64,000 bases of DNA. Origin: Collinsella sp. An307. GTDB taxonomy: Bacteria; Actinomycetota; Coriobacteriia; Coriobacteriales; Coriobacteriaceae. Of this stretch, positions 1-64,000 are shown piece by piece. The stretch spans positions 248,001 through 312,000 of the forward strand of contig NZ_NFIP01000001.1 in the NCBI RefSeq assembly GCF_002161805.1, read 5' to 3'. A model generated the notes under the pieces. It was not told where the DNA came from. It searched no databases and saw only the letters and a list, made by a program, of their open reading frames with translations. Numbering within the stretch: position 1 is the stretch's first letter; each line of letters starts with the position of its first letter. A program made the translations under genes and the position numbers.

Positions 1-2
1 AC

Positions 3-1235
3 GGGCTCAATGTGAGAAGCGAGATCGGGCAGCTCAAGAAGGTCATGCTCCACCGCCCGGGCGAGGAGCTCACCAACCTGCCCCCGCGCGACCTTACGCG
101 CCTGCTCTTTGACGACGTTCCCTTCTTGCCCGAGGCGCAGCGCGAGCACGACGCCTTTGCCGACACGCTGCGCGCCGCCGGTGTGGAGGTGCTCTATCTG
201 GAGCAGCTCGTCGCCGAGGCGCTCGACGCGGTCGAGGGCGCGCGCGAGGAGTTCCTCTCCCAGTGGATCTGCGAGGCGGGCATCAAAGGCGACGTTGCCA
301 CCACGGCCGTGCGCGAGCTTCTGGACGCCATCACCGACACCCGTGAGCTCGTGAAAAAGACCATGGCGGGCATCGCGCGCCGCGAGGTGGATCTTCCCTT
401 GGGCAGCAGCGCCACCTTGAACGCGCTCGTGGCCTCAGAGTCGGAGTCCCACCTGCTGGTGGACCCCATGCCCAACCTCTACTTCTGCCGCGATCCCTTT
501 GCCGTGGTGGGCGACGGCGTGCTCCTCAACCGCATGTACTCGCCTGTCCGCAATCGCGAGAGCATCTACGGCAAGTACCTGTTCAAGTACCATCCCGCCC
601 ACCGGGACGCTTCGCTCTACTACCGGCGCGGCGCGTCATTTCATATCGAGGGCGGAGACGTGCTCGTGCTCTCGCGCGACACCATCGCCGTCGGCATCTC
701 CGAGCGCACCGAGGCCGCTGCGATCGACGTCCTCGCCCAGAGCATGTTTTGGGATACCGATAGCCCCGTCGAGCGGATCTTGGCCTTCAACATCCCGGTC
801 TCGCGCGCGTTCATGCATCTGGACACCGTCTTCACCCAAGTGGATGTGGACGCCTTCACCATCCATCCCGCCATTGTGGGGACGCTCCAGGTCTTTACGC
901 TCACGCCCGGTGCCGTGCCGGGTGAGGTGCGTATCCGCGAGGAGGTCGACACCCTCGAGCACATCCTCGCCCGTACCCTTAGGCTCGACGCGGTGCGGCT
1001 TATCCCCTGCGGTGGGGGAGACGCCATCGCCGCCGATCGCGAGCAGTGGAGCGACGGCTCCAACACGCTTGCCGTGGCGCCGGGGCGCATCTGCGTCTAC
1101 GACCGCAACGTGGCCACCAACGAAGCGCTTGCGCAGGCGGGCATGGAGCTTTTGGTGGTGGAATCGGCCGAGCTCTCGCGCGGGCGGGGCGGCCCGCGCT
1201 GCATGAGCATGCCCTTTGAACGGGCGGACGTGTAA
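3..1235 (+). CDS. arcA: Arginine deiminase, 5' end cut by window edge
   Basis: Hydrolyses arginine to citrulline and ammonia, the first step of the cytoplasmic arginine deiminase pathway. The reading frame is open from base 3. The codons before GTG at 12 (G-L-N) continue the usual family N-terminus ahead of SEIGQLKKVMLHRPG, so the true start lies just outside the window. Family landmarks seen in order are FCRDPFA (RDP loop), HIEGGDV (catalytic His/Glu region), FMHLDTVFTQVD, and a C-terminal GGPRCMSMP holding the nucleophilic Cys near residue 400. Length of about 411 residues matches the family. The next gene is ornithine carbamoyltransferase, as in ADI operons. The identification is secure; only the start is missing. 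Confidence 0.96.
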   Translation, partial: GLNVRSEIGQLKKVMLHRPGEELTNLPPRDLTRLLFDDVPFLPEAQREHDAFADTLRAAGVEVLYLEQLVAEALDAVEGAREEFLSQWICEAGIKGDVATTAVRELLDAITDTRELVKKTMAGIARREVDLPLGSSATLNALVASESESHLLVDPMPNLYFCRDPFAVVGDGVLLNRMYSPVRNRESIYGKYLFKYHPAHRDASLYYRRGASFHIEGGDVLVLSRDTIAVGISERTEAAAIDVLAQSMFWDTDSPVERILAFNIPVSRAFMHLDTVFTQVDVDAFTIHPAIVGTLQVFTLTPGAVPGEVRIREEVDTLEHILARTLRLDAVRLIPCGGGDAIAADREQWSDGSNTLAVAPGRICVYDRNVATNEALAQAGMELLVVESAELSRGRGGPRCMSMPFERADV

Positions 1236-1335
1236 ACACTTGGCGTCGCGCCCGCGCGGTCAGCGTGCCCTCGCGCGCGCATCCGCTACGATGGGGCGAC
1301 CGACCACCCGGCCCCGGCACAATGCTGCATTTGGG

Positions 1336-1364
1336 TGCATTTGGGGACGGGGTCAAAACGTGCA
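1336..1364. repeat. Copy 1 of a dispersed 24-bp hairpin-forming repeat
   Basis: The core from 1341 to 1364 matches 23793-23816 at 22 of 24 positions. The full 29-bp unit begins and ends with TGCA, and inside it GAC and GTC face each other across a GGG loop, so it can fold as a small imperfect hairpin. It lies in the arcA-arcB gap, 41 bp before the arcB start. It resembles REP-type intergenic repeats. No transposase is visible nearby. Confidence 0.5.
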
Positions 1365-1404
1365 TCTGGTACCTGCGGCAGCGCCGCGGCGAGAAAGGAC
1401 TTCC

Positions 1405-2400
1405 ATGGGCGTCAACATCTCCGGTAGGAGCTTCCTCAAGCTACTCGACTTCTCCACGCAAGAGATCGAGTACCTGCTCGCCCTCTCCCGCAACTTCAAG
1501 GATATGAAGCGCGCCGGCGTGCCGCACCGCTACCTCGAGGGCAAAAACATCGTGCTGCTCTTCCAAAAGACCTCCACGCGCACGCGCTGCGCCTTTGAGG
1601 TCGCCGGGCACGACCTTGGCATGGGCGTGACCTATCTTGACCCGAGCGGCTCACAGATGGGGCACAAGGAGTCCATCGCCGACACGGCGCGCGTGCTCGG
1701 GCGCATGTTCGACGGCATCGAGTTCCGCGGTTTTGCGCAGGACGATGTGGAGGAGCTCGCCAAGTTTGCCGGCGTGCCCGTATGGAACGGCCTGACCGAC
1801 CTGTGGCACCCCACGCAGATGCTCGCCGACGTCCTGACCATTCAGGAGAACTTCAACTACGACATCAAGGGCAAGACCGTCGTCTTTATGGGCGACGCCA
1901 AGAACAACGTGGCGCGCTCGCTCATGGTGGTGTGCGCCAAGCTCGGCATGAACTTTGTGGCGTGCGGGCCCAAGACGTGCATGCCCGCACGCGACGTCAT
2001 CGACGCCTGCGAGCCCATCGCCGCTGCAAGCGGCGCGACCATCACGCTCACGACCGATCCGGTTGCCGCCTGCACCGGGGCCGATGTGGTCTACACCGAC
2101 GTGTGGGTCTCGCTCGGCGAGCCGGCAGAGATCTGGGGCGAGCGCATCCGCGAGCTTTCGCCCTACCGCGTGACCGAGGAGCTCATGGCCATGACCGCGC
2201 CGGGCGGCATCTTCATGCACTGCCTGCCGGCGTTCCACGACACCAAGACTTCCACGGGCGCCAAGATCGCCGACGAGTTTGGCCTTACCGAGATGGAGGT
2301 CTCAGACGCGGTCTTTGAGGGGCCGCGCTCGCGCGTGTTCGACGAGGCGGAGAACCGCATGCACACCATCAAGGCGGTCATGTACGCAACGCTCAAGTAA
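1405..2400 (+). CDS. arcB: Ornithine carbamoyltransferase
   Basis: Interconverts citrulline plus phosphate with ornithine plus carbamoyl phosphate; beside arcA the catabolic direction is expected. The 331-residue protein shows the carbamoyl-phosphate site KTSTRTR, then HPTQMLAD, and the ornithine-binding HCLPAFHD, which together define an OTCase. The frame is open further upstream, but ATG 1405 is chosen because AAAGGA sits just before it and GVNISGRSFLKLLDF is the normal family N-terminus. The 169-bp gap to arcA carries a dispersed repeat. No carbamate kinase or arginine/ornithine antiporter follows, so the rest of the pathway is elsewhere or upstream. Confidence 0.96.
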   Translation: MGVNISGRSFLKLLDFSTQEIEYLLALSRNFKDMKRAGVPHRYLEGKNIVLLFQKTSTRTRCAFEVAGHDLGMGVTYLDPSGSQMGHKESIADTARVLGRMFDGIEFRGFAQDDVEELAKFAGVPVWNGLTDLWHPTQMLADVLTIQENFNYDIKGKTVVFMGDAKNNVARSLMVVCAKLGMNFVACGPKTCMPARDVIDACEPIAAASGATITLTTDPVAACTGADVVYTDVWVSLGEPAEIWGERIRELSPYRVTEELMAMTAPGGIFMHCLPAFHDTKTSTGAKIADEFGLTEMEVSDAVFEGPRSRVFDEAENRMHTIKAVMYATLK

Positions 2401-2512
2401 CCGAGGCACGTGCTTCTAAGCAAGCCGAGGTTCGCAACCCCGCAGCATCCGTGCAGCGATATGAGATTGTGCGCAGATGGGGATGTGCGGGCATTCCGCC
2501 GCGCCGCTCCGC

Positions 2513-2518
2513 TATACT
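2513..2518 (+). promoter_or_regulatory. -10-like TATACT upstream of the DUF1846 gene
   Basis: TATACT lies 56 bp before the start codon in the 174-bp gap after arcB. No good -35 hexamer is seen 16-18 bp upstream, so this is only a candidate. Confidence 0.3.
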
Positions 2519-2574
2519 GGCTAGGTTGAAACGGGGCGGCACCGCTCCGAGGACAGAGCCGGAAGGAGCGCCGC

Positions 2575-4056
2575 ATGCGCGAGGGGTTTAGCAACGATCG
2601 GTACATCGAGCTGCAGGCGGCGCGCATCAAGGAGCGTATCGCGCAGTTTGGTGGCAAGCTCTACCTCGAGTTTGGCGGCAAGCTCTTTGACGACTACCAC
2701 GCGAGCCGCGTGCTGCCGGGCTTTGCGCCGGACAGCAAGTTCCGCATGCTGCAGAGTATCGCGGACGATGTCGAGGTCATCATCGCCATCAACGCGAACG
2801 ACATCGAGAAGAACAAGGCCCGCGGCGACCTCGGCATCACCTACGATGAGGACGTCCTGCGCCTGGCGGACATCTTCCGCTCCAACGGCTTTGCCGTCGC
2901 TGCGGTGGTGCTCACCCAGTACGCCGGCCAGCCTGCGGCAGACGCGTTCCGCCGTCGCCTCTCCATGCTCGGCATCACCTGCAAGCTGCACTATCCCATC
3001 GAGGGGTACCCGCACGACATCGACCTTATCGTGTCGGAGGAGGGCTACGGCAAAAACGAGTTCGTGGAGACCGAGCGCCCGCTCGTGGTGGTGACGGCCC
3101 CCGGCCCCGGCTCGGGCAAGCTTGCAACGTGCCTCAGCCAGATCTACCGCGAGCATCAGCGCGGCGTCAAGGCGGGTTACGCCAAGTTCGAGACCTTCCC
3201 GGTGTGGAACCTGCCGCTCAAGCACCCCGTGAACATCGCGTACGAGGCGGCGACCGTCGACCTCGACGACTCCAACATCATCGACTCCTTCCACCTCGAG
3301 GCCTACGGCGAGACCACGGTCAACTACAACCGCGACGTCGAGGCGTTCCCCGTGGTGAAGGCCCTTATGGAGAAGATCATGGGGGAGAGCCCCTATCAGA
3401 GCCCCACGGATATGGGCGTCAACATGGTGGGCTTTGCCATCACGGACGACGAGGCCTGCCGCGAGGCGGCCCAGATGGAGATTGTGCGCCGCTACTTCAC
3501 CGCGGCGGTGAACGTCAAGCGCACGGGCACGGGCCAGGAGTTCGTCGACAAGCTGAAGCTCATCATGAAGAAGGCCGGGGTGGGGAAGGACTTCTCGCCC
3601 GCGCGCTCGGCGGCGCTGCTCAAGGAGGAGACGACGGGGGCGCCCGTGGGGGCCATGGTGCTGCCCGACGGCTCTGTGGTGGCCGGTAAGACCTCCGAGC
3701 GGCTCGGCGCGGCGAGTTCGCTCATGATGAACGCGCTCAAGAGCGTGACGGGCGTGGACATGGAGCTCGAGGTCATCAGCAACGAGGCCATCGAGCCCAT
3801 CAGCCGCCTCAAGACCCAGCAGCTCGGCAGCAAGAACCCGCGCCTGCATCCGGACGAGACGCTCATCGCGCTCTCCATCACCTCGGCCACAAGCGACGTG
3901 GCCGCGCAGGTGCTCGCCGGCCTGCCGAAGCTCCGCGGCTGCGACGCGTTCTTCTCGGTCATCATCTCCGCGACCGACGAGTCGCTCCTAAAGCGCCTTG
4001 GCATCAACGTGTGCTGCGAGCCCAAGTTCGAGCGCAGCGGCTACTACCACAAGTAA
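2575..4056 (+). CDS. DUF1846 (UPF0371) family protein
   Basis: This 493-residue soluble protein matches the conserved UPF0371/DUF1846 family: the N-terminus reads SNDRYIELQAARIKERI then GGKLYLEFGGKLFDDYHA. The segment APGPGSGKLATCLSQ looks like a phosphate-binding loop, and a glycine-rich loop (VLPDGSVVAGKTS) occurs in the C-terminal half. Structures exist for the family but I know of no established reaction, so none is assigned. GGAAGGA sits 8 bp before ATG 2575. The gene appears to be transcribed alone. There is no signal peptide and no membrane segment. Confidence 0.85.
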   Translation: MREGFSNDRYIELQAARIKERIAQFGGKLYLEFGGKLFDDYHASRVLPGFAPDSKFRMLQSIADDVEVIIAINANDIEKNKARGDLGITYDEDVLRLADIFRSNGFAVAAVVLTQYAGQPAADAFRRRLSMLGITCKLHYPIEGYPHDIDLIVSEEGYGKNEFVETERPLVVVTAPGPGSGKLATCLSQIYREHQRGVKAGYAKFETFPVWNLPLKHPVNIAYEAATVDLDDSNIIDSFHLEAYGETTVNYNRDVEAFPVVKALMEKIMGESPYQSPTDMGVNMVGFAITDDEACREAAQMEIVRRYFTAAVNVKRTGTGQEFVDKLKLIMKKAGVGKDFSPARSAALLKEETTGAPVGAMVLPDGSVVAGKTSERLGAASSLMMNALKSVTGVDMELEVISNEAIEPISRLKTQQLGSKNPRLHPDETLIALSITSATSDVAAQVLAGLPKLRGCDAFFSVIISATDESLLKRLGINVCCEPKFERSGYYHK

Positions 4057-4072
4057 CCGTTTTAGGCTGTTG

Positions 4073-4107
4073 TTACCGTTCACGGGTTTCGCTTCCGTGA
4101 ACGGTAA
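4073..4107. promoter_or_regulatory. Perfect 13-bp inverted repeat upstream of pyrG
   Basis: Arms TTACCGTTCACGG (4073-4085) and CCGTGAACGGTAA (4095-4107) pair perfectly around a 9-nt loop. No T-run follows on either strand, so an intrinsic terminator is doubtful. It begins 16 bp after the DUF1846 stop and lies 87 bp before pyrG. It could be an operator or an RNA stem in the pyrG leader. Confidence 0.5.
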
Positions 4108-4164
4108 ATCTTCAGCGTTTGCCTGCGCGTTGAGTGCTACGATTAAGTCCCGTAAGGACAGTAG

Positions 4165-5862
<1,698 letters not shown>

Positions 5863-5863
5863 C

Positions 5864-6811
5864 ATGGGCGCGCCGCACCGCGCGTCGGACAATCCCCCCG
5901 CCACACCGCTCTCGCGCGCGGCGGGGGAGTACCTGGCCTATCTCGCCGTCGAGCGGGGCCTCTCCGACAATACCGTTGCGGCCTATCGGCGCGACCTGTC
6001 CGCCTATCTCGACTTTCTTTCTGAGCGAGGCATCGCAGACCCCGACCGCGTGAGCCGCCGCGACGTGGACGACTTTGTTGCGGCGCGGCGCGACGGCGGC
6101 TATGCGGACGCCTCCATCGAGCGGGCGCTCTCCGCCGTCAAGGGCTTTCACGCCTTTATGGTGCGCGAGAATATGGCGACCGAGCATCCCACCTCGGCGG
6201 TGAAGCTCCCCAAGAAAGAGGAGCGCCTGCCCGACTTCATCTCAATCGACGCCGCCGCGCGCCTGGTGGAGCAGCCCTTTGCGCCCACGGCTACCGGCGC
6301 GCGCGACCGTGCGGTGCTGGAGGTCCTCTACGGCTGCGGCCTGCGCGTGAGCGAGCTCGTCTCTCTCGATGTGCGTGATCTCTATCTTGACGAGGGTTTT
6401 GTGCGGGTCTTTGGCAAGGGGTTCAAGGAGCGGCTCGTCCCTCTGGTGGGGTCGGCGCGCCGCGCGCTCACGGCCTACCTCGACGGGCCCCGCGCCGAGC
6501 TCGCCGCCCACGCCCGCCGCTCCGCCACGCCCTCGGCGGTCTTTCTCAACAAGAACGGCGGGCGCCTCTCGCGCCAGACGGTCCATGCGCTCTGCGAGCG
6601 GTACGGGCGCGCCGTAGGTATAGAGGGACTGCACCCGCATACACTCCGCCACTCGTTTGCGACCCACATGCTCGCCGGTGGGGCGGACCTGCGCGTGCTC
6701 CAGGAGATACTGGGGCATGCGAACATCGCCACCACGCAGATCTACACCCACGTCGACCGCACGCAGCTCACCGAGGTCTATCTGGCGGCGCATCCGCGCG
6801 CCCGCGCCTAG
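5864..6811 (+). CDS. xerD: Tyrosine recombinase XerD
   Basis: Site-specific recombinase that resolves chromosome dimers, normally with XerC at dif. The 315-residue protein has the SAM-like N-terminal core-binding domain (about residues 20-105) and the catalytic domain. The catalytic set is visible: Arg161 (GCGLRVSEL), Lys185 (GKGFKERL), His259 and Arg262 in HTLRHSF, the His of LGHANI, and Tyr294 (QIYTHVD). Length and motif order fit XerC/XerD rather than an integrase. It starts 1 bp after pyrG. No inverted repeats or att-like duplications surround it, so it is a housekeeping gene. XerD rather than XerC is a judgement from the overall sequence. Confidence 0.88.
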   Translation: MGAPHRASDNPPATPLSRAAGEYLAYLAVERGLSDNTVAAYRRDLSAYLDFLSERGIADPDRVSRRDVDDFVAARRDGGYADASIERALSAVKGFHAFMVRENMATEHPTSAVKLPKKEERLPDFISIDAAARLVEQPFAPTATGARDRAVLEVLYGCGLRVSELVSLDVRDLYLDEGFVRVFGKGFKERLVPLVGSARRALTAYLDGPRAELAAHARRSATPSAVFLNKNGGRLSRQTVHALCERYGRAVGIEGLHPHTLRHSFATHMLAGGADLRVLQEILGHANIATTQIYTHVDRTQLTEVYLAAHPRARA

Positions 6812-6876
6812 CGCACCCACAGTGACCCCCTGAGCGCCACCTGCGCCTTCTTTGTTTCGACACAAATCGGCAGGTA

Positions 6877-6890
6877 CGAACAGAAATTCG
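6877..6890. promoter_or_regulatory. LexA-like box
   Basis: CGAAC, four bases, then ATTCG differs from the Gram-positive/actinobacterial LexA consensus CGAAC-N4-GTTCG at one base. No gene start lies close downstream; the terminator at 6914 does. Chance occurrence is quite possible. Confidence 0.2.
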
Positions 6891-6913
6891 ATTCAATCCT
6901 AGCTTGAAGGTTT

Positions 6914-6950
6914 GCCCCCACCGGCTCCTAACGACCGGTGGGGGCCTTTT
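6914..6950 (+). terminator. Intrinsic terminator after xerD
   Basis: An 11-bp perfect stem (GCCCCCACCGG with CCGGTGGGGGC) and a 10-nt loop are followed by CCTTTT. It separates the pyrG-xerD unit from the dcw cluster. Confidence 0.85.
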
Positions 6951-6980
6951 GTGTGCTCTACCCCCATATCTTGTGTTTCG

Positions 6981-7086
6981 TGGGGTGGGGCATGGTGGTT
7001 GGTGGGACCGCTGAGACACCGATTTGGGGCGTTGGGGGAGAAAATGGGAAAAAGTGGGGTGCGAGGGGGAGAAAAGCCTATAGAAT
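6981..7086 (+). promoter_or_regulatory. Probable mraZ/dcw promoter region with MraZ-type TGGG repeats
   Basis: TGGG starts at 6981, 6986, 7003, 7025, 7033, 7045 and 7055; the last two are 10 bp apart, the spacing known for MraZ operators. TATAGA/TAGAAT at 7079-7086 could be the -10, about 64 bp before the mraZ start. MraZ binds such arrays and represses dcw in other bacteria. The operator role here is inferred. Confidence 0.5.
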
Positions 7087-7149
7087 GGATGGCGTCGACA
7101 GCGGGGTGGCTCCCGCATTCGCCCACGAATTGCCTAAGGGGGTGCAGCG

Positions 7150-7587
7150 GTGTATCTGACCGGTTCTTACAATCGAAACCTCGATGCAAAGGGCCGTCTT
7201 TCTCTTCCGCCTGCATTCCGCAAGGAACTCGATGAGCGAGTGAAGGTCATCTACGCTCCTGAAAAGGAGGTCGACGCCGTGTACGTGTTCACCGAGGACA
7301 CGTTCAAGGTCTGGCTCGACTCGGTGTTCGAAGCAAAGGGCGGGTACGACCCGACGAGCGAAGAGCACCGCTCCGTCAGAGAATGGCTGAACGGTGAGGC
7401 AACCACACTTGAAATAGACTCCGCCTCCCGCATCAGTCTTCCTGAGGAGTGTCGCGCCGATGCACGCCTCGACCGCGAGGTCACCGTCGTCGGTAACGGC
7501 GACCGCCTGGTGGTTTGGGATCGTGCGACGCACGACGCGCGCAAGGCGAACGTCCGCAAGGTTGTCGCGAACTTCTTCGACAACTAG
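7150..7587 (+). CDS. mraZ: Transcriptional regulator MraZ
   Basis: DNA-binding regulator with two AbrB-like (SpoVT) repeats that forms ring oligomers and controls the dcw cluster. The 145-residue protein has both conserved repeats: NLDAKGRLSLPPAFRKEL near the N-terminus, matching DxKGRLxLP, and SASRISLPEEC in the second half. The start is GTG 7150, preceded by AAGGGGGTG. It is the first gene of the dcw cluster and sits behind an array of TGGG motifs, the known MraZ target, so autoregulation is likely. Residues 42-75 are longer and more acidic than in short MraZ proteins. Confidence 0.94.
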   Translation: MYLTGSYNRNLDAKGRLSLPPAFRKELDERVKVIYAPEKEVDAVYVFTEDTFKVWLDSVFEAKGGYDPTSEEHRSVREWLNGEATTLEIDSASRISLPEECRADARLDREVTVVGNGDRLVVWDRATHDARKANVRKVVANFFDN

Positions 7588-7614
7588 TCCGGGCACCTTG
7601 GAGAGGACACGTAC

Positions 7615-8580
7615 ATGGGTGAGGGAACGTTGACACCTGAATATCGGCACGAACCCGTAATGCTTCCGGAAGTGCTCGACGCGCTTTCGCTCGCACCCGG
7701 TGACACGGTGTGCGACTGCACGCTCGGCGGCGCCGGCCACTCGGTGAAGTTGGCCGCTGCCGTGGGAGCCGAGGGGCTTCTCATTGGGATCGATCAGGAC
7801 GACATGGCTCTCGAGGCGGCATCCAAGCGCCTTGAGCGCGAGGCGCCCGGCACCCCCCAAAAACTCCTCAAGGGCAACTTCGGCGACCTTGACGAGCTTC
7901 TGTGCTCGGCCGAGATTCCCGGTGTGGACGGTTTTCTCTTCGACCTGGGCGTCTCGAGCCCGCAGCTCGATATCCCGGAGCGGGGGTTCTCGTACAACGA
8001 GGACGCCCCCCTAGACATGCGGATGGACCCGAGTAACAACACTCTAACCGCAGCTGATGTCATCAACACCTTTGACGAAGCAGACATCGCTCGGGCCCTG
8101 CGCCGCTATGGCGACGAGAAGTACGCGCGTGAGATCGCGCGCGAGATCTGCCGCCGCCGGGAGGAGAAGCCCATCGAGACCACGGTGGGGCTCGTCGATG
8201 CGATCAAGGCGGCCATACCCGCCGCGGCGCGCCGACACGGGCATCATCCGGCGCGGAAGTCCTTCCAGGCGATCCGCATCGTGGTGAACCGGGAGCTCGA
8301 TGTTCTCGAGAGGGGACTTGAGGCGGCGATCCGCTGGCTCAACCCGGGAGGGCGCGTCTGCGTCATCTCGTACCACTCGCTCGAGGACCGCATCGTGAAG
8401 CACATCTTCCAGGAGATGAGCCGGGGCTGCACCTGCCCACCGGAGCTTCCGGTGTGCGTCTGCGGCAACGTGCCGACGCTCAGAGTCATAACCCGAAAAC
8501 CGCTGGTGGCGAGCGCCGATGAGGTGAAGCGCAACCCGCGGGCGAGATCGGCGAAGATCCGCGTCGCCGAGCGCCTCTGA
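7615..8580 (+). CDS. rsmH: 16S rRNA (cytosine(1402)-N(4))-methyltransferase RsmH
   Basis: Methylates N4 of C1402 in 16S rRNA with SAM. The 321-residue protein opens with YRHEPVMLPEVLDAL and the SAM-binding DCTLGGAGHS, followed by FDLGVSSPQLD and a C-terminal CVISYHSLEDRIVK, the standard MraW signatures. It starts 27 bp after mraZ with GGAGAGGA before ATG 7615, in the normal mraZ-rsmH order. A cysteine-containing stretch near the C-terminus (CTCPPELPVCVCG) is typical of the family. Cytoplasmic. Confidence 0.97.
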   Translation: MGEGTLTPEYRHEPVMLPEVLDALSLAPGDTVCDCTLGGAGHSVKLAAAVGAEGLLIGIDQDDMALEAASKRLEREAPGTPQKLLKGNFGDLDELLCSAEIPGVDGFLFDLGVSSPQLDIPERGFSYNEDAPLDMRMDPSNNTLTAADVINTFDEADIARALRRYGDEKYAREIAREICRRREEKPIETTVGLVDAIKAAIPAAARRHGHHPARKSFQAIRIVVNRELDVLERGLEAAIRWLNPGGRVCVISYHSLEDRIVKHIFQEMSRGCTCPPELPVCVCGNVPTLRVITRKPLVASADEVKRNPRARSAKIRVAERL

Positions 8581-8672
8581 CGGCGCCCGACAACGTCTGA
8601 CCCGGCCTCGCAGATCCGTAAACGAACGATAAACGAACTACCCATACGTGAGGGACGGAAGGCCGGCATATC

Positions 8673-9134
8673 ATGGGTTACCACACCACAAACGCAGCTT
8701 ACGCCTATGATATGCAGGCTGTTCCCGCATACGCTCCCGCAGCTCCCGCTCCGCGCACCCAGGAGCGCCCGCGCTTTGACGTGTACACCGGCCAGGGCCG
8801 TGAGGCAAACCAGCTCGTAAGCCCTGCCTTCACGCACGTCCTCAAGGTGTTTGCCGTTCTTGTGGCGCTCGTGTTCACCATCGGCATGGCGCGCGTGGGT
8901 ATCGCGAGCCTGACGGCGGCGGAGCTCAACGCCAACGCGACGGTCTCGAACGAGCTCACCGCCGCGCGCGACCAGTCGGGCGACCTCGAGGTCATGCGCT
9001 CGGTCTACGGCGCCGATGCGCGCATTCGCGACCTTGCGGAGGACACCCTCGGCATGGTCGAGCCTGCCTCGCGCATCACGCTCGATATGAGCGACGCGGC
9101 GGCCGGCGCGGCTGCGGCATCGACGGCAGAGTAA
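8673..9134 (+). CDS. ftsL: FtsL-like septum formation protein
   Basis: Small bitopic membrane protein in the position always held by ftsL, between rsmH and ftsI. The 153 residues comprise a cytoplasmic Pro/Ala/Tyr-rich region (1-49), one membrane segment at about 53-76 (VLKVFAVLVALVFTIGMARV), and an extracytoplasmic part beginning with a heptad-like stretch (ELNANATVSNELTAARDQSG), as expected for the FtsL/DivIC coiled coil. FtsL works with DivIC/FtsB and FtsQ to activate FtsWI. Sequence conservation is low in this family, so the call rests on topology and position. A GGACGGAAGG SD precedes ATG 8673. Confidence 0.8.
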   Translation: MGYHTTNAAYAYDMQAVPAYAPAAPAPRTQERPRFDVYTGQGREANQLVSPAFTHVLKVFAVLVALVFTIGMARVGIASLTAAELNANATVSNELTAARDQSGDLEVMRSVYGADARIRDLAEDTLGMVEPASRITLDMSDAAAGAAAASTAE

Positions 9135-9143
9135 GGAGCCCTC

Positions 9144-11024
9144 GTGGCGCGTGACAGATATTCCGGCGACGGCGCAGGGCGTCGGCGCTACGGTTCAGAT
9201 GACCAGATGAGAGGCGGTCGCCCCAACGGACGGGGCGACCGCTCACGCTCTTACGACCGCGCTGGCGCCCCCCGCGGGGGAGGCCGCGGCGGTTCCGGCG
9301 GCTATCGCGGCGGCTCGGGTCGCGGGCGCGGCGGCGTGCAGACAGACCTCCTCCATAGCGATCTTGCGCACGAGAACATCCCGCGCCGCACGGTGGCGCT
9401 CGGGGTGCTCGGCGCCGGCATGCTCGCGGGCATAGCCCAGCTCATGGACTACCAGGTGGTGAACGCGGGTACCTACCGCGACCGCGCGGACGAGCGCCGC
9501 GTGTCGAGCCAGACGCTCTTTGCCAAGCGCGGCGCCATCTACGACCGCAACGGCAACGTGATTGCCCAGAGCGTCGAGTGCGAGAACGTCTACGCCAACC
9601 CCAAGCTCGTGGAGGATGTGGACAAGACCGTGAAGGTTCTGGTCGATGTCCTTGGAATGGACGCGGAGGACGCGGAGGAGAAGCTCACGCGCGATAAAAC
9701 CTTCGTGTACCTTCAACGCCAGGTTGATGAGGTACTTGCCGCCGAGCTCGGCGAGCACGACCTCCCGGGTATCGAATTCGAACCCTCCATCATGCGCGTG
9801 TACCCCTATGGCCGTTTGGCATCGCAGGTCATCGGCGTGGTGAACATCGACAACGACGGCCTCTCGGGCCTCGAGAAACAGTACAACGACGTGCTCACGG
9901 GCACCAACGGCTGGATCGTGCGCGAGCGCGCCCGTGACGGCTCGTTCATTGCCGGCGGCGCGTACGAGAAGGTCGAGGCCGAGGACGGCGCCGACCTAGT
10001 CCTCACGCTCGATATGGACATCCAGCAGGCCGCGGAGGAGGCCCTCGCCCAGGCGGTGGAGGGCTCGCACGCCCAGAGCGGCTCGGTCATCGTCACCGAC
10101 CCGCGCTCCGGCGACATCCTCGCCTGCTGCTCCAACCCCACCTACGACCAGACGGACCTCGCCAACGCCTCGTCTGCCGACATGAACCTGCGCATCGTGA
10201 CCGACTCCTACGAGCCGGGCTCGGTCTTCAAGGCGATCGTGTCGGGCATGGCCATCGACATGGGCATCGTCACGCCCGATACCGAGTTTGCCGTTCCCGC
10301 CGAGATCAAGGTGGGCGACGACTGGGTGGGTGACGCCGACAACCGCAACTACGGCCTCACGATGACCCTGCGCGAGATCATGCGTCGCTCGTCCAACACG
10401 GGCATGGTCATGGTGGGCGAGAAGATCGGCGCCGATGACTTTGCCGCCTACCTCGACGAATTCGAGATCACCTCGCCCTCGGGAATCGATTTTCCCGGCG
10501 AGAGCGCCGGTACCATCCGCAAGCGCGAGGAGTACGACGGCGCGAGCCTCGGCGCCATGTCGTTTGGCCAGGGTATCGCCATCGCACCTGTGCGCGTGGC
10601 GCGCGCTATCGGCGGTATCGCCAACGGCGGCGTCATGACCACGCCCCATTTTGTCCAGGCGTGCGCCGGAGAGCGCGTTGACTGGACCGAGGGGGAGAAG
10701 CGCGCCATCGGTACCGAGGCGGCAAGCCAGGTGACCTCCATGATGGTGACCGTTGTGGACGAGGGAACGGGTACCGACGCCCAGATCCCGGGCTATGACG
10801 TTGCAGGTAAGACCGGTACCGCGCAGCGCGCCACCGAGGGCGGCGGCTACGCCGAGGACATCTACATGTCGTCCTTCTTGGGCTTTGCGCCCGCGAGCGA
10901 CCCCGAAGTCCTCGTCTACATCACGCTCGACGGCACTCCGCGCGGCTCGAACGCGGCGTGCGAGCCGTTTGTGCCCATCATGAGCAAGGCGCTCTCCGTT
11001 CTGGGCGTGGACCGCACGCGCTAA
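9144..11024 (+). CDS. ftsI: Septal peptidoglycan transpeptidase FtsI (class B PBP)
   Basis: Cross-links septal peptidoglycan together with FtsW. The 626-residue protein has a very Arg/Gly-rich cytoplasmic tail (residues 1-64), a membrane anchor at about 82-100, a PBP dimerisation domain starting near KRGAIYDRNGNVIAQ, and the transpeptidase domain. The catalytic motifs are SVFK (Ser360), SSN (416-418) and KTGT (Lys556). No PASTA domains follow. GTG 9144 is the start, with AAGGAG overlapping the ftsL-like stop. The RG-rich tail is unusual and is matched by one on FtsW. Confidence 0.96.
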   Translation: MARDRYSGDGAGRRRYGSDDQMRGGRPNGRGDRSRSYDRAGAPRGGGRGGSGGYRGGSGRGRGGVQTDLLHSDLAHENIPRRTVALGVLGAGMLAGIAQLMDYQVVNAGTYRDRADERRVSSQTLFAKRGAIYDRNGNVIAQSVECENVYANPKLVEDVDKTVKVLVDVLGMDAEDAEEKLTRDKTFVYLQRQVDEVLAAELGEHDLPGIEFEPSIMRVYPYGRLASQVIGVVNIDNDGLSGLEKQYNDVLTGTNGWIVRERARDGSFIAGGAYEKVEAEDGADLVLTLDMDIQQAAEEALAQAVEGSHAQSGSVIVTDPRSGDILACCSNPTYDQTDLANASSADMNLRIVTDSYEPGSVFKAIVSGMAIDMGIVTPDTEFAVPAEIKVGDDWVGDADNRNYGLTMTLREIMRRSSNTGMVMVGEKIGADDFAAYLDEFEITSPSGIDFPGESAGTIRKREEYDGASLGAMSFGQGIAIAPVRVARAIGGIANGGVMTTPHFVQACAGERVDWTEGEKRAIGTEAASQVTSMMVTVVDEGTGTDAQIPGYDVAGKTGTAQRATEGGGYAEDIYMSSFLGFAPASDPEVLVYITLDGTPRGSNAACEPFVPIMSKALSVLGVDRTR

Positions 11025-11115
11025 GCCCTGCGCTTCACACCGCGTGCACCACCGAGGGCGGCGCCTCGGTTAGAATGATGGGTTGCAAGGAAGGGCCTTC
11101 GGTCAAGGAGAGCTC

Positions 11116-12564
11116 ATGGTAGAGATTGCCGTGAAGTATATCGAGAGCGTCACCGGCGCCCGCGGCGTTGTGGGCGACGGCGAGCGCCTGTGCCGCGGCT
11201 GTGTGATCGACTCGCGTCTGGTTCAAGAGGACAGCATCTTTGTAGCGTTTCCCGGCGAGCGCGTCGATGGCAATGACTTTGCCTGCCGCGCGCTCGAGGC
11301 GGGTGCGGCCGCGGTCGTGCTCACGCGCGAGCCGCTCGACGAGGAGCGTGCCCTCGCGCGCGAGAAGGGCTCGGCGATCTTTGTTGCCGACGACCCTGAA
11401 GAGTTTCTGCTGCGCCTGGCCCAGGGCTACCGTTCGCGCCTGCGCTGCACGGTGATCGCCGTGACGGGGTCCATCGGCAAGACCACCACCAAGGACATCC
11501 TCGCCACCACGCTCGCGAAGCGCTATCGCGTGCACGCTACGGCGGGAAATTACAACAACCTCATCGGCATGCCGCTCACCATTCTTGCGGCGCCCAAGGA
11601 CACGCAGGTCATGGTGCTCGAGATGGGCATGGACGGCCCGGGGCAGATCGAGCGTATGAGCCGCTGCGCCCAGCCGACCTACGCCGTCATCACCAAGATC
11701 GGTACGAGCCACGTCGGTATGCTCGGCAGCCGCAAGAACATCGCGCGCGCCAAGGCCGAGGTCCTCGCCGGCATGCCCGCCTCGAACGTGAACTTTGAGG
11801 GCGACCACAGCCTGCTCGTGCTCTCGGGGGAGGACGACTTCACCCCATTTATCATCGAGAACTTCGCGCGTCCCGCCGGCGTCGACGTCCTGCTTGCCGG
11901 CATGAGCGCCGACGACGACGTTTCGGCGCGCGCTGTCGAGCTTGACGAGGAGGGCTGCGCGAGCTTTGACATCATGCTCGAGAACGGCTCGCAGTACCGC
12001 ACGGGGCTCTCCATCCCGGGGCTTCCGGCGGTGCAGAACGCGCTGTTTGCCGCGGCCATCGCCAAGCGCATGGGTATCCCGCAGTATGAGATCGACGAGG
12101 CCTTCCACGAGCTCGCCATCACGGGGCATCGCCAGCAGGTGCGTGACGCCGCCTCGGGCGCGCGCATCATCGACGACTGCTATAACGCGAGCCCCGAGTC
12201 CATGGCGGCCGGCCTCGACTTGCTCGGCAAGCTCGACGCCACGGGTTCGCGCATCGCGGTTTTAGGCGAGATGGGCGAGCTCGGTGAGGAGAGCGACCGC
12301 CTGCACGGTCTTGTGGGCTCCTACGCTGCCGCCAAGAAGCTCGATCTGCTCATCTGCGTGGGCGGCCCGCATGCGGAGGCTATCGCCGCCGCCGCGCGCC
12401 TCATGGGCATGCCCGCCGAATCCATCTTCTGCGTCCCGACCCCCGAGGCGGCGCTCGCGCGCTGGGGGAGCGCCCTTGCTGCGGGCGACCTCGTCCTCGT
12501 GAAGGGCTCGCACGCCGTCGGTCTCGAGCGCTTCGTGGAGGGAGTGGTCGCTCGTGCTCGGTAA
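11116..12564 (+). CDS. murF: UDP-MurNAc-tripeptide--D-alanyl-D-alanine ligase
   Basis: Adds D-Ala-D-Ala to the UDP-MurNAc tripeptide using ATP, the last cytoplasmic step of pentapeptide synthesis. The 482-residue protein shows the Mur ligase ATP loop GSIGKTTTKD, the AGNYNNLIGMPLTIL segment typical of MurF, and RIIDDCYNASPESM in the C-terminal domain. ATG 11116 follows CAAGGAGAG and is preferred to a TTG at 11083. It ends overlapping mraY by 11 bp, so coupling is likely. In many dcw clusters murE would lie between ftsI and murF; here the gap is 91 bp and contains no gene. Confidence 0.96.
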   Translation: MVEIAVKYIESVTGARGVVGDGERLCRGCVIDSRLVQEDSIFVAFPGERVDGNDFACRALEAGAAAVVLTREPLDEERALAREKGSAIFVADDPEEFLLRLAQGYRSRLRCTVIAVTGSIGKTTTKDILATTLAKRYRVHATAGNYNNLIGMPLTILAAPKDTQVMVLEMGMDGPGQIERMSRCAQPTYAVITKIGTSHVGMLGSRKNIARAKAEVLAGMPASNVNFEGDHSLLVLSGEDDFTPFIIENFARPAGVDVLLAGMSADDDVSARAVELDEEGCASFDIMLENGSQYRTGLSIPGLPAVQNALFAAAIAKRMGIPQYEIDEAFHELAITGHRQQVRDAASGARIIDDCYNASPESMAAGLDLLGKLDATGSRIAVLGEMGELGEESDRLHGLVGSYAAAKKLDLLICVGGPHAEAIAAAARLMGMPAESIFCVPTPEAALARWGSALAAGDLVLVKGSHAVGLERFVEGVVARAR

Positions 12565-13585
12565 TCCCGCCTATCCGACCTATCAGACGTTTATCGCCTT
12601 TGGTATCGCTGCGCTCGTGGCGCTCGTGCTCATGCCCCTGTGGATCCGCATCCTCAAGTACGAGCACATCGGCCAGCAGGTGCGCGCCGACGGCCCCAAG
12701 CGCCATCTTGTCAAGCAGGGCACGCCCACCATGGGCGGCGTGGTGATCCTGCTCGCCATCACCGTCTCCTGCCTGCTTATGGGCAAGCTCACCGCAGAGC
12801 TCGTGCTCACGCTTCTGGCGACGCTCGCCACGGGGCTCCTCGGCTTCATAGACGACGTCACCTCGGTCACGCACGGCCGCTCGCTCGGCCTCACGCCGCA
12901 TGCCAAGATGATCGGCCTCACGCTCATCTGCGTCACCTTCTGCCTGTTTGCCGTGAACTGGTGCGACGTGGCACCCGAGGTGCGCTTCCCGGGCGGCTTT
13001 GCCATCGATTTGGGCGTGCTCACCACCACTATCGCCATCGGCGGCGCGCCTTTTGAGATTCCGTGGCTCTACGTCATCTTCACCTGGCTGCTCATCGCGG
13101 GCCTCTCCAACGCCGTCAACCTCACCGACGGCCTCGACGGCCTCGCGGGCGGCACCTCCATGATTGCGATGCTCATCATGGCGGCCATCGCGTTTCTGCA
13201 CAACGACGTCAACCTCGCCATCTTCTCCGCTTCCTGCGGTGGCGCGTGTCTCGGTTTTCTCTGGTTCAACTGCTATCCTGCGAGCATCTTCATGGGCGAT
13301 ACGGGCTCGCTCGCGCTGGGCTCTGCCTTTGCGTGCATGGCCATCATGACCAACACCGAGGTGGTCTCGCTCGTCATCGGCGGCCTTTTCATCGCCGAGA
13401 CGCTCTCGGTCATGATTCAGGTCGTGAGCTTCAAGGCCACGGGCAAGCGCGTCTTTCTCATGGCGCCCATCCATCATCATTTCGAGCGACTCGGCTGGGC
13501 CGAGACCAAGGTCGTGATCCGGTTCTGGATCGTGTCCGCCGCCTTTGGCGCCCTCGGTCTTGCGCTCTTCTTCCAGCTCGGCTAA
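12554..13585 (+). CDS. mraY: Phospho-N-acetylmuramoyl-pentapeptide transferase
   Basis: Integral membrane enzyme that moves phospho-MurNAc-pentapeptide onto undecaprenyl phosphate to form lipid I. The 343-residue protein has about ten hydrophobic segments and the family signatures GTPTMGGVVIL, the Asp-rich DDVTSV, NLTDGLDGLAGG, and the C-terminal PIHHHFERLGW. The start is GTG 12554 inside the murF 3' end. The gene lies in the standard murF-mraY-murD order. Confidence 0.97.
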   Translation: MLGNPAYPTYQTFIAFGIAALVALVLMPLWIRILKYEHIGQQVRADGPKRHLVKQGTPTMGGVVILLAITVSCLLMGKLTAELVLTLLATLATGLLGFIDDVTSVTHGRSLGLTPHAKMIGLTLICVTFCLFAVNWCDVAPEVRFPGGFAIDLGVLTTTIAIGGAPFEIPWLYVIFTWLLIAGLSNAVNLTDGLDGLAGGTSMIAMLIMAAIAFLHNDVNLAIFSASCGGACLGFLWFNCYPASIFMGDTGSLALGSAFACMAIMTNTEVVSLVIGGLFIAETLSVMIQVVSFKATGKRVFLMAPIHHHFERLGWAETKVVIRFWIVSAAFGALGLALFFQLG

Positions 13586-13597
13586 CGGGGGTTTTAT

Positions 13598-15001
<1,404 letters not shown>

Positions 15002-15010
15002 GGGGAAACC

Positions 15011-16666
15011 ATGCCCGATACACGCAGAGCCGGCGCGGACACCGCCTCCGCGCCCCAAACGAACCAGCAGGGCTCCGTTTCCTCCCGTATCCGCGAGAAG
15101 GTCCGCGCCCGTCGCCGCAAGCGCGACGAGTCGGAGCACTCCGCGCTCGGCGAGAAGCTCATCGCCGGCGTGCCGGCGCGCATCATGCGCCCGCGCCTCG
15201 TCTTTTTGGCCTGTCTCTTCGCCATCCTCGCGTTCGGCCTGCTCATGGTGTACTCAGCCTCTGCCGTGGAGGCCCTCAAGGAGTACGAGAGCGCCACGTA
15301 CTTCCTCTTCCGCCAGGGTATCTTCATTGGCCTCGGCCTTGCGCTCATGGCGGTGATCAGCCTCACCGTGCCGTTGCAGTTCATGCGCTCCGGCGTCATG
15401 TGGATCGTCTGGATCGGTGCACTCGTGCTCTTGCTTGCCGTGCTTTTGGTAGGCGAGGAGCGCGGCGGCGCCACCCGCTGGATCGTCATAGCAGGCCAGC
15501 AGTTCCAGCCCTCGGAGTTTGTCAAGCCGGTCGTCATCGTCACGGCGGCAAAGATCTTCCACGAGTATTACGAGATGGAGGCTCTCGACACGGCCACCTT
15601 CCTCCTCTTGCTCGGCGCTTGCGTGGCGGGGCCGCTTCTGCTCATCATCCTCGAGCCCGACCTCGGCAGCTGCCTTATCATCGCCGGCACGGTGTTTGCG
15701 ATGTGCTACTTCGCCGGCTTCTCCTACAAGGTAATCGGCGCCGTGCTCGTGGTGGGCGTGCTCGCGACCATCATCTTCATCGTGTCTGCCGACTACCGTA
15801 TGGCGCGCATGGCGAGCGACCCGTGGGAGGACCCCTACGACACCGGCTATCAGGCCGTGCTCGCTATCATGGCGTTTGCTTCGGGCGGGCTTTTTGGCCG
15901 CGGTATCGGTAACTCGACCATGAAGTACAACTACCTCCCCGAGGCGCACAACGACTACATCCTCGCCATCATCGGCGAGGAGCTCGGCTTCTTTGGCATG
16001 CTCATCTTCTTTGCGGTCTACGCGCTCATGGTCGTCGCCATCTTCAAGATCGCCGAGCAGTCGCCCACGGTGCAGGGACGCCTTATCGCCTACGGCTGCG
16101 GCGTCATCATCTTCCTGCAGTTCCTCGTGAACGCCCTCGGCATCCTCGGCGTCACGCCCATGACGGGCAAGACCATGCCCTTTATCTCCTACGGCGGCTC
16201 GTCCATGATCGCCATGCTCGCGGTGGCGGGCCTTGTCATGCGGGTCTCGCTCGAGAGCAACCCCGTGACCGTGCACGACGTGCGCCGCTCGCACATGAGC
16301 GTGGTGGGGGAGGGCCGCTCTGCCGCCGAGGGGTATCCCGCCGATGCGTATGCTGCGCCCGCGGGGCGCATCGAGGGCAGCACCGCCGGCCCCGCGCGCC
16401 GCCGCTCGGAGCGAAGCTCTGCGTTTACGGTGGTGGACGGCAGTGCCGGCGCGTCCTACCCTGCGGGCCGTGCCGAGCGCCCGGCGCCGAGCACGCGCTT
16501 TGGCTCGACCGCTCGCGGCTTTGGCCGCTCTCAGGCGCCTGCGGGCGGCTACGAACGGATAAACTTGGACTACGATCCGGCCGAGCGCCTGCGTACGCGC
16601 GACCGGGACCGCAACCCGGGCCCGCGCGGAGGCGGGCAGCGCGGAAGGAGTCGATATGACAGATAA
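15011..16666 (+). CDS. ftsW: Septal peptidoglycan glycosyltransferase FtsW
   Basis: SEDS-family polymerase that builds septal glycan strands with FtsI. At 551 residues it is long for the family. There is a basic cytoplasmic N-terminus (1-60), about ten membrane segments between residues 61 and 415, and a 140-residue Gly/Arg/Ala-rich cytoplasmic tail ending in RGRSRYDR. SEDS features are visible: GGATRWI, QPSEFVKP, YNYLPEAHNDYILAIIGEE, and GKTMPFISYGGSSM. ATG 15011 follows AAGGGGA. It overlaps murG by 11 bp. Confidence 0.96.
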   Translation: MPDTRRAGADTASAPQTNQQGSVSSRIREKVRARRRKRDESEHSALGEKLIAGVPARIMRPRLVFLACLFAILAFGLLMVYSASAVEALKEYESATYFLFRQGIFIGLGLALMAVISLTVPLQFMRSGVMWIVWIGALVLLLAVLLVGEERGGATRWIVIAGQQFQPSEFVKPVVIVTAAKIFHEYYEMEALDTATFLLLLGACVAGPLLLIILEPDLGSCLIIAGTVFAMCYFAGFSYKVIGAVLVVGVLATIIFIVSADYRMARMASDPWEDPYDTGYQAVLAIMAFASGGLFGRGIGNSTMKYNYLPEAHNDYILAIIGEELGFFGMLIFFAVYALMVVAIFKIAEQSPTVQGRLIAYGCGVIIFLQFLVNALGILGVTPMTGKTMPFISYGGSSMIAMLAVAGLVMRVSLESNPVTVHDVRRSHMSVVGEGRSAAEGYPADAYAAPAGRIEGSTAGPARRRSERSSAFTVVDGSAGASYPAGRAERPAPSTRFGSTARGFGRSQAPAGGYERINLDYDPAERLRTRDRDRNPGPRGGGQRGRSRYDR

Positions 16667-17783
16667 GCTGCGCGTAGCGATTGCTGCCGGCGGCACTGCA
16701 GGCCATGTGAATCCCGCTCTCGCCCTTGCCGAGTGCCTACGTGAACGCGGGCACGAGGTCCGCTTCTTTGGCGAGGAGCGCCGGCTCGAGGGCAGGCTCG
16801 TCCCGGAGGCTGGTTTTGACTTCTTCCCGGTCCATGTGACGGGCTTTGACCGCCAGCGGCCCTGGACGCTCGCCACGGCGCTTGCGCACCTCGCACACGA
16901 GGAGCGTCGCCTGGCCAAGGCGTTTCGCGACGACCCTGCCCTTAAGCCCGACGTTGCCATAGGCTTTGGTGCCTACGTGGAGCTCCCGCTCATGCGCGCG
17001 GCCAAGCGCCTGCATATCCCCATTGCCCTGCACGAGCAGAACTCGGTGCCCGGCCTTGCCAACAAACAGACGGCCCGCGACGCGGTGCTCATCGCCATCG
17101 CGCAACCGAGCGTGGCGGACGTCTTTTGCCGTGCGGGTGCCCACGAGGATGCCATCCGCTTCACGGGCAATCCGGTGCGCCGTCAGGTGCTCGATGGTGA
17201 CCGTGCCCGCGGTCGTGCCGCCCTGGGCGTACCCGAGGACGCGACGCTTCTGGTGGTCTTTGGCGGTTCGCTCGGGGCACACCACCTGAACGAGCGCATG
17301 GCATCGCTCAAGCACGAGCTCCTCGCAATCCCTAACCTTCACATCCTGCACTCCACGGGCGCAGACGACTTCGAGGCAACGCGCGACGCACTTGCCCTCA
17401 CGCCCGAGGAGGCAGGGCGCTACCGCGTCCAGAGCTACATCGAGGGCATGGGAGATGTGCTCGCTGCGGCAGACCTTGTCCTCTCCCGCGCCGGCGCGTC
17501 CTCGATCGCCGAGATTGCGGCGCTCGCCGTACCATCGGTGCTGGTGCCCTATCCCTTTGCCACGGCGGACCATCAGACCACCAATGCGCATCTGCTTACC
17601 GACGCCGGCGCCGCCGTTATGTTCAAGGACGCTGACATCGACGGGCGTCCCTTTGCAGACGAGCTTTTGGGCCTCATCGCTGACCCTGCCCGCCGCGCGC
17701 AGATGCATGAGGCGGCCCGCGGTCTCAACCAAGCCGAGGCAGCCGAGCATCTGGCGGACGAGTTGGAGCGCATCGCCCGCTGA
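16656..17783 (+). CDS. murG: UDP-GlcNAc transferase MurG (lipid II synthesis)
   Basis: Peripheral membrane GT28 enzyme that adds GlcNAc to lipid I to give lipid II. The 375-residue protein shows the N-terminal GGTAGHVNPALALAE loop, HEQNSVPGLANKQ, FGGSLGAHHLNE in the central linker, and the UDP-GlcNAc-binding LSRAGASSIAEIAAL with PYPFATADHQTTNA, all diagnostic. It starts inside the ftsW 3' end. A 164-bp gap to murC follows, with no gene and no clear terminator. Confidence 0.97.
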   Translation: MTDKLRVAIAAGGTAGHVNPALALAECLRERGHEVRFFGEERRLEGRLVPEAGFDFFPVHVTGFDRQRPWTLATALAHLAHEERRLAKAFRDDPALKPDVAIGFGAYVELPLMRAAKRLHIPIALHEQNSVPGLANKQTARDAVLIAIAQPSVADVFCRAGAHEDAIRFTGNPVRRQVLDGDRARGRAALGVPEDATLLVVFGGSLGAHHLNERMASLKHELLAIPNLHILHSTGADDFEATRDALALTPEEAGRYRVQSYIEGMGDVLAAADLVLSRAGASSIAEIAALAVPSVLVPYPFATADHQTTNAHLLTDAGAAVMFKDADIDGRPFADELLGLIADPARRAQMHEAARGLNQAEAAEHLADELERIAR

Positions 17784-17947
17784 CGAGAAGGCATCGTGTG
17801 TACCTAGGCAACTCAATGCGACATATGGTCTTGAGCTGCGCCGTGCCACACAACCCGCGTTGAACCTCCATGACCCTCCTCGCCAACCCTTTACAATTGC
17901 GCTAAAGTAACAAGCTGATACAACCAGCCTCTTTAGGGAGCATACGC

Positions 17948-19366
17948 ATGGCAGACACCCCGACCTCGTCCGCAGCGCCCTCGTTCAAGCGCGCCCATTT
18001 CATTGGTATTGGCGGTGCGGGCATGAGCGGTATCGCGCTCGTCCTGCACGAGCGCGGTTTTGCGGTCTCTGGTTCTGATCTCAAGACCTCGCGCTACATT
18101 CGCCAGCTCACGCGCGCCGGCGTCGATATCCACATCGGTCACACCGCCTCCACCATCGACGAGGTGAGCCCCGACGTGGTGGTCGTCTCCACCGCTATCC
18201 CCGAGACCAACCCCGAGCTCGCCCGTGCGCGCGAGCTCGGCATTCCCGTGTGGCCCCGCGCCAAGATGCTCTCTGCACTCGGCCAGGGCTACACCACCGT
18301 CGCCGTGGCGGGCACGCACGGCAAGACCACGACCTCGTCCATGGTTGCCACCATGCTCGATCGCATGGGGGAGGACCCGAGCTTCCTCATCGGCGGTATC
18401 GTCGAGGGCTTTGACACCAACGGCAAGAACGGCCACGGTCGCTACTTTGTTGCGGAGGCGGACGAGTCCGACAGCTCCTTCCTCTACCTCAACCCCAACG
18501 TTGCGGTCGTTACCAACGTCGAGGCGGACCATCTTGACCACTACAATTCCCTTGAGGAGATTGAGCGCACCTTTGCCGATTTCATGAGCCTCGTGGGCGA
18601 GGACGGTACCGTGATCGTCTGCGGCGATTCCCCGCATCTGGCCGAGCTTGCGCGCAGCACAGGCCGCCGCGTTGTCACCTACGGCTTTGAGGAGGGCAAC
18701 GACGTCGTCTGCACGCCGCACGCCCATGCACAGAACATTGCCAACGCCGCCGCAGTCCGTCTTCCCGGCGACCGCTCGGTCGATATCGAGATCCGCAACA
18801 ACCCCGGTCGCCACAACCTGCTGAACGCGACCGCCTCGATTATCGTGGCGGACGTACTCGGCCTCGACATCGCCTCCGCCGCCCGCGCCCTCTCGAGCTT
18901 TGAGGGCGTCCGCCGCCGCTTCACCCATGTGGGCGAGGTCGCCGGCGTGACCGTGGTGGACGACTACGGTCACCATCCCACCGAGATCCGTGCAACTCTT
19001 ACTGCCGCCAAGTCTCTTGGCTACAACCATGTCGACGTTGTGTTCCAGCCGCACCGCTACTCGCGTCTTCAGGCGTTTGCCGACGATTTTGCCGATGCCT
19101 TTGCCGACGCGGACCGCCTGGTGCTCATCGACGTGTTCTCCGCCGGAGAGATGCCCATCCCCGGTGTGACGAGCAAGATGCTCGCCGACCTCGTGGAGAA
19201 GCGCCATCCGGGCAAGGAGGTCCACTACATCGCCGACCGCCTGGCGGTGTCCGAGGAGCTCGCGCGCATCGTCGACGAGGGCGATCTGCTGCTCACCATG
19301 GGCGCGGGCGACGTGACCACGGTCGGACCCGAGTTCATCTCCTATCTCTCGTCTAAGGAAGCCTAA
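17948..19366 (+). CDS. murC: UDP-N-acetylmuramate--L-alanine ligase
   Basis: Joins L-Ala to UDP-MurNAc, the first Mur ligase step. The 472-residue protein has the N-terminal HFIGIGGAGMSGIAL nucleotide-binding loop, ATP loop GTHGKTTTSSM, EADESDSSFL and DDYGHHPTEI, the classic MurC series. ATG 17948 follows AGGGAG. murB begins 5 bp after the stop, so the two are co-transcribed. The 164-bp upstream gap could hold a secondary promoter, but none is clear by eye. Confidence 0.97.
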   Translation: MADTPTSSAAPSFKRAHFIGIGGAGMSGIALVLHERGFAVSGSDLKTSRYIRQLTRAGVDIHIGHTASTIDEVSPDVVVVSTAIPETNPELARARELGIPVWPRAKMLSALGQGYTTVAVAGTHGKTTTSSMVATMLDRMGEDPSFLIGGIVEGFDTNGKNGHGRYFVAEADESDSSFLYLNPNVAVVTNVEADHLDHYNSLEEIERTFADFMSLVGEDGTVIVCGDSPHLAELARSTGRRVVTYGFEEGNDVVCTPHAHAQNIANAAAVRLPGDRSVDIEIRNNPGRHNLLNATASIIVADVLGLDIASAARALSSFEGVRRRFTHVGEVAGVTVVDDYGHHPTEIRATLTAAKSLGYNHVDVVFQPHRYSRLQAFADDFADAFADADRLVLIDVFSAGEMPIPGVTSKMLADLVEKRHPGKEVHYIADRLAVSEELARIVDEGDLLLTMGAGDVTTVGPEFISYLSSKEA

Positions 19367-19371
19367 GCACG

Positions 19372-20283
19372 ATGGGCCTCTTCAACGCCGTCATGGCGCT
19401 CTCGGGTGCCGCTGACACCGACCTTATCGAGCAAGAGAGCCTGGCGCGCCATACGAGCTACCGTATCGGCGGCAAGGCCGACCTGTTCCTCGTGTGCCAC
19501 AGCTACCACGCGCTGCGCCGCGCGCTCGATGTGCTCACCGAGGAGGATGTCCCCTGGGTCATCATCGGCAAGGGGTCCAACCTGCTCGTTGCAGACGAGG
19601 GGTACCGTGGCGCGGTCGTGACCCTCGGCCGTGAGTTCTCGCGCATGATCTGCGCAGACGACGGCGTCACGCTCACGGTGGGCGCGGGCGTTATCCTGGC
19701 GCGCCTGGTGAACGAGGCGCTATCCCGCGGTCTCACCGGCCTTGAGTTTGCCGTGGGCATCCCCGGCACGGTGGGCGGTGCCGTCTCCATGAACGCGGGC
19801 ACCCGCACCGAGTGGATGGGGTCGGTCATCGAGGACGTGCTCACCCTGAAGCCGGGCGTGGGCCTGCGTCATTACAGCCACGACGATGTCTTCTGGGGGT
19901 ATAGGTCCTGCACGCTCCCGCGCGACGAGATCGTCCTCGAGGCAACGGTCAAGCTCGCCCCCGGCGACAAGGCGCAGATTCGCTCCCGCATGGAGCGCTC
20001 GCTCGACCGCCGTCGCAAATCGCAGCCGCTCGGCAGTGCCTGCTGCGGCTCGGTCTTCAAGAATCCGCCCGACATGAGTGTGGGAAAGATGATTGAGGAC
20101 TGTGGATTGAAGGGTTTTTCCGTGGGCGGGGCCGAGGTGTCGCCGATTCACGGTAATTTTATCGTCAATACGGGAACCGCCCGCGCCGAGGATGTCGCGG
20201 CGGTCATAAAGAAGGTGCATGAGGAGGTACGAAAGGCGTATGGCGTCGAGCTCCAACCGGAAGTCAAATTCCTCGGTTTCTAA
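19372..20283 (+). CDS. murB: UDP-N-acetylenolpyruvoylglucosamine reductase
   Basis: FAD enzyme that reduces UDP-GlcNAc-enolpyruvate to UDP-MurNAc with NADPH. The 303-residue protein shows TSYRIGGKADLFL, the FAD-binding GKGSNLLVADEGYRG, GIPGTVGGAVSMNAG, GSVFKNP with the catalytic Ser, and HGNFIVNTGTA. The layout is of the type lacking the extra C-terminal lobe. AAGGAAG lies upstream of ATG 19372. Its 3' end overlaps the start of ftsQ by 44 bp. Confidence 0.96.
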   Translation: MGLFNAVMALSGAADTDLIEQESLARHTSYRIGGKADLFLVCHSYHALRRALDVLTEEDVPWVIIGKGSNLLVADEGYRGAVVTLGREFSRMICADDGVTLTVGAGVILARLVNEALSRGLTGLEFAVGIPGTVGGAVSMNAGTRTEWMGSVIEDVLTLKPGVGLRHYSHDDVFWGYRSCTLPRDEIVLEATVKLAPGDKAQIRSRMERSLDRRRKSQPLGSACCGSVFKNPPDMSVGKMIEDCGLKGFSVGGAEVSPIHGNFIVNTGTARAEDVAAVIKKVHEEVRKAYGVELQPEVKFLGF

Positions 20284-21472
20284 GGCCTCGAAGCCCACCT
20301 TCCGTCGTGCCGGTTCCAAGGCGAGCGCCCCGCGCCCGCAGGCAGCTCCCGCGCCTGTGCCGCGCCAGGCAAAAAAGCCCATTTCCTCCTATACGGCCCG
20401 CACGCGCGTGGGCAAGCCGGTTATGCGCAAGCGGGCGAGTGCTCCTGCGGCCAAGCCCCTCAAGCAGAAGCCCGCTGCTCAAAAGCCCATCGGCTCCAAG
20501 CTCTCCACTCCCGCCGTTGCGGCACTCAAGAAGCCCCAGCGCCGCATGAAGCCGCTTACCACGGTCGCCGCTCCTGCCAAGCCGGCGCCCGCCGGCAAGG
20601 CCGCCTCCTTACTCGGGCGCATCGGGGCGGTGTTCGCGGGAATCGCTCATGCGATAGGCAGCTTTGCCTCCGGCAAGGTCATCGCCATCGTCGTCGCCTG
20701 CGCGCTCGTGCTCGGCGTCGGCGGCGTGGTGCTCGTCAACTCGCCTGTCTTTGCCGCAACCGACGTGGTGATCGAGGGGAGCGAGCACGTCTCCACCGAG
20801 GCGGCTCAGCGCTTGGTCACCATCCCCAGCGGCACAACGCTTTTCAACGTTAACGCCGATGCCATCACCGAGGCGCTTTCCGAGAACCCGTGGGTGACGG
20901 GTGTCTCCATCGAGCGCGAGTTCCCGCATACCCTGCGTATCAAGCCCGAGGAGCGCACGGTCGCCGCCATCGTCTACATCCCCGCCGACGATATCGCCTG
21001 GGCCATCGGCAGCGACGGAAACTGGATCGCGCCGGTATCGCTCTCCGTCTCGACCGATGCCGAGGGTAACGTGGTCGAAGGCACCGTGGAGGGCGGACAG
21101 ACGCTCACGGGGGCAGACGCGGCGCACGCTCTTGCCCGCAAAGACGGTGCGATTCTCTTCACGGATGTTCCCACCGACGTGGAGCCCTCTACGGGACGTG
21201 AAGTGTCCTCTGAGGTCGTGCTCGCCGGTCTTGCCTATGCGAACGGCTTCTCGCCCGAGTTCATCGCCCAGATCCAGAGCCTGTCTCTGCCCTCGGTTGA
21301 TGCGATCACCGCCTATCTCGACTCCGGCATCGAGGTCTCGCTTGGCGCACCCGACGACATCGAGACCAAGGAGCGGGTCGTCACGCGCCTGCTAGAGCAG
21401 CAGCAGGGCGTCACCTACATCAACGTTCGTGTGCCCGACAACTATACGTTTAGGAGCGCACCGACCGACTAG
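20240..21472 (+). CDS. ftsQ: Cell division protein FtsQ (POTRA domain)
   Basis: Bitopic divisome scaffold that holds FtsL and DivIC/FtsB. The 410 residues comprise a very basic Ala/Lys/Pro-rich cytoplasmic region (1-140), a membrane segment at about 145-167, a POTRA domain (about 172-243; ATDVVIEGSEHVSTEAAQRL), then the FtsQ/DivIB beta domain. ATG 20240 is chosen because AGGAGG at 20222-20227 precedes it; the ATG at 20219 overlaps that SD. The start lies inside murB. The long cytoplasmic tail is common in actinobacterial FtsQ, but here it looks disordered and lysine-rich. Confidence 0.9.
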   Translation: MASSSNRKSNSSVSKASKPTFRRAGSKASAPRPQAAPAPVPRQAKKPISSYTARTRVGKPVMRKRASAPAAKPLKQKPAAQKPIGSKLSTPAVAALKKPQRRMKPLTTVAAPAKPAPAGKAASLLGRIGAVFAGIAHAIGSFASGKVIAIVVACALVLGVGGVVLVNSPVFAATDVVIEGSEHVSTEAAQRLVTIPSGTTLFNVNADAITEALSENPWVTGVSIEREFPHTLRIKPEERTVAAIVYIPADDIAWAIGSDGNWIAPVSLSVSTDAEGNVVEGTVEGGQTLTGADAAHALARKDGAILFTDVPTDVEPSTGREVSSEVVLAGLAYANGFSPEFIAQIQSLSLPSVDAITAYLDSGIEVSLGAPDDIETKERVVTRLLEQQQGVTYINVRVPDNYTFRSAPTD

Positions 21473-21669
21473 GGTGGGTGATTCGGCGAACGGTTGCCGC
21501 AACTACCTGCGCTTCTTCTGGTAACTCCACAATTTAGGCCTCTTCATTTGACGGTGACCTGCAATTTGTGCAAAGATAAGCGGGTTTACCTCGCCCTTTA
21601 ATGTAAACTTGAGCTTTAAGGTTATCTACGTCAGCCAAGATGGCTCAACCCGTCGCATCGGAGGACCAC

Positions 21670-22806
21670 ATGCACGAGAACGAGATCAACAACTATCTTG
21701 CCGTCATCAAGGTGGTCGGCGTGGGCGGTGGCGGCACCAACGCGGTCAACCGCATGATCGAGGAGGGCATCCGCGGCGTCGAGTTCGTTGCCATCAACAC
21801 CGATGCCCAGGCTCTCGCCATCTCCGATGCCGACATCAAGGTGCACATCGGCACCGACATCACGCGTGGCCTTGGCGCTGGCGCCAACCCCGAGATCGGC
21901 CGTAAGGCGGCAGACGAGAGCCGTGACGACATCAAGGAGGCGCTCGCTGGTGCCGACATGGTGTTCATCACCGCGGGCGAGGGCGGCGGCACCGGTACGG
22001 GCGCTGCCCCCATTGTGGCCGACATCGCCATGAACGACATCGGCGCGCTCACCGTCGCCGTTGTCACCAAGCCCTTCACCTTTGAGGGCCGCAAGCGCAA
22101 GAAGTCCGCTGAGGAGGGCATCGACACCCTCGCTCAGAGCGTGGACACCATGATCGTCATCCCTAACGACAAGCTGCTCGACATCGCCGAGAAGAAGACC
22201 ACTATGCTCGAGGCCTTCTCCATGGCAGACGCCGTCCTCTCGCAGGGCACCCAGGGCATCACCGACCTCATCACCGTCCCCGGCGTCATCAACCTCGACT
22301 TCGCTGACGTCAAGACGATCATGAAGCAGGCCGGTACCGCCATGATGGGCATCGGCACCGCCTCCGGTGACACCCGCGCGGTCGACGCCGCACAGCAGGC
22401 CATCTCGAGCCCGCTTCTCGAGAGCTCCATCGACGGCGCCACCCGCGTGCTGCTCTCCATCGCCGGCTCCAAGGACCTCGGCATCCAGGAGATCAACGAC
22501 GCCGCCGACCTCGTTGCCAGCGCCGTCGACCCCGAGGCCAACATCATCTTCGGTACCGTCGTGGACGAGTCGCTGGGCGATCAGGTGCGCATCACCGTTA
22601 TCGCTACCGGCTTCTCCGATGCCAACGTTAGCCGTCAGGACGAGCTCTTCTCCGCATCGTCCAAGGCCTCTGACGCGGCTCCCGCGCGCACGGCCGCTCC
22701 CGCTGCCCCTGCCGCGAGCAGCCGCACCATCGGTGGCGAGCAGGTCCACAACTTTGGCAACGACCAGTTCGAGCTGCCCGACTTCCTGAAGCGCGGCAAC
22801 TTCTAA
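21670..22806 (+). CDS. ftsZ: Cell division protein FtsZ
   Basis: Tubulin-like GTPase that forms the Z-ring. The 378-residue protein has the N-terminal [15 protein letters not shown], the tubulin signature [10 protein letters not shown], and the conserved C-terminal peptide DFLKRGNF that binds SepF and other partners after a short Ala/Pro-rich linker. ATG 21670 follows GGAGG; an upstream in-frame ATG at 21640 would add ten unconserved residues. A 197-bp AT-richer gap after ftsQ probably holds a dedicated promoter. A terminator follows. Confidence 0.97.
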
Positions 22807-22833
22807 GGCAACGGCCAACACAGCGGTTTTGAG

Positions 22834-22863
22834 GCGCCCCGGCTTGTTCCGGGGCGCTTTTGA
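22834..22863 (+). terminator. Intrinsic terminator after ftsZ
   Basis: GCGCCCCGG and CCGGGGCGC form a 9-bp stem with a 6-nt loop, followed by TTTTGAT. It closes the dcw cluster. The pgeF SD begins directly behind it, so some readthrough may feed pgeF. Confidence 0.85.
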
Positions 22864-22877
22864 TAAGGAGGTACAAC

Positions 22878-23675
22878 GTGAGTTCACTTGAACGCAAAGA
22901 TCATGAGGGCGTCGTCTTGAACGAGGCGCGCGTGGGCGCGGTGCATCTGGCGTTCACCGAGCGGACAGGCGGCGTCTCCATGCCGCCCTTTACCTCCCTT
23001 AACCTGGGTGCGCATGTGGGCGATGACCCGGACGCGGTGGCTGAGAACCGGCGCCGGGCGCTTGAGGCGCTCGGGTGCGGGGCGTGCGCTGAGCGCCTGC
23101 TCGTGCCCAGCCAGGTGCACGGCGACCATATCGCCGTCGTGCGGTCGGCCGATGAGGCGGAGCTCGCCCGCGTGAGAGAAGAGATCGCTGCCGGCGCCGA
23201 CGGCATCGTCTGCTGCGTGCCCGGTGTACCGGTGTTGCTCAACTTTGCCGACTGCGTTCCAGTCATCCTTGCGTGCGAAGGCGGCTTTGCCGTGGTCCAC
23301 TCCGGCTGGAAGGGAACGATCGCGGCCATCGCCGGCAAGGCTGCGCGCATGCTTTCCGATACCACGGGATGTGCGCCCGGGCAGATCTTTGCCTTCATAG
23401 GCCCGCATATCACCGGGGTGGAGTACGAGGTCTCCGAGGAGCTCATCGAGCGCTTTGCCGCGCGGTTCCCGCAGGCGGTGCATGCGGGGTCCTCGCGCCT
23501 GCTCGACCTCGCCGCGTGCATCCGTGTAGCACTCGCCGAGGCGGGTGTGCCCGAAGATAGCGTTTGCGACCCGGGTCTCTCCACCGTGGGCAACAACGAC
23601 CGGTTCTTCTCCTATCGTGCCGAGAAGGGTACCTGCGGGCGTCACGGTGCCCTGGCGGTGATGGGGGAGGTGTAG
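22878..23675 (+). CDS. pgeF: PgeF/YfiH family multicopper-type purine nucleoside enzyme (DUF152)
   Basis: Member of the YfiH/YlmD family, described as polyphenol oxidases or as purine nucleoside phosphorylase/deaminase enzymes and often encoded after ftsZ. The 265-residue protein has NLGAHVGDD, QVHGDHI, ADCVPVIL, VHSGWKGT and GPHITGVEYEV, which hold the conserved Cys and His metal/active-site residues. GTG 22878 is preferred because AAGGAGGT (22865-22872) precedes it. In other bacteria the homologue edits muropeptide precursors, which fits its place behind dcw. The exact substrate here is not shown. Confidence 0.88.
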   Translation: MSSLERKDHEGVVLNEARVGAVHLAFTERTGGVSMPPFTSLNLGAHVGDDPDAVAENRRRALEALGCGACAERLLVPSQVHGDHIAVVRSADEAELARVREEIAAGADGIVCCVPGVPVLLNFADCVPVILACEGGFAVVHSGWKGTIAAIAGKAARMLSDTTGCAPGQIFAFIGPHITGVEYEVSEELIERFAARFPQAVHAGSSRLLDLAACIRVALAEAGVPEDSVCDPGLSTVGNNDRFFSYRAEKGTCGRHGALAVMGEV

Positions 23676-23720
23676 GCGCCTCTCCGCCGTGCATTTGGCG
23701 CGTATGAGGGCGTGAACATT

Positions 23721-23744
23721 TGTGAAAGTGCAAATTATTTCACA
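23721..23744. promoter_or_regulatory. TGTGAAA/TTTCACA dyad
   Basis: Seven-base arms at 23721-23727 and 23738-23744 pair perfectly around 10 bp. The half sites resemble CRP/FNR- or Rex-type halves, but the spacing is too wide for either. It lies about 225 bp upstream of the PhoU-domain gene. Confidence 0.25.
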
Positions 23745-23792
23745 TTCCGAAAAAGTTCCCCTCGCCTTCACGTTGCTTCACTTGGAGCTCAC

Positions 23793-23816
23793 TTGGGGAC
23801 GGAGTCAAATCGTGCA
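23793..23816. repeat. Copy 2 of the dispersed 24-bp repeat
   Basis: Matches 1341-1364 at 22 of 24 bases, and the flank upstream (TTGG and a GC step) is also similar. It lies in the 293-bp pgeF-phoU gap, so both copies are intergenic. Confidence 0.5.
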
Positions 23817-23968
23817 GCCAGTGGCACGGGTGGCCATGACCAAGCCCTTTGCGGCGCTACCGTGACCGTGCGCTTACAAAACCCTGACACCCGACCTCTA
23901 GACTGGCAACCGTATGCCATCCACGCTCGGGGCGGCATCCCGCCCGGCATCCGATTGGAGTCTAGAAC

Positions 23969-24838
23969 ATGCGCAAACTCTTCTCCCGTCAGCTCGTCGA
24001 GGCGCGTCACGAGATGCTCTCCATCTACGAGGTCATCGACCTTACGCTCCACGACGCGGTTCGCTCCTTTGTGACCGATGACAAGAAGCTCGCGAGCAAG
24101 GCCAAAAAGCAGGCGCTCCGCATCGATGCGCGCTGCGCCAACCTCGAGGCGGTCTGCTACAACCTCATCGCCACCCAGGGTCCCGTGGCCTCCGACTTCC
24201 GCCTGCTCCAGACCATCATCTACACCAACTTCTGCCTGCAGCGCATGTGCGACAAGGTGCGCCGCATCGCTCGCGCCGCCCAGCATAAGGTCGTCTCCGG
24301 CATCGAGCTGCCCGCTGAGCTCGTCGAGCTCGTCGAGGCGGAGGCCGGCAGCGTCTACAAGGTGCTCGGCACCTCGGCCTCTGTGCTTGTCACCAACGAC
24401 CTCGCACTGCTGCGCACCCTGAACGCGCAGGAGGAGGACACGCACGGCATCTACGAGGAGTTCTTCCGCGCCTACAACCGCATGGCCGCCATGCAGATCG
24501 ATGACGACCGCTCGCTTGACGACCTCCGCCGCGTCATCATGGTCTCGCGCTACCTCGACCGCTGCGCCCAGTACGCCATCGACGCCGCTGGTCGCATCAC
24601 CTTCCTGCTCACCGGTCAGCGCTGGAGCGCCGCGGACATCGCTGGCATCGACGAGGAGGAGCTCGAGGGCATGCGCGTCCCCTCCGGCGAGGGCGTCATC
24701 CTGCGTCCCGCGGCCGACGCCGCCTGCATCGCGCGCATTCCCGCCTCCGAGCTCACCCAGGCGGTCGTCACGCTCATCGAGAATCCCGAGGACGAGGACG
24801 ATGATGAGGATGAGGACGAGGAGGACGACCTCGCCTAG
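23969..24838 (+). CDS. PhoU-domain protein with acidic C-terminal tail
   Basis: The 289-residue soluble, helix-rich protein looks like a tandem PhoU-type three-helix bundle. The first half (MRKLFSRQLVEARHEMLSI... VASDFRLLQTIIYTNFCLQRM) matches the PhoU pattern, in which the conserved segment after SDFR/LRxL lines the metal site. PhoU proteins regulate phosphate transport and PhoR signalling. The last 19 residues are almost all Asp and Glu, which is not usual for PhoU. There is no pst operon here; the pit/DUF47 pair lies about 5.5 kb downstream. A GGAG SD precedes ATG 23969. The function is inferred from the family. Confidence 0.78.
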   Translation: MRKLFSRQLVEARHEMLSIYEVIDLTLHDAVRSFVTDDKKLASKAKKQALRIDARCANLEAVCYNLIATQGPVASDFRLLQTIIYTNFCLQRMCDKVRRIARAAQHKVVSGIELPAELVELVEAEAGSVYKVLGTSASVLVTNDLALLRTLNAQEEDTHGIYEEFFRAYNRMAAMQIDDDRSLDDLRRVIMVSRYLDRCAQYAIDAAGRITFLLTGQRWSAADIAGIDEEELEGMRVPSGEGVILRPAADAACIARIPASELTQAVVTLIENPEDEDDDEDEDEEDDLA

Positions 24839-24887
24839 TCCCGCCGGGGGCTGCCTTGTGCCGTCTTCGTAAACCTTTTGCTCTTGA

Positions 24888-24920
24888 GGGCGCACCTCCC
24901 ACAAGGGGGTGCGCCCCTTT
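24888..24920 (+). terminator. Intrinsic terminator after the PhoU-domain gene
   Basis: GGGCGCACC (24888-24896) pairs with GGTGCGCCC (24908-24916), followed by CTTT. TAGTAT at 24923-24928 just behind it could be a -10 for yggS. Confidence 0.7.
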
Positions 24921-24972
24921 GCTAGTATGGTCGAGGGCGCACCCGCGCCCGCTAGCGCAAAGAGGGTAATCC

Positions 24973-25728
24973 ATGGGTGATACGGCATCAGGCCAGGCAT
25001 ATCTCGATTGCATCCGCCGTCGGCGCGAGGAGATTCTCGCGCGCGTCGATGCGGCCCTTGCACGCTCGGGCCGCGCGGTGGACGCCGCGCGCGTCATGGC
25101 GGTCTCCAAGACGGTAGGGGTGGACGAGGTCGCCGCCGCCATAGAGGCTGGCTACCGCTTCTTTGGCGAGAACCGCCCTCAGGAGCTCATCCGCAAGCTG
25201 GAGGGGCTCGCGGCGCGCGAGGGCTTGGCGCCCGTTCGCTTCGATATGATCGGCAACCTCCAGAAGAACAAGATCAACGCCGTGCTCGGCCGCGTGGACC
25301 TCATCCATTCGGTGAGCTCGCTCCATCTTGCCCAGGCCATCTCCGACCGCGCGAAGCGCCGCCTGGCGGAAGGCGCACTCGCCCGTCCCCAGGACGTGCT
25401 GCTCGAGGTGAACATCTCGGGTGAGCAGTCTAAATCGGGATTTGAGCCCGATGAGCTCCGTCGCACCATCGAGGAGTTGCAGGGACTTCGTGGAATCCGT
25501 ATACGCGGCCTTATGACGATGGCCCCAAGAGGGGATAACGTGATGGCGCACCGCACGTTCGCGGGCCTGCGCGACCTGCGCGACGAGCTGGCCGGCCGCT
25601 ATCCGGAGCTTACGCTTGAGGAGCTTTCCTGCGGCATGAGCGAGGACTTTGAGGCGGCGCTCGAGGAGGGCTCGACTCTGGTGCGTTTGGGCAGAGTGGT
25701 CTTTGACCCCGCCTTTGAGCTAGAATAG
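24973..25728 (+). CDS. yggS: YggS/PROSC family PLP homeostasis protein
   Basis: PLP-binding TIM-barrel protein of the YggS/YlmE family that buffers vitamin B6 and affects amino-acid pools. The 251-residue protein shows the PLP lysine in VMAVSKTVG, FFGENRPQE, MIGNLQKNK, ISGEQSKSGF, MTMAP and SCGMSEDFEAAL, the standard series. The usual IGHLQ is here IGNLQ. AGAGGGT precedes ATG 24973. The gene order yggS-sepF-yggT-divIVA is conserved in Gram-positives, so co-transcription with sepF is likely. Confidence 0.93.
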   Translation: MGDTASGQAYLDCIRRRREEILARVDAALARSGRAVDAARVMAVSKTVGVDEVAAAIEAGYRFFGENRPQELIRKLEGLAAREGLAPVRFDMIGNLQKNKINAVLGRVDLIHSVSSLHLAQAISDRAKRRLAEGALARPQDVLLEVNISGEQSKSGFEPDELRRTIEELQGLRGIRIRGLMTMAPRGDNVMAHRTFAGLRDLRDELAGRYPELTLEELSCGMSEDFEAALEEGSTLVRLGRVVFDPAFELE

Positions 25729-25802
25729 CAGGTACGCGGTTTCTTTTGGCATAGCCGGAAGCCGATTCTGTAGATACACTCCGTTTGGGGGAGTTGAGAA
25801 AC

Positions 25803-26519
25803 GTGGGATTCTTAGACGAGATCAAGAGCCGCCTTCCGTTCGGCCAGCAGTTGCCCTTCGGTCAGGATGACTACGCTGCCGACGGCTACGAGGACGACTA
25901 TTACGACGGCGAGGGCTACGACGCCGAATACGGCACGCAGGACGCCTCCTACGGCCAGGGCTATGCCGCTCAGGACACCCCGTCCAACGGCGTTCTCGGC
26001 CAGACGCGCCGCGGTGAGGCCGAGTCGGTAGCGGTCTATACGCGCTCCGGCCAGCTGGTCGGCGATGCGGACCGTCATGCGACCACGTACAACCCGCCTG
26101 CGCGCTCCCATGAGGACTATCGTCCCGGCGCCTATGACACGCCGTCGAGCTATGCCGCGCAGACCCGTGCCCGCGCCGCTGCAACCCCGACTCCCGCCTC
26201 TTCGATGACCGAGAGCCACGCCGCATCGATTCTGAACGCGACGCCCCAGCTCCCGATTTATGAGCTTCGCCCTGAGAGCTATGACGACGTCGAGACGGTG
26301 GTGCGTCGCGTGCGCACCAAGCAGCCGGTGGCGCTCATCTTCGTTGGTGTTCGCACCGAGGTCGCCAAGCGCGTGCTCGACTTTAGCTACGGCTTTGCCT
26401 GCGGTCTTGGCGCCACGGTCCGCGAGGTGGGCGACCGTGTCTTTGTCGTTCTGCCGCAGGGCTGCGAGGTCACTGATTCCGACCTTGCCAAGCTCCGCGC
26501 TGACGGATACCTCAAGTAG
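25803..26519 (+). CDS. sepF: Cell division protein SepF
   Basis: Membrane-associated FtsZ anchor, the substitute for FtsA in many Gram-positives. The 238 residues comprise an N-terminal amphipathic helix (GFLDEIKSRLPFG), a long acidic Tyr/Asp/Gly-rich linker (about 20-150), and a C-terminal SepF domain (RPESYDDVETVVRRVRTKQP, then FSYGFACGLGATVREVGDRVFVVLP shown here in part). GTG 25803 gives the normal N-terminus, with GGGGGAG upstream; an upstream TTG at 25785 would break the helix start. yggT follows in the same frame behind the TAG stop. No ftsA is seen in the window. Confidence 0.92.
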   Translation: MGFLDEIKSRLPFGQQLPFGQDDYAADGYEDDYYDGEGYDAEYGTQDASYGQGYAAQDTPSNGVLGQTRRGEAESVAVYTRSGQLVGDADRHATTYNPPARSHEDYRPGAYDTPSSYAAQTRARAAATPTPASSMTESHAASILNATPQLPIYELRPESYDDVETVVRRVRTKQPVALIFVGVRTEVAKRVLDFSYGFACGLGATVREVGDRVFVVLPQGCEVTDSDLAKLRADGYLK

Positions 26520-26528
26520 CAGGGGCTG

Positions 26529-26798
26529 ATTACCATTTATCAAATCGCACAGCTTGTCAGCACACTCGTAAACTTCTACGAGACGCTCATCCTCGTGTAC
26601 ATCATCCTCATGTGGTTCCCGCTGCGCGAGGGTGGCATCGCCTATGACGTGGCGATGGTGCTCCGCTCCCTCTGCGAGCCGTTCCTGTCGATCTTCCGGC
26701 GCATCATCCCGCCCATGGGCGGCATTGACTTCTCGCCGGTTATTGCAGTTCTTGCGTTGAACGTCATCGCTCGTTTGGTAATAGGTATACTGGTTTAG
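26529..26798 (+). CDS. yggT: YggT family membrane protein, probable non-canonical start
   Basis: YggT proteins are about 90 residues with two membrane segments and sit between sepF and divIVA. Here the family-like sequence begins with TIYQIAQLVSTLVNFYETL right behind the sepF stop, but the first ATG/GTG/TTG in frame is GTG 26595, in the middle of the first hydrophobic segment (YETLILVYIILMWF). The frame is open from 26520. AGGGG at 26521-26525 could serve CTG 26526, ATT 26529 or ATT 26535. I annotate ATT 26529, giving 89 residues. It lies in the same frame as sepF, so TAG readthrough would fuse the two. The second segment is SPVIAVLALNVIARLVIGIL. The gene is clear; the start is not. Confidence 0.75.
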   Translation: MTIYQIAQLVSTLVNFYETLILVYIILMWFPLREGGIAYDVAMVLRSLCEPFLSIFRRIIPPMGGIDFSPVIAVLALNVIARLVIGILV

Positions 26799-26853
26799 AC
26801 GCAAATCCCGGGCGCGGTAGGCCCGGGCCTCGCGATGAGAAGGAGATTATCCT

Positions 26854-27498
26854 ATGGCTATCACACCTGCAGACATCCAGGCCCAGACGTTCTCCGAGGC
26901 CAAGCGCGGTTACGATCCCGCTGAGGTCGACGTTTTCCTTGAGCAGCTCGCCTCCGAGGTCGACGCCATGCTCTCCAAGATCGTCGATCTTAAGAACCGC
27001 CTGACCGCTACCGAGCACGAGCTCGCCGACGCTCAGGCTCAACTTGCGGCTCAGCCCGCGGCCGCTCCGGTTGTCGCCGCCGCGCCGCAGCACGATTTCT
27101 CCGCCACCGAGCGCCAGATCTCTGCTGCCCTCATCTCCGCCCAGCAGACCGCTGACACCATCGTTGCCGACGCCCAGCAGAACGCCCAGCGCATCTGCGA
27201 CGAGGCCGACGCCAAGGCGCGTGACGTCATCCGTCAGGCGCTTCAGGAGAAGCAGAACGAGCTCGCCGAGATCGACCGCCTGAAGGCCTCCCGCGAGGAG
27301 TTCAAGAACGAGTACCTGAAGCTCATCCAGCACTTCATGGACGACGCTCAGAACTCCTTCCCGTCCGACCTGCTCTCCTCTGCTCCGGTCGGTTCCTCCG
27401 CGGCTCCTGCTCCGGCGCCCGCTCCCGCGCCTGAGCCCGCCCCGGTTGCCGATCCCTTCGCTCCGATCGACAACTTCGTCGCGGACGACCTCGACTAG
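26854..27498 (+). CDS. divIVA: DivIVA/Wag31-type polar and septal protein
   Basis: Coiled-coil protein that senses membrane curvature and directs polar growth or septum placement. The 214-residue protein starts with the DivIVA N-domain (TPADIQAQTFSEAKRGYDPAEVDVFLEQ shown in part), then two coiled-coil stretches (about 30-65 and 80-165) separated by an Ala/Pro/Gln linker, and an Ala/Pro-rich acidic tail. AAGGAGA precedes ATG 26854. TATACT at 26786-26791 inside the yggT 3' end is a possible -10. A strong terminator follows, so the yggS-to-divIVA unit ends here. Confidence 0.93.
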   Translation: MAITPADIQAQTFSEAKRGYDPAEVDVFLEQLASEVDAMLSKIVDLKNRLTATEHELADAQAQLAAQPAAAPVVAAAPQHDFSATERQISAALISAQQTADTIVADAQQNAQRICDEADAKARDVIRQALQEKQNELAEIDRLKASREEFKNEYLKLIQHFMDDAQNSFPSDLLSSAPVGSSAAPAPAPAPAPEPAPVADPFAPIDNFVADDLD

Positions 27499-27522
27499 TT
27501 GGGTCCGTTATCCGTCTGTTGA

Positions 27523-27551
27523 AGCGCCCTGCCCCGTGCAGGGCGCTTTTT
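27523..27551 (+). terminator. Intrinsic terminator after divIVA
   Basis: A 10-bp perfect stem (AGCGCCCTGC with GCAGGGCGCT) and a 5-nt loop are followed by TTTTC. Confidence 0.92.
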
Positions 27552-27711
27552 CATGACGCTCCACCTTACAGGGGGACGTTTCTTCTGTCCGTCTGGGCCG
27601 TCTACCGAGCCAGCGCGCACGGGACGTGCGCATAAGGGCATAATGTTCGAAAGAAATCTTAGGCATCGAGGGCTTTGCGCCGTCGGTGTATGCGTGTGAG
27701 AGGGGATGCCC

Positions 27712-28824
27712 ATGGGCAGATCGTTTGGGGGCGGCAGGTCCGGTGGAGGCGGTGGCTTCCGTGGCGGCGGTCGCAGCTTTGGAGGGTTTTCCGGCGGCAG
27801 ACGAAGCGGTGGACGGAGCTTTGGCTCCGGCTTTGGCGGCGGTTCTCGTCCCGGTGGCTTTGGGTCGCCCCGTCCCGGGGTCTTTGGTGGGGGATTTGCC
27901 CCACGTCCCACCCGCAGCTTCTTTGGCGGCGGGGGAGGGAGCGGCATCTGGCCGTTTCTCGCCGGTATGGGTATCGGTCGCAGTATGAACAACAACGTGT
28001 CGCCCGCAGGGCCTGCGGGCCCCGGTCCGCAGGGGCCGGCGCCGGCGTCCGGGGGCTGCGGCTGCGGCTGCATCGTCGTGGTTATCGTCGCGCTCGTCTG
28101 CGCTTTGATATCGACCGCGCTCACCTCGGTTACGTCCTGCAGTACCTCGACGGTGGAGATTACGGCGTCTACGCACGAGCGCGAGGCGCTTCCTGCGGGC
28201 GCGGCGGAGAAGACGGTGCTCTATGACGACGCGGATGGCGATTGGATTCACAGCCCGGCTGTGGTCGAGCAGGGCCTTGAGGAGTTCTACGACCTGACGG
28301 GCGTCCGCCCCTTCCTCTATATCCTTCCCAACGGCACCTCGACCTCTGCTACCGAGCTCGGTCAAGTGGCGCTTCAGCTCTATGACGAGCTCTTTGACGA
28401 CGAGGCGCACTTTGTGCTGGTGTTCTGCGACGACGGACAGGGCTCGTTCACCTGCGGATACGCTGCTGGCTCCCAAGCGAAGTCGGTGATGGATGACGAG
28501 GCGATAGGTATCCTCTCCGACTACCTCGACCGCTATTACCAGGACCTCTCCATCGACCAGGAGGAGATCTTCTCGCGCGCCTTCGCCGATACCGCCGAGC
28601 GCATCATGACCGTTACCACATCGCCTATCGTCTACGTTGCAGGTGCGGTTGCGGTGGTCGCCGTTGTGGGCGGCATCGTCTTCGTCGTGCGCAAGCGCGC
28701 CGAGGCACGCCAGAGCGAGCAGGAGCACCTCGAGGAGGTTCTCAACACGCCGCTTGAGACCTTCGGCGATGCAAAGCTCGACGACCTTGAGGAGAAGTAC
28801 CGTTCGCCGTCAAACGACGATTGA
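27712..28824 (+). CDS. Glycine-rich membrane protein of unknown function
   Basis: I do not recognise a named family. The 370-residue protein has a Gly/Arg/Ser/Phe-rich N-terminus (1-85), a Gly/Pro/Cys turn (GGCGCGC), and a hydrophobic segment at about 122-145 (IVVVIVALVCALISTALTSV). A globular extracytoplasmic domain (about 155-300) follows, with DDADGDWIH, VEQGLEEFYDLTGVRPFLYI and FVLVFCDDGQGSFTCGY. A second membrane segment lies at about 305-325, with a short charged cytoplasmic tail. The globular part resembles the TPM/repair-type phosphatase fold in its VRPFLYI...DEAHFVLVFCDD pattern, but this is only a hint. ATG 27712 is used (GAGAGGGG six bases upstream). It lies 104 bp before pspA, so a joint envelope-stress role is an inference. 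Confidence 0.75.
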   Translation: MGRSFGGGRSGGGGGFRGGGRSFGGFSGGRRSGGRSFGSGFGGGSRPGGFGSPRPGVFGGGFAPRPTRSFFGGGGGSGIWPFLAGMGIGRSMNNNVSPAGPAGPGPQGPAPASGGCGCGCIVVVIVALVCALISTALTSVTSCSTSTVEITASTHEREALPAGAAEKTVLYDDADGDWIHSPAVVEQGLEEFYDLTGVRPFLYILPNGTSTSATELGQVALQLYDELFDDEAHFVLVFCDDGQGSFTCGYAAGSQAKSVMDDEAIGILSDYLDRYYQDLSIDQEEIFSRAFADTAERIMTVTTSPIVYVAGAVAVVAVVGGIVFVVRKRAEARQSEQEHLEEVLNTPLETFGDAKLDDLEEKYRSPSNDD

Positions 28825-28867
28825 GGCGCTTGCGCAAGTTCTCGCAAGGGTACAAGGTAGGCTAACC

Positions 28868-28890
28868 GCGCGCTCGGGGGTTGAGCGCGC
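28868..28890. promoter_or_regulatory. Hairpin in the pspA leader
   Basis: GCGCGCTC (28868-28875) pairs with GAGCGCGC (28883-28890) across 7 nt in the 104-bp gap. There is no T-run. It could be a weak terminator or a leader stem. Confidence 0.35.
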
Positions 28891-28928
28891 CTGAAGCGGA
28901 TGGGTCCGCCTAGAGGAGGAGTTCCACC

Positions 28929-29609
28929 ATGGGAATGCTCGACCGTTTTGCCGACATCATCAAGGCAAATGTTAACGATCTGCTCGACCGCGCGGAGGAT
29001 CCCGCCAAGATGGTCGATCAGTACCTGCGCGACCTCACCGAGTCGCTCGCCGAGGTGAAGGAGGAGACCGCCGGCGTCATGGCCGAGGAGGCCCGTACCG
29101 CCCGCATGGTCTCCGAGAACAACAAGGAAGTCGAGAAGTACGACGGCCTTGCCCGCCGCGCCCTCCAGGCCGGCAACGAGGGCGATGCCCGCACCTTCCT
29201 TGCCAAGAAGCAGCAGCTCGAGGCCCAGGGCGAGAGCCTTGCCGCCGCGGCGGAGGCTGCGCGCGACAACGCCGAGAAGATGCGCGCCATCCACGACAAG
29301 CTCGTGAATGACATCGAGACCCTGCGCGGCCGCCGTGAGGCCATCAAGGCCAAGGTCGCCGTCGCCAAGACGCAAGATCAGGTCAACAAGGTCTCTTCTG
29401 CCGGTGACAGCGCTGCCGCCGCTATGAGCGCCTTCGACCGTATGGAGGCCAAGGCCGACGAGATGCTCGACCGCTCCAACGCTATGACCGAGCTCAACGC
29501 CGACCCCACCGACCCGGCTGCCGACCTCGAGCGCAAGTACGCCGAGGCTGGCTCCACCGCCGCGGTGGACGAGGAGCTCGCCAAGCTCAAGGAGGAGATG
29601 GGCCTCTAG
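28929..29609 (+). CDS. pspA: PspA/IM30 family phage-shock protein
   Basis: Peripheral membrane protein of the ESCRT-III superfamily that polymerises on stressed membranes. The 226-residue, almost wholly helical protein has the family N-terminus (GMLDRFADIIKANVNDLLDR, shown in part), DPAKMVDQYLRDL, and long heptad stretches to about residue 180. The tail ends EELAKLKEEMGL. AGGAGGAG precedes ATG 28929. Upstream is the glycine-rich membrane protein; no pspBC or pspF is present, as expected for Actinomycetota. Confidence 0.93.
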   Translation: MGMLDRFADIIKANVNDLLDRAEDPAKMVDQYLRDLTESLAEVKEETAGVMAEEARTARMVSENNKEVEKYDGLARRALQAGNEGDARTFLAKKQQLEAQGESLAAAAEAARDNAEKMRAIHDKLVNDIETLRGRREAIKAKVAVAKTQDQVNKVSSAGDSAAAAMSAFDRMEAKADEMLDRSNAMTELNADPTDPAADLERKYAEAGSTAAVDEELAKLKEEMGL

Positions 29610-29640
29610 GTCCCTCTACCAATAGGGTTCGCGTAGATTC

Positions 29641-29670
29641 GGCGCCCGTCGGCTTCGGTCGGCGGGCGCC
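29641..29670. terminator. Stem-loop after pspA
   Basis: GGCGCCCG and CGGGCGCC bracket a further self-complementary GTCGG/TTCG-type core. No T-run follows, so termination would be weak or factor-dependent. It lies 31 bp after pspA and 27 bp before rnpB. Confidence 0.45.
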
Positions 29671-29684
29671 GTGCTATATCGTGC

Positions 29685-29690
29685 TACAAT
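29685..29690 (+). promoter_or_regulatory. -10 element of rnpB
   Basis: TACAAT preceded by TGC gives an extended -10 (TGCTACAAT), seven bases before the expected 5' end of the RNase P RNA. No -35 is visible. Confidence 0.55.
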
Positions 29691-29696
29691 CGTGAG

Positions 29697-30057
29697 CCGC
29701 GAAGCGGGCCAGACGGTCGCGCGCCGGTGCATGCCGGCGTGAGGAAAGTCCGGGCTCCACAGGGCAGAATGCTGGCTAACGGCCAGGCGGGGCGACCCGA
29801 CGGAAAGTGCCGCAGAAAAGAAGACTCCCACCTGCGCGCGAGCGTAAAGGGAAAAGCTGAAACGGTGGTGTAAGAGACCACCAGCGTCGCGGCGACGCGG
29901 CGGCTGGGTAAACCCCATTCGGAGCAAGCGCGAATAGGAGCGCCATGGGCCGGCCCGGTCCGCGCTCGGGTAGCGTGCGAAGAGCCGCACGGTAACGTGC
30001 GTGCCAAGATAAATGACCGTCCGCGACAGAACCCGGCTTATCGGCCCGCTTCGCATC
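29697..30057 (+). ncRNA. rnpB: RNase P RNA, bacterial type A
   Basis: Catalytic RNA that matures tRNA 5' ends. The conserved 5' P4 strand GAGGAAAGTCCGGGC lies at 29741-29755, and the conserved 3' segment ACAGAACCCGGCTTAT at 30026-30041. The terminal helix pairs GCGAAGCGGGCC (29699-29710) with GGCCCGCTTCGC (30043-30054). The internal GGTAAACCCC and AGATAAATGACCG segments are also characteristic. Ends are estimated from the P1 helix. Length of about 360 nt fits type A. Confidence 0.96.
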
Positions 30058-30264
30058 CTCTTTGTATGGCTGATTTCGTCTCCATGAGGTCTTCTCTCGG
30101 TAAGCGCAATGTAAGGGAATCGTAAGCTGCCGTTGCCGTTCACGGAATATCTGCAGCTAGGAGAACCGCTCGGCGCGCTATAGGTCACGTTTGCCCATCT
30201 AAAATGTCAGCTCTGCGTTAGTAGACGGTCAAGAACCGCTAAAATGGTGCAGGTTGTTCCAACG

Positions 30265-30282
30265 ATGCGCCACGTGGCGCAT
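30265..30282. promoter_or_regulatory. Perfect 18-bp palindrome upstream of pit
   Basis: ATGCGCCACGTGGCGCAT is fully symmetrical around CACGTG. It lies 23 bp before the pit start and 20 bp after TAAAAT (30240-30245), a possible -10. This is a plausible operator position for phosphate control, but no regulator can be named. Confidence 0.45.
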
Positions 30283-30304
30283 GTCCTGAGGGAAAAGAGC
30301 ATAC

Positions 30305-31357
30305 GTGGATTTCTCACTAGCGCTGTTTTTGCAGGAGGTTGTGGCAAATCCCATTCTTGCCATCACCGTCCTGCTCACGCTCGGCGTCATCTTCGTCAAC
30401 GGTTGGACCGACGCCCCTAACTCCATTGCAACCTGTGTCACCACGCGCTGCATGAATGCGCGCCCCGCAATCATCATGAGCGCCATCTTCAACTTCCTCG
30501 GCGTCCTCATCATGACGCACCTGAATGCCTCGGTTGCCTCCACCATCTCTAATATGGTTGACTTTGGCACCAATACGCAGATGGCCCTCGTGGCGCTTTG
30601 CGCCGCTCTTTTCTCCATCGTTGTCTACAGCGTGGGCGCCTCCATCTTTGGCATCCCCACGAGCGAGAGCCACTCGCTTATCGCCGGCCTTACGGGCGCG
30701 GCACTCGCCACGCAGGGCGGCCTTGACGGCGTGAATATGGACGAATGGGTCAAGGTTCTCTACGGCCTCGTGCTGAGCCTCGCCATCGGCTTTGCGCTCG
30801 GCTGGGGCATCTGCAAGGGCCTCACCGTCATCTGCCACAACATCGACCGTCGTCGAGCCAACGGCTTCTTCACTGGCGCCCAGATTTTTGGCGCTGCGGC
30901 CATGAGCTTCATGCACGGCGCTCAGGACGGACAGAAGTTCATCGGCGTCCTTCTGCTCGGCGTGGCCTTCTGCAATGGCGAGCCCAACGTCTCCGGCGCC
31001 GTCATCCCGGTTTGGCTCATGATCCTCTGCTCCACGGTCATGGGCGTGGGTACGTCCGTAGGCGGCGAGAAGATCATCAAGTCCGTCGGTATGGACATGG
31101 TCAAGCTCGAGAAGTATCAGGGCTTCTCGGCCGACCTCGCCGGCGCCATCTGCATCCTGCTCTCCACCGTCTTTGGTATCCCGGTTTCCACCACGCACAC
31201 CAAGACGAGCGCCATCATGGGTGTGGGCGCGGTGAAGCGCCTCTCGGCCATTAACTTTACTGTCGTGCGCGACATGGTGCTCACCTGGATCTTCACCTTC
31301 CCGGGTTGCGGTCTTATCAGCTTCTTGATGGCGAAGATCTTCCTCATGGTCTTCTAG
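30305..31357 (+). CDS. pit: Inorganic phosphate transporter, Pit family
   Basis: Low-affinity phosphate/metal symporter of the inner membrane. The 350-residue protein has about ten hydrophobic segments and the two PiT signatures: NGWTDAPNSIATCVTTR near the N-terminus, and GIPVSTTHTKTSAIMGVG in the C-terminal repeat. GTG 30305 is the start with GAGGGAAA upstream. A DUF47 gene follows 77 bp later, the usual Pit partner. The leader carries a perfect palindrome. Confidence 0.94.
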   Translation: MDFSLALFLQEVVANPILAITVLLTLGVIFVNGWTDAPNSIATCVTTRCMNARPAIIMSAIFNFLGVLIMTHLNASVASTISNMVDFGTNTQMALVALCAALFSIVVYSVGASIFGIPTSESHSLIAGLTGAALATQGGLDGVNMDEWVKVLYGLVLSLAIGFALGWGICKGLTVICHNIDRRRANGFFTGAQIFGAAAMSFMHGAQDGQKFIGVLLLGVAFCNGEPNVSGAVIPVWLMILCSTVMGVGTSVGGEKIIKSVGMDMVKLEKYQGFSADLAGAICILLSTVFGIPVSTTHTKTSAIMGVGAVKRLSAINFTVVRDMVLTWIFTFPGCGLISFLMAKIFLMVF

Positions 31358-31434
31358 GTTTCTCTGTTACGGCTCGCGCGGCGCGCCCGCGCTCGATATT
31401 GCACGGAAACGTTCATTTGGGAGGATGTATCCAC

Positions 31435-32058
31435 ATGGCTAGGAAAAACGACGCGTTCTACTTCGACTCGTTCCGCAAGCACGCGGAGCTCTCTTGCCAG
31501 GCGGCGGCGCTGCTCGGCGAGGTCATGCGCTCCTATAACATCGAGGAGTTCAAGGGCGCGGTCGACAAGATGCACGAGATCGAGCAGGCTGCGGACGAGA
31601 TCAAGCACGAGATCAACGACGCACTCGTGACCGCGTTTGTCACTCCCATCGAGCGCGAGGACATCGCGATGCTCTCCGAGAACCTCGACACCGTTACCGA
31701 CCGTATCGAGGGCGTGATGCACCGTCTGTACTTCGATAACATCACCGAGATTCGCCCCGACGCGCTCGAGCTCGTCGAGATGATCGAGCGCGCATGCACC
31801 GAGATGTGCGCGCTGCTCGAGGACCTGCCTCAGTTCAAGCGCTCTAAGACGCTGCGCAAGCACGTCATTGCCATCAACGATACCGAGGAGGAGGCGGACC
31901 ACGCCTACATCCGCGCCATGCGTACCCTCCACACGACCGAGACCGACGCCCTCAAGGTCTTTGGCTGGCACGAGGTCTACACGTTCCTCGAGTACTGCGT
32001 CGACAGCTGCGAGCATGTTGCCGATACGGTCAGCAGCATCGTGATGAAGAACTCGTAG
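31435..32058 (+). CDS. DUF47 / PhoU-like Pit accessory protein
   Basis: DUF47 proteins are PhoU-like helical bundles that accompany Pit transporters and are thought to regulate them. The 207-residue protein shows KNDAFYFDSFRKHAELSCQAA, HEIEQAADEIKHEINDAL, TPIEREDIAMLSENLDTVTDRIEG (quoted in part) and the conserved HEVYTFLEYCVDSCEHVAD. ATG 31435 follows GGGAGGA; an open upstream extension into pit is ignored. Operon with pit. Confidence 0.92.
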   Translation: MARKNDAFYFDSFRKHAELSCQAAALLGEVMRSYNIEEFKGAVDKMHEIEQAADEIKHEINDALVTAFVTPIEREDIAMLSENLDTVTDRIEGVMHRLYFDNITEIRPDALELVEMIERACTEMCALLEDLPQFKRSKTLRKHVIAINDTEEEADHAYIRAMRTLHTTETDALKVFGWHEVYTFLEYCVDSCEHVADTVSSIVMKNS

Positions 32059-32080
32059 CGGATCGCTTCATACGCACGCG

Positions 32081-32143
32081 GGAGGCCCCGTTTTCTCCTG
32101 TGAGGTACGCTTCCAAAACCTCACAGGAGAAATCGGGGCCTCC
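32081..32143. repeat. 26-bp near-perfect inverted repeat
   Basis: Arms 32081-32106 and 32118-32143 match at 25 of 26 positions around an 11-nt loop. The left arm starts GGAGGCCCCG. No T-run follows on either strand. It lies between the DUF47 gene and yigZ and could act as a strong but unusual termination or processing structure. Confidence 0.7.
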
Positions 32144-32172
32144 TGACGTTGCGACAAGCGTTCCGCTACAAT
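32143..32172 (+). promoter_or_regulatory. Candidate yigZ promoter
   Basis: CTGACG (32143-32148), 18 bp, then TACAAT (32167-32172). The start codon is 54 bp downstream. The -35 has four of six consensus bases. Confidence 0.45.
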
Positions 32173-32225
32173 GGCAGCGATACGAGCGGAGGTGCCCGTG
32201 CATTGTGGGGCATGTAGGAGGGGCT

Positions 32226-32861
32226 GTGGAGAGCTATAGGACGTTGCGCGCGGGAGCTTGTGCGCAAGGGGAGTTCGAGGACCGTCGCAGTCGGTTTATC
32301 GCCCAGCTCGTGCATGTGGAGAGCCCGGCGGAGGCCGATGCCCATCAGGCTGCCGTGCGCGCCCGTCACTACGATGCCCGTCACAACGTCCCCGCATGGA
32401 TCCTCGCCGACGGCACGGAGCGTGCAAGCGACGACGGTGAGCCCCAGCGTACGAGCGGCATGCCCACGCTCGAGGTGCTCCGCGGGGCCGGCTTGCGCGA
32501 CGTGTGCTGCGTCACCACCCGTTACTTTGGCGGCACCCTTTTGGGTCCTGGCGGTCTCGTGCGTGCCTATACAGCGGCGGCTCAGGCAGCGGTGGCATCC
32601 GCTGAGGACGAGGGTCTTATCGTCGAGATGACGAGCGTCGTCCCGGTTTCCCTTGCCGTCTCCTACGCTCAGTATGACCAGGTGCGCGATATGGTGGAAC
32701 GCACGGGCGGAAAGATCGGCGAGACCACGTATACCGATGCCGTGGCACTTGAGCTCACCTACCGAGCAGGGGAGCAGGAGGCGTTTCTTGCCGCGGTGCG
32801 TGAGCGCTTCAACGCGACACTTGCGCCCGAGGTGGGGGCTCAGCATTTTGCCGAGTTCTAG
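32226..32861 (+). CDS. yigZ: YigZ/IMPACT family protein
   Basis: Family of two-domain proteins related to eukaryotic IMPACT and with an elongation-factor-like C-domain; the molecular role in bacteria is not settled. The 211-residue protein shows EDRRSRFIAQLVHV, the His-rich ARHYDARHNVPAWIL, DGEPQRTSGMPTLEVLRG and YFGGTLLGPGGLVRAY, all diagnostic. GTG 32226 follows AGGAGGGG and is preferred to upstream in-frame codons that would start before the SD. No operon partner. Confidence 0.9.
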   Translation: MESYRTLRAGACAQGEFEDRRSRFIAQLVHVESPAEADAHQAAVRARHYDARHNVPAWILADGTERASDDGEPQRTSGMPTLEVLRGAGLRDVCCVTTRYFGGTLLGPGGLVRAYTAAAQAAVASAEDEGLIVEMTSVVPVSLAVSYAQYDQVRDMVERTGGKIGETTYTDAVALELTYRAGEQEAFLAAVRERFNATLAPEVGAQHFAEF

Positions 32862-32923
32862 GGGGCGTTCTCGCGCTTTCTATCATTTACCGGTACCGTC
32901 TATCGACACTAGCCATCGGCACT

Positions 32924-32954
32924 AAAAAGGGCTCCTTCCCGGAGGAAGGAGCCC
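32924..32954 (-). terminator. Intrinsic terminator of the APH-type gene (minus strand)
   Basis: An 11-bp stem (32929-32939 with 32944-32954) and a CGGA loop are followed on the minus strand by TTTTT (32928-32924). It also faces the yigZ 3' end. Confidence 0.88.
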
Positions 32955-33006
32955 GTAAGACGCATAGCTTGCTGGCGAATAGACGTCAACTAACCTTTAG
33001 CAGTCC

Positions 33007-33771
33007 TTAGCCCTGGTAATCGACGACGTCGACCCAGCTCATGAGGAACTCCTCGTCAACCTTGCGCTTGCGCGCGAGCTCGGAGGCGGCTACGATGCTC
33101 ATCCACTGGCGGACGACCTGCATCGGCATGTCGGCGCGCTCGCAGTAGAGCTCGAGGTAGGCGTCGGCCTGCTCCTTGGAGTGGAGGGCAAACAGCAGGT
33201 AGGTCATAGCGGCGTCGGCGGCAGGGGAGCCCTGGGTGGCGTGAGCCCAGTCGCAGACGTAGAGCTGACCGTCCTCACCGACGATGACGTTGGTGGGGTT
33301 GAAGTCGCCGTGGCAGACATAGCCCTTGCTCTTAAGGCCGTTCAGGCGCTCGAGCAGGTTGTAGCGGGTGGTCGCATTGATCTGGTCGAGGGAGTTGATC
33401 ATGCGGGTGTACTTGTCGAACTGACGGTTCAGCTGCGTACAGGTGTAACCGTTGATCTCGATCTGAAGATCGACAAACTGCTCGAGGTACTCACCAAAGC
33501 GCTGGGGCTCGGCGTCCATCTTCTCGGCGAGGGTGACACCCGGGATCTTGCTGGTGATGAGGGCCCAGCCGCCGTTGTCGAGCTGAGTGACCTCAAGAGC
33601 CTTGGGGCTGCGGATGCCGGTCTCGTTGATGCGCGCGAGGTTGAGGGCCTCGTTGAAGATGTCGGAGACGGGCTTGTTCTCGTTGAACACCTTGGCGATC
33701 TTGTCGCCCAGATCGTAGACGGTCTTGTTGCCGCGATGGACGATCTCGGTCTTGGAGTCGGGAAGGATCAT
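33007..33771 (-). CDS. Aminoglycoside phosphotransferase (APH)-fold kinase-like protein
   Basis: The 254-residue soluble protein has the APH/choline kinase fold: CHGDFNPTNVIV is the catalytic loop (HGD-x4-N) and VCDWAHATQGSPAADAAM carries the metal-binding Asp and the downstream helix Asp. The N-lobe shows KTVYDLGDKIAKVFN with a possible ATP Lys. The substrate cannot be read from the sequence; small-molecule kinases such as fructosamine, choline or antibiotic kinases share the fold, and resistance should not be assumed. AAAGGA precedes ATG 33771. It has its own -10 (33838-33843) and terminator, so it is a single-gene unit downstream of adhE. Confidence 0.85.
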   Translation of the reverse strand: MILPDSKTEIVHRGNKTVYDLGDKIAKVFNENKPVSDIFNEALNLARINETGIRSPKALEVTQLDNGGWALITSKIPGVTLAEKMDAEPQRFGEYLEQFVDLQIEINGYTCTQLNRQFDKYTRMINSLDQINATTRYNLLERLNGLKSKGYVCHGDFNPTNVIVGEDGQLYVCDWAHATQGSPAADAAMTYLLFALHSKEQADAYLELYCERADMPMQVVRQWMSIVAASELARKRKVDEEFLMSWVDVVDYQG

Positions 33772-33809
33772 GGTGTGTCCTTTCTAGAAGGGGAGAACAG
33801 GACGAGAGG

Positions 33810-33833
33810 TCGGGGCGGACGTTGCCGCCCCGA
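33810..33833. promoter_or_regulatory. Hairpin in the leader of the APH-type gene
   Basis: TCGGGGCGG and CCGCCCCGA pair perfectly over 9 bp around a 6-nt loop. It lies between the minus-strand TATAAT (33838-33843) and the start codon. There is no T-run. Either an adhE end structure or a leader stem. Confidence 0.45.
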
Positions 33834-33837
33834 TACC

Positions 33838-33843
33838 ATTATA
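33838..33843 (-). promoter_or_regulatory. -10 TATAAT of the APH-type gene
   Basis: A perfect TATAAT on the minus strand lies just beyond the adhE stop and 67 bp before the start codon of the downstream gene. No clear -35. Confidence 0.5.
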
Positions 33844-33857
33844 GGCGCATCTGGGCC

Positions 33858-36503
33858 TTAGTCCTCGTAGGACTGCGGCTCGCGACCATAGTACGCATCA
33901 AGGAAGAGCTCCTTGATCTCGCTCATGAGCGGGTAGCGCGGGTTGGCGCCGGTGCACTGGTCGTTGAAGGCGTTCTCGGTCATCTCGTCGAGAGTCTCGA
34001 GGAAGTACTTCTCGTCCACACCGTACTCGGCGATGGTCTTCTTGATGCCGATGGTCTCCATGAGCTGCTCGAGCTTGGCGATGAAGTTCTCAAAGACCTC
34101 ACGGTCGTCAGCACCGGTGCAGCCGGCGTAGCGGCCGAGCTCGGCGTAGTCATGCAGCGCGTGCGGATACTGGTACTGCGAGAAGGTGCCCATCTTGACG
34201 GGCTTCTCGGCAGCGTTGTAGCGCATGACGCGGGTGAGCAGCACCGCGTTGGCCAGGCCGTGCGGCAGGTGATGGTAGGCACCGAGCTTGTGGGCCATGG
34301 AGTGGTTGAGGCCGAGGAAGGCGTTGGCGAAGGCCATGCCGGCGAGGCAGGAGGCGTTGTGCATCTCCTCGCGGGCGTGCGGGTCGGCAGCACCCTTCTC
34401 GTAAGCCGCGGGCAGGTTCTCGAAGACGAGCTTGACGGCGCGCATGGACAGACCGCGCGTGTAGTCGGAGCTCATGATCGAGACGTAGGACTCGATGGCG
34501 TGGGTCATAACGTCGATACCAGAGGCGCAGGTGAGGCCCTTGGGAGCGGTCATGGCGTTGTCAACGTCGACGATGGCCATGTTCGGCAGGAGCTGGTAGT
34601 CGGTGATGGGCCACTTGAGGCCGGTCTCGGCGTCGGTGATGATGGCGAACGGCGTCACCTCGGAGCCGGTGCCCGAAGAGGTCGGGACGGCGACGAAGTA
34701 GGCCTTGTTACCCATCTCGGGGAAGGTGTAGACGCGCTTGCGGATGTCCATGAAGTCCATGGCCATGTCCTCGAAGTTCGCCTCGGGGTGCTCGTAGAGC
34801 AGCCACATGATCTTGCCGGCGTCCATAGCGGAGCCGCCGCCGATAGCGATGATGAGGTCGGGCTCAAAGAGCTTCATGCGCTCGACGCCCTTCATGGCGT
34901 CCTGCAGGCGCGGGTCGGGCTGGATGTCGTAGAACGCGTCGTGCGCGATGCCCAGCTCGTCGAGCTTCTCCTCGATGGCACGGCAGTTGCCGTTCTTGTA
35001 CAGGAACTGGTCGGTCACGATGAAGGCGCGCTTCTTGCCCATGACGCGGCCGAGCTCCTCGATGGCGACGGGCGTGCAGCCCTTCTTGAAGTAAATCTTC
35101 TCGGGAGCGCGGAACCAGAGCATGTTCTCGCGGCGCTCCGCCACGGTCTTGATGTTCAGCAAGTGCTTCACCCCAACGTTCTCGGAGACGGAGTTACCAC
35201 CCCAGGAGCCGCAGCCCAGCGTGAGGGACGGCTTCATGGCGAAGTTGTAGAGGTCGCCGATGCCACCCTGGCTGGAGGGCGTGTTGATGACGATACGGCA
35301 GGCGGCCATGGTCTCCTCAAAGAGGGAGATCTTCTCCTTCTCGGCCGGGTGGACGTAGAGCGAGGCGGTGTGGCCCGGGCCACCGGCGAGCACGAGGTGC
35401 TCGGCCTTGTCGACGGCCTCCTGGAAGTCCTTCGCGTGGTACATAGCGAGCACCGGCGAGAGCTTCTCGTGGGAGAACTCCTCCTTGAGCGGATCGGTGG
35501 AGGTGCACTCGACAATCAGGATCTTGGTCTTGGCCGGGACCTTGATGCCGGCGAGCTCGGCGATCTGGGGAGCAGGCATACCGGGGATGCGGTGATCGAG
35601 GGCGCCGTTCTTGAACATGGCGGCACGCAGGGCCTCGACCTCCTTGCCCTTCTTGACAAAGTAGCAGCCGCGGTACTGGAACTCGGCCTTGACCTCATCG
35701 TAGATGGAGTCAAGAGCGGTCACGGACTGCTCGGAGGCGCAGATCATGCCGTTGTCGAAGGTCTTGGAGTGGATGATGGAGTTGACGGCGAGCTTGATGT
35801 CGGCCGTGTCGTCGATGACGACGGGGGTGTTGCCGGCGCCGACGCCGAGGGCGGGCTTGCCGGAGGAGTAAGCGGCCTTCACCATGCCGGGGCCACCGGT
35901 GGCGAGGATGATGTCAACATCGCTCATGAGCTTGTTGGTGAGCTCGAGGGAGGGCTGGTCGATCCAGCCGATGATGCCCTCGGGAGCGCCGGCCTTGACG
36001 GCGGCCTCGAGCACGACCTTAGCGGCGGCGATGGTGCACTTGGCCGCTGCGGGGTGCGGGGAGATGATGATGGCGTTGCGGGTCTTCAGGCAGATGAGGC
36101 ACTTGAAGATCGCGGTCGAGGTGGGGTTGGTGGTCGGGATGACCGCGCCCACGATGCCGATGGGCTCGGCAACCTTGGTGATGCCGTACGCATCGTCACG
36201 CTCGATGACACCGCAGGTCTTGGTGTTCTTGTACGCGTTGTAGATGTACTCGGCGGCGTAGTGGTTCTTGATGACCTTGTCCTCGACGATGCCGCGGCCG
36301 GTGTCCTCGACCGCGAGCTTGGCCAGTGGGATACGCTGCTTGTTGGCAGCCATGGCGGCCTCGTAGAAGATCTTGTCGACCTGCTCCTGCGTGTAGGTGG
36401 CGAAGACCTTTTGGGCCTCGCGCATGTGCGCGAGCTTTGCCTCGAGGGCATCAACGGAGTCGATGACCTCCGGTGCGGCGGCTACCGCGTTTTTTTTCAC
36501 CAT
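33858..36503 (-). CDS. adhE: Bifunctional acetaldehyde-CoA/alcohol dehydrogenase AdhE
   Basis: Reduces acetyl-CoA to acetaldehyde and then ethanol with NADH in mixed-acid fermentation; forms spirosomes. The 881-residue protein has an N-terminal aldehyde dehydrogenase domain (about 1-440; GMICASEQS holds the catalytic Cys) and a C-terminal iron-dependent ADH domain (about 460-881; GGGSAMDAGKIMW, DVMTHAIESY, and HSMAHKLGAYHHLPHG with metal-binding His residues). Length is normal. AGGAGAGACAC precedes the ATG. A tandem repeat and a TAAAAT -10 lie upstream. Highly biased codons suggest strong expression. AdhE is usually under redox control; no canonical Rex site was seen. Confidence 0.97.
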   Translation of the reverse strand: MVKKNAVAAAPEVIDSVDALEAKLAHMREAQKVFATYTQEQVDKIFYEAAMAANKQRIPLAKLAVEDTGRGIVEDKVIKNHYAAEYIYNAYKNTKTCGVIERDDAYGITKVAEPIGIVGAVIPTTNPTSTAIFKCLICLKTRNAIIISPHPAAAKCTIAAAKVVLEAAVKAGAPEGIIGWIDQPSLELTNKLMSDVDIILATGGPGMVKAAYSSGKPALGVGAGNTPVVIDDTADIKLAVNSIIHSKTFDNGMICASEQSVTALDSIYDEVKAEFQYRGCYFVKKGKEVEALRAAMFKNGALDHRIPGMPAPQIAELAGIKVPAKTKILIVECTSTDPLKEEFSHEKLSPVLAMYHAKDFQEAVDKAEHLVLAGGPGHTASLYVHPAEKEKISLFEETMAACRIVINTPSSQGGIGDLYNFAMKPSLTLGCGSWGGNSVSENVGVKHLLNIKTVAERRENMLWFRAPEKIYFKKGCTPVAIEELGRVMGKKRAFIVTDQFLYKNGNCRAIEEKLDELGIAHDAFYDIQPDPRLQDAMKGVERMKLFEPDLIIAIGGGSAMDAGKIMWLLYEHPEANFEDMAMDFMDIRKRVYTFPEMGNKAYFVAVPTSSGTGSEVTPFAIITDAETGLKWPITDYQLLPNMAIVDVDNAMTAPKGLTCASGIDVMTHAIESYVSIMSSDYTRGLSMRAVKLVFENLPAAYEKGAADPHAREEMHNASCLAGMAFANAFLGLNHSMAHKLGAYHHLPHGLANAVLLTRVMRYNAAEKPVKMGTFSQYQYPHALHDYAELGRYAGCTGADDREVFENFIAKLEQLMETIGIKKTIAEYGVDEKYFLETLDEMTENAFNDQCTGANPRYPLMSEIKELFLDAYYGREPQSYED

Positions 36504-36543
36504 GTGTCTCTCCTGTCGACTGGTGACTTACCCTACAGTCCAA

Positions 36544-36596
36544 ATTTTAGCAAGTATGTGTTCGGTAAGCGGCTGATTTCCGGTAAACGGCAGATT
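36544..36596 (-). promoter_or_regulatory. Candidate adhE promoter with 18-bp tandem repeat
   Basis: Two 18-bp units (36561-36578 and 36579-36596; core GGTAA-CGGC-GATT) match at 15 of 18 positions. On the minus strand TAAAAT (36549-36544) follows, so the repeat covers the -35 zone of adhE. It lies in the 201-bp divergent gap to moeA. Confidence 0.45.
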
Positions 36597-36704
36597 AAAA
36601 CGTTTCATTTATTTGGAACGCTTCAATTGTCGAGAGAAGATGGGCTTCGCGTCTCTTTATAGTTATGCGAGAATAAAGAAACGGTATGTACCAAGGAGGT
36701 TCTG

Positions 36705-37967
36705 ATGGCAGAGCAGATGATTTCTGTTGAAGAGGCGCGCGCCATCGTGCTCGCGCACATTACACCGACCGATGCTATTGAGGTTGAGACATGGCGCGCG
36801 GTGGGGTTGCCGCTTGCGGAGGATATTACGACCGATATTGACCTCTCTCCCTTTGCTAACAGCGCCATGGACGGTTACGCCGTGCACAGCGAGGACCTGG
36901 CCGCCGCCACGTCTGACGCGCCCGTCATCCTCGACGTTGTGGGTCATGAGGCGGCGGGTCATGTATATACCGGCTCGGTGGGGGCCGGTCAGGCCGTGCG
37001 CATCATGACGGGCGCGCCCGTGCCCGAAGGGCTTGACGCCGTTGTGAAGTACGAGATCGTCGACGTGTTGGATGGCGACGGCAACGAGGGCTCGCGCATC
37101 GCGTTCACGCGCCCCGCCAAAGTGGGGGAGAACATTCGCGAGGCCGGTCTCGAGGCGCATGCGGGCGAGCGCGTCCTCGCGGCGGGCGAGGTGCTCACGT
37201 CCGCAGGTGCGGGGCTCGCCGCGTCGGCGGGCCATGAGAAGGTGCGCGTGCACCGTGCCCCTGTGGTAGGCGTGCTCTCCGTCGGCACCGAGCTTGTCGG
37301 CGTGACGGACGTTCCTGCGCGCGGGCAGATCCGCGACGCCAACGCGACCGCGCTGCTCGCCGCGGCACTGGAGGCGGGGGCCGAGCCCCGTTTCTTCGGC
37401 ATCGCCTGCGACGACGAGGCGGCAATCGCCGCGAGCGTCCACGAGATGGTCGCGTCGTGCGACTTCGTCATCACGAGCGGCGGGGCGTCCGCGGGAGACT
37501 ATGACTTTATCGAAGAGCTCGTGCGCCGCGAGGGAGAGGTGCTCTTCGACCGCATCTCGATGCGCCCGGGTAAGGCCATCACCTTCGGCATCCTGGGCGG
37601 AAAGCCGTTTCTTGGACTCTCCGGGAATCCGGCGGCGGCGTGTGTTGGCTTCGAGATGCTCGCTCGCCCGGCCATCCGCGCTATGCGCGGCCACACCGCG
37701 CTCGACCGCCCCGTTCAGAGCGCGCGCGTAGACGCACCCATCACCAAGCGCCAGGCGCGACGCTTCTACGATCGCGCGCGCGTAGTGCGCGACCCTGTGA
37801 CCGGCGCGCTTGCCGTCGATCACTCCTTCTCGCAGAACTCTGCTCTTCTGGGGACGCTCCACCGCGCGAACTGCCTGCTCGTCGTTCCCGAGGGCATGCA
37901 GGGGCTTGAGGCCGGCGACATGGCGGATGTGGTGCGCATCGACCTTCCGGAAGGGGTTGAGCTCTAG
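36705..37967 (+). CDS. moeA: Molybdopterin molybdenumtransferase MoeA
   Basis: Inserts molybdate into adenylylated molybdopterin. The 420-residue protein shows the MoeA order: SVEEARAIVL, PFANSAMDGYAV, VRIMTGAPVPEG, RGQIRDANATAL, SGGASAGDYDF and LSGNPAAACVGFEMLARP. AAGGAGG precedes ATG 36705. mogA/moaB-type gene and modABC follow, so this is a molybdenum operon. It is divergent from adhE. Confidence 0.95.
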   Translation: MAEQMISVEEARAIVLAHITPTDAIEVETWRAVGLPLAEDITTDIDLSPFANSAMDGYAVHSEDLAAATSDAPVILDVVGHEAAGHVYTGSVGAGQAVRIMTGAPVPEGLDAVVKYEIVDVLDGDGNEGSRIAFTRPAKVGENIREAGLEAHAGERVLAAGEVLTSAGAGLAASAGHEKVRVHRAPVVGVLSVGTELVGVTDVPARGQIRDANATALLAAALEAGAEPRFFGIACDDEAAIAASVHEMVASCDFVITSGGASAGDYDFIEELVRREGEVLFDRISMRPGKAITFGILGGKPFLGLSGNPAAACVGFEMLARPAIRAMRGHTALDRPVQSARVDAPITKRQARRFYDRARVVRDPVTGALAVDHSFSQNSALLGTLHRANCLLVVPEGMQGLEAGDMADVVRIDLPEGVEL

Positions 37968-37970
37968 ATT

Positions 37971-38444
37971 ATGGATATCAGAATCGCCATCATCACCTGC
38001 TCGGACACGCGCGATCTTGCTGCCGATGAGGCGGGAGCTGCCCTCGAGTCGCTTATCGCCGAGGCCGGCTGGACCTGTGCCTGCCATACCGTGGTGCGAG
38101 ACGACGAGGACGAGATCTCGCGCGCCATTGTGGATGCAACCGACGTTGCCGCCGCAGACATCGTCATCACGTGCGGCGGGACGGGACTGTCGTTGCGTGA
38201 CGTCACGCCCGAGGCGACCGCGCGGGTCTGCGAGCGCGACGTGCCCGGTATTGCCGAGGCTGTGCGTGCCTACTCTATGACCAAGACGCGGCGTGCCATG
38301 CTCTCGCGCGCTCGCTGCATGCAGCGCGGGCGTGCCCTCGTGGTGAACTTTCCCGGCTCGACCAAGGCGGCACGCGAGAGCTGGGAGGGCATTGCCGACC
38401 AGTTTGAGCACGCCGTCAAGATGAGTGCCGGTGGCGGTCATTAG
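37971..38444 (+). CDS. mogA: MogA/MoaB family molybdopterin adenylyltransferase
   Basis: Activates molybdopterin as the adenylate before metal insertion by MoeA. The 157-residue protein shows AIITCSDTRDL, the loop ITCGGTGLSLRDVTPEAT, and LVVNFPGSTKAA, the MoCF signatures. It starts 3 bp after moeA, with GAAGGGG inside the moeA end. MogA and MoaB are hard to separate by sequence; the activity is the same in bacteria that have only one. Confidence 0.92.
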   Translation: MDIRIAIITCSDTRDLAADEAGAALESLIAEAGWTCACHTVVRDDEDEISRAIVDATDVAAADIVITCGGTGLSLRDVTPEATARVCERDVPGIAEAVRAYSMTKTRRAMLSRARCMQRGRALVVNFPGSTKAARESWEGIADQFEHAVKMSAGGGH

Positions 38445-38591
38445 GGGCTGCCCACCAACTTGAGGTGATTATTGCGCCGTTTTGCTATCTGGGATAATTC
38501 AAGGTCGCCCGAGGCAGAGGCCGGTTTTGCCGTTGAGGCGAAAAACTCGCGATGTAAGTGGGCTTCCTCCCCACTAAACTTGCGCTTCTCT

Positions 38592-38613
38592 ATTATCCTC
38601 AAATGAGTATAAT
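38592..38613 (+). promoter_or_regulatory. modA promoter -10 inside a 22-bp dyad
   Basis: TATAAT (38608-38613) is a perfect -10. It forms the right end of an inverted repeat: ATTATCCTCA (38592-38601) and TGAGTATAAT (38604-38613) match at 9 of 10. This is where a molybdate-responsive repressor such as ModE would bind. No modE gene is seen here and the site does not match the E. coli ModE consensus closely. Confidence 0.6.
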
Positions 38614-38661
38614 GATGAGCAGGTTAGATGTGCCTGATAGGGCACGGGGAAAGGGGCATCT

Positions 38662-39531
38662 ATGAAGGACCTGCTTGTTTCGCGTCGTAGCATCGCTGGT
38701 TTTGGCGTGGCGGCGGCCGCAGTGGCGCTCACCGCTTGCGGTAACACCGCTGCAGAGGGCAGCGCGCCGGCGGCGGGGTCCGCATCCGCCGAGTCGTCTG
38801 ACGGCTCCGTCCAGCTCCAGGTCTTCGCCGCCAACTCACTTGAGAAGGCCATGCCCGAGGTCGAGGCGCTCTACACGGAGCAGACCGGCGTGACCTTTGC
38901 GGACACCCAGTACAAGGGCTCGGGTGACCTCGTCGAGCAGATGCGCGGCGGTGCCCCCGTCGACATCCTCATTACCGCCTCGGCGGGCACCATGGACGAT
39001 GCCGAGGAGGCGGGACTCGTCGATGCGGACACGCGTGAGGACATGTTCGTGAACGACCTCGTCATCGTGCGTGCGGAGGGGTCGGATATCGAGATTTCCT
39101 CGCTCAAGGACGTTGCCTCCGTCGACGGCAACATCGCAATCGGCGAGCCCGGCGCGGTGCCGGCGGGCAAGTACGCCAACCAGGCACTCGCGAGTGTGGG
39201 CCTCTACACCGAGGACGAGGGCGAGGGCGGCGAGTACGATGCCTCCATCGCCGATAAGGTGGTCCAGGCAGACAAGGTCGGTACCGCCGCACAGTACGTC
39301 TCGACCGGTGACTGCGTCATCGGATTCGTCTACACCTCGGACGTATACCGCTATGACGGTATCGAGGTCGCCTATACGTGCCCTGCCGAGAGCCACAAGG
39401 CGATCGTCTACCCGGGCGCGGTGGCGACAAGCTCCGAGAACGCCGACGCCGCAGCTGACTTCCTCGCGTTTTGCATGGATAACGAGGACGCGCTCGCCAT
39501 CTGGGCCGAGTACGGCTTCGAGCTCGCCTAG
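38662..39531 (+). CDS. modA: Molybdate ABC transporter substrate-binding lipoprotein
   Basis: Binds molybdate outside the membrane and passes it to ModB. The 289-residue precursor has a lipoprotein signal with twin Arg (SRRSIAGFG) and lipobox LTAC (Cys at about residue 26). The mature part shows LQVFAANSLEKAMPEVE, FADTQYKGSGDLVEQ, GGAPVDILITAS and CVIGFVYTSDV, the ModA pattern. GAAAGGGG lies upstream of ATG 38662. It is the first gene of modABC. Confidence 0.94.
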   Translation: MKDLLVSRRSIAGFGVAAAAVALTACGNTAAEGSAPAAGSASAESSDGSVQLQVFAANSLEKAMPEVEALYTEQTGVTFADTQYKGSGDLVEQMRGGAPVDILITASAGTMDDAEEAGLVDADTREDMFVNDLVIVRAEGSDIEISSLKDVASVDGNIAIGEPGAVPAGKYANQALASVGLYTEDEGEGGEYDASIADKVVQADKVGTAAQYVSTGDCVIGFVYTSDVYRYDGIEVAYTCPAESHKAIVYPGAVATSSENADAAADFLAFCMDNEDALAIWAEYGFELA

Positions 39532-39572
39532 CGCGTCTTGCCCGGTTGGGGTGCGCGCCCCGACGGCTCAGG

Positions 39573-39584
39573 TATACTCGTCGC
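39573..39584 (+). promoter_or_regulatory. -10 element giving a probable leaderless modB transcript
   Basis: TATACT (39573-39578) is followed by six bases and then ATG 39585. The +1 would fall on or beside the start codon. No SD is visible. Leaderless mRNAs are common in Actinomycetota. Confidence 0.5.
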
Positions 39585-41195
39585 ATGATGAACGCTCGCC
39601 AACATAGCATGTTCCCCCCTAGTCGCCCCGCACGTTGCGTGCGGGGCGGCTGCTGCCTGCTTGCCCCGCGGGAGGTTGGCGCTCGAGGAGCTGCTCGCAT
39701 TCCGTTGGTTCTTTTTGTCATGACGGCCCTCGTTATTGGTTTTGTTTGGTGCGCGACGCCCGTCACCGCGTGGGCGGACTCCAAGGACGATCGCGCGGAG
39801 CAAAACGCTCTTGCAGATACAGACGCCGGTTTTGGCCTTACGGACTTCACGCGCTATCAGACAGGCAATAGTCGCCCGGTAGAGGGGGAGGATATTGGGT
39901 ATCGCTATCCTCTTGACGATGATGCCGATGTGGTGATTGCGGTGACCGCGGAGGGGAAGGCGCTCGTCTTCGTGGACGAGGAAGCGAGCACCGAGGCAGG
40001 CTTTGCTGCGGAGGGCGCAGACGACGCCGATGCCTTCCGCGAACTTGCCGAAGAGCTCGATGAGCGCGTCGCAAAAGGCGGCGAGACCCTTGCGGACAAC
40101 CCCGGTCGCGAGTGGACGACCTCCACGGCGTCGGAGGCCATCGTCGGTCCCTATCGGGTGCGGGTGGGCGTCGCGGCAGGCGGCAGGCGCTATGTTTCGG
40201 TAGTCCCCACCGAGATGCCGACGGGAAGCACGCCCGCAGCCGCTGCGGAGCAACAAGGGCTCGACCTTTCCGAGGTGCTCAGTTGGGTGGATACCGCCCG
40301 TCTTGTGCCGGTATCCGCTGTTGCCGGCGCTACGGAGGTGACGCTTGGCGAGCAGGCGGCAAACTTCTTCTCTGAGCTCGATATGCGTCCGTTTTGGGTG
40401 TCGCTTAAAACCAGTGCGGTCGCGCTCGTCATCACCTTTATCTTGGGGCTGTTCGCCGCTTGGAAGACGATGGGCACCTCAAGCCGCCTTAAGGGCGTGC
40501 TCGACTCTGTCTTTACTATCCCCATGGTGTTGCCCCCCACGGTGTGCGGCTTTCTTCTGCTGCTCATCTTTGGTAACGCCACGCCCCTCGGCCGCTGGCT
40601 TATCGCTCACGGCGTGTCCCTCGTTTTCACGTGGGAGGCGGCCGTCATTGCCGCGGTGGTGGTGAGTTTTCCGCTCATGTATCGCACGGCGCTCGGCGCC
40701 TTTGAGTCGCTTGATGCCTCGATGCTCGATGCGGCGCGTACGCTCGGCTGGTCGGAGACGCGCATCTTCCGCCGTCTCATGATGCCCCTCGCCTGGCCGT
40801 CGATCGCGGCGGGCACGGTGCTTGCTTTTGCACGCGCGATGGGCGAGTTCGGCTGCACCCTCTTTTTTGCGGGCAACTACGCGGGCGTGACGCAAACGAT
40901 TCCCATCGCTATCTACTTCGAATGGATGAGCGGAAACACCGATGTGGCGCTCTTCTGGGTTGTCGTGGTGATTCTTTTCAGCTTTGTGGTGGTGCTCTTT
41001 ATCAACCTCTATACGGCGCGGAGCCTCCGTTACCGCGAGCGTGGTGGCACCGCTCGGCGCGCCCGGTCCGCGCGGCACGATGACCTGGCGCGTGCCGAGG
41101 AGCCTGCGGGCGACGTCCTGCGTATCGACCGCGCCGCGCTCCGCTCGCTCATCAAAGACGCCGCTGCAGCCTCGCCGCGGGAAAGGAGCAGGTAG
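39585..41195 (+). CDS. modB: Molybdate ABC transporter permease with N-terminal extracytoplasmic domain
   Basis: Membrane channel of the molybdate importer. At 536 residues it is more than twice the usual ModB length. The first part has a hydrophobic signal-anchor (IPLVLFVMTALVIGFVW, ending in an AWA-type site), then about 215 acidic extracytoplasmic residues that I do not recognise (VVIAVTAEGKALVFVDEEA lies in it). A normal ModB permease follows, with about five segments and the EAA loop (LDAARTLGWSETRIFRRLM, quoted in part). The extreme C-terminus has an extra basic stretch. No SD precedes ATG 39585, but a -10 sits six bases before it. The stop is directly followed by modC. Confidence 0.9.
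   Translation: MMNARQHSMFPPSRPARCVRGGCCLLAPREVGARGAARIPLVLFVMTALVIGFVWCATPVTAWADSKDDRAEQNALADTDAGFGLTDFTRYQTGNSRPVEGEDIGYRYPLDDDADVVIAVTAEGKALVFVDEEASTEAGFAAEGADDADAFRELAEELDERVAKGGETLADNPGREWTTSTASEAIVGPYRVRVGVAAGGRRYVSVVPTEMPTGSTPAAAAEQQGLDLSEVLSWVDTARLVPVSAVAGATEVTLGEQAANFFSELDMRPFWVSLKTSAVALVITFILGLFAAWKTMGTSSRLKGVLDSVFTIPMVLPPTVCGFLLLLIFGNATPLGRWLIAHGVSLVFTWEAAVIAAVVVSFPLMYRTALGAFESLDASMLDAARTLGWSETRIFRRLMMPLAWPSIAAGTVLAFARAMGEFGCTLFFAGNYAGVTQTIPIAIYFEWMSGNTDVALFWVVVVILFSFVVVLFINLYTARSLRYRERGGTARRARSARHDDLARAEEPAGDVLRIDRAALRSLIKDAAAASPRERSR
39622..39650. other. Strong hairpin in the 5' coding end of modB
   Basis: GTCGCCCCGCACG and CGTGCGGGGCGGC pair over 13 bp (one G-T wobble) with a TTG loop, 37 bp after the start codon. 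No T-run follows. It may slow ribosomes or polymerase at the modA-modB junction. Confidence 0.6.
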
Positions 41196-42266
41196 ATGTC
41201 GCTTTCCCTTGCCATCAAGAAGGCGTACCCCGGGTTTACCCTCGACATTGAGCTCGAAGCGGGCGAGGAGCGCGTGGCGCTGCTTGGCGCCTCCGGTTGC
41301 GGCAAGAGCTGCACCCTGCGCTGCATCGCCGGTGTCGAGACACCCGACGAGGGGCGCATCGTAGTCAACGGCGTCACGTTCTTCGACTCCAAGGCGCACA
41401 TCAATTTGACGCCCCAGCAGCGCAAATGCGCCCTGCTCTTTCAGAACTACCAGCTCTTTCCCAACCTTACGGTGGAGGAGAACGTGCGCGCGGGGATGGA
41501 CCGCGCCCTCGACGCCGCAGCGCAGGAGGACCTTGCGCGCCGTTGTCTCGCCATCTTTGGCATGTCGACCTTTGCCGACCGCTATCCGGCGCGCCTCTCG
41601 GGTGGGCAGCAGCAGCGCGTAGCGCTTGCGCGCATGATCGCGGCGCACCCGGGCATCTACATGTTCGACGAGCCCATGAGCGCGCTCGACTCCTACCTCA
41701 AAAGCGCGCTCGAACAAAACCTGCTTGACCTCTTCGGCGCACTCGACGCCACCGTTCTCTACGTAAGCCACGACATCGACGAGGCATGCCGCCTGTGCGA
41801 TCGCATCGTTGTCATGCACGGTGGGCGAGCGGTCGAGTCCGGTACCCCCGCCGAGCTCCTACGCGCCCCCAAAACGCTCGCGGCGCTTCGCCTTACGGGC
41901 TGCAAGAACACGAGCCCTGCGCGCAAGGTATCGGATACGGTGGTAGAGGCGATCGACTGGGGGATGACCTTCGATGCGGGTGCCCCCGTGCCCGACGACG
42001 TTGCCTATCTGGGTGTTCGCGCGTCGTACTTCCATCGCGACAACCGTGCCGCCCGCGGGCGCAACAGCTACGACCTTACCGTTGCCCGCGTAAGCGACTC
42101 GCGCTTTGAGCGCTTGGTTCTGCTCGACCCGCCGCGCGCAGACTCGCCGAGCCGCCTGCAATGGAAGATCGACCTGAGGAGCGCCTCTGCAGACGAACTT
42201 CCCGAACGCGGCGATGTGCTGCGCATGCACTTCGATGCAAAACGCATCCATCTCGTTTCCCGGTAA
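41196..42266 (+). CDS. modC: Molybdate ABC transporter ATP-binding protein
   Basis: Powers molybdate uptake. The 356-residue protein has Walker A GASGCGKS, signature LSGGQQQR, Walker B IYMFDEP and the His switch (SHDIDEA), then a C-terminal 120-residue domain of TOBE/MOP type (VVEAIDWGMTFDAG onwards) that in ModC can sense molybdate. The start directly follows the modB stop, with GAAAGGAG inside modB. The C-domain is only weakly like the classical MOP domain. Confidence 0.94.
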   Translation: MSLSLAIKKAYPGFTLDIELEAGEERVALLGASGCGKSCTLRCIAGVETPDEGRIVVNGVTFFDSKAHINLTPQQRKCALLFQNYQLFPNLTVEENVRAGMDRALDAAAQEDLARRCLAIFGMSTFADRYPARLSGGQQQRVALARMIAAHPGIYMFDEPMSALDSYLKSALEQNLLDLFGALDATVLYVSHDIDEACRLCDRIVVMHGGRAVESGTPAELLRAPKTLAALRLTGCKNTSPARKVSDTVVEAIDWGMTFDAGAPVPDDVAYLGVRASYFHRDNRAARGRNSYDLTVARVSDSRFERLVLLDPPRADSPSRLQWKIDLRSASADELPERGDVLRMHFDAKRIHLVSR

Positions 42267-42358
42267 GGGCCGCTGCGACGAGCGGCAGGTGATGTGCTAG
42301 GTTATCGGTATGCAAACAGAGCGGGCCGCCCCTGCGGTCCTCGTCCGAAGGAGAACCC

Positions 42359-42736
42359 ATGAGCAAGAAGGTCATCGCATCCAACAACGCACCTGCAGCG
42401 GTCGGGCCGTATTCGGCAGGTATCGACGCGGGCTCTACGGTCTACCTCTCCGGTCAGCTCGGGCTTGACCCGGCGACGGGCGTGCTCGCCGCGGGCGTCG
42501 AGGCGCAGGCGCGCCAGTCGCTCGCCAACATCGGGGCGCTTCTTGAGGCGGCGGGGCTCGGCTATGCCGATGTTGTCAAGACGACCGTCCTTCTGGTGAA
42601 TATCGATGATTTCGCCTGCGTGAACGAAGTTTATGCCGAGGTGTTCCCGGAGCCGTTCCCGGCACGCAGCTGCTTTGCCGTCGCGGCTCTTCCCAAGGGC
42701 GCCCTCGTAGAGATCGAGGCCATCGCTGCGCGGTAA
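42359..42736 (+). CDS. ridA: RidA family enamine/imine deaminase
   Basis: Hydrolyses reactive enamines and imines such as 2-aminoacrylate. The 125-residue protein has the YjgF/RidA pattern: [36 protein letters not shown] and [23 protein letters not shown] (quoted in part), with the substrate-binding Arg in PARSCF. GAAGGAGAA precedes ATG 42359. A hicA remnant begins in frame right behind its stop. Confidence 0.95.
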
Positions 42737-42751
42737 ACACCGCGCGAAAAA

Positions 42752-42886
42752 AGCTCGCATCGAAAGCTCGAAAGGTTCGGCAAGGTCGTGGTCACCCCTT
42801 ACCATCGAACAGAGCTTGCCCGCGGCACGCGTGAGAGGCTTAAGAGAGATTTGGGATACCCAGGAAACGAAGGGAAATCGAAATGA
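42752..42886 (+). pseudogene. HicA toxin remnant (C-terminal part only)
   Basis: Reading from 42752 in the frame of ridA gives SSHRKLERFGKVVVTPYHRT, then ELARGTRERLKRDLG, ending in TGA 42884-42886. This matches the last two thirds of HicA (GSHH-x-hydrophobic strand, then VPxHxxELxRGTLRSILRDLG). The N-terminal half and any start codon are missing, and the catalytic His context (GSHH) has become SSHR. The TGA overlaps the hicB ATG as ATGA, the normal coupling in hicAB operons. This is a decayed toxin gene; the fragment is seen directly and the family match is from memory of the HicA pattern. Confidence 0.72.
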
Positions 42887-43146
42887 GGTGCACCCATCCT
42901 GCAATCTTCGAGAAGAATGAGTTGGGTGGTTACAGCATCCACTTCCCAGATCTTCCCGAGTGCTACACCGATGGCGATTCGTTTGAGGATGTTATCGAGA
43001 TGGCCTCGGAGGCCATGGAGCTTGTCGTGGAGTCATATGTGGATAACGGAAGGCCCCTTCCGCTGCCTTCACTGGACTGCAATCCACCCGAGGGCAAGCG
43101 GCTCGTGTATATCACGTCTATCTGCGCAGCGTCAGGGACCGCCTAA
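42883..43146 (+). CDS. hicB: HicB-like antitoxin, short form
   Basis: The 87-residue protein has the HicB partial RNase H fold: FEKNELGGYSIHFPDLPECYTDGDSFEDVIEMASEAMEL (quoted for pattern in part: YSIHFPDLPECYTDGDS), then GRPLPLPS. Full HicB proteins run to about 130 residues with a C-terminal ribbon-helix-helix or HTH domain; this one stops after VYITSICAASGTA, so the DNA-binding domain is missing. ATG 42883 overlaps the stop of a hicA remnant; GAAGGGAAA lies upstream. It may be a non-functional relic or a free anti-toxin fold. Confidence 0.8.
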   Translation: MRCTHPAIFEKNELGGYSIHFPDLPECYTDGDSFEDVIEMASEAMELVVESYVDNGRPLPLPSLDCNPPEGKRLVYITSICAASGTA

Positions 43147-43188
43147 ACAATCCCGTTCCTCCCGGACGCCCTGCGGCTTAGGGCGCGG

Positions 43189-43929
43189 TTACATCGTGCC
43201 GCGCCAGGTGTTCTTGATGATGCCGAAGCACTCGCGTAGCAAGTTGTTGGGGAGATACCACGCGATGGAGTGAGCGGATACACCCCAGGCATGGGAAACG
43301 TCCGCCGCTGCCGCGATGCGCATGGCGCGGTACACGTGGAAGTTATTGGTAACAATGCCCACACGGGCGTGCGCGGCATCGAAGAAGCGCTGTGCGAAGC
43401 GGATGTTCTCCGCTGTGGTGGTCGAGCGGTCCTCGCGTGAGATGCGGCTCGGAGCGACCCCGCGTTCTTCCAACCAATGCGCCATGCATGCCGCCTCGCT
43501 TATGGGCTCATTCGACCCCTTGCCGCCGCAAACGATTGTGTGCGTCGTCGGGTTCTCGGCGAGATAGGCCAAGGCGGCTTCGAGTCGGTTGCGGAGCACT
43601 ACAGAGGGGTTGCCATCGGGGCGCACCTGAGCGCCGAGCACCAGCAGGTAGTCGAGGCCGGCGGGAGGAGTGGCGGATGTTGCCCTCATGATACGGGCGC
43701 TCATGCAGAGAAAGACGAGGGCGACGACGGCGAGCAAGATGAAAGCGGCCAGGCAGAAACCGCCTGCAAGAGCGTTCGTGGGCAAAAGGGTGTGCGCGAT
43801 GCCCGGGAAAAGGCAGAGGGCGGCTATGACGTACCAGATGGCAAATAACGATGTGCCCGAGTTCACGAGCATGATGGATGCACCGTAGGCGGCGCTCGCG
43901 ATGCCAAGTACGATGAGGAGTGCTGCCAT
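43189..43929 (-). CDS. YdcF/SanA/ElyC family (DUF218) membrane protein
   Basis: Family of envelope proteins linked to cell-wall integrity and lipid carrier metabolism. The 246-residue protein has three N-terminal membrane segments (about 3-24, 28-50, 54-76) and a soluble DUF218 domain: YLLVLGAQVRPDGNPSVVL, CGGKGSNEPISEA, DRSTTTAENIRFA and GIVTNNFHVYRAM. The motif order is diagnostic. GAAGGTGCC precedes the ATG. It is divergent from the MFS gene; the shared 203-bp gap has repeats. Confidence 0.88.
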   Translation of the reverse strand: MAALLIVLGIASAAYGASIMLVNSGTSLFAIWYVIAALCLFPGIAHTLLPTNALAGGFCLAAFILLAVVALVFLCMSARIMRATSATPPAGLDYLLVLGAQVRPDGNPSVVLRNRLEAALAYLAENPTTHTIVCGGKGSNEPISEAACMAHWLEERGVAPSRISREDRSTTTAENIRFAQRFFDAAHARVGIVTNNFHVYRAMRIAAAADVSHAWGVSAHSIAWYLPNNLLRECFGIIKNTWRGTM

Positions 43930-43988
43930 GGCACCTTCTTTCTTGCTGGGCGTTTCCGGGCGCGTCGTGCCACCCCTGCATCAAAACA

Positions 43989-44062
43989 TATCAGAACGGT
44001 ACACGCGGTATCACGATTCTGACATCCTCGTATCAGGATTGCGTTTCCAACTTGTTCGAACA
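43989..44062. promoter_or_regulatory. Repeated TATCA motifs and a TGTTCGAACA palindrome
   Basis: TATCAGAACG (43989), TATCACGATT (44009) and TATCAGGATT (44031) lie 20 and 22 bp apart, about two helical turns. A perfect 10-bp palindrome TGTTCGAACA follows at 44053-44062. All lie in the gap between the divergent ydcF-type and MFS genes. Confidence 0.35.
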
Positions 44063-44132
44063 GCTTGAAGGAGATACCCTAGCAGGCGTGCGCGACGAGG
44101 CCGCGTTAGTTTCACCCAATTGGAGGAGACAT

Positions 44133-45320
44133 ATGCCTGCGGGACTTCTGCCAATCATATACCTTGCGTTCATCAGCCTTGGCTTGCCCGATTCCGCTAT
44201 CGGGTCCGCTTGGCCCACCATGGCGCCCGACCTTGGCGCGGGGGTGTCCTGGGTCGGTGCCGTCACCATGATCATCTCGGCGGGCACCATTGTGTCGAGT
44301 CTCATGTCGGTGCGCGTGGTCGATCGCTTCGGTACGGGCAAGGTGACTCTGGTGAGCGTACTTCTCACGGCGCTCGCACTCGTGGGCTTCTCAGTGTCCG
44401 ACGCGTTCTGGCAGCTCTGCCTCATTGCGATCCCCTATGGTCTTGGCGCGGGCGCGGTCGACGCGGCGCTCAATGCATACGTGGCGGTCCATTACGAATC
44501 GCAGCATATGAGCTGGCTCCATTGCATGTGGGGCGTGGGGGCAAGCGGCGGCCCTATGATCATGGCGCAGTGCATCTCGGGAGGGTCTTGGTCGCTCGGC
44601 TTCTTCGTGCTCGGCGGCATCCAGCTCGCCATCTGCGTGGTGCTCACGTTGTCGCTTCCGCTTTGGCGAGAGAAGAAGCTCCCCAAGCCCGCCGAGGAGG
44701 GGAGTGCCTCTCAGGGCGCGTCCACGCACATCTCCCGACGCGATCTCCTGCGCCGCGACGGCGTGCTCGCCGTCCTCATCTGCTTCTTCTGCTATTGCGC
44801 GCTCGAGGGCACGTGCGGCAACTGGGCGGCGACCTACTGCAATCTCGCCCGCGGCATCGACGCCGGCACGGCGGCAAGCTGGGCGTCGCTTTTCTACATC
44901 GGCATCACGGTGGGACGCTTGCTCAGCGGTTTTATCTCCCTCAAGGTATCCGACCACAACATGATCCGCTTAGGCCAGGCAATCGTTGCCCTCGGCGTGC
45001 TTGCCGTGCTGTTTCCGCTGGGCGATGCCATGGTGCTCGCCGGTCTTGTCCTAGTCGGTCTCGGTTGCGCGCCCATCTATCCCTCGATCATCCATGCCAC
45101 GCCGGCGCGCTTTGGCGATGACGTTGCGCTCGAGCTCACGGGCATGCAGATGGCCTTTGCCTACGTGGGGTCGCTCGCCATGTCGCCGCTCTTTGGCGTG
45201 ATAGCCGAGAATATCGCCATTGAGCTCTATCCGGTGTACCTCGCGGCGCTCCTCATTGTGATGGTCATCGCGGCCGAGAAGCTCAACGCCGTCATGCGCC
45301 GCCGGAATGCGGCGGTATAA
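44133..45320 (+). CDS. MFS transporter
   Basis: The 395-residue polytopic protein has twelve hydrophobic segments in two halves and the MFS motif A-like loop VRVVDRFGTGKV between segments 2 and 3. The opening LPIIYLAFISLGLPDSAIGSAWP resembles the FucP/sugar and drug-type MFS branch with no clear substrate. ATG 44133 follows GGAGGAG; the longer open frame upstream is noncoding. An acetyltransferase gene follows 12 bp later, so co-transcription is likely and a sugar-export or sugar-uptake role is possible. Confidence 0.88.
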   Translation: MPAGLLPIIYLAFISLGLPDSAIGSAWPTMAPDLGAGVSWVGAVTMIISAGTIVSSLMSVRVVDRFGTGKVTLVSVLLTALALVGFSVSDAFWQLCLIAIPYGLGAGAVDAALNAYVAVHYESQHMSWLHCMWGVGASGGPMIMAQCISGGSWSLGFFVLGGIQLAICVVLTLSLPLWREKKLPKPAEEGSASQGASTHISRRDLLRRDGVLAVLICFFCYCALEGTCGNWAATYCNLARGIDAGTAASWASLFYIGITVGRLLSGFISLKVSDHNMIRLGQAIVALGVLAVLFPLGDAMVLAGLVLVGLGCAPIYPSIIHATPARFGDDVALELTGMQMAFAYVGSLAMSPLFGVIAENIAIELYPVYLAALLIVMVIAAEKLNAVMRRRNAAV

Positions 45321-45331
45321 GGGGTGACGCG

Positions 45332-45916
45332 ATGATGACCGAGCGGGAGAAAATGGAGCGAGGGGATTGGTATGACCCTGGCGCGGATGCGGAGTTGCGT
45401 GCGGCGCGGCATCGGGCTTCCGACCTCTGCCATACGTTCAACCAGATGCTGCCGAGCGATCGCGCGGGGCACCTCGCTATTCTGCGCGAGCTCTTTGGGT
45501 ACGTGGGCGACCATGCAAACGTCCTGTCTCCGTTGCAGGTCGATTACGGATACAACGTTTCGCTGGGCGATCGGTCGTTTATAAACCACGGTGCCTACCT
45601 TATGGATTGCGCGCCCATCACCATTGGCAACGACGTGTTTATTGGGCCGAACCTCGGGGCGTACACCGCTCAGCACCCGCTTGTGGCCGCGGAGCGTAAC
45701 CTCGGCGTCGAGCGGGCGCTGCCCATTACCATCGAGGACGATTGCTGGCTTGGCGGCGATGTGAAGATCATGCCTGGAGTGACGATCGGGCGTGGGTGCG
45801 TCATCGGTGCCGGCAGCATCGTTACGCGTGACATCCCCGCGGGCATGCTCGCCGTCGGCAACCCGTGCCGGCCTGTTCGCAAGATTACCGAGGCGGACCG
45901 CGCGGGGCTTCTGTAG
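45332..45916 (+). CDS. Maltose/galactoside O-acetyltransferase family protein
   Basis: Left-handed beta-helix acetyl-CoA transferase of the LacA/Maa/NodL group. The 194-residue protein shows the N-terminal TEREKMERGDWYDPGADAEL, hexapeptide repeats, the catalytic His in YTAQHPL, and the C-terminal GDVKIMPGVTIGRGCVIGAGSIVTRDIP (quoted in part). Acceptor is probably a sugar such as maltose or a galactoside. AAGGGG precedes ATG 45332 (45335 is possible). It lies 12 bp behind the MFS gene and converges on the DUF1287 gene. Confidence 0.9.
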   Translation: MMTEREKMERGDWYDPGADAELRAARHRASDLCHTFNQMLPSDRAGHLAILRELFGYVGDHANVLSPLQVDYGYNVSLGDRSFINHGAYLMDCAPITIGNDVFIGPNLGAYTAQHPLVAAERNLGVERALPITIEDDCWLGGDVKIMPGVTIGRGCVIGAGSIVTRDIPAGMLAVGNPCRPVRKITEADRAGLL

Positions 45917-45922
45917 ACAGGA

Positions 45923-46609
45923 TCAGTTGGCGATGCACGCGTCGATGCGGTAGTGCCCAACAATATCGTTCGCCCGCCTTGCGAGGCCGTCGTCCTCATA
46001 AGCAAGCTGGAAGGGTCCCTCGTGATGGATGAGGTAGGGGATGCCGTCTGTATCGCGCCTGTTGGAGACGATGCCCACATGGTCGCTGAATACCGCGATG
46101 TCGCCGCCCTGCCATGCGGCAAGATCCTCGATATCGCAGGTAAGCGATACCGCATACCGCTCTAAGAACGTACGCTGGTTAACGACGCGCCTGAAGTCGA
46201 TGGCGGGGTCGGGTTCAGTGATGCCGTACGCCTGGGGGTTGCGTGCGATGTCGCGCGCCATAAGGGCTTTGAGGTCGTAGCCCGCCGCGAGAAGGGCTTG
46301 CGCCACGACGTCGGTGCAGACGCCGCAGCCGTCATCGGGGTGGCCCGCCGTGTAATAGGCGCTCCGGTAGCGGGGTCGCGTCTTTACGTAGGCGCGTGCA
46401 CCCTCGAGGATGTCGGTCTGGTCATCGATGCCGTCTCCGTCTGCGTCGGTTGAGGCGGTGTAGTGCGAAAAGGCTCCCTCGTACGCGTCATCGGGCCGCG
46501 CGGCAGACGTGATGCAGAGGTTGCCCGTGGTGACGAGTGCGACGGCTCCTCCAAGAAAGAGCGCGGCAACGAGGGCGCAGATAAAGGTTATAAGGCGTCG
46601 ACGATGCAT
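45923..46609 (-). CDS. DUF1287 family secreted or membrane-anchored protein
   Basis: The 228-residue protein has an N-terminal signal-anchor (about 6-30) and a DUF1287 domain with DGCGVCTDVVAQALLAAGYDL, DFRRVVNQRTFLERY and GGDIAVFSDHVGIVSN. The Cys-Thr-Asp and the HVGIVS His resemble an NlpC/P60-like Cys/His arrangement, so a cell-wall hydrolase role is plausible but not shown. TTGGAGA precedes the ATG. Single gene, facing the acetyltransferase. Confidence 0.82.
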   Translation of the reverse strand: MHRRRLITFICALVAALFLGGAVALVTTGNLCITSAARPDDAYEGAFSHYTASTDADGDGIDDQTDILEGARAYVKTRPRYRSAYYTAGHPDDGCGVCTDVVAQALLAAGYDLKALMARDIARNPQAYGITEPDPAIDFRRVVNQRTFLERYAVSLTCDIEDLAAWQGGDIAVFSDHVGIVSNRRDTDGIPYLIHHEGPFQLAYEDDGLARRANDIVGHYRIDACIAN

Positions 46610-46741
46610 GGGTCTCCAACGTGAACGGGCGGTATACTCGGCTTCTACCCATTCTCTTCAGCAGGGTGTTGGCGGCGGCGCCGTCACTCCTGCCTGTCTC
46701 CACACTTTGGGATTGTGAGGCAGCGGACGCGCAAAATCGCG

Positions 46742-46747
46742 TATACT
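46742..46747 (+). promoter_or_regulatory. -10 element of the tRNA pair
   Basis: TATACT lies 16 bp before tRNA-Pro. A good -35 was not seen at the usual spacing. Confidence 0.5.
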
Positions 46748-46762
46748 ATCGCTTCAGGACGT

Positions 46763-46839
46763 CGGGACGTGGCGCAGTTTGGTAGCGCGCCTGCTTTGGG
46801 AGCAGGATGTCGCAGGTTCGAATCCTGTCGTCCCGACCA
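46763..46839 (+). tRNA. tRNA-Pro (anticodon TGG)
   Basis: CGGGACG pairs with CGTCCCG in the acceptor stem, the anticodon stem is CCTGC/GCAGG with loop TTTGGGA, and GGTTCGAATCC forms the T arm. CCA is encoded at 46837-46839. Confidence 0.97.
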
Positions 46840-46844
46840 TATAC

Positions 46845-46918
46845 GCGGGCGTAGTTCATCGGTAGAACCTCAGCCTTCCAAGCTGATGAGGCGGGTTCGA
46901 CTCCCGTCGCCCGCTCCA
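46845..46918 (+). tRNA. tRNA-Gly (anticodon TCC)
   Basis: GCGGGCG pairs with CGCCCGC, the anticodon stem is TCAGC/GCTGA with loop CTTCCAA, and GGGTTCGACTCCC forms the T arm. CCA is encoded at 46916-46918. It lies 5 bp after tRNA-Pro. Confidence 0.97.
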
Positions 46919-46927
46919 GGCAGACAC

Positions 46928-46966
46928 GAGGTCGGAGCTCATAATTGCCCCGGCCTCTTTTCTCTT
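46928..46966 (+). terminator. Intrinsic terminator after the tRNA pair
   Basis: GAGGTCGG (46928-46935) pairs with CCGGCCTC (46950-46957, one T-G wobble), followed by TTTTCTCTT. Confidence 0.8.
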
Positions 46967-47127
46967 GCTGCCACTTTCTTTTCTCGCATGCGTTCATGAC
47001 CTGTAGAGCATTACTTATTACATTCTCCGACCGCTTGCCGACGGGCGGACGTCTTGCGCGGCGCCGTTCCCGTACCATGGATGCAGCTGCCGCATTGTAA
47101 GTAGTGGATGGAAGGAAGGGGAGATTC

Positions 47128-47844
47128 ATGAAGATTGTTCGCGCACTTGTACCGGCGCTGTGCCTGTCTGCAGCGCTTCTTGCGGGCTGCAGTCAGCAGG
47201 GCACGCCCGCCGGTTCTGCGCCGGCGCAAGGCTCCGCACCTGTCGCGTCGGAGGAGAAGACGCCCGAGCCCGTTATGTCTAACTGGACGGAGACCTCGTT
47301 CTACGAGCGCCCCGTGACGGATATCACCGCAGACCTCGAGTTGCTCGGCTTTGAGATGGAGGCTGACGAGAACTTCGTTGAGGAGGAGTCGGGTTACTCG
47401 TACTATATCGCCGGTTTTACGGGGACCCCTTCGGATATCCCTGTGCCCGATGTTGCGGACACCGTCTTTGTCCAGCTTACGGTTGAGTATGCTCAATTTG
47501 CCGAGGGGGCGGAAGAGCAGAACCTCTCCTCGCTTGTGGAGGGCACCACACCCACATCTTGCTACCTCGACTTCTACCATACAGATGCAGATCCGTCCGC
47601 ATACGAGGGGATCGCTCAGCAAGTAATCGACGCGCTTGGTTTGGAACCCATGACGAGCTCGAGCACAGAGCCCTCGCTATTTGATGAGACGAGGATGCTC
47701 GGTAACTACTCAGGTCCCACTACGTTCTTAGGTAACGAGACCGAGTACCTCATCATGATCGTGAAGCAAAGCAATGGCTCGCTTCCCGATCAGGAAAAGC
47801 CGCTTAGCGTGAGCGTTAATCTGTTCTCGACGTTTAGTGAGTAG
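47128..47844 (+). CDS. Putative lipoprotein of unknown function
   Basis: I do not recognise a family. The 238-residue precursor has a lipoprotein signal (VRALVPALCLSAALLAGC, lipobox LAGC, Cys at about residue 22) and a Ser/Ala/Pro linker. The mature acidic domain (about 55-238) opens FYERPVTDITADLELLGFEME and contains SSLVEGTTPTSCYLDFYHTD and ETEYLIMIVKQSNG. Met at 47128 is used because AAGGGGAG precedes it; the ATG at 47104 lies before that SD. Single gene after the tRNA terminator, convergent with the aldehyde dehydrogenase. Confidence 0.8.
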   Translation: MKIVRALVPALCLSAALLAGCSQQGTPAGSAPAQGSAPVASEEKTPEPVMSNWTETSFYERPVTDITADLELLGFEMEADENFVEEESGYSYYIAGFTGTPSDIPVPDVADTVFVQLTVEYAQFAEGAEEQNLSSLVEGTTPTSCYLDFYHTDADPSAYEGIAQQVIDALGLEPMTSSSTEPSLFDETRMLGNYSGPTTFLGNETEYLIMIVKQSNGSLPDQEKPLSVSVNLFSTFSE

Positions 47845-47856
47845 CTAGCTGTTTGT

Positions 47857-47900
47857 GAGGCTTGGGCGCCGCTGTCTCGTGACGGCGGCACCCAAGCCTC
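47857..47900. terminator. Long bidirectional-type hairpin between convergent genes
   Basis: GAGGCTTGGG (47857-47866) pairs with CCCAAGCCTC (47891-47900), and after one mismatch the stem continues for nine more pairs to a TCGT loop. TTGTC follows on the plus strand. It lies 12 bp after the lipoprotein stop and 24 bp from the aldehyde dehydrogenase stop. Confidence 0.75.
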
Positions 47901-47924
47901 TTGTCATATCTATCTGTGCGGGTC

Positions 47925-49295
47925 TTACCGCAAGAAGAGCCGGATGACCTTGTCCTTCCAGCCGGTGTAGGGCTGGTAGCGCATGGGCATATCGATCCAG
48001 TTGTACTTCTTCAAGATCGACTTCTCGTGACTGAAGGTGTTGAAGCTGTACTTGCCGTGGTAGCTCCCCATACCCGATGCTCCCACGCCGCCAAAGCCCA
48101 TCTCGCTCGTGGCGAGGTGAAGCACCGTGTCGTTGATGCAGCCGCCGCCAAAGGGTACGTGCGCGAGGAAGCGGTCCTCGAGCGCGCTGCTCTTGGTGAA
48201 GAGGTAGAGCGCGAGCGGCTTTGGGCGCTCCTTGATGAAGGCCTCGGCCTCCTCGATCGTCTTGTACGTGATGATGGGCATGATGGGGCCAAAGATCTCC
48301 TCGCCCATGACGGCGTCCTCGGCGGTGACGCCATCCATGACCGTAGGCTCGATCTGGAGCGTCTCGGCGTTGGAGCCGCCGCCCCAGATGACCTTGGCCG
48401 GGTCGATAAGGCCCAGCAGGCGGTCGAAATGCTTCTGGTTGACGATCTTGCCCCAGTTGGGATTCTCGAGCGGGTGCTCGCCGAGCATGCGCGCGATCTG
48501 CGTTTTCACCTCGGCCAAAAACGCATCATGCACGCGCTCGTCCACCAAGATGTAGTCGGGTGCCACGCAGGTCTGGCCGCAGTTGAGGTACTTGCCAAAG
48601 ACGGTGCGCGCCGCCGCGATCTTGAGGTTTGCGTCCGCGGCGATGATGCAGGGGCTTTTGCCACCGAGCTCGAGCGTGACGGGGGTGAGGTGCTCGGACG
48701 CCTTGCTCATGACAAGCTTGCCCACGGTAACGCCGCCGGTGAAGAAGATGTAGTCAAAGGTTTGGTCGAGAAGCTCCGTGTTCTCGGCACGGCCGCCCTC
48801 CACGACGGCGACGAGCTCGGGCGGAAGTGCCTCGGACACGATCTTGCGCATGATGGCCGAGGTTGCCGGCGAATAGGCGCTCGGCTTGAGCACGCACGTG
48901 TTGCCTGCGGCGAGCGCGCCTGCAAGAGGTTCCATCGTGAGCATGAACGGATAGTTCCACGGGCTCATAATGAGGACGCAGCCGTAAGGCTCGGCCACGG
49001 TAAAGCTCTTGGCGTGGAAGTTCGCGAGGCCGGTGTGCTTACGATGACGACGTGCCCAACGGCGCACGTGGTGAATCTGATAGCGGAGCTCGGCCAGGGT
49101 AAGGCCGACCTCGCACATGTAGCTCTCGGTCGCGGACTTGCCCAGATCGCTTTTGAGGGCGGCGTTGATGGCGTCGTCGTTCTCCACGATGGCGCGCTCG
49201 AGGGCACGAAGCGCCCGGATGCGCGCCTCTATAGGGATGGTGGCTCCGCTTGCGAAGTGGTCACGGCAGGCGTTGACGGTATCGACGATGGACAC
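47925..49295 (-). CDS. Aldehyde dehydrogenase (class 3 type)
   Basis: NAD(P)-dependent oxidation of aldehydes to acids, or the reverse in a pair with an ADH. The 456-residue protein shows SPWNYPFMLTMEPLAGALAAGN (quoted in part), FFTGGVTVGK, the catalytic Glu209 in LELGGKSP and the nucleophile Cys243 in CGQTCVAPDY. The C-terminus (MPMRYQPYTGWKDKVIRLFLR, in part) resembles the fatty-aldehyde/coniferyl-aldehyde branch with a membrane-leaning tail. GTG start with AGGAGA upstream. It begins 8 bp after the Fe-ADH gene, so the two form an operon. Confidence 0.92.
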   Translation of the reverse strand: MSIVDTVNACRDHFASGATIPIEARIRALRALERAIVENDDAINAALKSDLGKSATESYMCEVGLTLAELRYQIHHVRRWARRHRKHTGLANFHAKSFTVAEPYGCVLIMSPWNYPFMLTMEPLAGALAAGNTCVLKPSAYSPATSAIMRKIVSEALPPELVAVVEGGRAENTELLDQTFDYIFFTGGVTVGKLVMSKASEHLTPVTLELGGKSPCIIAADANLKIAAARTVFGKYLNCGQTCVAPDYILVDERVHDAFLAEVKTQIARMLGEHPLENPNWGKIVNQKHFDRLLGLIDPAKVIWGGGSNAETLQIEPTVMDGVTAEDAVMGEEIFGPIMPIITYKTIEEAEAFIKERPKPLALYLFTKSSALEDRFLAHVPFGGGCINDTVLHLATSEMGFGGVGASGMGSYHGKYSFNTFSHEKSILKKYNWIDMPMRYQPYTGWKDKVIRLFLR

Positions 49296-49303
49296 GGTGT
49301 CTC

Positions 49304-50680
49304 CTAGCGGTTATGTCGGATGGTGGTTCGGGCACGGCGTGCGGCGCGCCTGGCCCGGCGGCCGGCGGCGCGGACGGCACGCTTCATGCGGGCGACGATG
49401 CCGGGTGCTGCGGGCGCCGCTGCCGCCACCGTTTCGCCCACGGTTTCGTGCGTTCCCTCGGCATCGCCGTCGGCATCTGCGGGGTCCTGCACTACATGGT
49501 ACATGCGCTCGAGCTCGTGCGCGTCCATAAGGCGGGGGACGGGGTAGAGCGGGTTGCCCTCGGCGTCGGCGTGTGCAGCCATGGCGGGGATGTCCTCGTT
49601 GCGGATGCCGGGGAGCGTGGTGGGGATGCCCATCTGCTCGTTCATATCGCGCGTCCAAGTGATGAAGGTGCGGGCGGCCTCGGCGTCTTCTGCGTCCGCC
49701 GCGGCCACGCCCGAGCGGCGCGCGAGCTCGGCCAGGCGCTTCTCGCAAGCCTCGCCGTACTCATCGAGGAAATAGGGAAGCAGCACCGCGTTGGCAAGGC
49801 CGTGCGCGATGCCATACTGGCCGCCAAGCGAGTGCGCGACGGCGTGCACGTATCCCACGTAGCTCTTGGTGAAGGCGATGCCCGCGCAGTAGGCGGCATG
49901 GAGCATCTGCGCGCGTGCCTCGGCATCGCTGCCGTCGCGATAGGCGCGCAGGAGGTAGCTGCGGATGAGCGAGACGGCCTCGATGGCGCGCTCGCGGGTC
50001 TCGCGCGTGGTGGAGCGGCCGATATAAGCCTCGGTGGCGTGCACGAGCGCGTCCATGCCGGTCGTTGCCGTGATGTGCGCCGGGAGTCCGAGCGTGGTGC
50101 GGTAGTCGAGCACCGCGTAGTGCGGAATCAGGCAGAAGTCGTTGATGGGGTACTTGTAATGGGTCTTGTCATCGGTGATGACCGCGGCGAGCGTGGTCTC
50201 GGACCCCGTGCCCGCTGTGGTGGGTACGGCGATAAGCAAGGGAAGCGGACGCAGGACGCGCAGGATGCCGCGCATCTTGGTGACGGGCTTTTTGGGGCGG
50301 ACGATGCGCGCTCCCGTGACCTTGGCGCAGTCCATGGCCGACCCGCCGCCAAAGGCGATGATGGCGCCGCAGCCGTCTGCCAGATAGCGCTCGCGCGCCG
50401 CCTCTACGTTAGAGATGGTGGGGTTGGGCACGACCTCATCAAAGATGGTGTACGCCACGCCGCGCTCCGTGAGGTCCTGCTCAAGCTCGCGCGCAAGGCC
50501 GAGCTGCGTGATGTTGCGGTCGGTTACGATGAGCACGCGGGCGATCTTCTTGCGGACAAGAAGGTCCGCCGCCTCGCCGAAGGTTTTCAAAGGCTTGGGC
50601 TCCCGGTAGGGAAGGACGGGAAGCGCGATGCGAAATGCCGTTTGATAGATGCGGCACCAGAGCTTGCGAACGGGATGCAC
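49304..50680 (-). CDS. Iron-containing alcohol dehydrogenase with basic C-terminal tail
   Basis: The 458-residue group III ADH shows GGGSAMDCAKVTGA, PTTAGTGSETT, the metal ligands in GMDALVHATEAY and HSLGGQYGIAHGLANA, and MGIPTTLPGI. Residues 1-20 (VRKLWCRIYQTAFRIALPVL) form an amphipathic or weakly hydrophobic helix. After the normal ADH end (about 395) there is an acidic spacer and then a very basic tail (RMKRAVRAAGRRARRAARR), not usual for the family. GTG start with GGAGGA six bases upstream. It is followed by the aldehyde dehydrogenase. Substrate unknown. Confidence 0.9.
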   Translation of the reverse strand: MHPVRKLWCRIYQTAFRIALPVLPYREPKPLKTFGEAADLLVRKKIARVLIVTDRNITQLGLARELEQDLTERGVAYTIFDEVVPNPTISNVEAARERYLADGCGAIIAFGGGSAMDCAKVTGARIVRPKKPVTKMRGILRVLRPLPLLIAVPTTAGTGSETTLAAVITDDKTHYKYPINDFCLIPHYAVLDYRTTLGLPAHITATTGMDALVHATEAYIGRSTTRETRERAIEAVSLIRSYLLRAYRDGSDAEARAQMLHAAYCAGIAFTKSYVGYVHAVAHSLGGQYGIAHGLANAVLLPYFLDEYGEACEKRLAELARRSGVAAADAEDAEAARTFITWTRDMNEQMGIPTTLPGIRNEDIPAMAAHADAEGNPLYPVPRLMDAHELERMYHVVQDPADADGDAEGTHETVGETVAAAAPAAPGIVARMKRAVRAAGRRARRAARRARTTIRHNR

Positions 50681-52373
<1,693 letters not shown>

Positions 52374-52426
52374 TCCGCGCCTCGGTTATCCAGCGATTGA
52401 TATCCGGGTGATGCTCGGAATGTGGG

Positions 52427-52450
52427 GAGGGGCCGCAAGGCCCCTCTTTT
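52427..52450 (+). terminator. Intrinsic terminator after gdhA
   Basis: GAGGGGCC and GGCCCCTC with a GCAA tetraloop are followed by TTTT. Confidence 0.92.
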
Positions 52451-52502
52451 GCACTCGACCCGGGAGTTGGCATAGCCATAATGGGCAGGCTTTCTTGATA
52501 TT

Positions 52503-52680
52503 AAGAACCCCCTCTTGCGCAAAAATCCGTTTGCTGACCTCTGCTAAGCTGGCGTTTCTCTATGAAGGTCGAAGCGGGAACGGTAGCCGCCGTCGTTTTC
52601 CCAGTTGGTGTATTTACTCAGTATCAGCTTGCGACGCAATTGAGGTCAGCAAACGGATTTTTGCGCAGCAGGGGGTTCTT
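52503..52680. mobile_element. MITE-like element with 38-bp terminal inverted repeats
   Basis: The arms 52503-52540 and 52643-52680 match at 36 of 38 positions (mismatches at arm positions 12 and 13). The ends begin AAGAACCCCC, and 102 bp lie between the arms. TTAA occurs at both outer edges (52501-52504 and 52681-52684), which could be a target duplication although the spacing is not exact. There is no ORF inside. The right edge touches the stop codon of the minus-strand DUF559-like gene. This is far larger than a terminator; a non-autonomous element is the best reading. Confidence 0.6.
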
Positions 52681-53739
52681 TTAACAGGGTCTGAGGCCAA
52701 GCGCGCAGCGCAATCCATTCAAGAGAGCAATCTGTTTTACGCGATAGCCCTTCGTTCTGTTGTTGTAGCGGCCTCCCGCCCTGCGGTGAACCATCTTTGC
52801 AATGACCTCCATTGCCTCTATGTTGCGAAGCTGCTGGTCATTGAGGGGAAAGGTCTTGATACCCATGGCGCTGAGCCCCATGTCGCGCTTCTCATCGTGT
52901 TGACGCCTCGTGGTTGCGTCATGGAACGACCCGTTGTATTCAAGTGTCGATAGGGCAGGGAAGATGTAAGCGTCGCACACCGCTTTTCGCATACCGGATA
53001 CTTTCGTGGCCTCTTCGTTGAATTCAATGGTGTGGTTGAGCAGCATCTTAGATAAGCCGAACCCCCCGGCGCCGCGCGGGGCGTGAAAGACTGCCGCCAT
53101 GATAGCCTCCATAGGAGAGCGTGCTCCGTCAAGTGCGATTGCATTTGCGCGCGCAGCGATGCCCATCCCGTTGATGCCGTGCACGCTCTTTAGCAGGGCT
53201 TCCATGTCGTAGCCGGTAAGTACGGGGTCCCCTTCGTAGTAGGACAGAGACGGCTCGTCCTCATCCGGGCGAATCGGTGTCGCCGTTGCCGCGACGGGCG
53301 CATGGTCTTCTGGAAGGGAAAACGAGCCGCGGAGCTCCATGAGCAGAGCAATGGTCTGATACAGGTCGTGGGACTGAGCATACTGGATGGCTGCAAGCGC
53401 CGGGCATACCGAATAGACGCCTGGAGCAACCTCCATGACCGATCCTGGTGGCAGGTCGGCGCTTATCACGTGTAAGGAAAGCTCCTCGGTGTGCGGTCGC
53501 AGGTTATCGCCGCTGACAAGGGCCTCGATGGCGTCGTCTCCGTCGGTGAAACCCTCGCGAAGGAGGAGCGAGCGGTCCAAGCCATCTCCATGGGTGGTTC
53601 GAGAGCCCAGAACCTTTGCCTGCTCATCCTCATCGAGCGCGCGCCACGGCAGCCTGCCATAGCGGCGGCGGGCACTGCGGATGCCACGGAGGGCGGAGGC
53701 GTGGGATACCACTATGACAGGGGCGGGTACAGTCTTCAT
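52681..53739 (-). CDS. DUF559-like nuclease-fold protein
   Basis: I do not recognise a named gene. The 352-residue protein has an N-terminal half with VIVVSHASALRGIRSARRRYG and APGVYSVCPALAAIQYAQSHDL, resembling AbiEi/transcription-regulator-type modules. Its C-terminal 110 residues have the PD-(D/E)XK look of DUF559/Vsr-like proteins: LEYNGSFHD, then HDEKRDMGLSAMGIKTFPL. A DNA-repair, defence or regulatory role is possible. ATG 53739 is chosen; no SD is seen, and TTGCAG-17 bp-TACCTT ends six bases before it, which would make it leaderless. GTG 53769 is an alternative. The stop touches an inverted-repeat element. Confidence 0.7.
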   Translation of the reverse strand: MKTVPAPVIVVSHASALRGIRSARRRYGRLPWRALDEDEQAKVLGSRTTHGDGLDRSLLLREGFTDGDDAIEALVSGDNLRPHTEELSLHVISADLPPGSVMEVAPGVYSVCPALAAIQYAQSHDLYQTIALLMELRGSFSLPEDHAPVAATATPIRPDEDEPSLSYYEGDPVLTGYDMEALLKSVHGINGMGIAARANAIALDGARSPMEAIMAAVFHAPRGAGGFGLSKMLLNHTIEFNEEATKVSGMRKAVCDAYIFPALSTLEYNGSFHDATTRRQHDEKRDMGLSAMGIKTFPLNDQQLRNIEAMEVIAKMVHRRAGGRYNNRTKGYRVKQIALLNGLRCALGLRPC

Positions 53740-54016
53740 GGGCAGAAGGTAGCGCTTGAAATGCCGCACTGCAAGGCTTTGTCAGCATTTGACGAGGATT
53801 GCCGTTCGCGTTCGGTAAACGGTCATCTAGCTGGTCAGATATTGGTTTGTGCGGTTAGATTCCTGTCAGGTTCTTGCCAGTTGTGTCGGAGGGTCGGGCG
53901 AAGGCGGACAGCGGCTTCTCGTGCGCCCAGGCAGATGGGAAGGCGCGATTTTTCTAGTTTTCCGACCCTGATGCTAGGGGTTTGGGGATCGGCGTCAGCC
54001 GCGTACACGGCTCCCT

Positions 54017-54022
54017 TATAAT
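54017..54022 (+). promoter_or_regulatory. -10 TATAAT of the small membrane protein gene
   Basis: A perfect TATAAT lies 31 bp before ATG 54054. No clear -35 is found. Confidence 0.5.
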
Positions 54023-54053
54023 GAGCGCGTGTCATACCGAGCGGGGAGGAGCC

Positions 54054-54317
54054 ATGCCCAAGGATTACATCTCGATCGCGCTCGGCGTCCTGTCGATGCT
54101 CGTATCGTTTGTTCCGGTCATTCCCTTGCAGCTGGTGGGAGCGGTTGCCGGAGTCGGAGGCTTCATGTTGGGGCGACGTGCGCGGCGTGAGGACTACCGT
54201 CGCGACTTCACGTGCGTGATTGGCATGATCAGCTCCGGAGTTGGCGTGTTCCTCTGTCTGCTCGCGCCCGTGCTCGCGATTGTGAGCAACGCCATTCTGT
54301 TGTTCATGCCAAAGTAA
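54054..54317 (+). CDS. Small DUF4190-like membrane protein
   Basis: The 87-residue protein has two or three hydrophobic segments (ISIALGVLSMLVSFVPVIPL, LVGAVAGVGGFMLG, and ISSGVGVFLCLLAPVLAIVS) with a basic loop (RRARREDYRRD) between. The layout is like DUF4190 proteins, whose role is unknown. GGGGAGGAG precedes ATG 54054; the longer open frame upstream is discarded. The amylosucrase-type gene begins 17 bp after its stop, so they are probably co-transcribed. Confidence 0.8.
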   Translation: MPKDYISIALGVLSMLVSFVPVIPLQLVGAVAGVGGFMLGRRARREDYRRDFTCVIGMISSGVGVFLCLLAPVLAIVSNAILLFMPK

Positions 54318-54334
54318 AAAGGTTAGGAGTGCGC

Positions 54335-56308
54335 ATGCCGGCCAATAATTCCAACGGTTCTGCTGCCAAGAAGCCCGCTGTCAAAAAGACCGCTGCTAAG
54401 AAGCCCGCCGCCAAGCCTGCGGTCAAGAAGGCCGCCCTTAAAAAGGCGCCTGCCCGCCGCTCGACCAAGGCGAAGGACGATGCCGTATTCCAAGAGCGGC
54501 TCGCGCGTCATCATGACGAGCTCCGCTGGCTTTACATGGAGCTGTACGACAACGGCGACATGTTTGCCGAGTTCGTGCAGGAGATGGAGCGCTTCTTCCA
54601 CGAGCGCGCCTCTGAGCTGAAAAAGCTGGACGCGGCACGCGAGGCGGAGGGCGCTTGGTACCGCAACCGCAACATGCTCGGCATGCAGATGTACATCGAC
54701 AACTTTGCGGGCACGATCAAGGGCGTGGAGGAGAAGCTGCCGTATATCGAGCGCTGCCACGTCAACTACATCCACCTCATGCCGTTTTTGGACACGCCCG
54801 CAGACAAGAGCCGTTCCGATGGCGGCTACGCGGTGTCTGATTTCCGTCGCGTCATGCCTGCGCTCGGCACGATGGACGACCTCTCGCATCTGGCGGAGAA
54901 GTGCCACGAGAAGGGTATCAGCCTCTGCATGGACTTCGTGATGAACCATACCTCGGAGGACCATGAGTGGGCGCGGCGCGCTCGCGCGGGCGAGGGCGAG
55001 TACATGAGCCGCTACTTCTTCGAAAGCAACCAGGCGGTCATTGACCAGTACACGCGCGACGTCCCCCAGGTGTTCCCCACGACGGCCCCGGGGCACTTTA
55101 CCTACCTGCCCGAGCTCGGCCAGTCGGTTATGACGCAGTTCTACCCTTATCAGTGGGACCTCAACTATCGCAACCCGCGCGTCTTCAACGAGATGATGTA
55201 CAACTTCCTTTTCCTCGCGAACCGCGGGCTCGACTTCATCCGCATCGACGCCGTTCCCTACATCTGGAAGCAGCTCGGCACCAACTGCCGCAACCTCCCG
55301 CAGGTCCACACCATCGTGCGCATGATGCGCATGATCGGCGAGATCGTCTGTCCGGGCATCGTTCTTCTGGGCGAGGTCGTCATGGAGCCCAAAGAGGTCG
55401 CGCCCTACTTTGGCACGGTCGAGAAGCCCGAGTGCCACATGCTCTATAACGTCACCACCATGGCGACCACCTGGCACACCGTGGCAACGCGCGACACGCG
55501 GCTGCTTCGCCGTCAGATGGATATCGTCTGCGACCTGCCGCGCGAGTACACCTTCCTGAACTACCTGCGCTGCCACGATGACATCGGCTGGGGCCTTGAC
55601 TACGCTACGCTTTCCGGTTGGGGGATGGAGGAGGTCCCGCACAAGCGCTACCTCAACGATTACTTCCTCGGTCACACGCCGGGCAGCGTCTCGCGCGGCA
55701 CTCTTTACAATGCCGATCCCGTGACCGGCGACGCGCGCTTCTGCGCGACCACGGCGTCTATGTGCGGCATCGAGGCGGCAGGTTTTGAGGGTGACGACGA
55801 GAAGATGTCGCAGGCGATCCAGAAAGACGTCATGCTCCACGCCTACATGTTTACCCAGTCGGGCCTTCCTATCATCTACAGCGGCGATGAGGTCGGCCAG
55901 GTGAACGACTACTCCTATACGGAGGATCCGGAGCGCGCGGAGGACTCGCGTTACATCCATCGCGGCAAGTTCCCGTGGGAGCTCGTTGACAAGATCGACG
56001 ACGACACCACGGTGGCGCACCGCATCTTCGAGGCGCTCGGCGAACTTGAAGGGATCCGTCGCAGCGAGCCCGTTTTTGATGCGGATGCCGAGGTCTCGAC
56101 CAAAGACTACGACGACACTTCGATACTTTGGATCGTGCGCCGCGCGGGTGACGAGGTGCTGCACGCCGTGTTCAACTTTAGCGACGAGACAAAGACCATC
56201 TGGATGCCCGAGCGTGCCGTCTACACCAATCTTGTGACGGGCGTTTCCGAGGAAGTGGAGACGGTCGAGCTTTCTGGCTGGGACTTTATCTGGATGAAAC
56301 GGGCGTGA
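54335..56308 (+). CDS. GH13 amylosucrase/sucrose-hydrolase type enzyme with Lys/Ala-rich tail
   Basis: Sucrose-active alpha-glucanotransferase or hydrolase of the GH13_4 type. The 657-residue protein shows YIDNFAGTIKGVEEKLPYIE, LMPFLDTPADKSRSDGGYAV, GISLCMDFVMNHTSEDHEW (quoted in part), FIRIDAVPYIWKQLG with nucleophile Asp305, LLGEVV with acid/base Glu347, and RCHDDIGW with Asp415/416. The first 47 residues are a histone-H1-like run of AKKP/KKAA units not expected in the family. AGGAG precedes ATG 54335. No signal peptide. It overlaps the AraC gene 3' end by 23 bp. Sucrose could come from raffinose cut by the GH36 enzyme encoded at the end of the window. Confidence 0.86.
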   Translation: MPANNSNGSAAKKPAVKKTAAKKPAAKPAVKKAALKKAPARRSTKAKDDAVFQERLARHHDELRWLYMELYDNGDMFAEFVQEMERFFHERASELKKLDAAREAEGAWYRNRNMLGMQMYIDNFAGTIKGVEEKLPYIERCHVNYIHLMPFLDTPADKSRSDGGYAVSDFRRVMPALGTMDDLSHLAEKCHEKGISLCMDFVMNHTSEDHEWARRARAGEGEYMSRYFFESNQAVIDQYTRDVPQVFPTTAPGHFTYLPELGQSVMTQFYPYQWDLNYRNPRVFNEMMYNFLFLANRGLDFIRIDAVPYIWKQLGTNCRNLPQVHTIVRMMRMIGEIVCPGIVLLGEVVMEPKEVAPYFGTVEKPECHMLYNVTTMATTWHTVATRDTRLLRRQMDIVCDLPREYTFLNYLRCHDDIGWGLDYATLSGWGMEEVPHKRYLNDYFLGHTPGSVSRGTLYNADPVTGDARFCATTASMCGIEAAGFEGDDEKMSQAIQKDVMLHAYMFTQSGLPIIYSGDEVGQVNDYSYTEDPERAEDSRYIHRGKFPWELVDKIDDDTTVAHRIFEALGELEGIRRSEPVFDADAEVSTKDYDDTSILWIVRRAGDEVLHAVFNFSDETKTIWMPERAVYTNLVTGVSEEVETVELSGWDFIWMKRA

Positions 56309-57179
56309 TCTCCGCGCCCTCTGCGACGTTCCCCGCGTGCTCGCGGCGCCAAGCGCGTGGGGAGACGCCGTGCACGCTTTTGAACGCGCGCGAGAAGTGA
56401 AGCTGATTGGGGTATCCGACGGACCTTCCGACCTCGGCAACCGAGAGGGCCGAGAGTTTGAGGAGGTCCGCCGCCTTTTCCATGCGGTAGCCAATCAAGA
56501 ACTGCTGAGGCGATACCCCCATGGACTCCTTGAACACCTTGCCAAAGTAGCTGCGGTTGAGGCCGATGTGCCGCGCGATGTCCTCGACGCCGATGTTGGT
56601 GCGGTACCGCTCGGCGATGAACTCGAGCGCGGCGTCCACGTAGTACCCGTGGAGCTTACCGGCGGCGGAGGTGCGGTAGGGGACGGCAGAACGGACGAGG
56701 CCATCGAGGAAGCGATACGTATCTGCCACGTGCTCGAACGGCGAGGCGTCGCGGTGTTCGATGAGGGCGCGCATGGACGAGACCATGGTGTTGCGCGCCT
56801 CGTCGTTTTGCGAGTGATAGACGGGGTTGGCAGCGCTCATGCCGAGACTGTCGAGTGCCGACTTTACCTGAGCGCCATCGAACTCCACCCAAATGTACTC
56901 CCAGGGGTCGTCCATATCGGCAACGTAGGTGGTGATCTCGGTCGGGAAGATCAAGAATCCCTCGCCGGCGCGAAGGGGATAGTCCGTGCGCTCCCCGTTC
57001 TCGGAGGTGGTGGTGAACACGCCTGCCCCCGAGAGGATGTAGTGGAACAGGTAGTGGCTGCGCCGCGCCGGACCGAAGGCATGGGCTGGCGTGCAGACCT
57101 CGCGGCCGTATTGGTAGGGCATGAGGTCGGTAAAGACCCCTCCTTCGAAGGTGGAGAAGTCAATCTCGTGCGGGCGCAT
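56286..57179 (-). CDS. AraC family transcriptional regulator
   Basis: The 297-residue protein has an N-terminal cupin sensor domain (HYLFHYILSGAGVFTT, GEGFLIFPTEITTY) and a C-terminal double helix-turn-helix (ARHIGLNRSYFGKVFKESMG, then LSVAEVGRSVGYPNQLHFSRAFK, quoted in part). This is the layout of the MsmR/RafR/MelR-like sugar regulators. ATG 57179 is used; AGAGGA lies about seven bases upstream, and a TTG at 57185 is too close to it. It is divergent from the ABC sugar operon across an AT-rich gap and most likely controls it in response to an alpha-galactoside. Confidence 0.92.
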   Translation of the reverse strand: MRPHEIDFSTFEGGVFTDLMPYQYGREVCTPAHAFGPARRSHYLFHYILSGAGVFTTTSENGERTDYPLRAGEGFLIFPTEITTYVADMDDPWEYIWVEFDGAQVKSALDSLGMSAANPVYHSQNDEARNTMVSSMRALIEHRDASPFEHVADTYRFLDGLVRSAVPYRTSAAGKLHGYYVDAALEFIAERYRTNIGVEDIARHIGLNRSYFGKVFKESMGVSPQQFLIGYRMEKAADLLKLSALSVAEVGRSVGYPNQLHFSRAFKSVHGVSPRAWRREHAGNVAEGAEITPVSSR

Positions 57180-57591
57180 ACGCAAATCCTCTCTATGCGA
57201 GTTTCTGATTTGAATATACTATAATGCGAACTGTAACTAATAGTGGTATAAAGTCTCGCTATATAAGACGCATCGTGGTATAAACATCGCTAATCGTTCG
57301 TTTCACACATTAGATTACCAGCTAAGATAGCGGTTTACGATACGCAGCGCAAGTCTGGCACGTGTTGGTTTATCCAACCGTTGCCACCCAAAAATCGACC
57401 GTTTGGCGAAAAGAATCTTACGAACATGCAGGAATAGCAAGTCAAATACCTGCGCAATAGCGAACAACTGAATAGAACATAACGTAATACTAGATATATC
57501 GTGCAAAAAGGTAGGTGCTACCATCATCCCCGATACGCTTTGCCAGTCATTTTTGCAAAGCAGAGGGACCCGCTACGGAAGGGGAAGTTCA
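57180..57591. other. 412-bp AT-rich divergent regulatory region
   Basis: Base composition is far more AT-rich than the surroundings. It has TATAGT for the AraC gene (minus, 57218-57223) overlapping TATAAT on the plus strand (57220-57225). Two exact GTGGTATAAA copies lie 32 bp apart (57243-57252 and 57275-57284). GTTGG/CCAAC at 57364-57378 is a small dyad. No gene is supported; a 70-codon minus-strand frame at 57315-57527 is probably chance. Confidence 0.6.
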
Positions 57592-58701
57592 ATGGCCGGA
57601 CTTACGCTCGAACACGTGGGCAAGAAGTACCCGAACGGCTACGAGGGGGTGAAGGATTTCAACCTCGAGATTGCCGACAAGGAGTTCATCATCTTTGTCG
57701 GGCCTTCGGGTTGCGGTAAATCGACTACGCTGCGCATGATTGCGGGCCTGGAGGACATCACCTCGGGCACGCTCAAGATTGACGGTCGCGTTGTGAACGA
57801 CGTGGAGCCCAAGGACCGCGACATCGCAATGGTGTTCCAGAACTACGCGCTCTACCCGCACATGACGGTTTACGAGAACATGGCGTTCCCGCTGCGCCTG
57901 CGCAAAGCCCCGCAGGACCAGATCGATAAGATTGTGCACGACGCCGCACGCATCCTCGACCTCGAGAAGCTGCTCGACCGCAAGCCCTCGGCGCTCTCCG
58001 GCGGTCAGCGCCAGCGTGTCGCCATGGGTCGCGCCATCGCGCGCCAGCCCAAGGTCTTCCTCATGGACGAGCCGCTCTCCAACCTCGACGCCAAACTCCG
58101 CGTCCAGATGCGCGCCGAGATTTCCAAGCTCCATCAGCGCCTCGGTGCCACCATCATCTACGTCACGCACGACCAGACTGAGGCCATGACGCTCGGCACG
58201 CGCATCGTCGTCATGAAGGATGGCGTCATGCAGCAGGTCGATACGCCCGCTAAGCTCTACAGCGAGCCGTGCAACCTCTTTGTCGCAGGCTTTATCGGCA
58301 GCCCTCAGATGAACTTCATCGACGCTACGGTGGGCGAGGCCGCGGGTCATCTGACCCTTACCTTTGGCAAGAACACCATCACGGTGCCCGATTCCAAGGC
58401 AGCGGCGCTCAAGCCCTACGTGGGCAAGGTCGTTATCGCCGGCATCCGTCCGGAGGACGTTGTCGAGGAGCATGAGTACGCCGAGAATAAGAAGCTCTCC
58501 GAGCCCATCGAGGCGGTCGTCACGGTCTACGAGCTCTTGGGCTCCGAAGCCATGATCTACGGCGACGTGGACGGCGGCGCCATCTCCGCGCACATCTCGG
58601 CCACCAACCCCGTCCGCACGGGCAATCGCATCAAGGTCGCCTTCGACGTCGACAAGCTGCATGTGTTCGACAAGGACACCGAGCTCGCCATCGTCCACTA
58701 G
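57592..58701 (+). CDS. msmK: ABC sugar transporter ATP-binding protein (MsmK/UgpC type)
   Basis: ATPase of CUT1-type carbohydrate importers; one such protein often serves several transporters. The 369-residue protein has Walker A GPSGCGKS, signature LSGGQRQR, Walker B VFLMDEP, the D-loop SNLDAKL, and a C-terminal TOBE-type regulatory domain (about 240-369). AAGGGGAAG precedes ATG 57592. It is the first gene of the import operon, which is unusual because the ATPase is often unlinked. Confidence 0.94.
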   Translation: MAGLTLEHVGKKYPNGYEGVKDFNLEIADKEFIIFVGPSGCGKSTTLRMIAGLEDITSGTLKIDGRVVNDVEPKDRDIAMVFQNYALYPHMTVYENMAFPLRLRKAPQDQIDKIVHDAARILDLEKLLDRKPSALSGGQRQRVAMGRAIARQPKVFLMDEPLSNLDAKLRVQMRAEISKLHQRLGATIIYVTHDQTEAMTLGTRIVVMKDGVMQQVDTPAKLYSEPCNLFVAGFIGSPQMNFIDATVGEAAGHLTLTFGKNTITVPDSKAAALKPYVGKVVIAGIRPEDVVEEHEYAENKKLSEPIEAVVTVYELLGSEAMIYGDVDGGAISAHISATNPVRTGNRIKVAFDVDKLHVFDKDTELAIVH

Positions 58702-58725
58702 TCCGAGAGGGGAGCTGATACGCGT

Positions 58726-60042
58726 ATGGTATCCAAGCCAATCACCAGGCGCTCCGCGCTCGGCCTCTCGGCAGCGGCGCTCTCGTCGCTTCTGTTCGCC
58801 GGCTGCACGAGCGAGACCGCGGACGGCAAGGTCGAGGTGGAGATCGTCTCCTACAAGCAGGAGGCCAAGGCCCTCTTTGACCAGATTCAAGCCGACTTCA
58901 ACGCTTCGCACGACAACATCGTGCTCAAAATTGACAGTCCAGCGGACGCCGTCACCATCATGAAGACGCGCTTTGTGCGCGAGAACTACCCGGACGTTAT
59001 CGGCATCGGCGGCGATGGCGATTACGCCAACTTCGTCGACTCGAACATCCTCGCCGATGTCTCGGGTTACGAGAGCCTGACCAACGTCAAGCAGTCCTAC
59101 ACCGATATCTTAAAGAGCGTCACCTACGTGCCGATGGATGGCATCTACGGCGTGCCGTATGTGGCGAACGCCGCGGGCATGCTCTACAACGTCGATATGT
59201 TCGAGGAGCACGGTTGGCAGATTCCCGAGACCTGGGACGAGCTTATCGACCTTTGCGAAGAGATTAAGGCCGAGGGCGAAGTCGCACCGTTTTACCTCGG
59301 CTACCTCGACACCTGGACCATCCTGAGTCCCTGGAACTCCATTACCGTCAACATGGTGCCCTCAGACCTTGCGCGCGAGGTAAACGCTGGCAGCGCCAAG
59401 TTTGCCGACTACTACGGCGAGCCTGCGCGCCGCATGCGCCAGATGCTTCAGTACAGCCAGGCGTGCCTGCCCGGCGAGCCCGGACCGTTTGCGGCGAGCT
59501 ATAACGATGCTTGCACGAGCTTTGCCAATGGCAAGAGCGCAATGTACCCCTGCGGCAGCTTTGCCGTGCCGCAGATTATGACGGGCAACGACGCCATTAA
59601 CGTTGGCATGTTTGCCATGCCCTCGGCCGATAACCCGGCGGACCGCATCGTGGTGTCCGGCGTGGACCTGCAGTGGTGCGTTGCCGAGACCTGCCCGCAT
59701 AAGGACGAGGTCTTTGAGGTGCTGAGTTACCTCGCCGAGCCAGAGAACCTACAGACCTACATCTCCGATCAGCGCGCCATTCCCTGCGCGGAGGGCGACT
59801 TTGAGCTCGATCCGCTCTTCGACGGTATCCAGGAGTTTTTGGACGAGGGGCGCGTGCTCGACTACCTCGACCATTCCTACCAGTCCGCCATGGCGGTCGA
59901 CGCCCAGCTGCAGACGATGCTGCTCGACGAGCGCGATGACGACACCGCCATCGCCGCTTTCCTCGAGAAGTTCGACACCGACTGGCTGCGCTACAACCGC
60001 GAGGTCATCCGCAAGGTCCAAGAGTACGAGAGCCAGCAGTAA
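58726..60042 (+). CDS. ABC sugar transporter substrate-binding lipoprotein
   Basis: Extracytoplasmic sugar-binding protein of the MalE/MsmE type. The 438-residue precursor has a lipoprotein signal (TRRSALGLSAAALSSLLFAGC, quoted in part; lipobox FAGC, Cys at about residue 26) and twin Arg. The mature part shows VEIVSYKQEAKALFDQI, YGVPYVANAAGMLYNVDMFEE (in part) and SFANGKSAMYPCGSFAVP. GAGGGGAG precedes ATG 58726. Two permease genes follow. Ligand probably an alpha-galactoside, judged from the GH36 neighbour. Confidence 0.93.
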   Translation: MVSKPITRRSALGLSAAALSSLLFAGCTSETADGKVEVEIVSYKQEAKALFDQIQADFNASHDNIVLKIDSPADAVTIMKTRFVRENYPDVIGIGGDGDYANFVDSNILADVSGYESLTNVKQSYTDILKSVTYVPMDGIYGVPYVANAAGMLYNVDMFEEHGWQIPETWDELIDLCEEIKAEGEVAPFYLGYLDTWTILSPWNSITVNMVPSDLAREVNAGSAKFADYYGEPARRMRQMLQYSQACLPGEPGPFAASYNDACTSFANGKSAMYPCGSFAVPQIMTGNDAINVGMFAMPSADNPADRIVVSGVDLQWCVAETCPHKDEVFEVLSYLAEPENLQTYISDQRAIPCAEGDFELDPLFDGIQEFLDEGRVLDYLDHSYQSAMAVDAQLQTMLLDERDDDTAIAAFLEKFDTDWLRYNREVIRKVQEYESQQ

Positions 60043-60054
60043 GGGGGATAAGCA

Positions 60055-60924
60055 ATGGCAAGTCTTAGCAAGAGCAAAGTCGGCTCGGGCCGCATGAAGA
60101 CGTTCTACGCGATCCTCATCCCCGTGCTCGTGCTGTTTGTGGCGTTCAACACCTTCCCGCTTCTCACGGGTGTGTTCTACAGCTTCACCAACTCCAAGGG
60201 CTACGGTGCCTTTGACATCGTGGGTCTCCAGAACTACCTCGACCTCTTTAGCGATGCGCGCGTGGGAAACTCCTACCTGTTCACGTTCAAGGTGGCCGTG
60301 GTGGCAACGATTCTCACCAACGTGATCAGTTTGCTTCTGGCCATCGCCCTGTCGAGCAAGATCAAGTTCAAGAGCGCGCTGCGCGGTCTGTTCTTCGTTC
60401 CCCAGATCCTGGGTGCGCTCGTGGTGGGCTACGTCTTTAGCTACCTCTTCACTTGGATTATCCCGGCGCTCACCGGCACCGAGTCCATTCTGGCCTCGCC
60501 CGACCTCGCCTGGATCGCCATCGTGGTGGTACTTGTGTGGCAGTCCTGCGCCCAGACGACCATCATCTACATCACCGGTCTTTCCAGCGTGCCGGAGGAT
60601 GTCTACGAGGCGGGCAGCCTCGACGGCGCCACGGGCTGGAACAAGTTCCGCTACATCACGTTCCCGCTCATCATGCCAAGCGTTACCACCAATATGGTGC
60701 TCGTGATGAAGAACATGCTCATGGTCTTCGACCAGATCGTGGCTATGACCTCGGGCGGCCCGTCGCAGTCTACCGAGTCCATTTCCTACCTCATCTACAA
60801 CAACGGCCTCTCGGGCGGCCAGTTTGGCTTCCAGTGCGCCAACGCCGTGATGTTCTTCATCTTGATCGCCGTCATCTCGATCCTGCAGACGAACTTCCTG
60901 AGCAGTAAGGAGGAGCAGCTCTAA
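60055..60924 (+). CDS. ABC sugar permease, MalF/MsmF type
   Basis: First membrane subunit of the sugar importer. The 289-residue protein has six hydrophobic segments and the EAA loop VYEAGSLDGATGWNKFRYIT, which binds the ATPase. AAGGGGGAT precedes ATG 60055. It overlaps the next gene by one base (TAATG). Confidence 0.94.
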   Translation: MASLSKSKVGSGRMKTFYAILIPVLVLFVAFNTFPLLTGVFYSFTNSKGYGAFDIVGLQNYLDLFSDARVGNSYLFTFKVAVVATILTNVISLLLAIALSSKIKFKSALRGLFFVPQILGALVVGYVFSYLFTWIIPALTGTESILASPDLAWIAIVVVLVWQSCAQTTIIYITGLSSVPEDVYEAGSLDGATGWNKFRYITFPLIMPSVTTNMVLVMKNMLMVFDQIVAMTSGGPSQSTESISYLIYNNGLSGGQFGFQCANAVMFFILIAVISILQTNFLSSKEEQL

Positions 60925-61772
60925 TGGCTAAAGATGCATTTGGGGCCAAGGTTAAGGAACGGGTGAACTGGCCCATCACCGCAGGTCTCATCCTGCTTGC
61001 GCTCATTGTTATCGTGTTCCCGCTCTACATGACGGTGCGCATCGCTATCGCGGACAAGATGCCAACGGGTCTCGAGATCTTCTCGCTGCCCGAAACCTGG
61101 GACTTTGCAAACTTCCTTGAGGCCATGGAGGCGACGCAGTTCTTCACGTCCTTCATGAACTCGCTCATCATCACGGTCGTGGCGGTGGTGGTGTCGATTC
61201 TTATCCATTCGCTTGCCGCCTACGCCATCGGCCGCAACATGGAGCGTCGTGCCTTCAAGTGGAGCTATCTGTTCATCATTGCCGGCATGTACGTGCCCTT
61301 TGCGATCCTCATGATGCCGCTCGTCAAGCAGACGGCGATCCTGCACCTCGACAACATGGTCGGCGTGATGCTTCTCTACATCGTCTTCTACATGCCCATG
61401 AACGTGATGCTCTACACCGGTTACCTGCGTAACATCCCCATTGCGCTCGAAGAGGCGGCGCGTGTGGACGGTGCCTCCACCTGGACCACGTTCTGGAAGG
61501 TCATCTTCCCGATCATGAAGCCCATGCACGCCACCGTGGCGGTGCTCACCGGCCTTGCGGTGTGGAACGACGTCATGACCCCGCTCGTTATCATGGGTGG
61601 TTCGGGCGTCTACACCCTGCCGCTTGCTCAGATGAGCTTCCAGACGGCGTTTGGCACGGACTATCCGCTCGCCTTTGCTTCGTACCTGCTCGCCATGCTT
61701 CCGATGATAATCTTCTATATCTTTGCGCAGAAGCAGATCATCGGCGGCGTTACCAACGGCGCGGTAAAGTAA
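60924..61772 (+). CDS. ABC sugar permease, MalG/MsmG type
   Basis: Second membrane subunit of the importer. The 282-residue protein has six hydrophobic segments and the EAA loop ALEEAARVDGASTWTTFWKV. Its start overlaps the stop of the first permease, so translation is coupled. Confidence 0.94.
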   Translation: MAKDAFGAKVKERVNWPITAGLILLALIVIVFPLYMTVRIAIADKMPTGLEIFSLPETWDFANFLEAMEATQFFTSFMNSLIITVVAVVVSILIHSLAAYAIGRNMERRAFKWSYLFIIAGMYVPFAILMMPLVKQTAILHLDNMVGVMLLYIVFYMPMNVMLYTGYLRNIPIALEEAARVDGASTWTTFWKVIFPIMKPMHATVAVLTGLAVWNDVMTPLVIMGGSGVYTLPLAQMSFQTAFGTDYPLAFASYLLAMLPMIIFYIFAQKQIIGGVTNGAVK

Positions 61773-61819
61773 CATACCCATACTTTGTGGTTCTGCCCGT
61801 TGACGTGCCGGGCTGACCG

Positions 61820-61855
61820 GCATCGCCCGCACCTCGTTTGGGGTGCGGGCGATGC
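61820..61855. promoter_or_regulatory. 14-bp perfect stem-loop between permease and alpha-galactosidase genes
   Basis: GCATCGCCCGCACC (61820-61833) pairs with GGTGCGGGCGATGC (61842-61855) around 8 nt. No T-run follows. It lies 61 bp before the alpha-galactosidase start and could tune expression or protect the upstream mRNA. Confidence 0.6.
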
Positions 61856-61916
61856 GCAGGCGCAGGGCGCAAGCGGGGGAGAGCCGACCGAATCATCTGA
61901 CCTGGATTGGGGACCC

Positions 61917-64000
61917 ATGCCTATCATCGTGGACGAGACGAGCCGCACCTTCACCCTCCACACCGACAATACGACGTACCAGATGCGTGTCGATGAGCCG
62001 GGTTACCTGCTGCATCTGTACTACGGTACACGCTCCGAGGGGACCATGGACTATCTTGTCACCTATGCGGACCGCAGCGGTTTGTGCGTCTGTCCGCACG
62101 ACGTGCACGACCGTACCTATTCTCTCGACGTGCTGCCGCAGGAGTTTCCCTTTGACGGCGCGGGCGATATGCGCGCGCCCCTGTTGCGCGTGCGCGACGC
62201 CGCCGGCGTGTACGGCTGTGACCTGCGCTATGCGCGCCATGAGGTGCGCTCGGGCAAGTACGCGCTGCCGGGCCTTCCCGCGGTGTACGACGAGGGGGAG
62301 GGCGACGGGGCGGAGACGCTCTCGGTGACACTTGCCGACCCTCGCCTGGGCCTTGAGGTCGAGCTCCTCTACGGCGTCATGCCGTACCTCGACGTCATCT
62401 GCCGCGCCGCCATCGTGCGCAACGCCGGCGAGGCTGCCCTTACCATCGACCGCCTGCAGACGGCGTGCCTCGACTTCACCCACGGCAGCTTTGACGTCAT
62501 CACCTTCAGCGGTCGCCACGCCATGGAGCGCCGCGTCGACCGCCACTTTGTCGATCACGGCAGCTTCCATGTGGGGAGCCGCCGCGGCATGTCCTCTGGC
62601 CAGTACAACCCGCTCATGATTCTCTGCGACCGCGCGACCACCGAGACCTCTGGCCGCGCCTGGTCGATGAGCTTCGTGTGGAGCGGCGGCTTTGAGGCGG
62701 AGGTCGAGCGCTGCCAGTACGCCCAGACGCGTATGCAGATGGGCCTTGCCGACGACCGTTTCTCCTATCCGCTCGCGCCGGGCGAGGAGCTTGTGGCCCC
62801 CGAGGTCATCATGAGCTACTCGGCGCACGGCTTGAGCGCCCTTTCGCAGAACCTTCACCGTTGCATCCGCACGCACGTGGTGCGAGGGACCTGGCGCGAT
62901 CGTCCGCGCCCGGTGCTCCTCAACAGCTGGGAGGCCTGCTACTTTGACTTCACGGGCGACACGCTCGTGGACCTTGCCAAGAAGGCGGCAGAGCTCGGCA
63001 TAGAGATGCTCGTTATGGACGACGGCTGGTTTGGCAAGCGCAACGATGACTTCCGAGCGCTCGGTGACTGGTACGTCAACGAGGAGAAGCTCGGCGGCAC
63101 CCTCGCTGAGCTCGTCGACCGCGTGAACGCGCTCGGACTCAAGTTTGGCATCTGGGTCGAGCCGGAGATGGTCTCTGAGGACAGTGACCTTTACCGCGCG
63201 CATCCCGACTGGGCGCTCGCCATACCCGGCAAGGATCCCGTGCTCGGCCGCGACCAGCTCGTGCTCGACTTCTCGCGCAAAGAGGTGCGCGACAACATCT
63301 ACGAGCAGCTGTGCGCCGTCTTTGACCAGGCAAACATCGAGTACGTCAAGTGGGACTGCAACCGCAACATCGTGGACCTCTACTCCGCCACCGCCACCGA
63401 CCAGGGCAAGGTGCTCTACGACTACACGCGCGGCCTCTACGAGCTCCTCGAGCGCTTGGTGCAGCGCTATCCGCACATCCTGTTCGAGGGTTGCTCTGCG
63501 GGCGGGTGCCGCTTTGACGCCGGCATGCTCTACTACACGCCGCAGATCTGGACGAGCGACAACACCGACGCCGTCAACCGGCTCGCCATCCAGTACGGCA
63601 CCTCGTTTGGCTACCCGGCGTCCACCATGGGCGCGCACGTCTCGGCTTGCCCCAACGAGATCAACTGGCGCACGACCCCCATCTCCGCCCGCGGCACCGT
63701 TGCGCTCGCAGGGGGCGGCTTTGGCTACGAGCTTGACCTGAACGATCTTCCCGAGCGCGCCTGCGAGCACGTCAAGGCGCAGGTTGCGCTCCATCGCGAG
63801 ATTGAGGACGTGGTGCGCGAGGGTCGCTACTTCCGCCTCTCGGGTCCCGCGGACGAGGTCTGCGCCTGGGAGTTTGTGGCAGAAGACGGCAGCAAGGCTG
63901 TGCTCGGTACGGTGCTTCTGCTCATCGAGGGCTACGGTGTGGCACGCTACGTCACCCCGCGCGGGCTCACGCCGGGCGCCTTCTACCGTGAGCTCACCAC
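61917..64000 (+). CDS. aga: Alpha-galactosidase, GH36, 3' end cut by window edge
   Basis: Releases galactose from alpha-galactosides such as melibiose, raffinose and stachyose. The 694 residues visible show the N-terminal beta-supersandwich domain (about 1-320), then the barrel: LLNSWEACYFDFTGD, VMDDGWFGKRNDD, GIWVEPEMVS, the nucleophile Asp480 in YVKWDCNRN, CSAGGCRFD and the acid/base Asp548 in IWTSDNTDAVNRL. Family length is about 730, so only the C-terminal domain end is missing. No signal peptide, so it acts in the cytoplasm on imported sugar. The SD is weak. It follows the ABC importer. Confidence 0.96.
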   Translation, partial: MPIIVDETSRTFTLHTDNTTYQMRVDEPGYLLHLYYGTRSEGTMDYLVTYADRSGLCVCPHDVHDRTYSLDVLPQEFPFDGAGDMRAPLLRVRDAAGVYGCDLRYARHEVRSGKYALPGLPAVYDEGEGDGAETLSVTLADPRLGLEVELLYGVMPYLDVICRAAIVRNAGEAALTIDRLQTACLDFTHGSFDVITFSGRHAMERRVDRHFVDHGSFHVGSRRGMSSGQYNPLMILCDRATTETSGRAWSMSFVWSGGFEAEVERCQYAQTRMQMGLADDRFSYPLAPGEELVAPEVIMSYSAHGLSALSQNLHRCIRTHVVRGTWRDRPRPVLLNSWEACYFDFTGDTLVDLAKKAAELGIEMLVMDDGWFGKRNDDFRALGDWYVNEEKLGGTLAELVDRVNALGLKFGIWVEPEMVSEDSDLYRAHPDWALAIPGKDPVLGRDQLVLDFSRKEVRDNIYEQLCAVFDQANIEYVKWDCNRNIVDLYSATATDQGKVLYDYTRGLYELLERLVQRYPHILFEGCSAGGCRFDAGMLYYTPQIWTSDNTDAVNRLAIQYGTSFGYPASTMGAHVSACPNEINWRTTPISARGTVALAGGGFGYELDLNDLPERACEHVKAQVALHREIEDVVREGRYFRLSGPADEVCAWEFVAEDGSKAVLGTVLLLIEGYGVARYVTPRGLTPGAFYRELT

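Follow-up and report, generated by a model that had tools for sequence, protein, structure and literature searches.

How is translation of yggT (ylmG, sepG) initiated in Collinsella sp. An307? In the window, as the whole 64,000-nucleotide stretch of DNA analyzed here is called, Pfam matches placed yggT between sepF (PF04472) upstream and divIVA (PF05103) downstream, as shown in Table 1. The preliminary description had claimed that the gene lacks ATG, GTG, and TTG from 26520 to 26594, yet encodes the expected YggT N-terminus there. Letter-by-letter inspection of the yggT frame at 26520–26594 confirmed that none of the three codons is present. Behind the sepF TAG (26517–26519), the frame reads CAG GGG CTG ATT ACC ATT TAT CAA ATC GCA CAG CTT GTC AGC ACA CTC GTA AAC TTC TAC GAG ACG CTC ATC CTC GTG(26595), and the stretch between this stop and GTG 26595 codes for most of the first transmembrane helix.

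With ATT 26529 taken as residue 1, AlphaFold2 (20-row alignment) predicted helices at residues 3–29, 37–59, and 69–88 with a mean pLDDT of 85.9, and the Pfam YGGT match (PF02325) begins at residue 12 in the same numbering. A PDB search returned only one relative, 7vcf_H YlmG/Simp3. The AGGGG and the frame shared by sepF and yggT, both pointed out previously, were found in the window as described, and RNA folding of 26470–26570 revealed nothing out of the ordinary (z 0.52). Taken with the comparisons below, the sequence makes it very probable that translation of yggT begins at a non-canonical AUH codon (AUU, AUC, or AUA), in the window AUU 26529 or AUU 26535, to which the Shine-Dalgarno-like AGGGG behind the sepF stop directs the ribosome.

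Table 1. Features of the sepF–yggT–divIVA region, in window positions.
Feature	Position	Strand	Remarks
sepF	25803–26519	+	upstream gene; first codon candidates GTG 25803 or TTG 25785; PF04472, 52 bits against a cut-off of 27; TAG stop at 26517–26519
AGGGG, Shine-Dalgarno-like stretch of yggT	26521–26525	+	read in the window sequence
ATT, first candidate yggT start (codon 1)	26529–26531	+	homologous codon mostly AUH in the family
ATT, second candidate yggT start (codon 3)	26535–26537	+	conserved in the genus; better spacing from AGGGG
yggT (ylmG, sepG)	26529–26798	+	89 residues if the start is 26529; PF02325, 66.2 bits, cut-off 27
GTG, first ordinary start codon in the yggT frame	26595–26597	+	residue 23, inside helix 1; judged not to be the start; not conserved
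divIVA	26854–27498	+	downstream gene; PF05103, 86.4 bits against a cut-off of 28

Two further features of the window were recorded. A PhoU-domain gene (PF01895, 58.4 bits; 23969–24838, + strand) lies inside the division cluster, a few hundred bases ahead of an Ala_racemase_N (yggS-like) gene and sepF. Class A RNase P RNA was located at 29701–30056 on the + strand (Rfam RF00010, 285.3 bits), and the opposite-strand ORF of 190 residues that overlies it (29616–30188) is probably spurious.

yggT start codons among relatives

A yggT match was obtained in 63 of the 65 Coriobacteriaceae genomes searched, and all 63 sepF–yggT junctions were read. A gene was scored as having no ordinary start when ATG, GTG, and TTG were absent from the in-frame stop (or codon −8) to codon 5. 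By this definition, an ordinary start was absent at the yggT N-terminus in 44 of the 63 genomes and present in 19. The codon homologous to 26529 was ATC in 33 genomes, ATT in 8, ATA in 3, GTG in 10, TTG in 3, and another codon in 6 (GTC in G008, CTC in G059, ACC in G040, GGT in G041, TGT in G037, and GGG in G056). ATG was found at this position in none of the 63 family genomes; in G041, ATG occurs two codons past codon 1. A near-cognate AUH codon is therefore kept at codon 1 in 44/63 family genomes. These 44 are not the same set as the 44 without an ordinary start: G028 and G050 combine AUH at codon 1 with an ordinary codon ahead of it, and G008 and G056 have a non-AUH codon 1 yet lack any ordinary start. 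In G008, the GTC at codon 1 is followed by ATT two codons on.

Some of the 19 available ordinary starts may be unused: in G059, the GTG falls inside the Shine-Dalgarno-like stretch, and in G028, the TTG follows it immediately. Half of the genomes without an ordinary start (22/44) form one close clade, and the 44 are therefore not independent; they contain 24 distinct junction sequences. On a tree of SepF plus YggT, at least three steps were required between AUH and GTG/TTG at codon 1; this count omitted the six genomes with another codon there and scored G050 as GTG/TTG, given the GTG upstream of its codon 1. All 65 yggT genes examined from other families of the order (from 65 of 109 genomes with a YGGT match) offered an ordinary start, under a lenient test that accepted any ATG, GTG, or TTG up to 30 codons upstream of the domain. 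Most simply, these distributions suggest that the AUH state is a derived feature of Coriobacteriaceae. The length of the sepF–yggT spacer was divisible by three in 40 of the 44 genomes that lack an ordinary yggT start, compared with 7 of 18 that have one, a comparison that excludes G059.

In this family, AUH starts were seen in infC, which had a match in 62 of the 65 genomes. All 30 of the 62 loci that were read start with ATA, including infC of the window's genome (L089:1480), where ATA stands behind GGAGGT; therefore, Coriobacteriaceae does use AUH starts. A scan for similar genes compared 400 kb of the window's genome with 400 kb of G014, a sample that infC falls outside. Of the 212 ORF pairs kept, half (106) reached 45% identity across 60 residues or more; the remaining 106 were discarded, and the scan may thus have missed short or fast-evolving genes. 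In 6 of the 106 pairs, six or more codons were aligned ahead of the first ordinary start; three of these, yggT among them, had at least 50% identity there. In the two candidates besides yggT, an ordinary start was located, as judged by eye from the alignments, at or near the beginning of the conserved protein, and the gapped upstream alignment was taken for chance. Within the two 400-kb samples, yggT was the sole clean case among the 106 well-conserved gene pairs.

Place of initiation and alternative readings

To locate the beginning of coding constraint, nonsynonymous and synonymous changes were compared in three hand-chosen clades of 4, 7, and 8 genomes with equal spacer length within each, for which the pair counts are non-independent. 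The nonsynonymous/synonymous ratio was 0.114, 0.386, and 0.015 for codons 1–22 and 0.183, 0.265, and 0.059 for codons 23–85 of the same clades. In the spacer, read in the yggT frame, nonsynonymous versus synonymous changes numbered 3 versus 0, 28.5 versus 3.5, and 41 versus 6. As judged from these substitution patterns, protein-level selection starts at the AUH codon and is missing from the spacer. In 44/44 genomes without an ordinary start, at least one of positions −1 to 3 holds an AUH codon accompanied by a Shine-Dalgarno-like stretch, a count to be read against the occurrence of such a stretch at 12.5% of random positions and the up to five codon positions allowed per genome. An AUH codon alone is trivial; the weight lies in coding conservation without another start, combined with the Shine-Dalgarno-like stretch.

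Both candidate starts in the window are AUU. In favor of 26529, GTG or TTG stands at codon 1 in 13 other family genomes, which points to codon 1 as the place of the start, and codon 3 is non-AUH in G062, G063, G064, and G057. In favor of 26535, ATT is kept there in 9/9 genomes of the genus, its spacing from AGGGG is better, and G008 has GTC at codon 1. For 26529, the distance from the AGGGGC register is a short 2 nt. Shine-Dalgarno spacing, taken from 54 strong-match starts among 76 conserved canonical starts, peaks at 4 and at 7–8 nt, which does not discriminate between 26529 and 26535. On balance, we lean toward 26529 as the start and consider 26535 quite possible.

The preliminary description had also offered read-through of the sepF stop, which would produce a membrane-tethered SepF–YggT fusion and leave yggT in no need of a start codon. 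In the window, sepF and yggT share a frame with no further stop between them. A shared frame is also seen in 40/44 genomes that lack an ordinary start (spacers of 9, 12, 15, 21, or 30 bases), above the one third to be expected in the absence of common descent. Part of this excess is explained by common descent. However, the genes are out of frame in 4/44 (G004, G005, G057, and G064), the sepF stop is TAA in 38/44 and TAG in 6/44, and the spacer shows mostly nonsynonymous changes and no protein-level constraint, while the Shine-Dalgarno-like stretch is retained in 44/44. The fusion was therefore not upheld, and we regard read-through as very unlikely.

Even less credible is a YggT shorter than in other bacteria that begins at the internal GTG 26595. 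Although the frame offers no earlier ordinary start codon behind the sepF stop, initiation there would cut the predicted helix 1 and leave out codons 1–22, which are under protein-level selection. This GTG also lacks a good Shine-Dalgarno-like stretch ahead and is not conserved, the first inner ordinary codon being at residue 43 in G001, G003, G008, and G053 and at residue 32 in G052.

The preliminary description had named CTG or ATT as a rare start of the infC type. ATT held, given the 44/63 family genomes without an ordinary start, but CTG 26526 did not. This codon is near-cognate and in frame, and CTG occupies the place in 8/9 genomes of the genus; however, it touches the Shine-Dalgarno-like stretch with zero spacing, and the position reads TCG, CCC, CTC, ATC, or ACC in the majority of the other genomes lacking an ordinary start. 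Its chance of being the start is smaller still than that of the internal GTG. Finally, a sequencing error or a dead gene, which has nothing in its favor besides the missing start, can be practically discounted: the look at relatives that had been proposed earlier, for an ATG or the same gap, excluded an error by finding the same lack in 44/63 genomes with 24 distinct junctions, several of the named records carrying them being cultured isolates, and the whole YggT protein is under purifying selection.

Proposed weak start and its putative role

The absence of an ordinary start, the coding constraint from the AUH codon on, the same lack in 44/63 genomes, and the occurrence of ATG at codon 1 in 0/63 are features of the sequences themselves; from them, we infer actual initiation at the AUH codon. 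In the proposed mechanism, the AGGGG just past the sepF stop would direct initiation at AUU 26529 or AUU 26535, perhaps with help from ribosomes finishing sepF. The initiator tRNA would mispair at the third base of the AUH codon, which is expected to make initiation inefficient and vulnerable to IF3 rejection. The AUH start of yggT would thus be weak and IF3-sensitive, like those of infC and sigR, and would hold the YggT dose low relative to SepF and DivIVA.

YlmG overexpression proved lethal in E. coli and, in Synechococcus and chloroplasts, interfered with both division and nucleoids (PMC2923531). Because excess YlmG is harmful elsewhere, the likeliest purpose of a weak start, by analogy, would be to keep YggT low behind sepF. 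The absence of ATG from codon 1 in 63/63 genomes fits selection against a strong start, short of proof. Several observations stand against the AUH reading: the sepF stop is in frame in 40/44, something that a start codon does not need; the dose argument is drawn from other organisms; and G008 has GTC at codon 1. More tentatively, selection in Coriobacteriaceae may have removed AUG and then all ordinary yggT starts, bringing a division/nucleoid protein under the control of IF3; the YggT dose would then track the initiation-factor level via an infC-like (AUA) weak start.

If the AUH reading is correct, a division-cluster gene has had its ordinary starts give way to AUH in a large part of a gut-bacterial family. 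A gene finder restricted to ATG, GTG, and TTG would cut YggT inside its first helix or miss yggT. The gene would also allow a direct test of IF3-limited dosage in cell division.

Comparison with known systems

A literature search found no published description of a non-canonical start of yggT/ylmG. As far as this search shows, the AUH start is new for yggT, of the same kind as known attenuated starts, and spread over much of Coriobacteriaceae. In E. coli, infC and pcnB both have an AUU start.

Very few genes with conserved non-NUG starts have been characterized, according to a report on Streptomyces (PMC5472188). The start of infC is ATC in Streptomyces (PMC5472188) and AUA in S. aureus (PMC13009471). 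Infc and yggT resemble each other in a conserved AUH codon as the start, putative for yggT, which follows a Shine-Dalgarno sequence in infC and a Shine-Dalgarno-like stretch in yggT. In contrast, infC is self-controlled through IF3, whereas yggT would be a target only, and ATA stands in every family infC locus read, whereas yggT varies among ATC, ATT, and ATA.

In Streptomyces, sigR has a GTC start and is repressed by IF3 (PMC5472188). Both cases show an actinobacterial two-gene arrangement with a clade-wide non-NUG start, putative for yggT, that tends to escape annotation, and GTC also occurs at codon 1 of the window relative G008. They differ in that IF3 repression is experimental for sigR and proposed for yggT, and in that the weak start belongs to the first gene of the sigR pair and, in the yggT case, to the gene that follows sepF.

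AUU and AUA starts of S. aureus yielded approximately 10% of AUG in poor medium, and cvfC1 (AUU) and ccpN (AUA) have such non-canonical starts (PMC13009471). The AUH start of cvfC1, ccpN, and pcnB limits yield and is kept in related species, as would be that of yggT; these are other genes, however, and extended Shine-Dalgarno pairing was shown there, compared with only a core-like stretch for yggT.

Other Gram-positive bacteria also carry ylmG/yggT/sepG flanked by sepF and divIVA (PMC4852450). These loci share the gene family (PF02325) and neighbors with the window, but an ordinary start was available in the 65/65 genes from other families of the order. On the features examined, yggT belongs with the known attenuated starts, with low yield and IF3 control as putative properties suggested by analogy.
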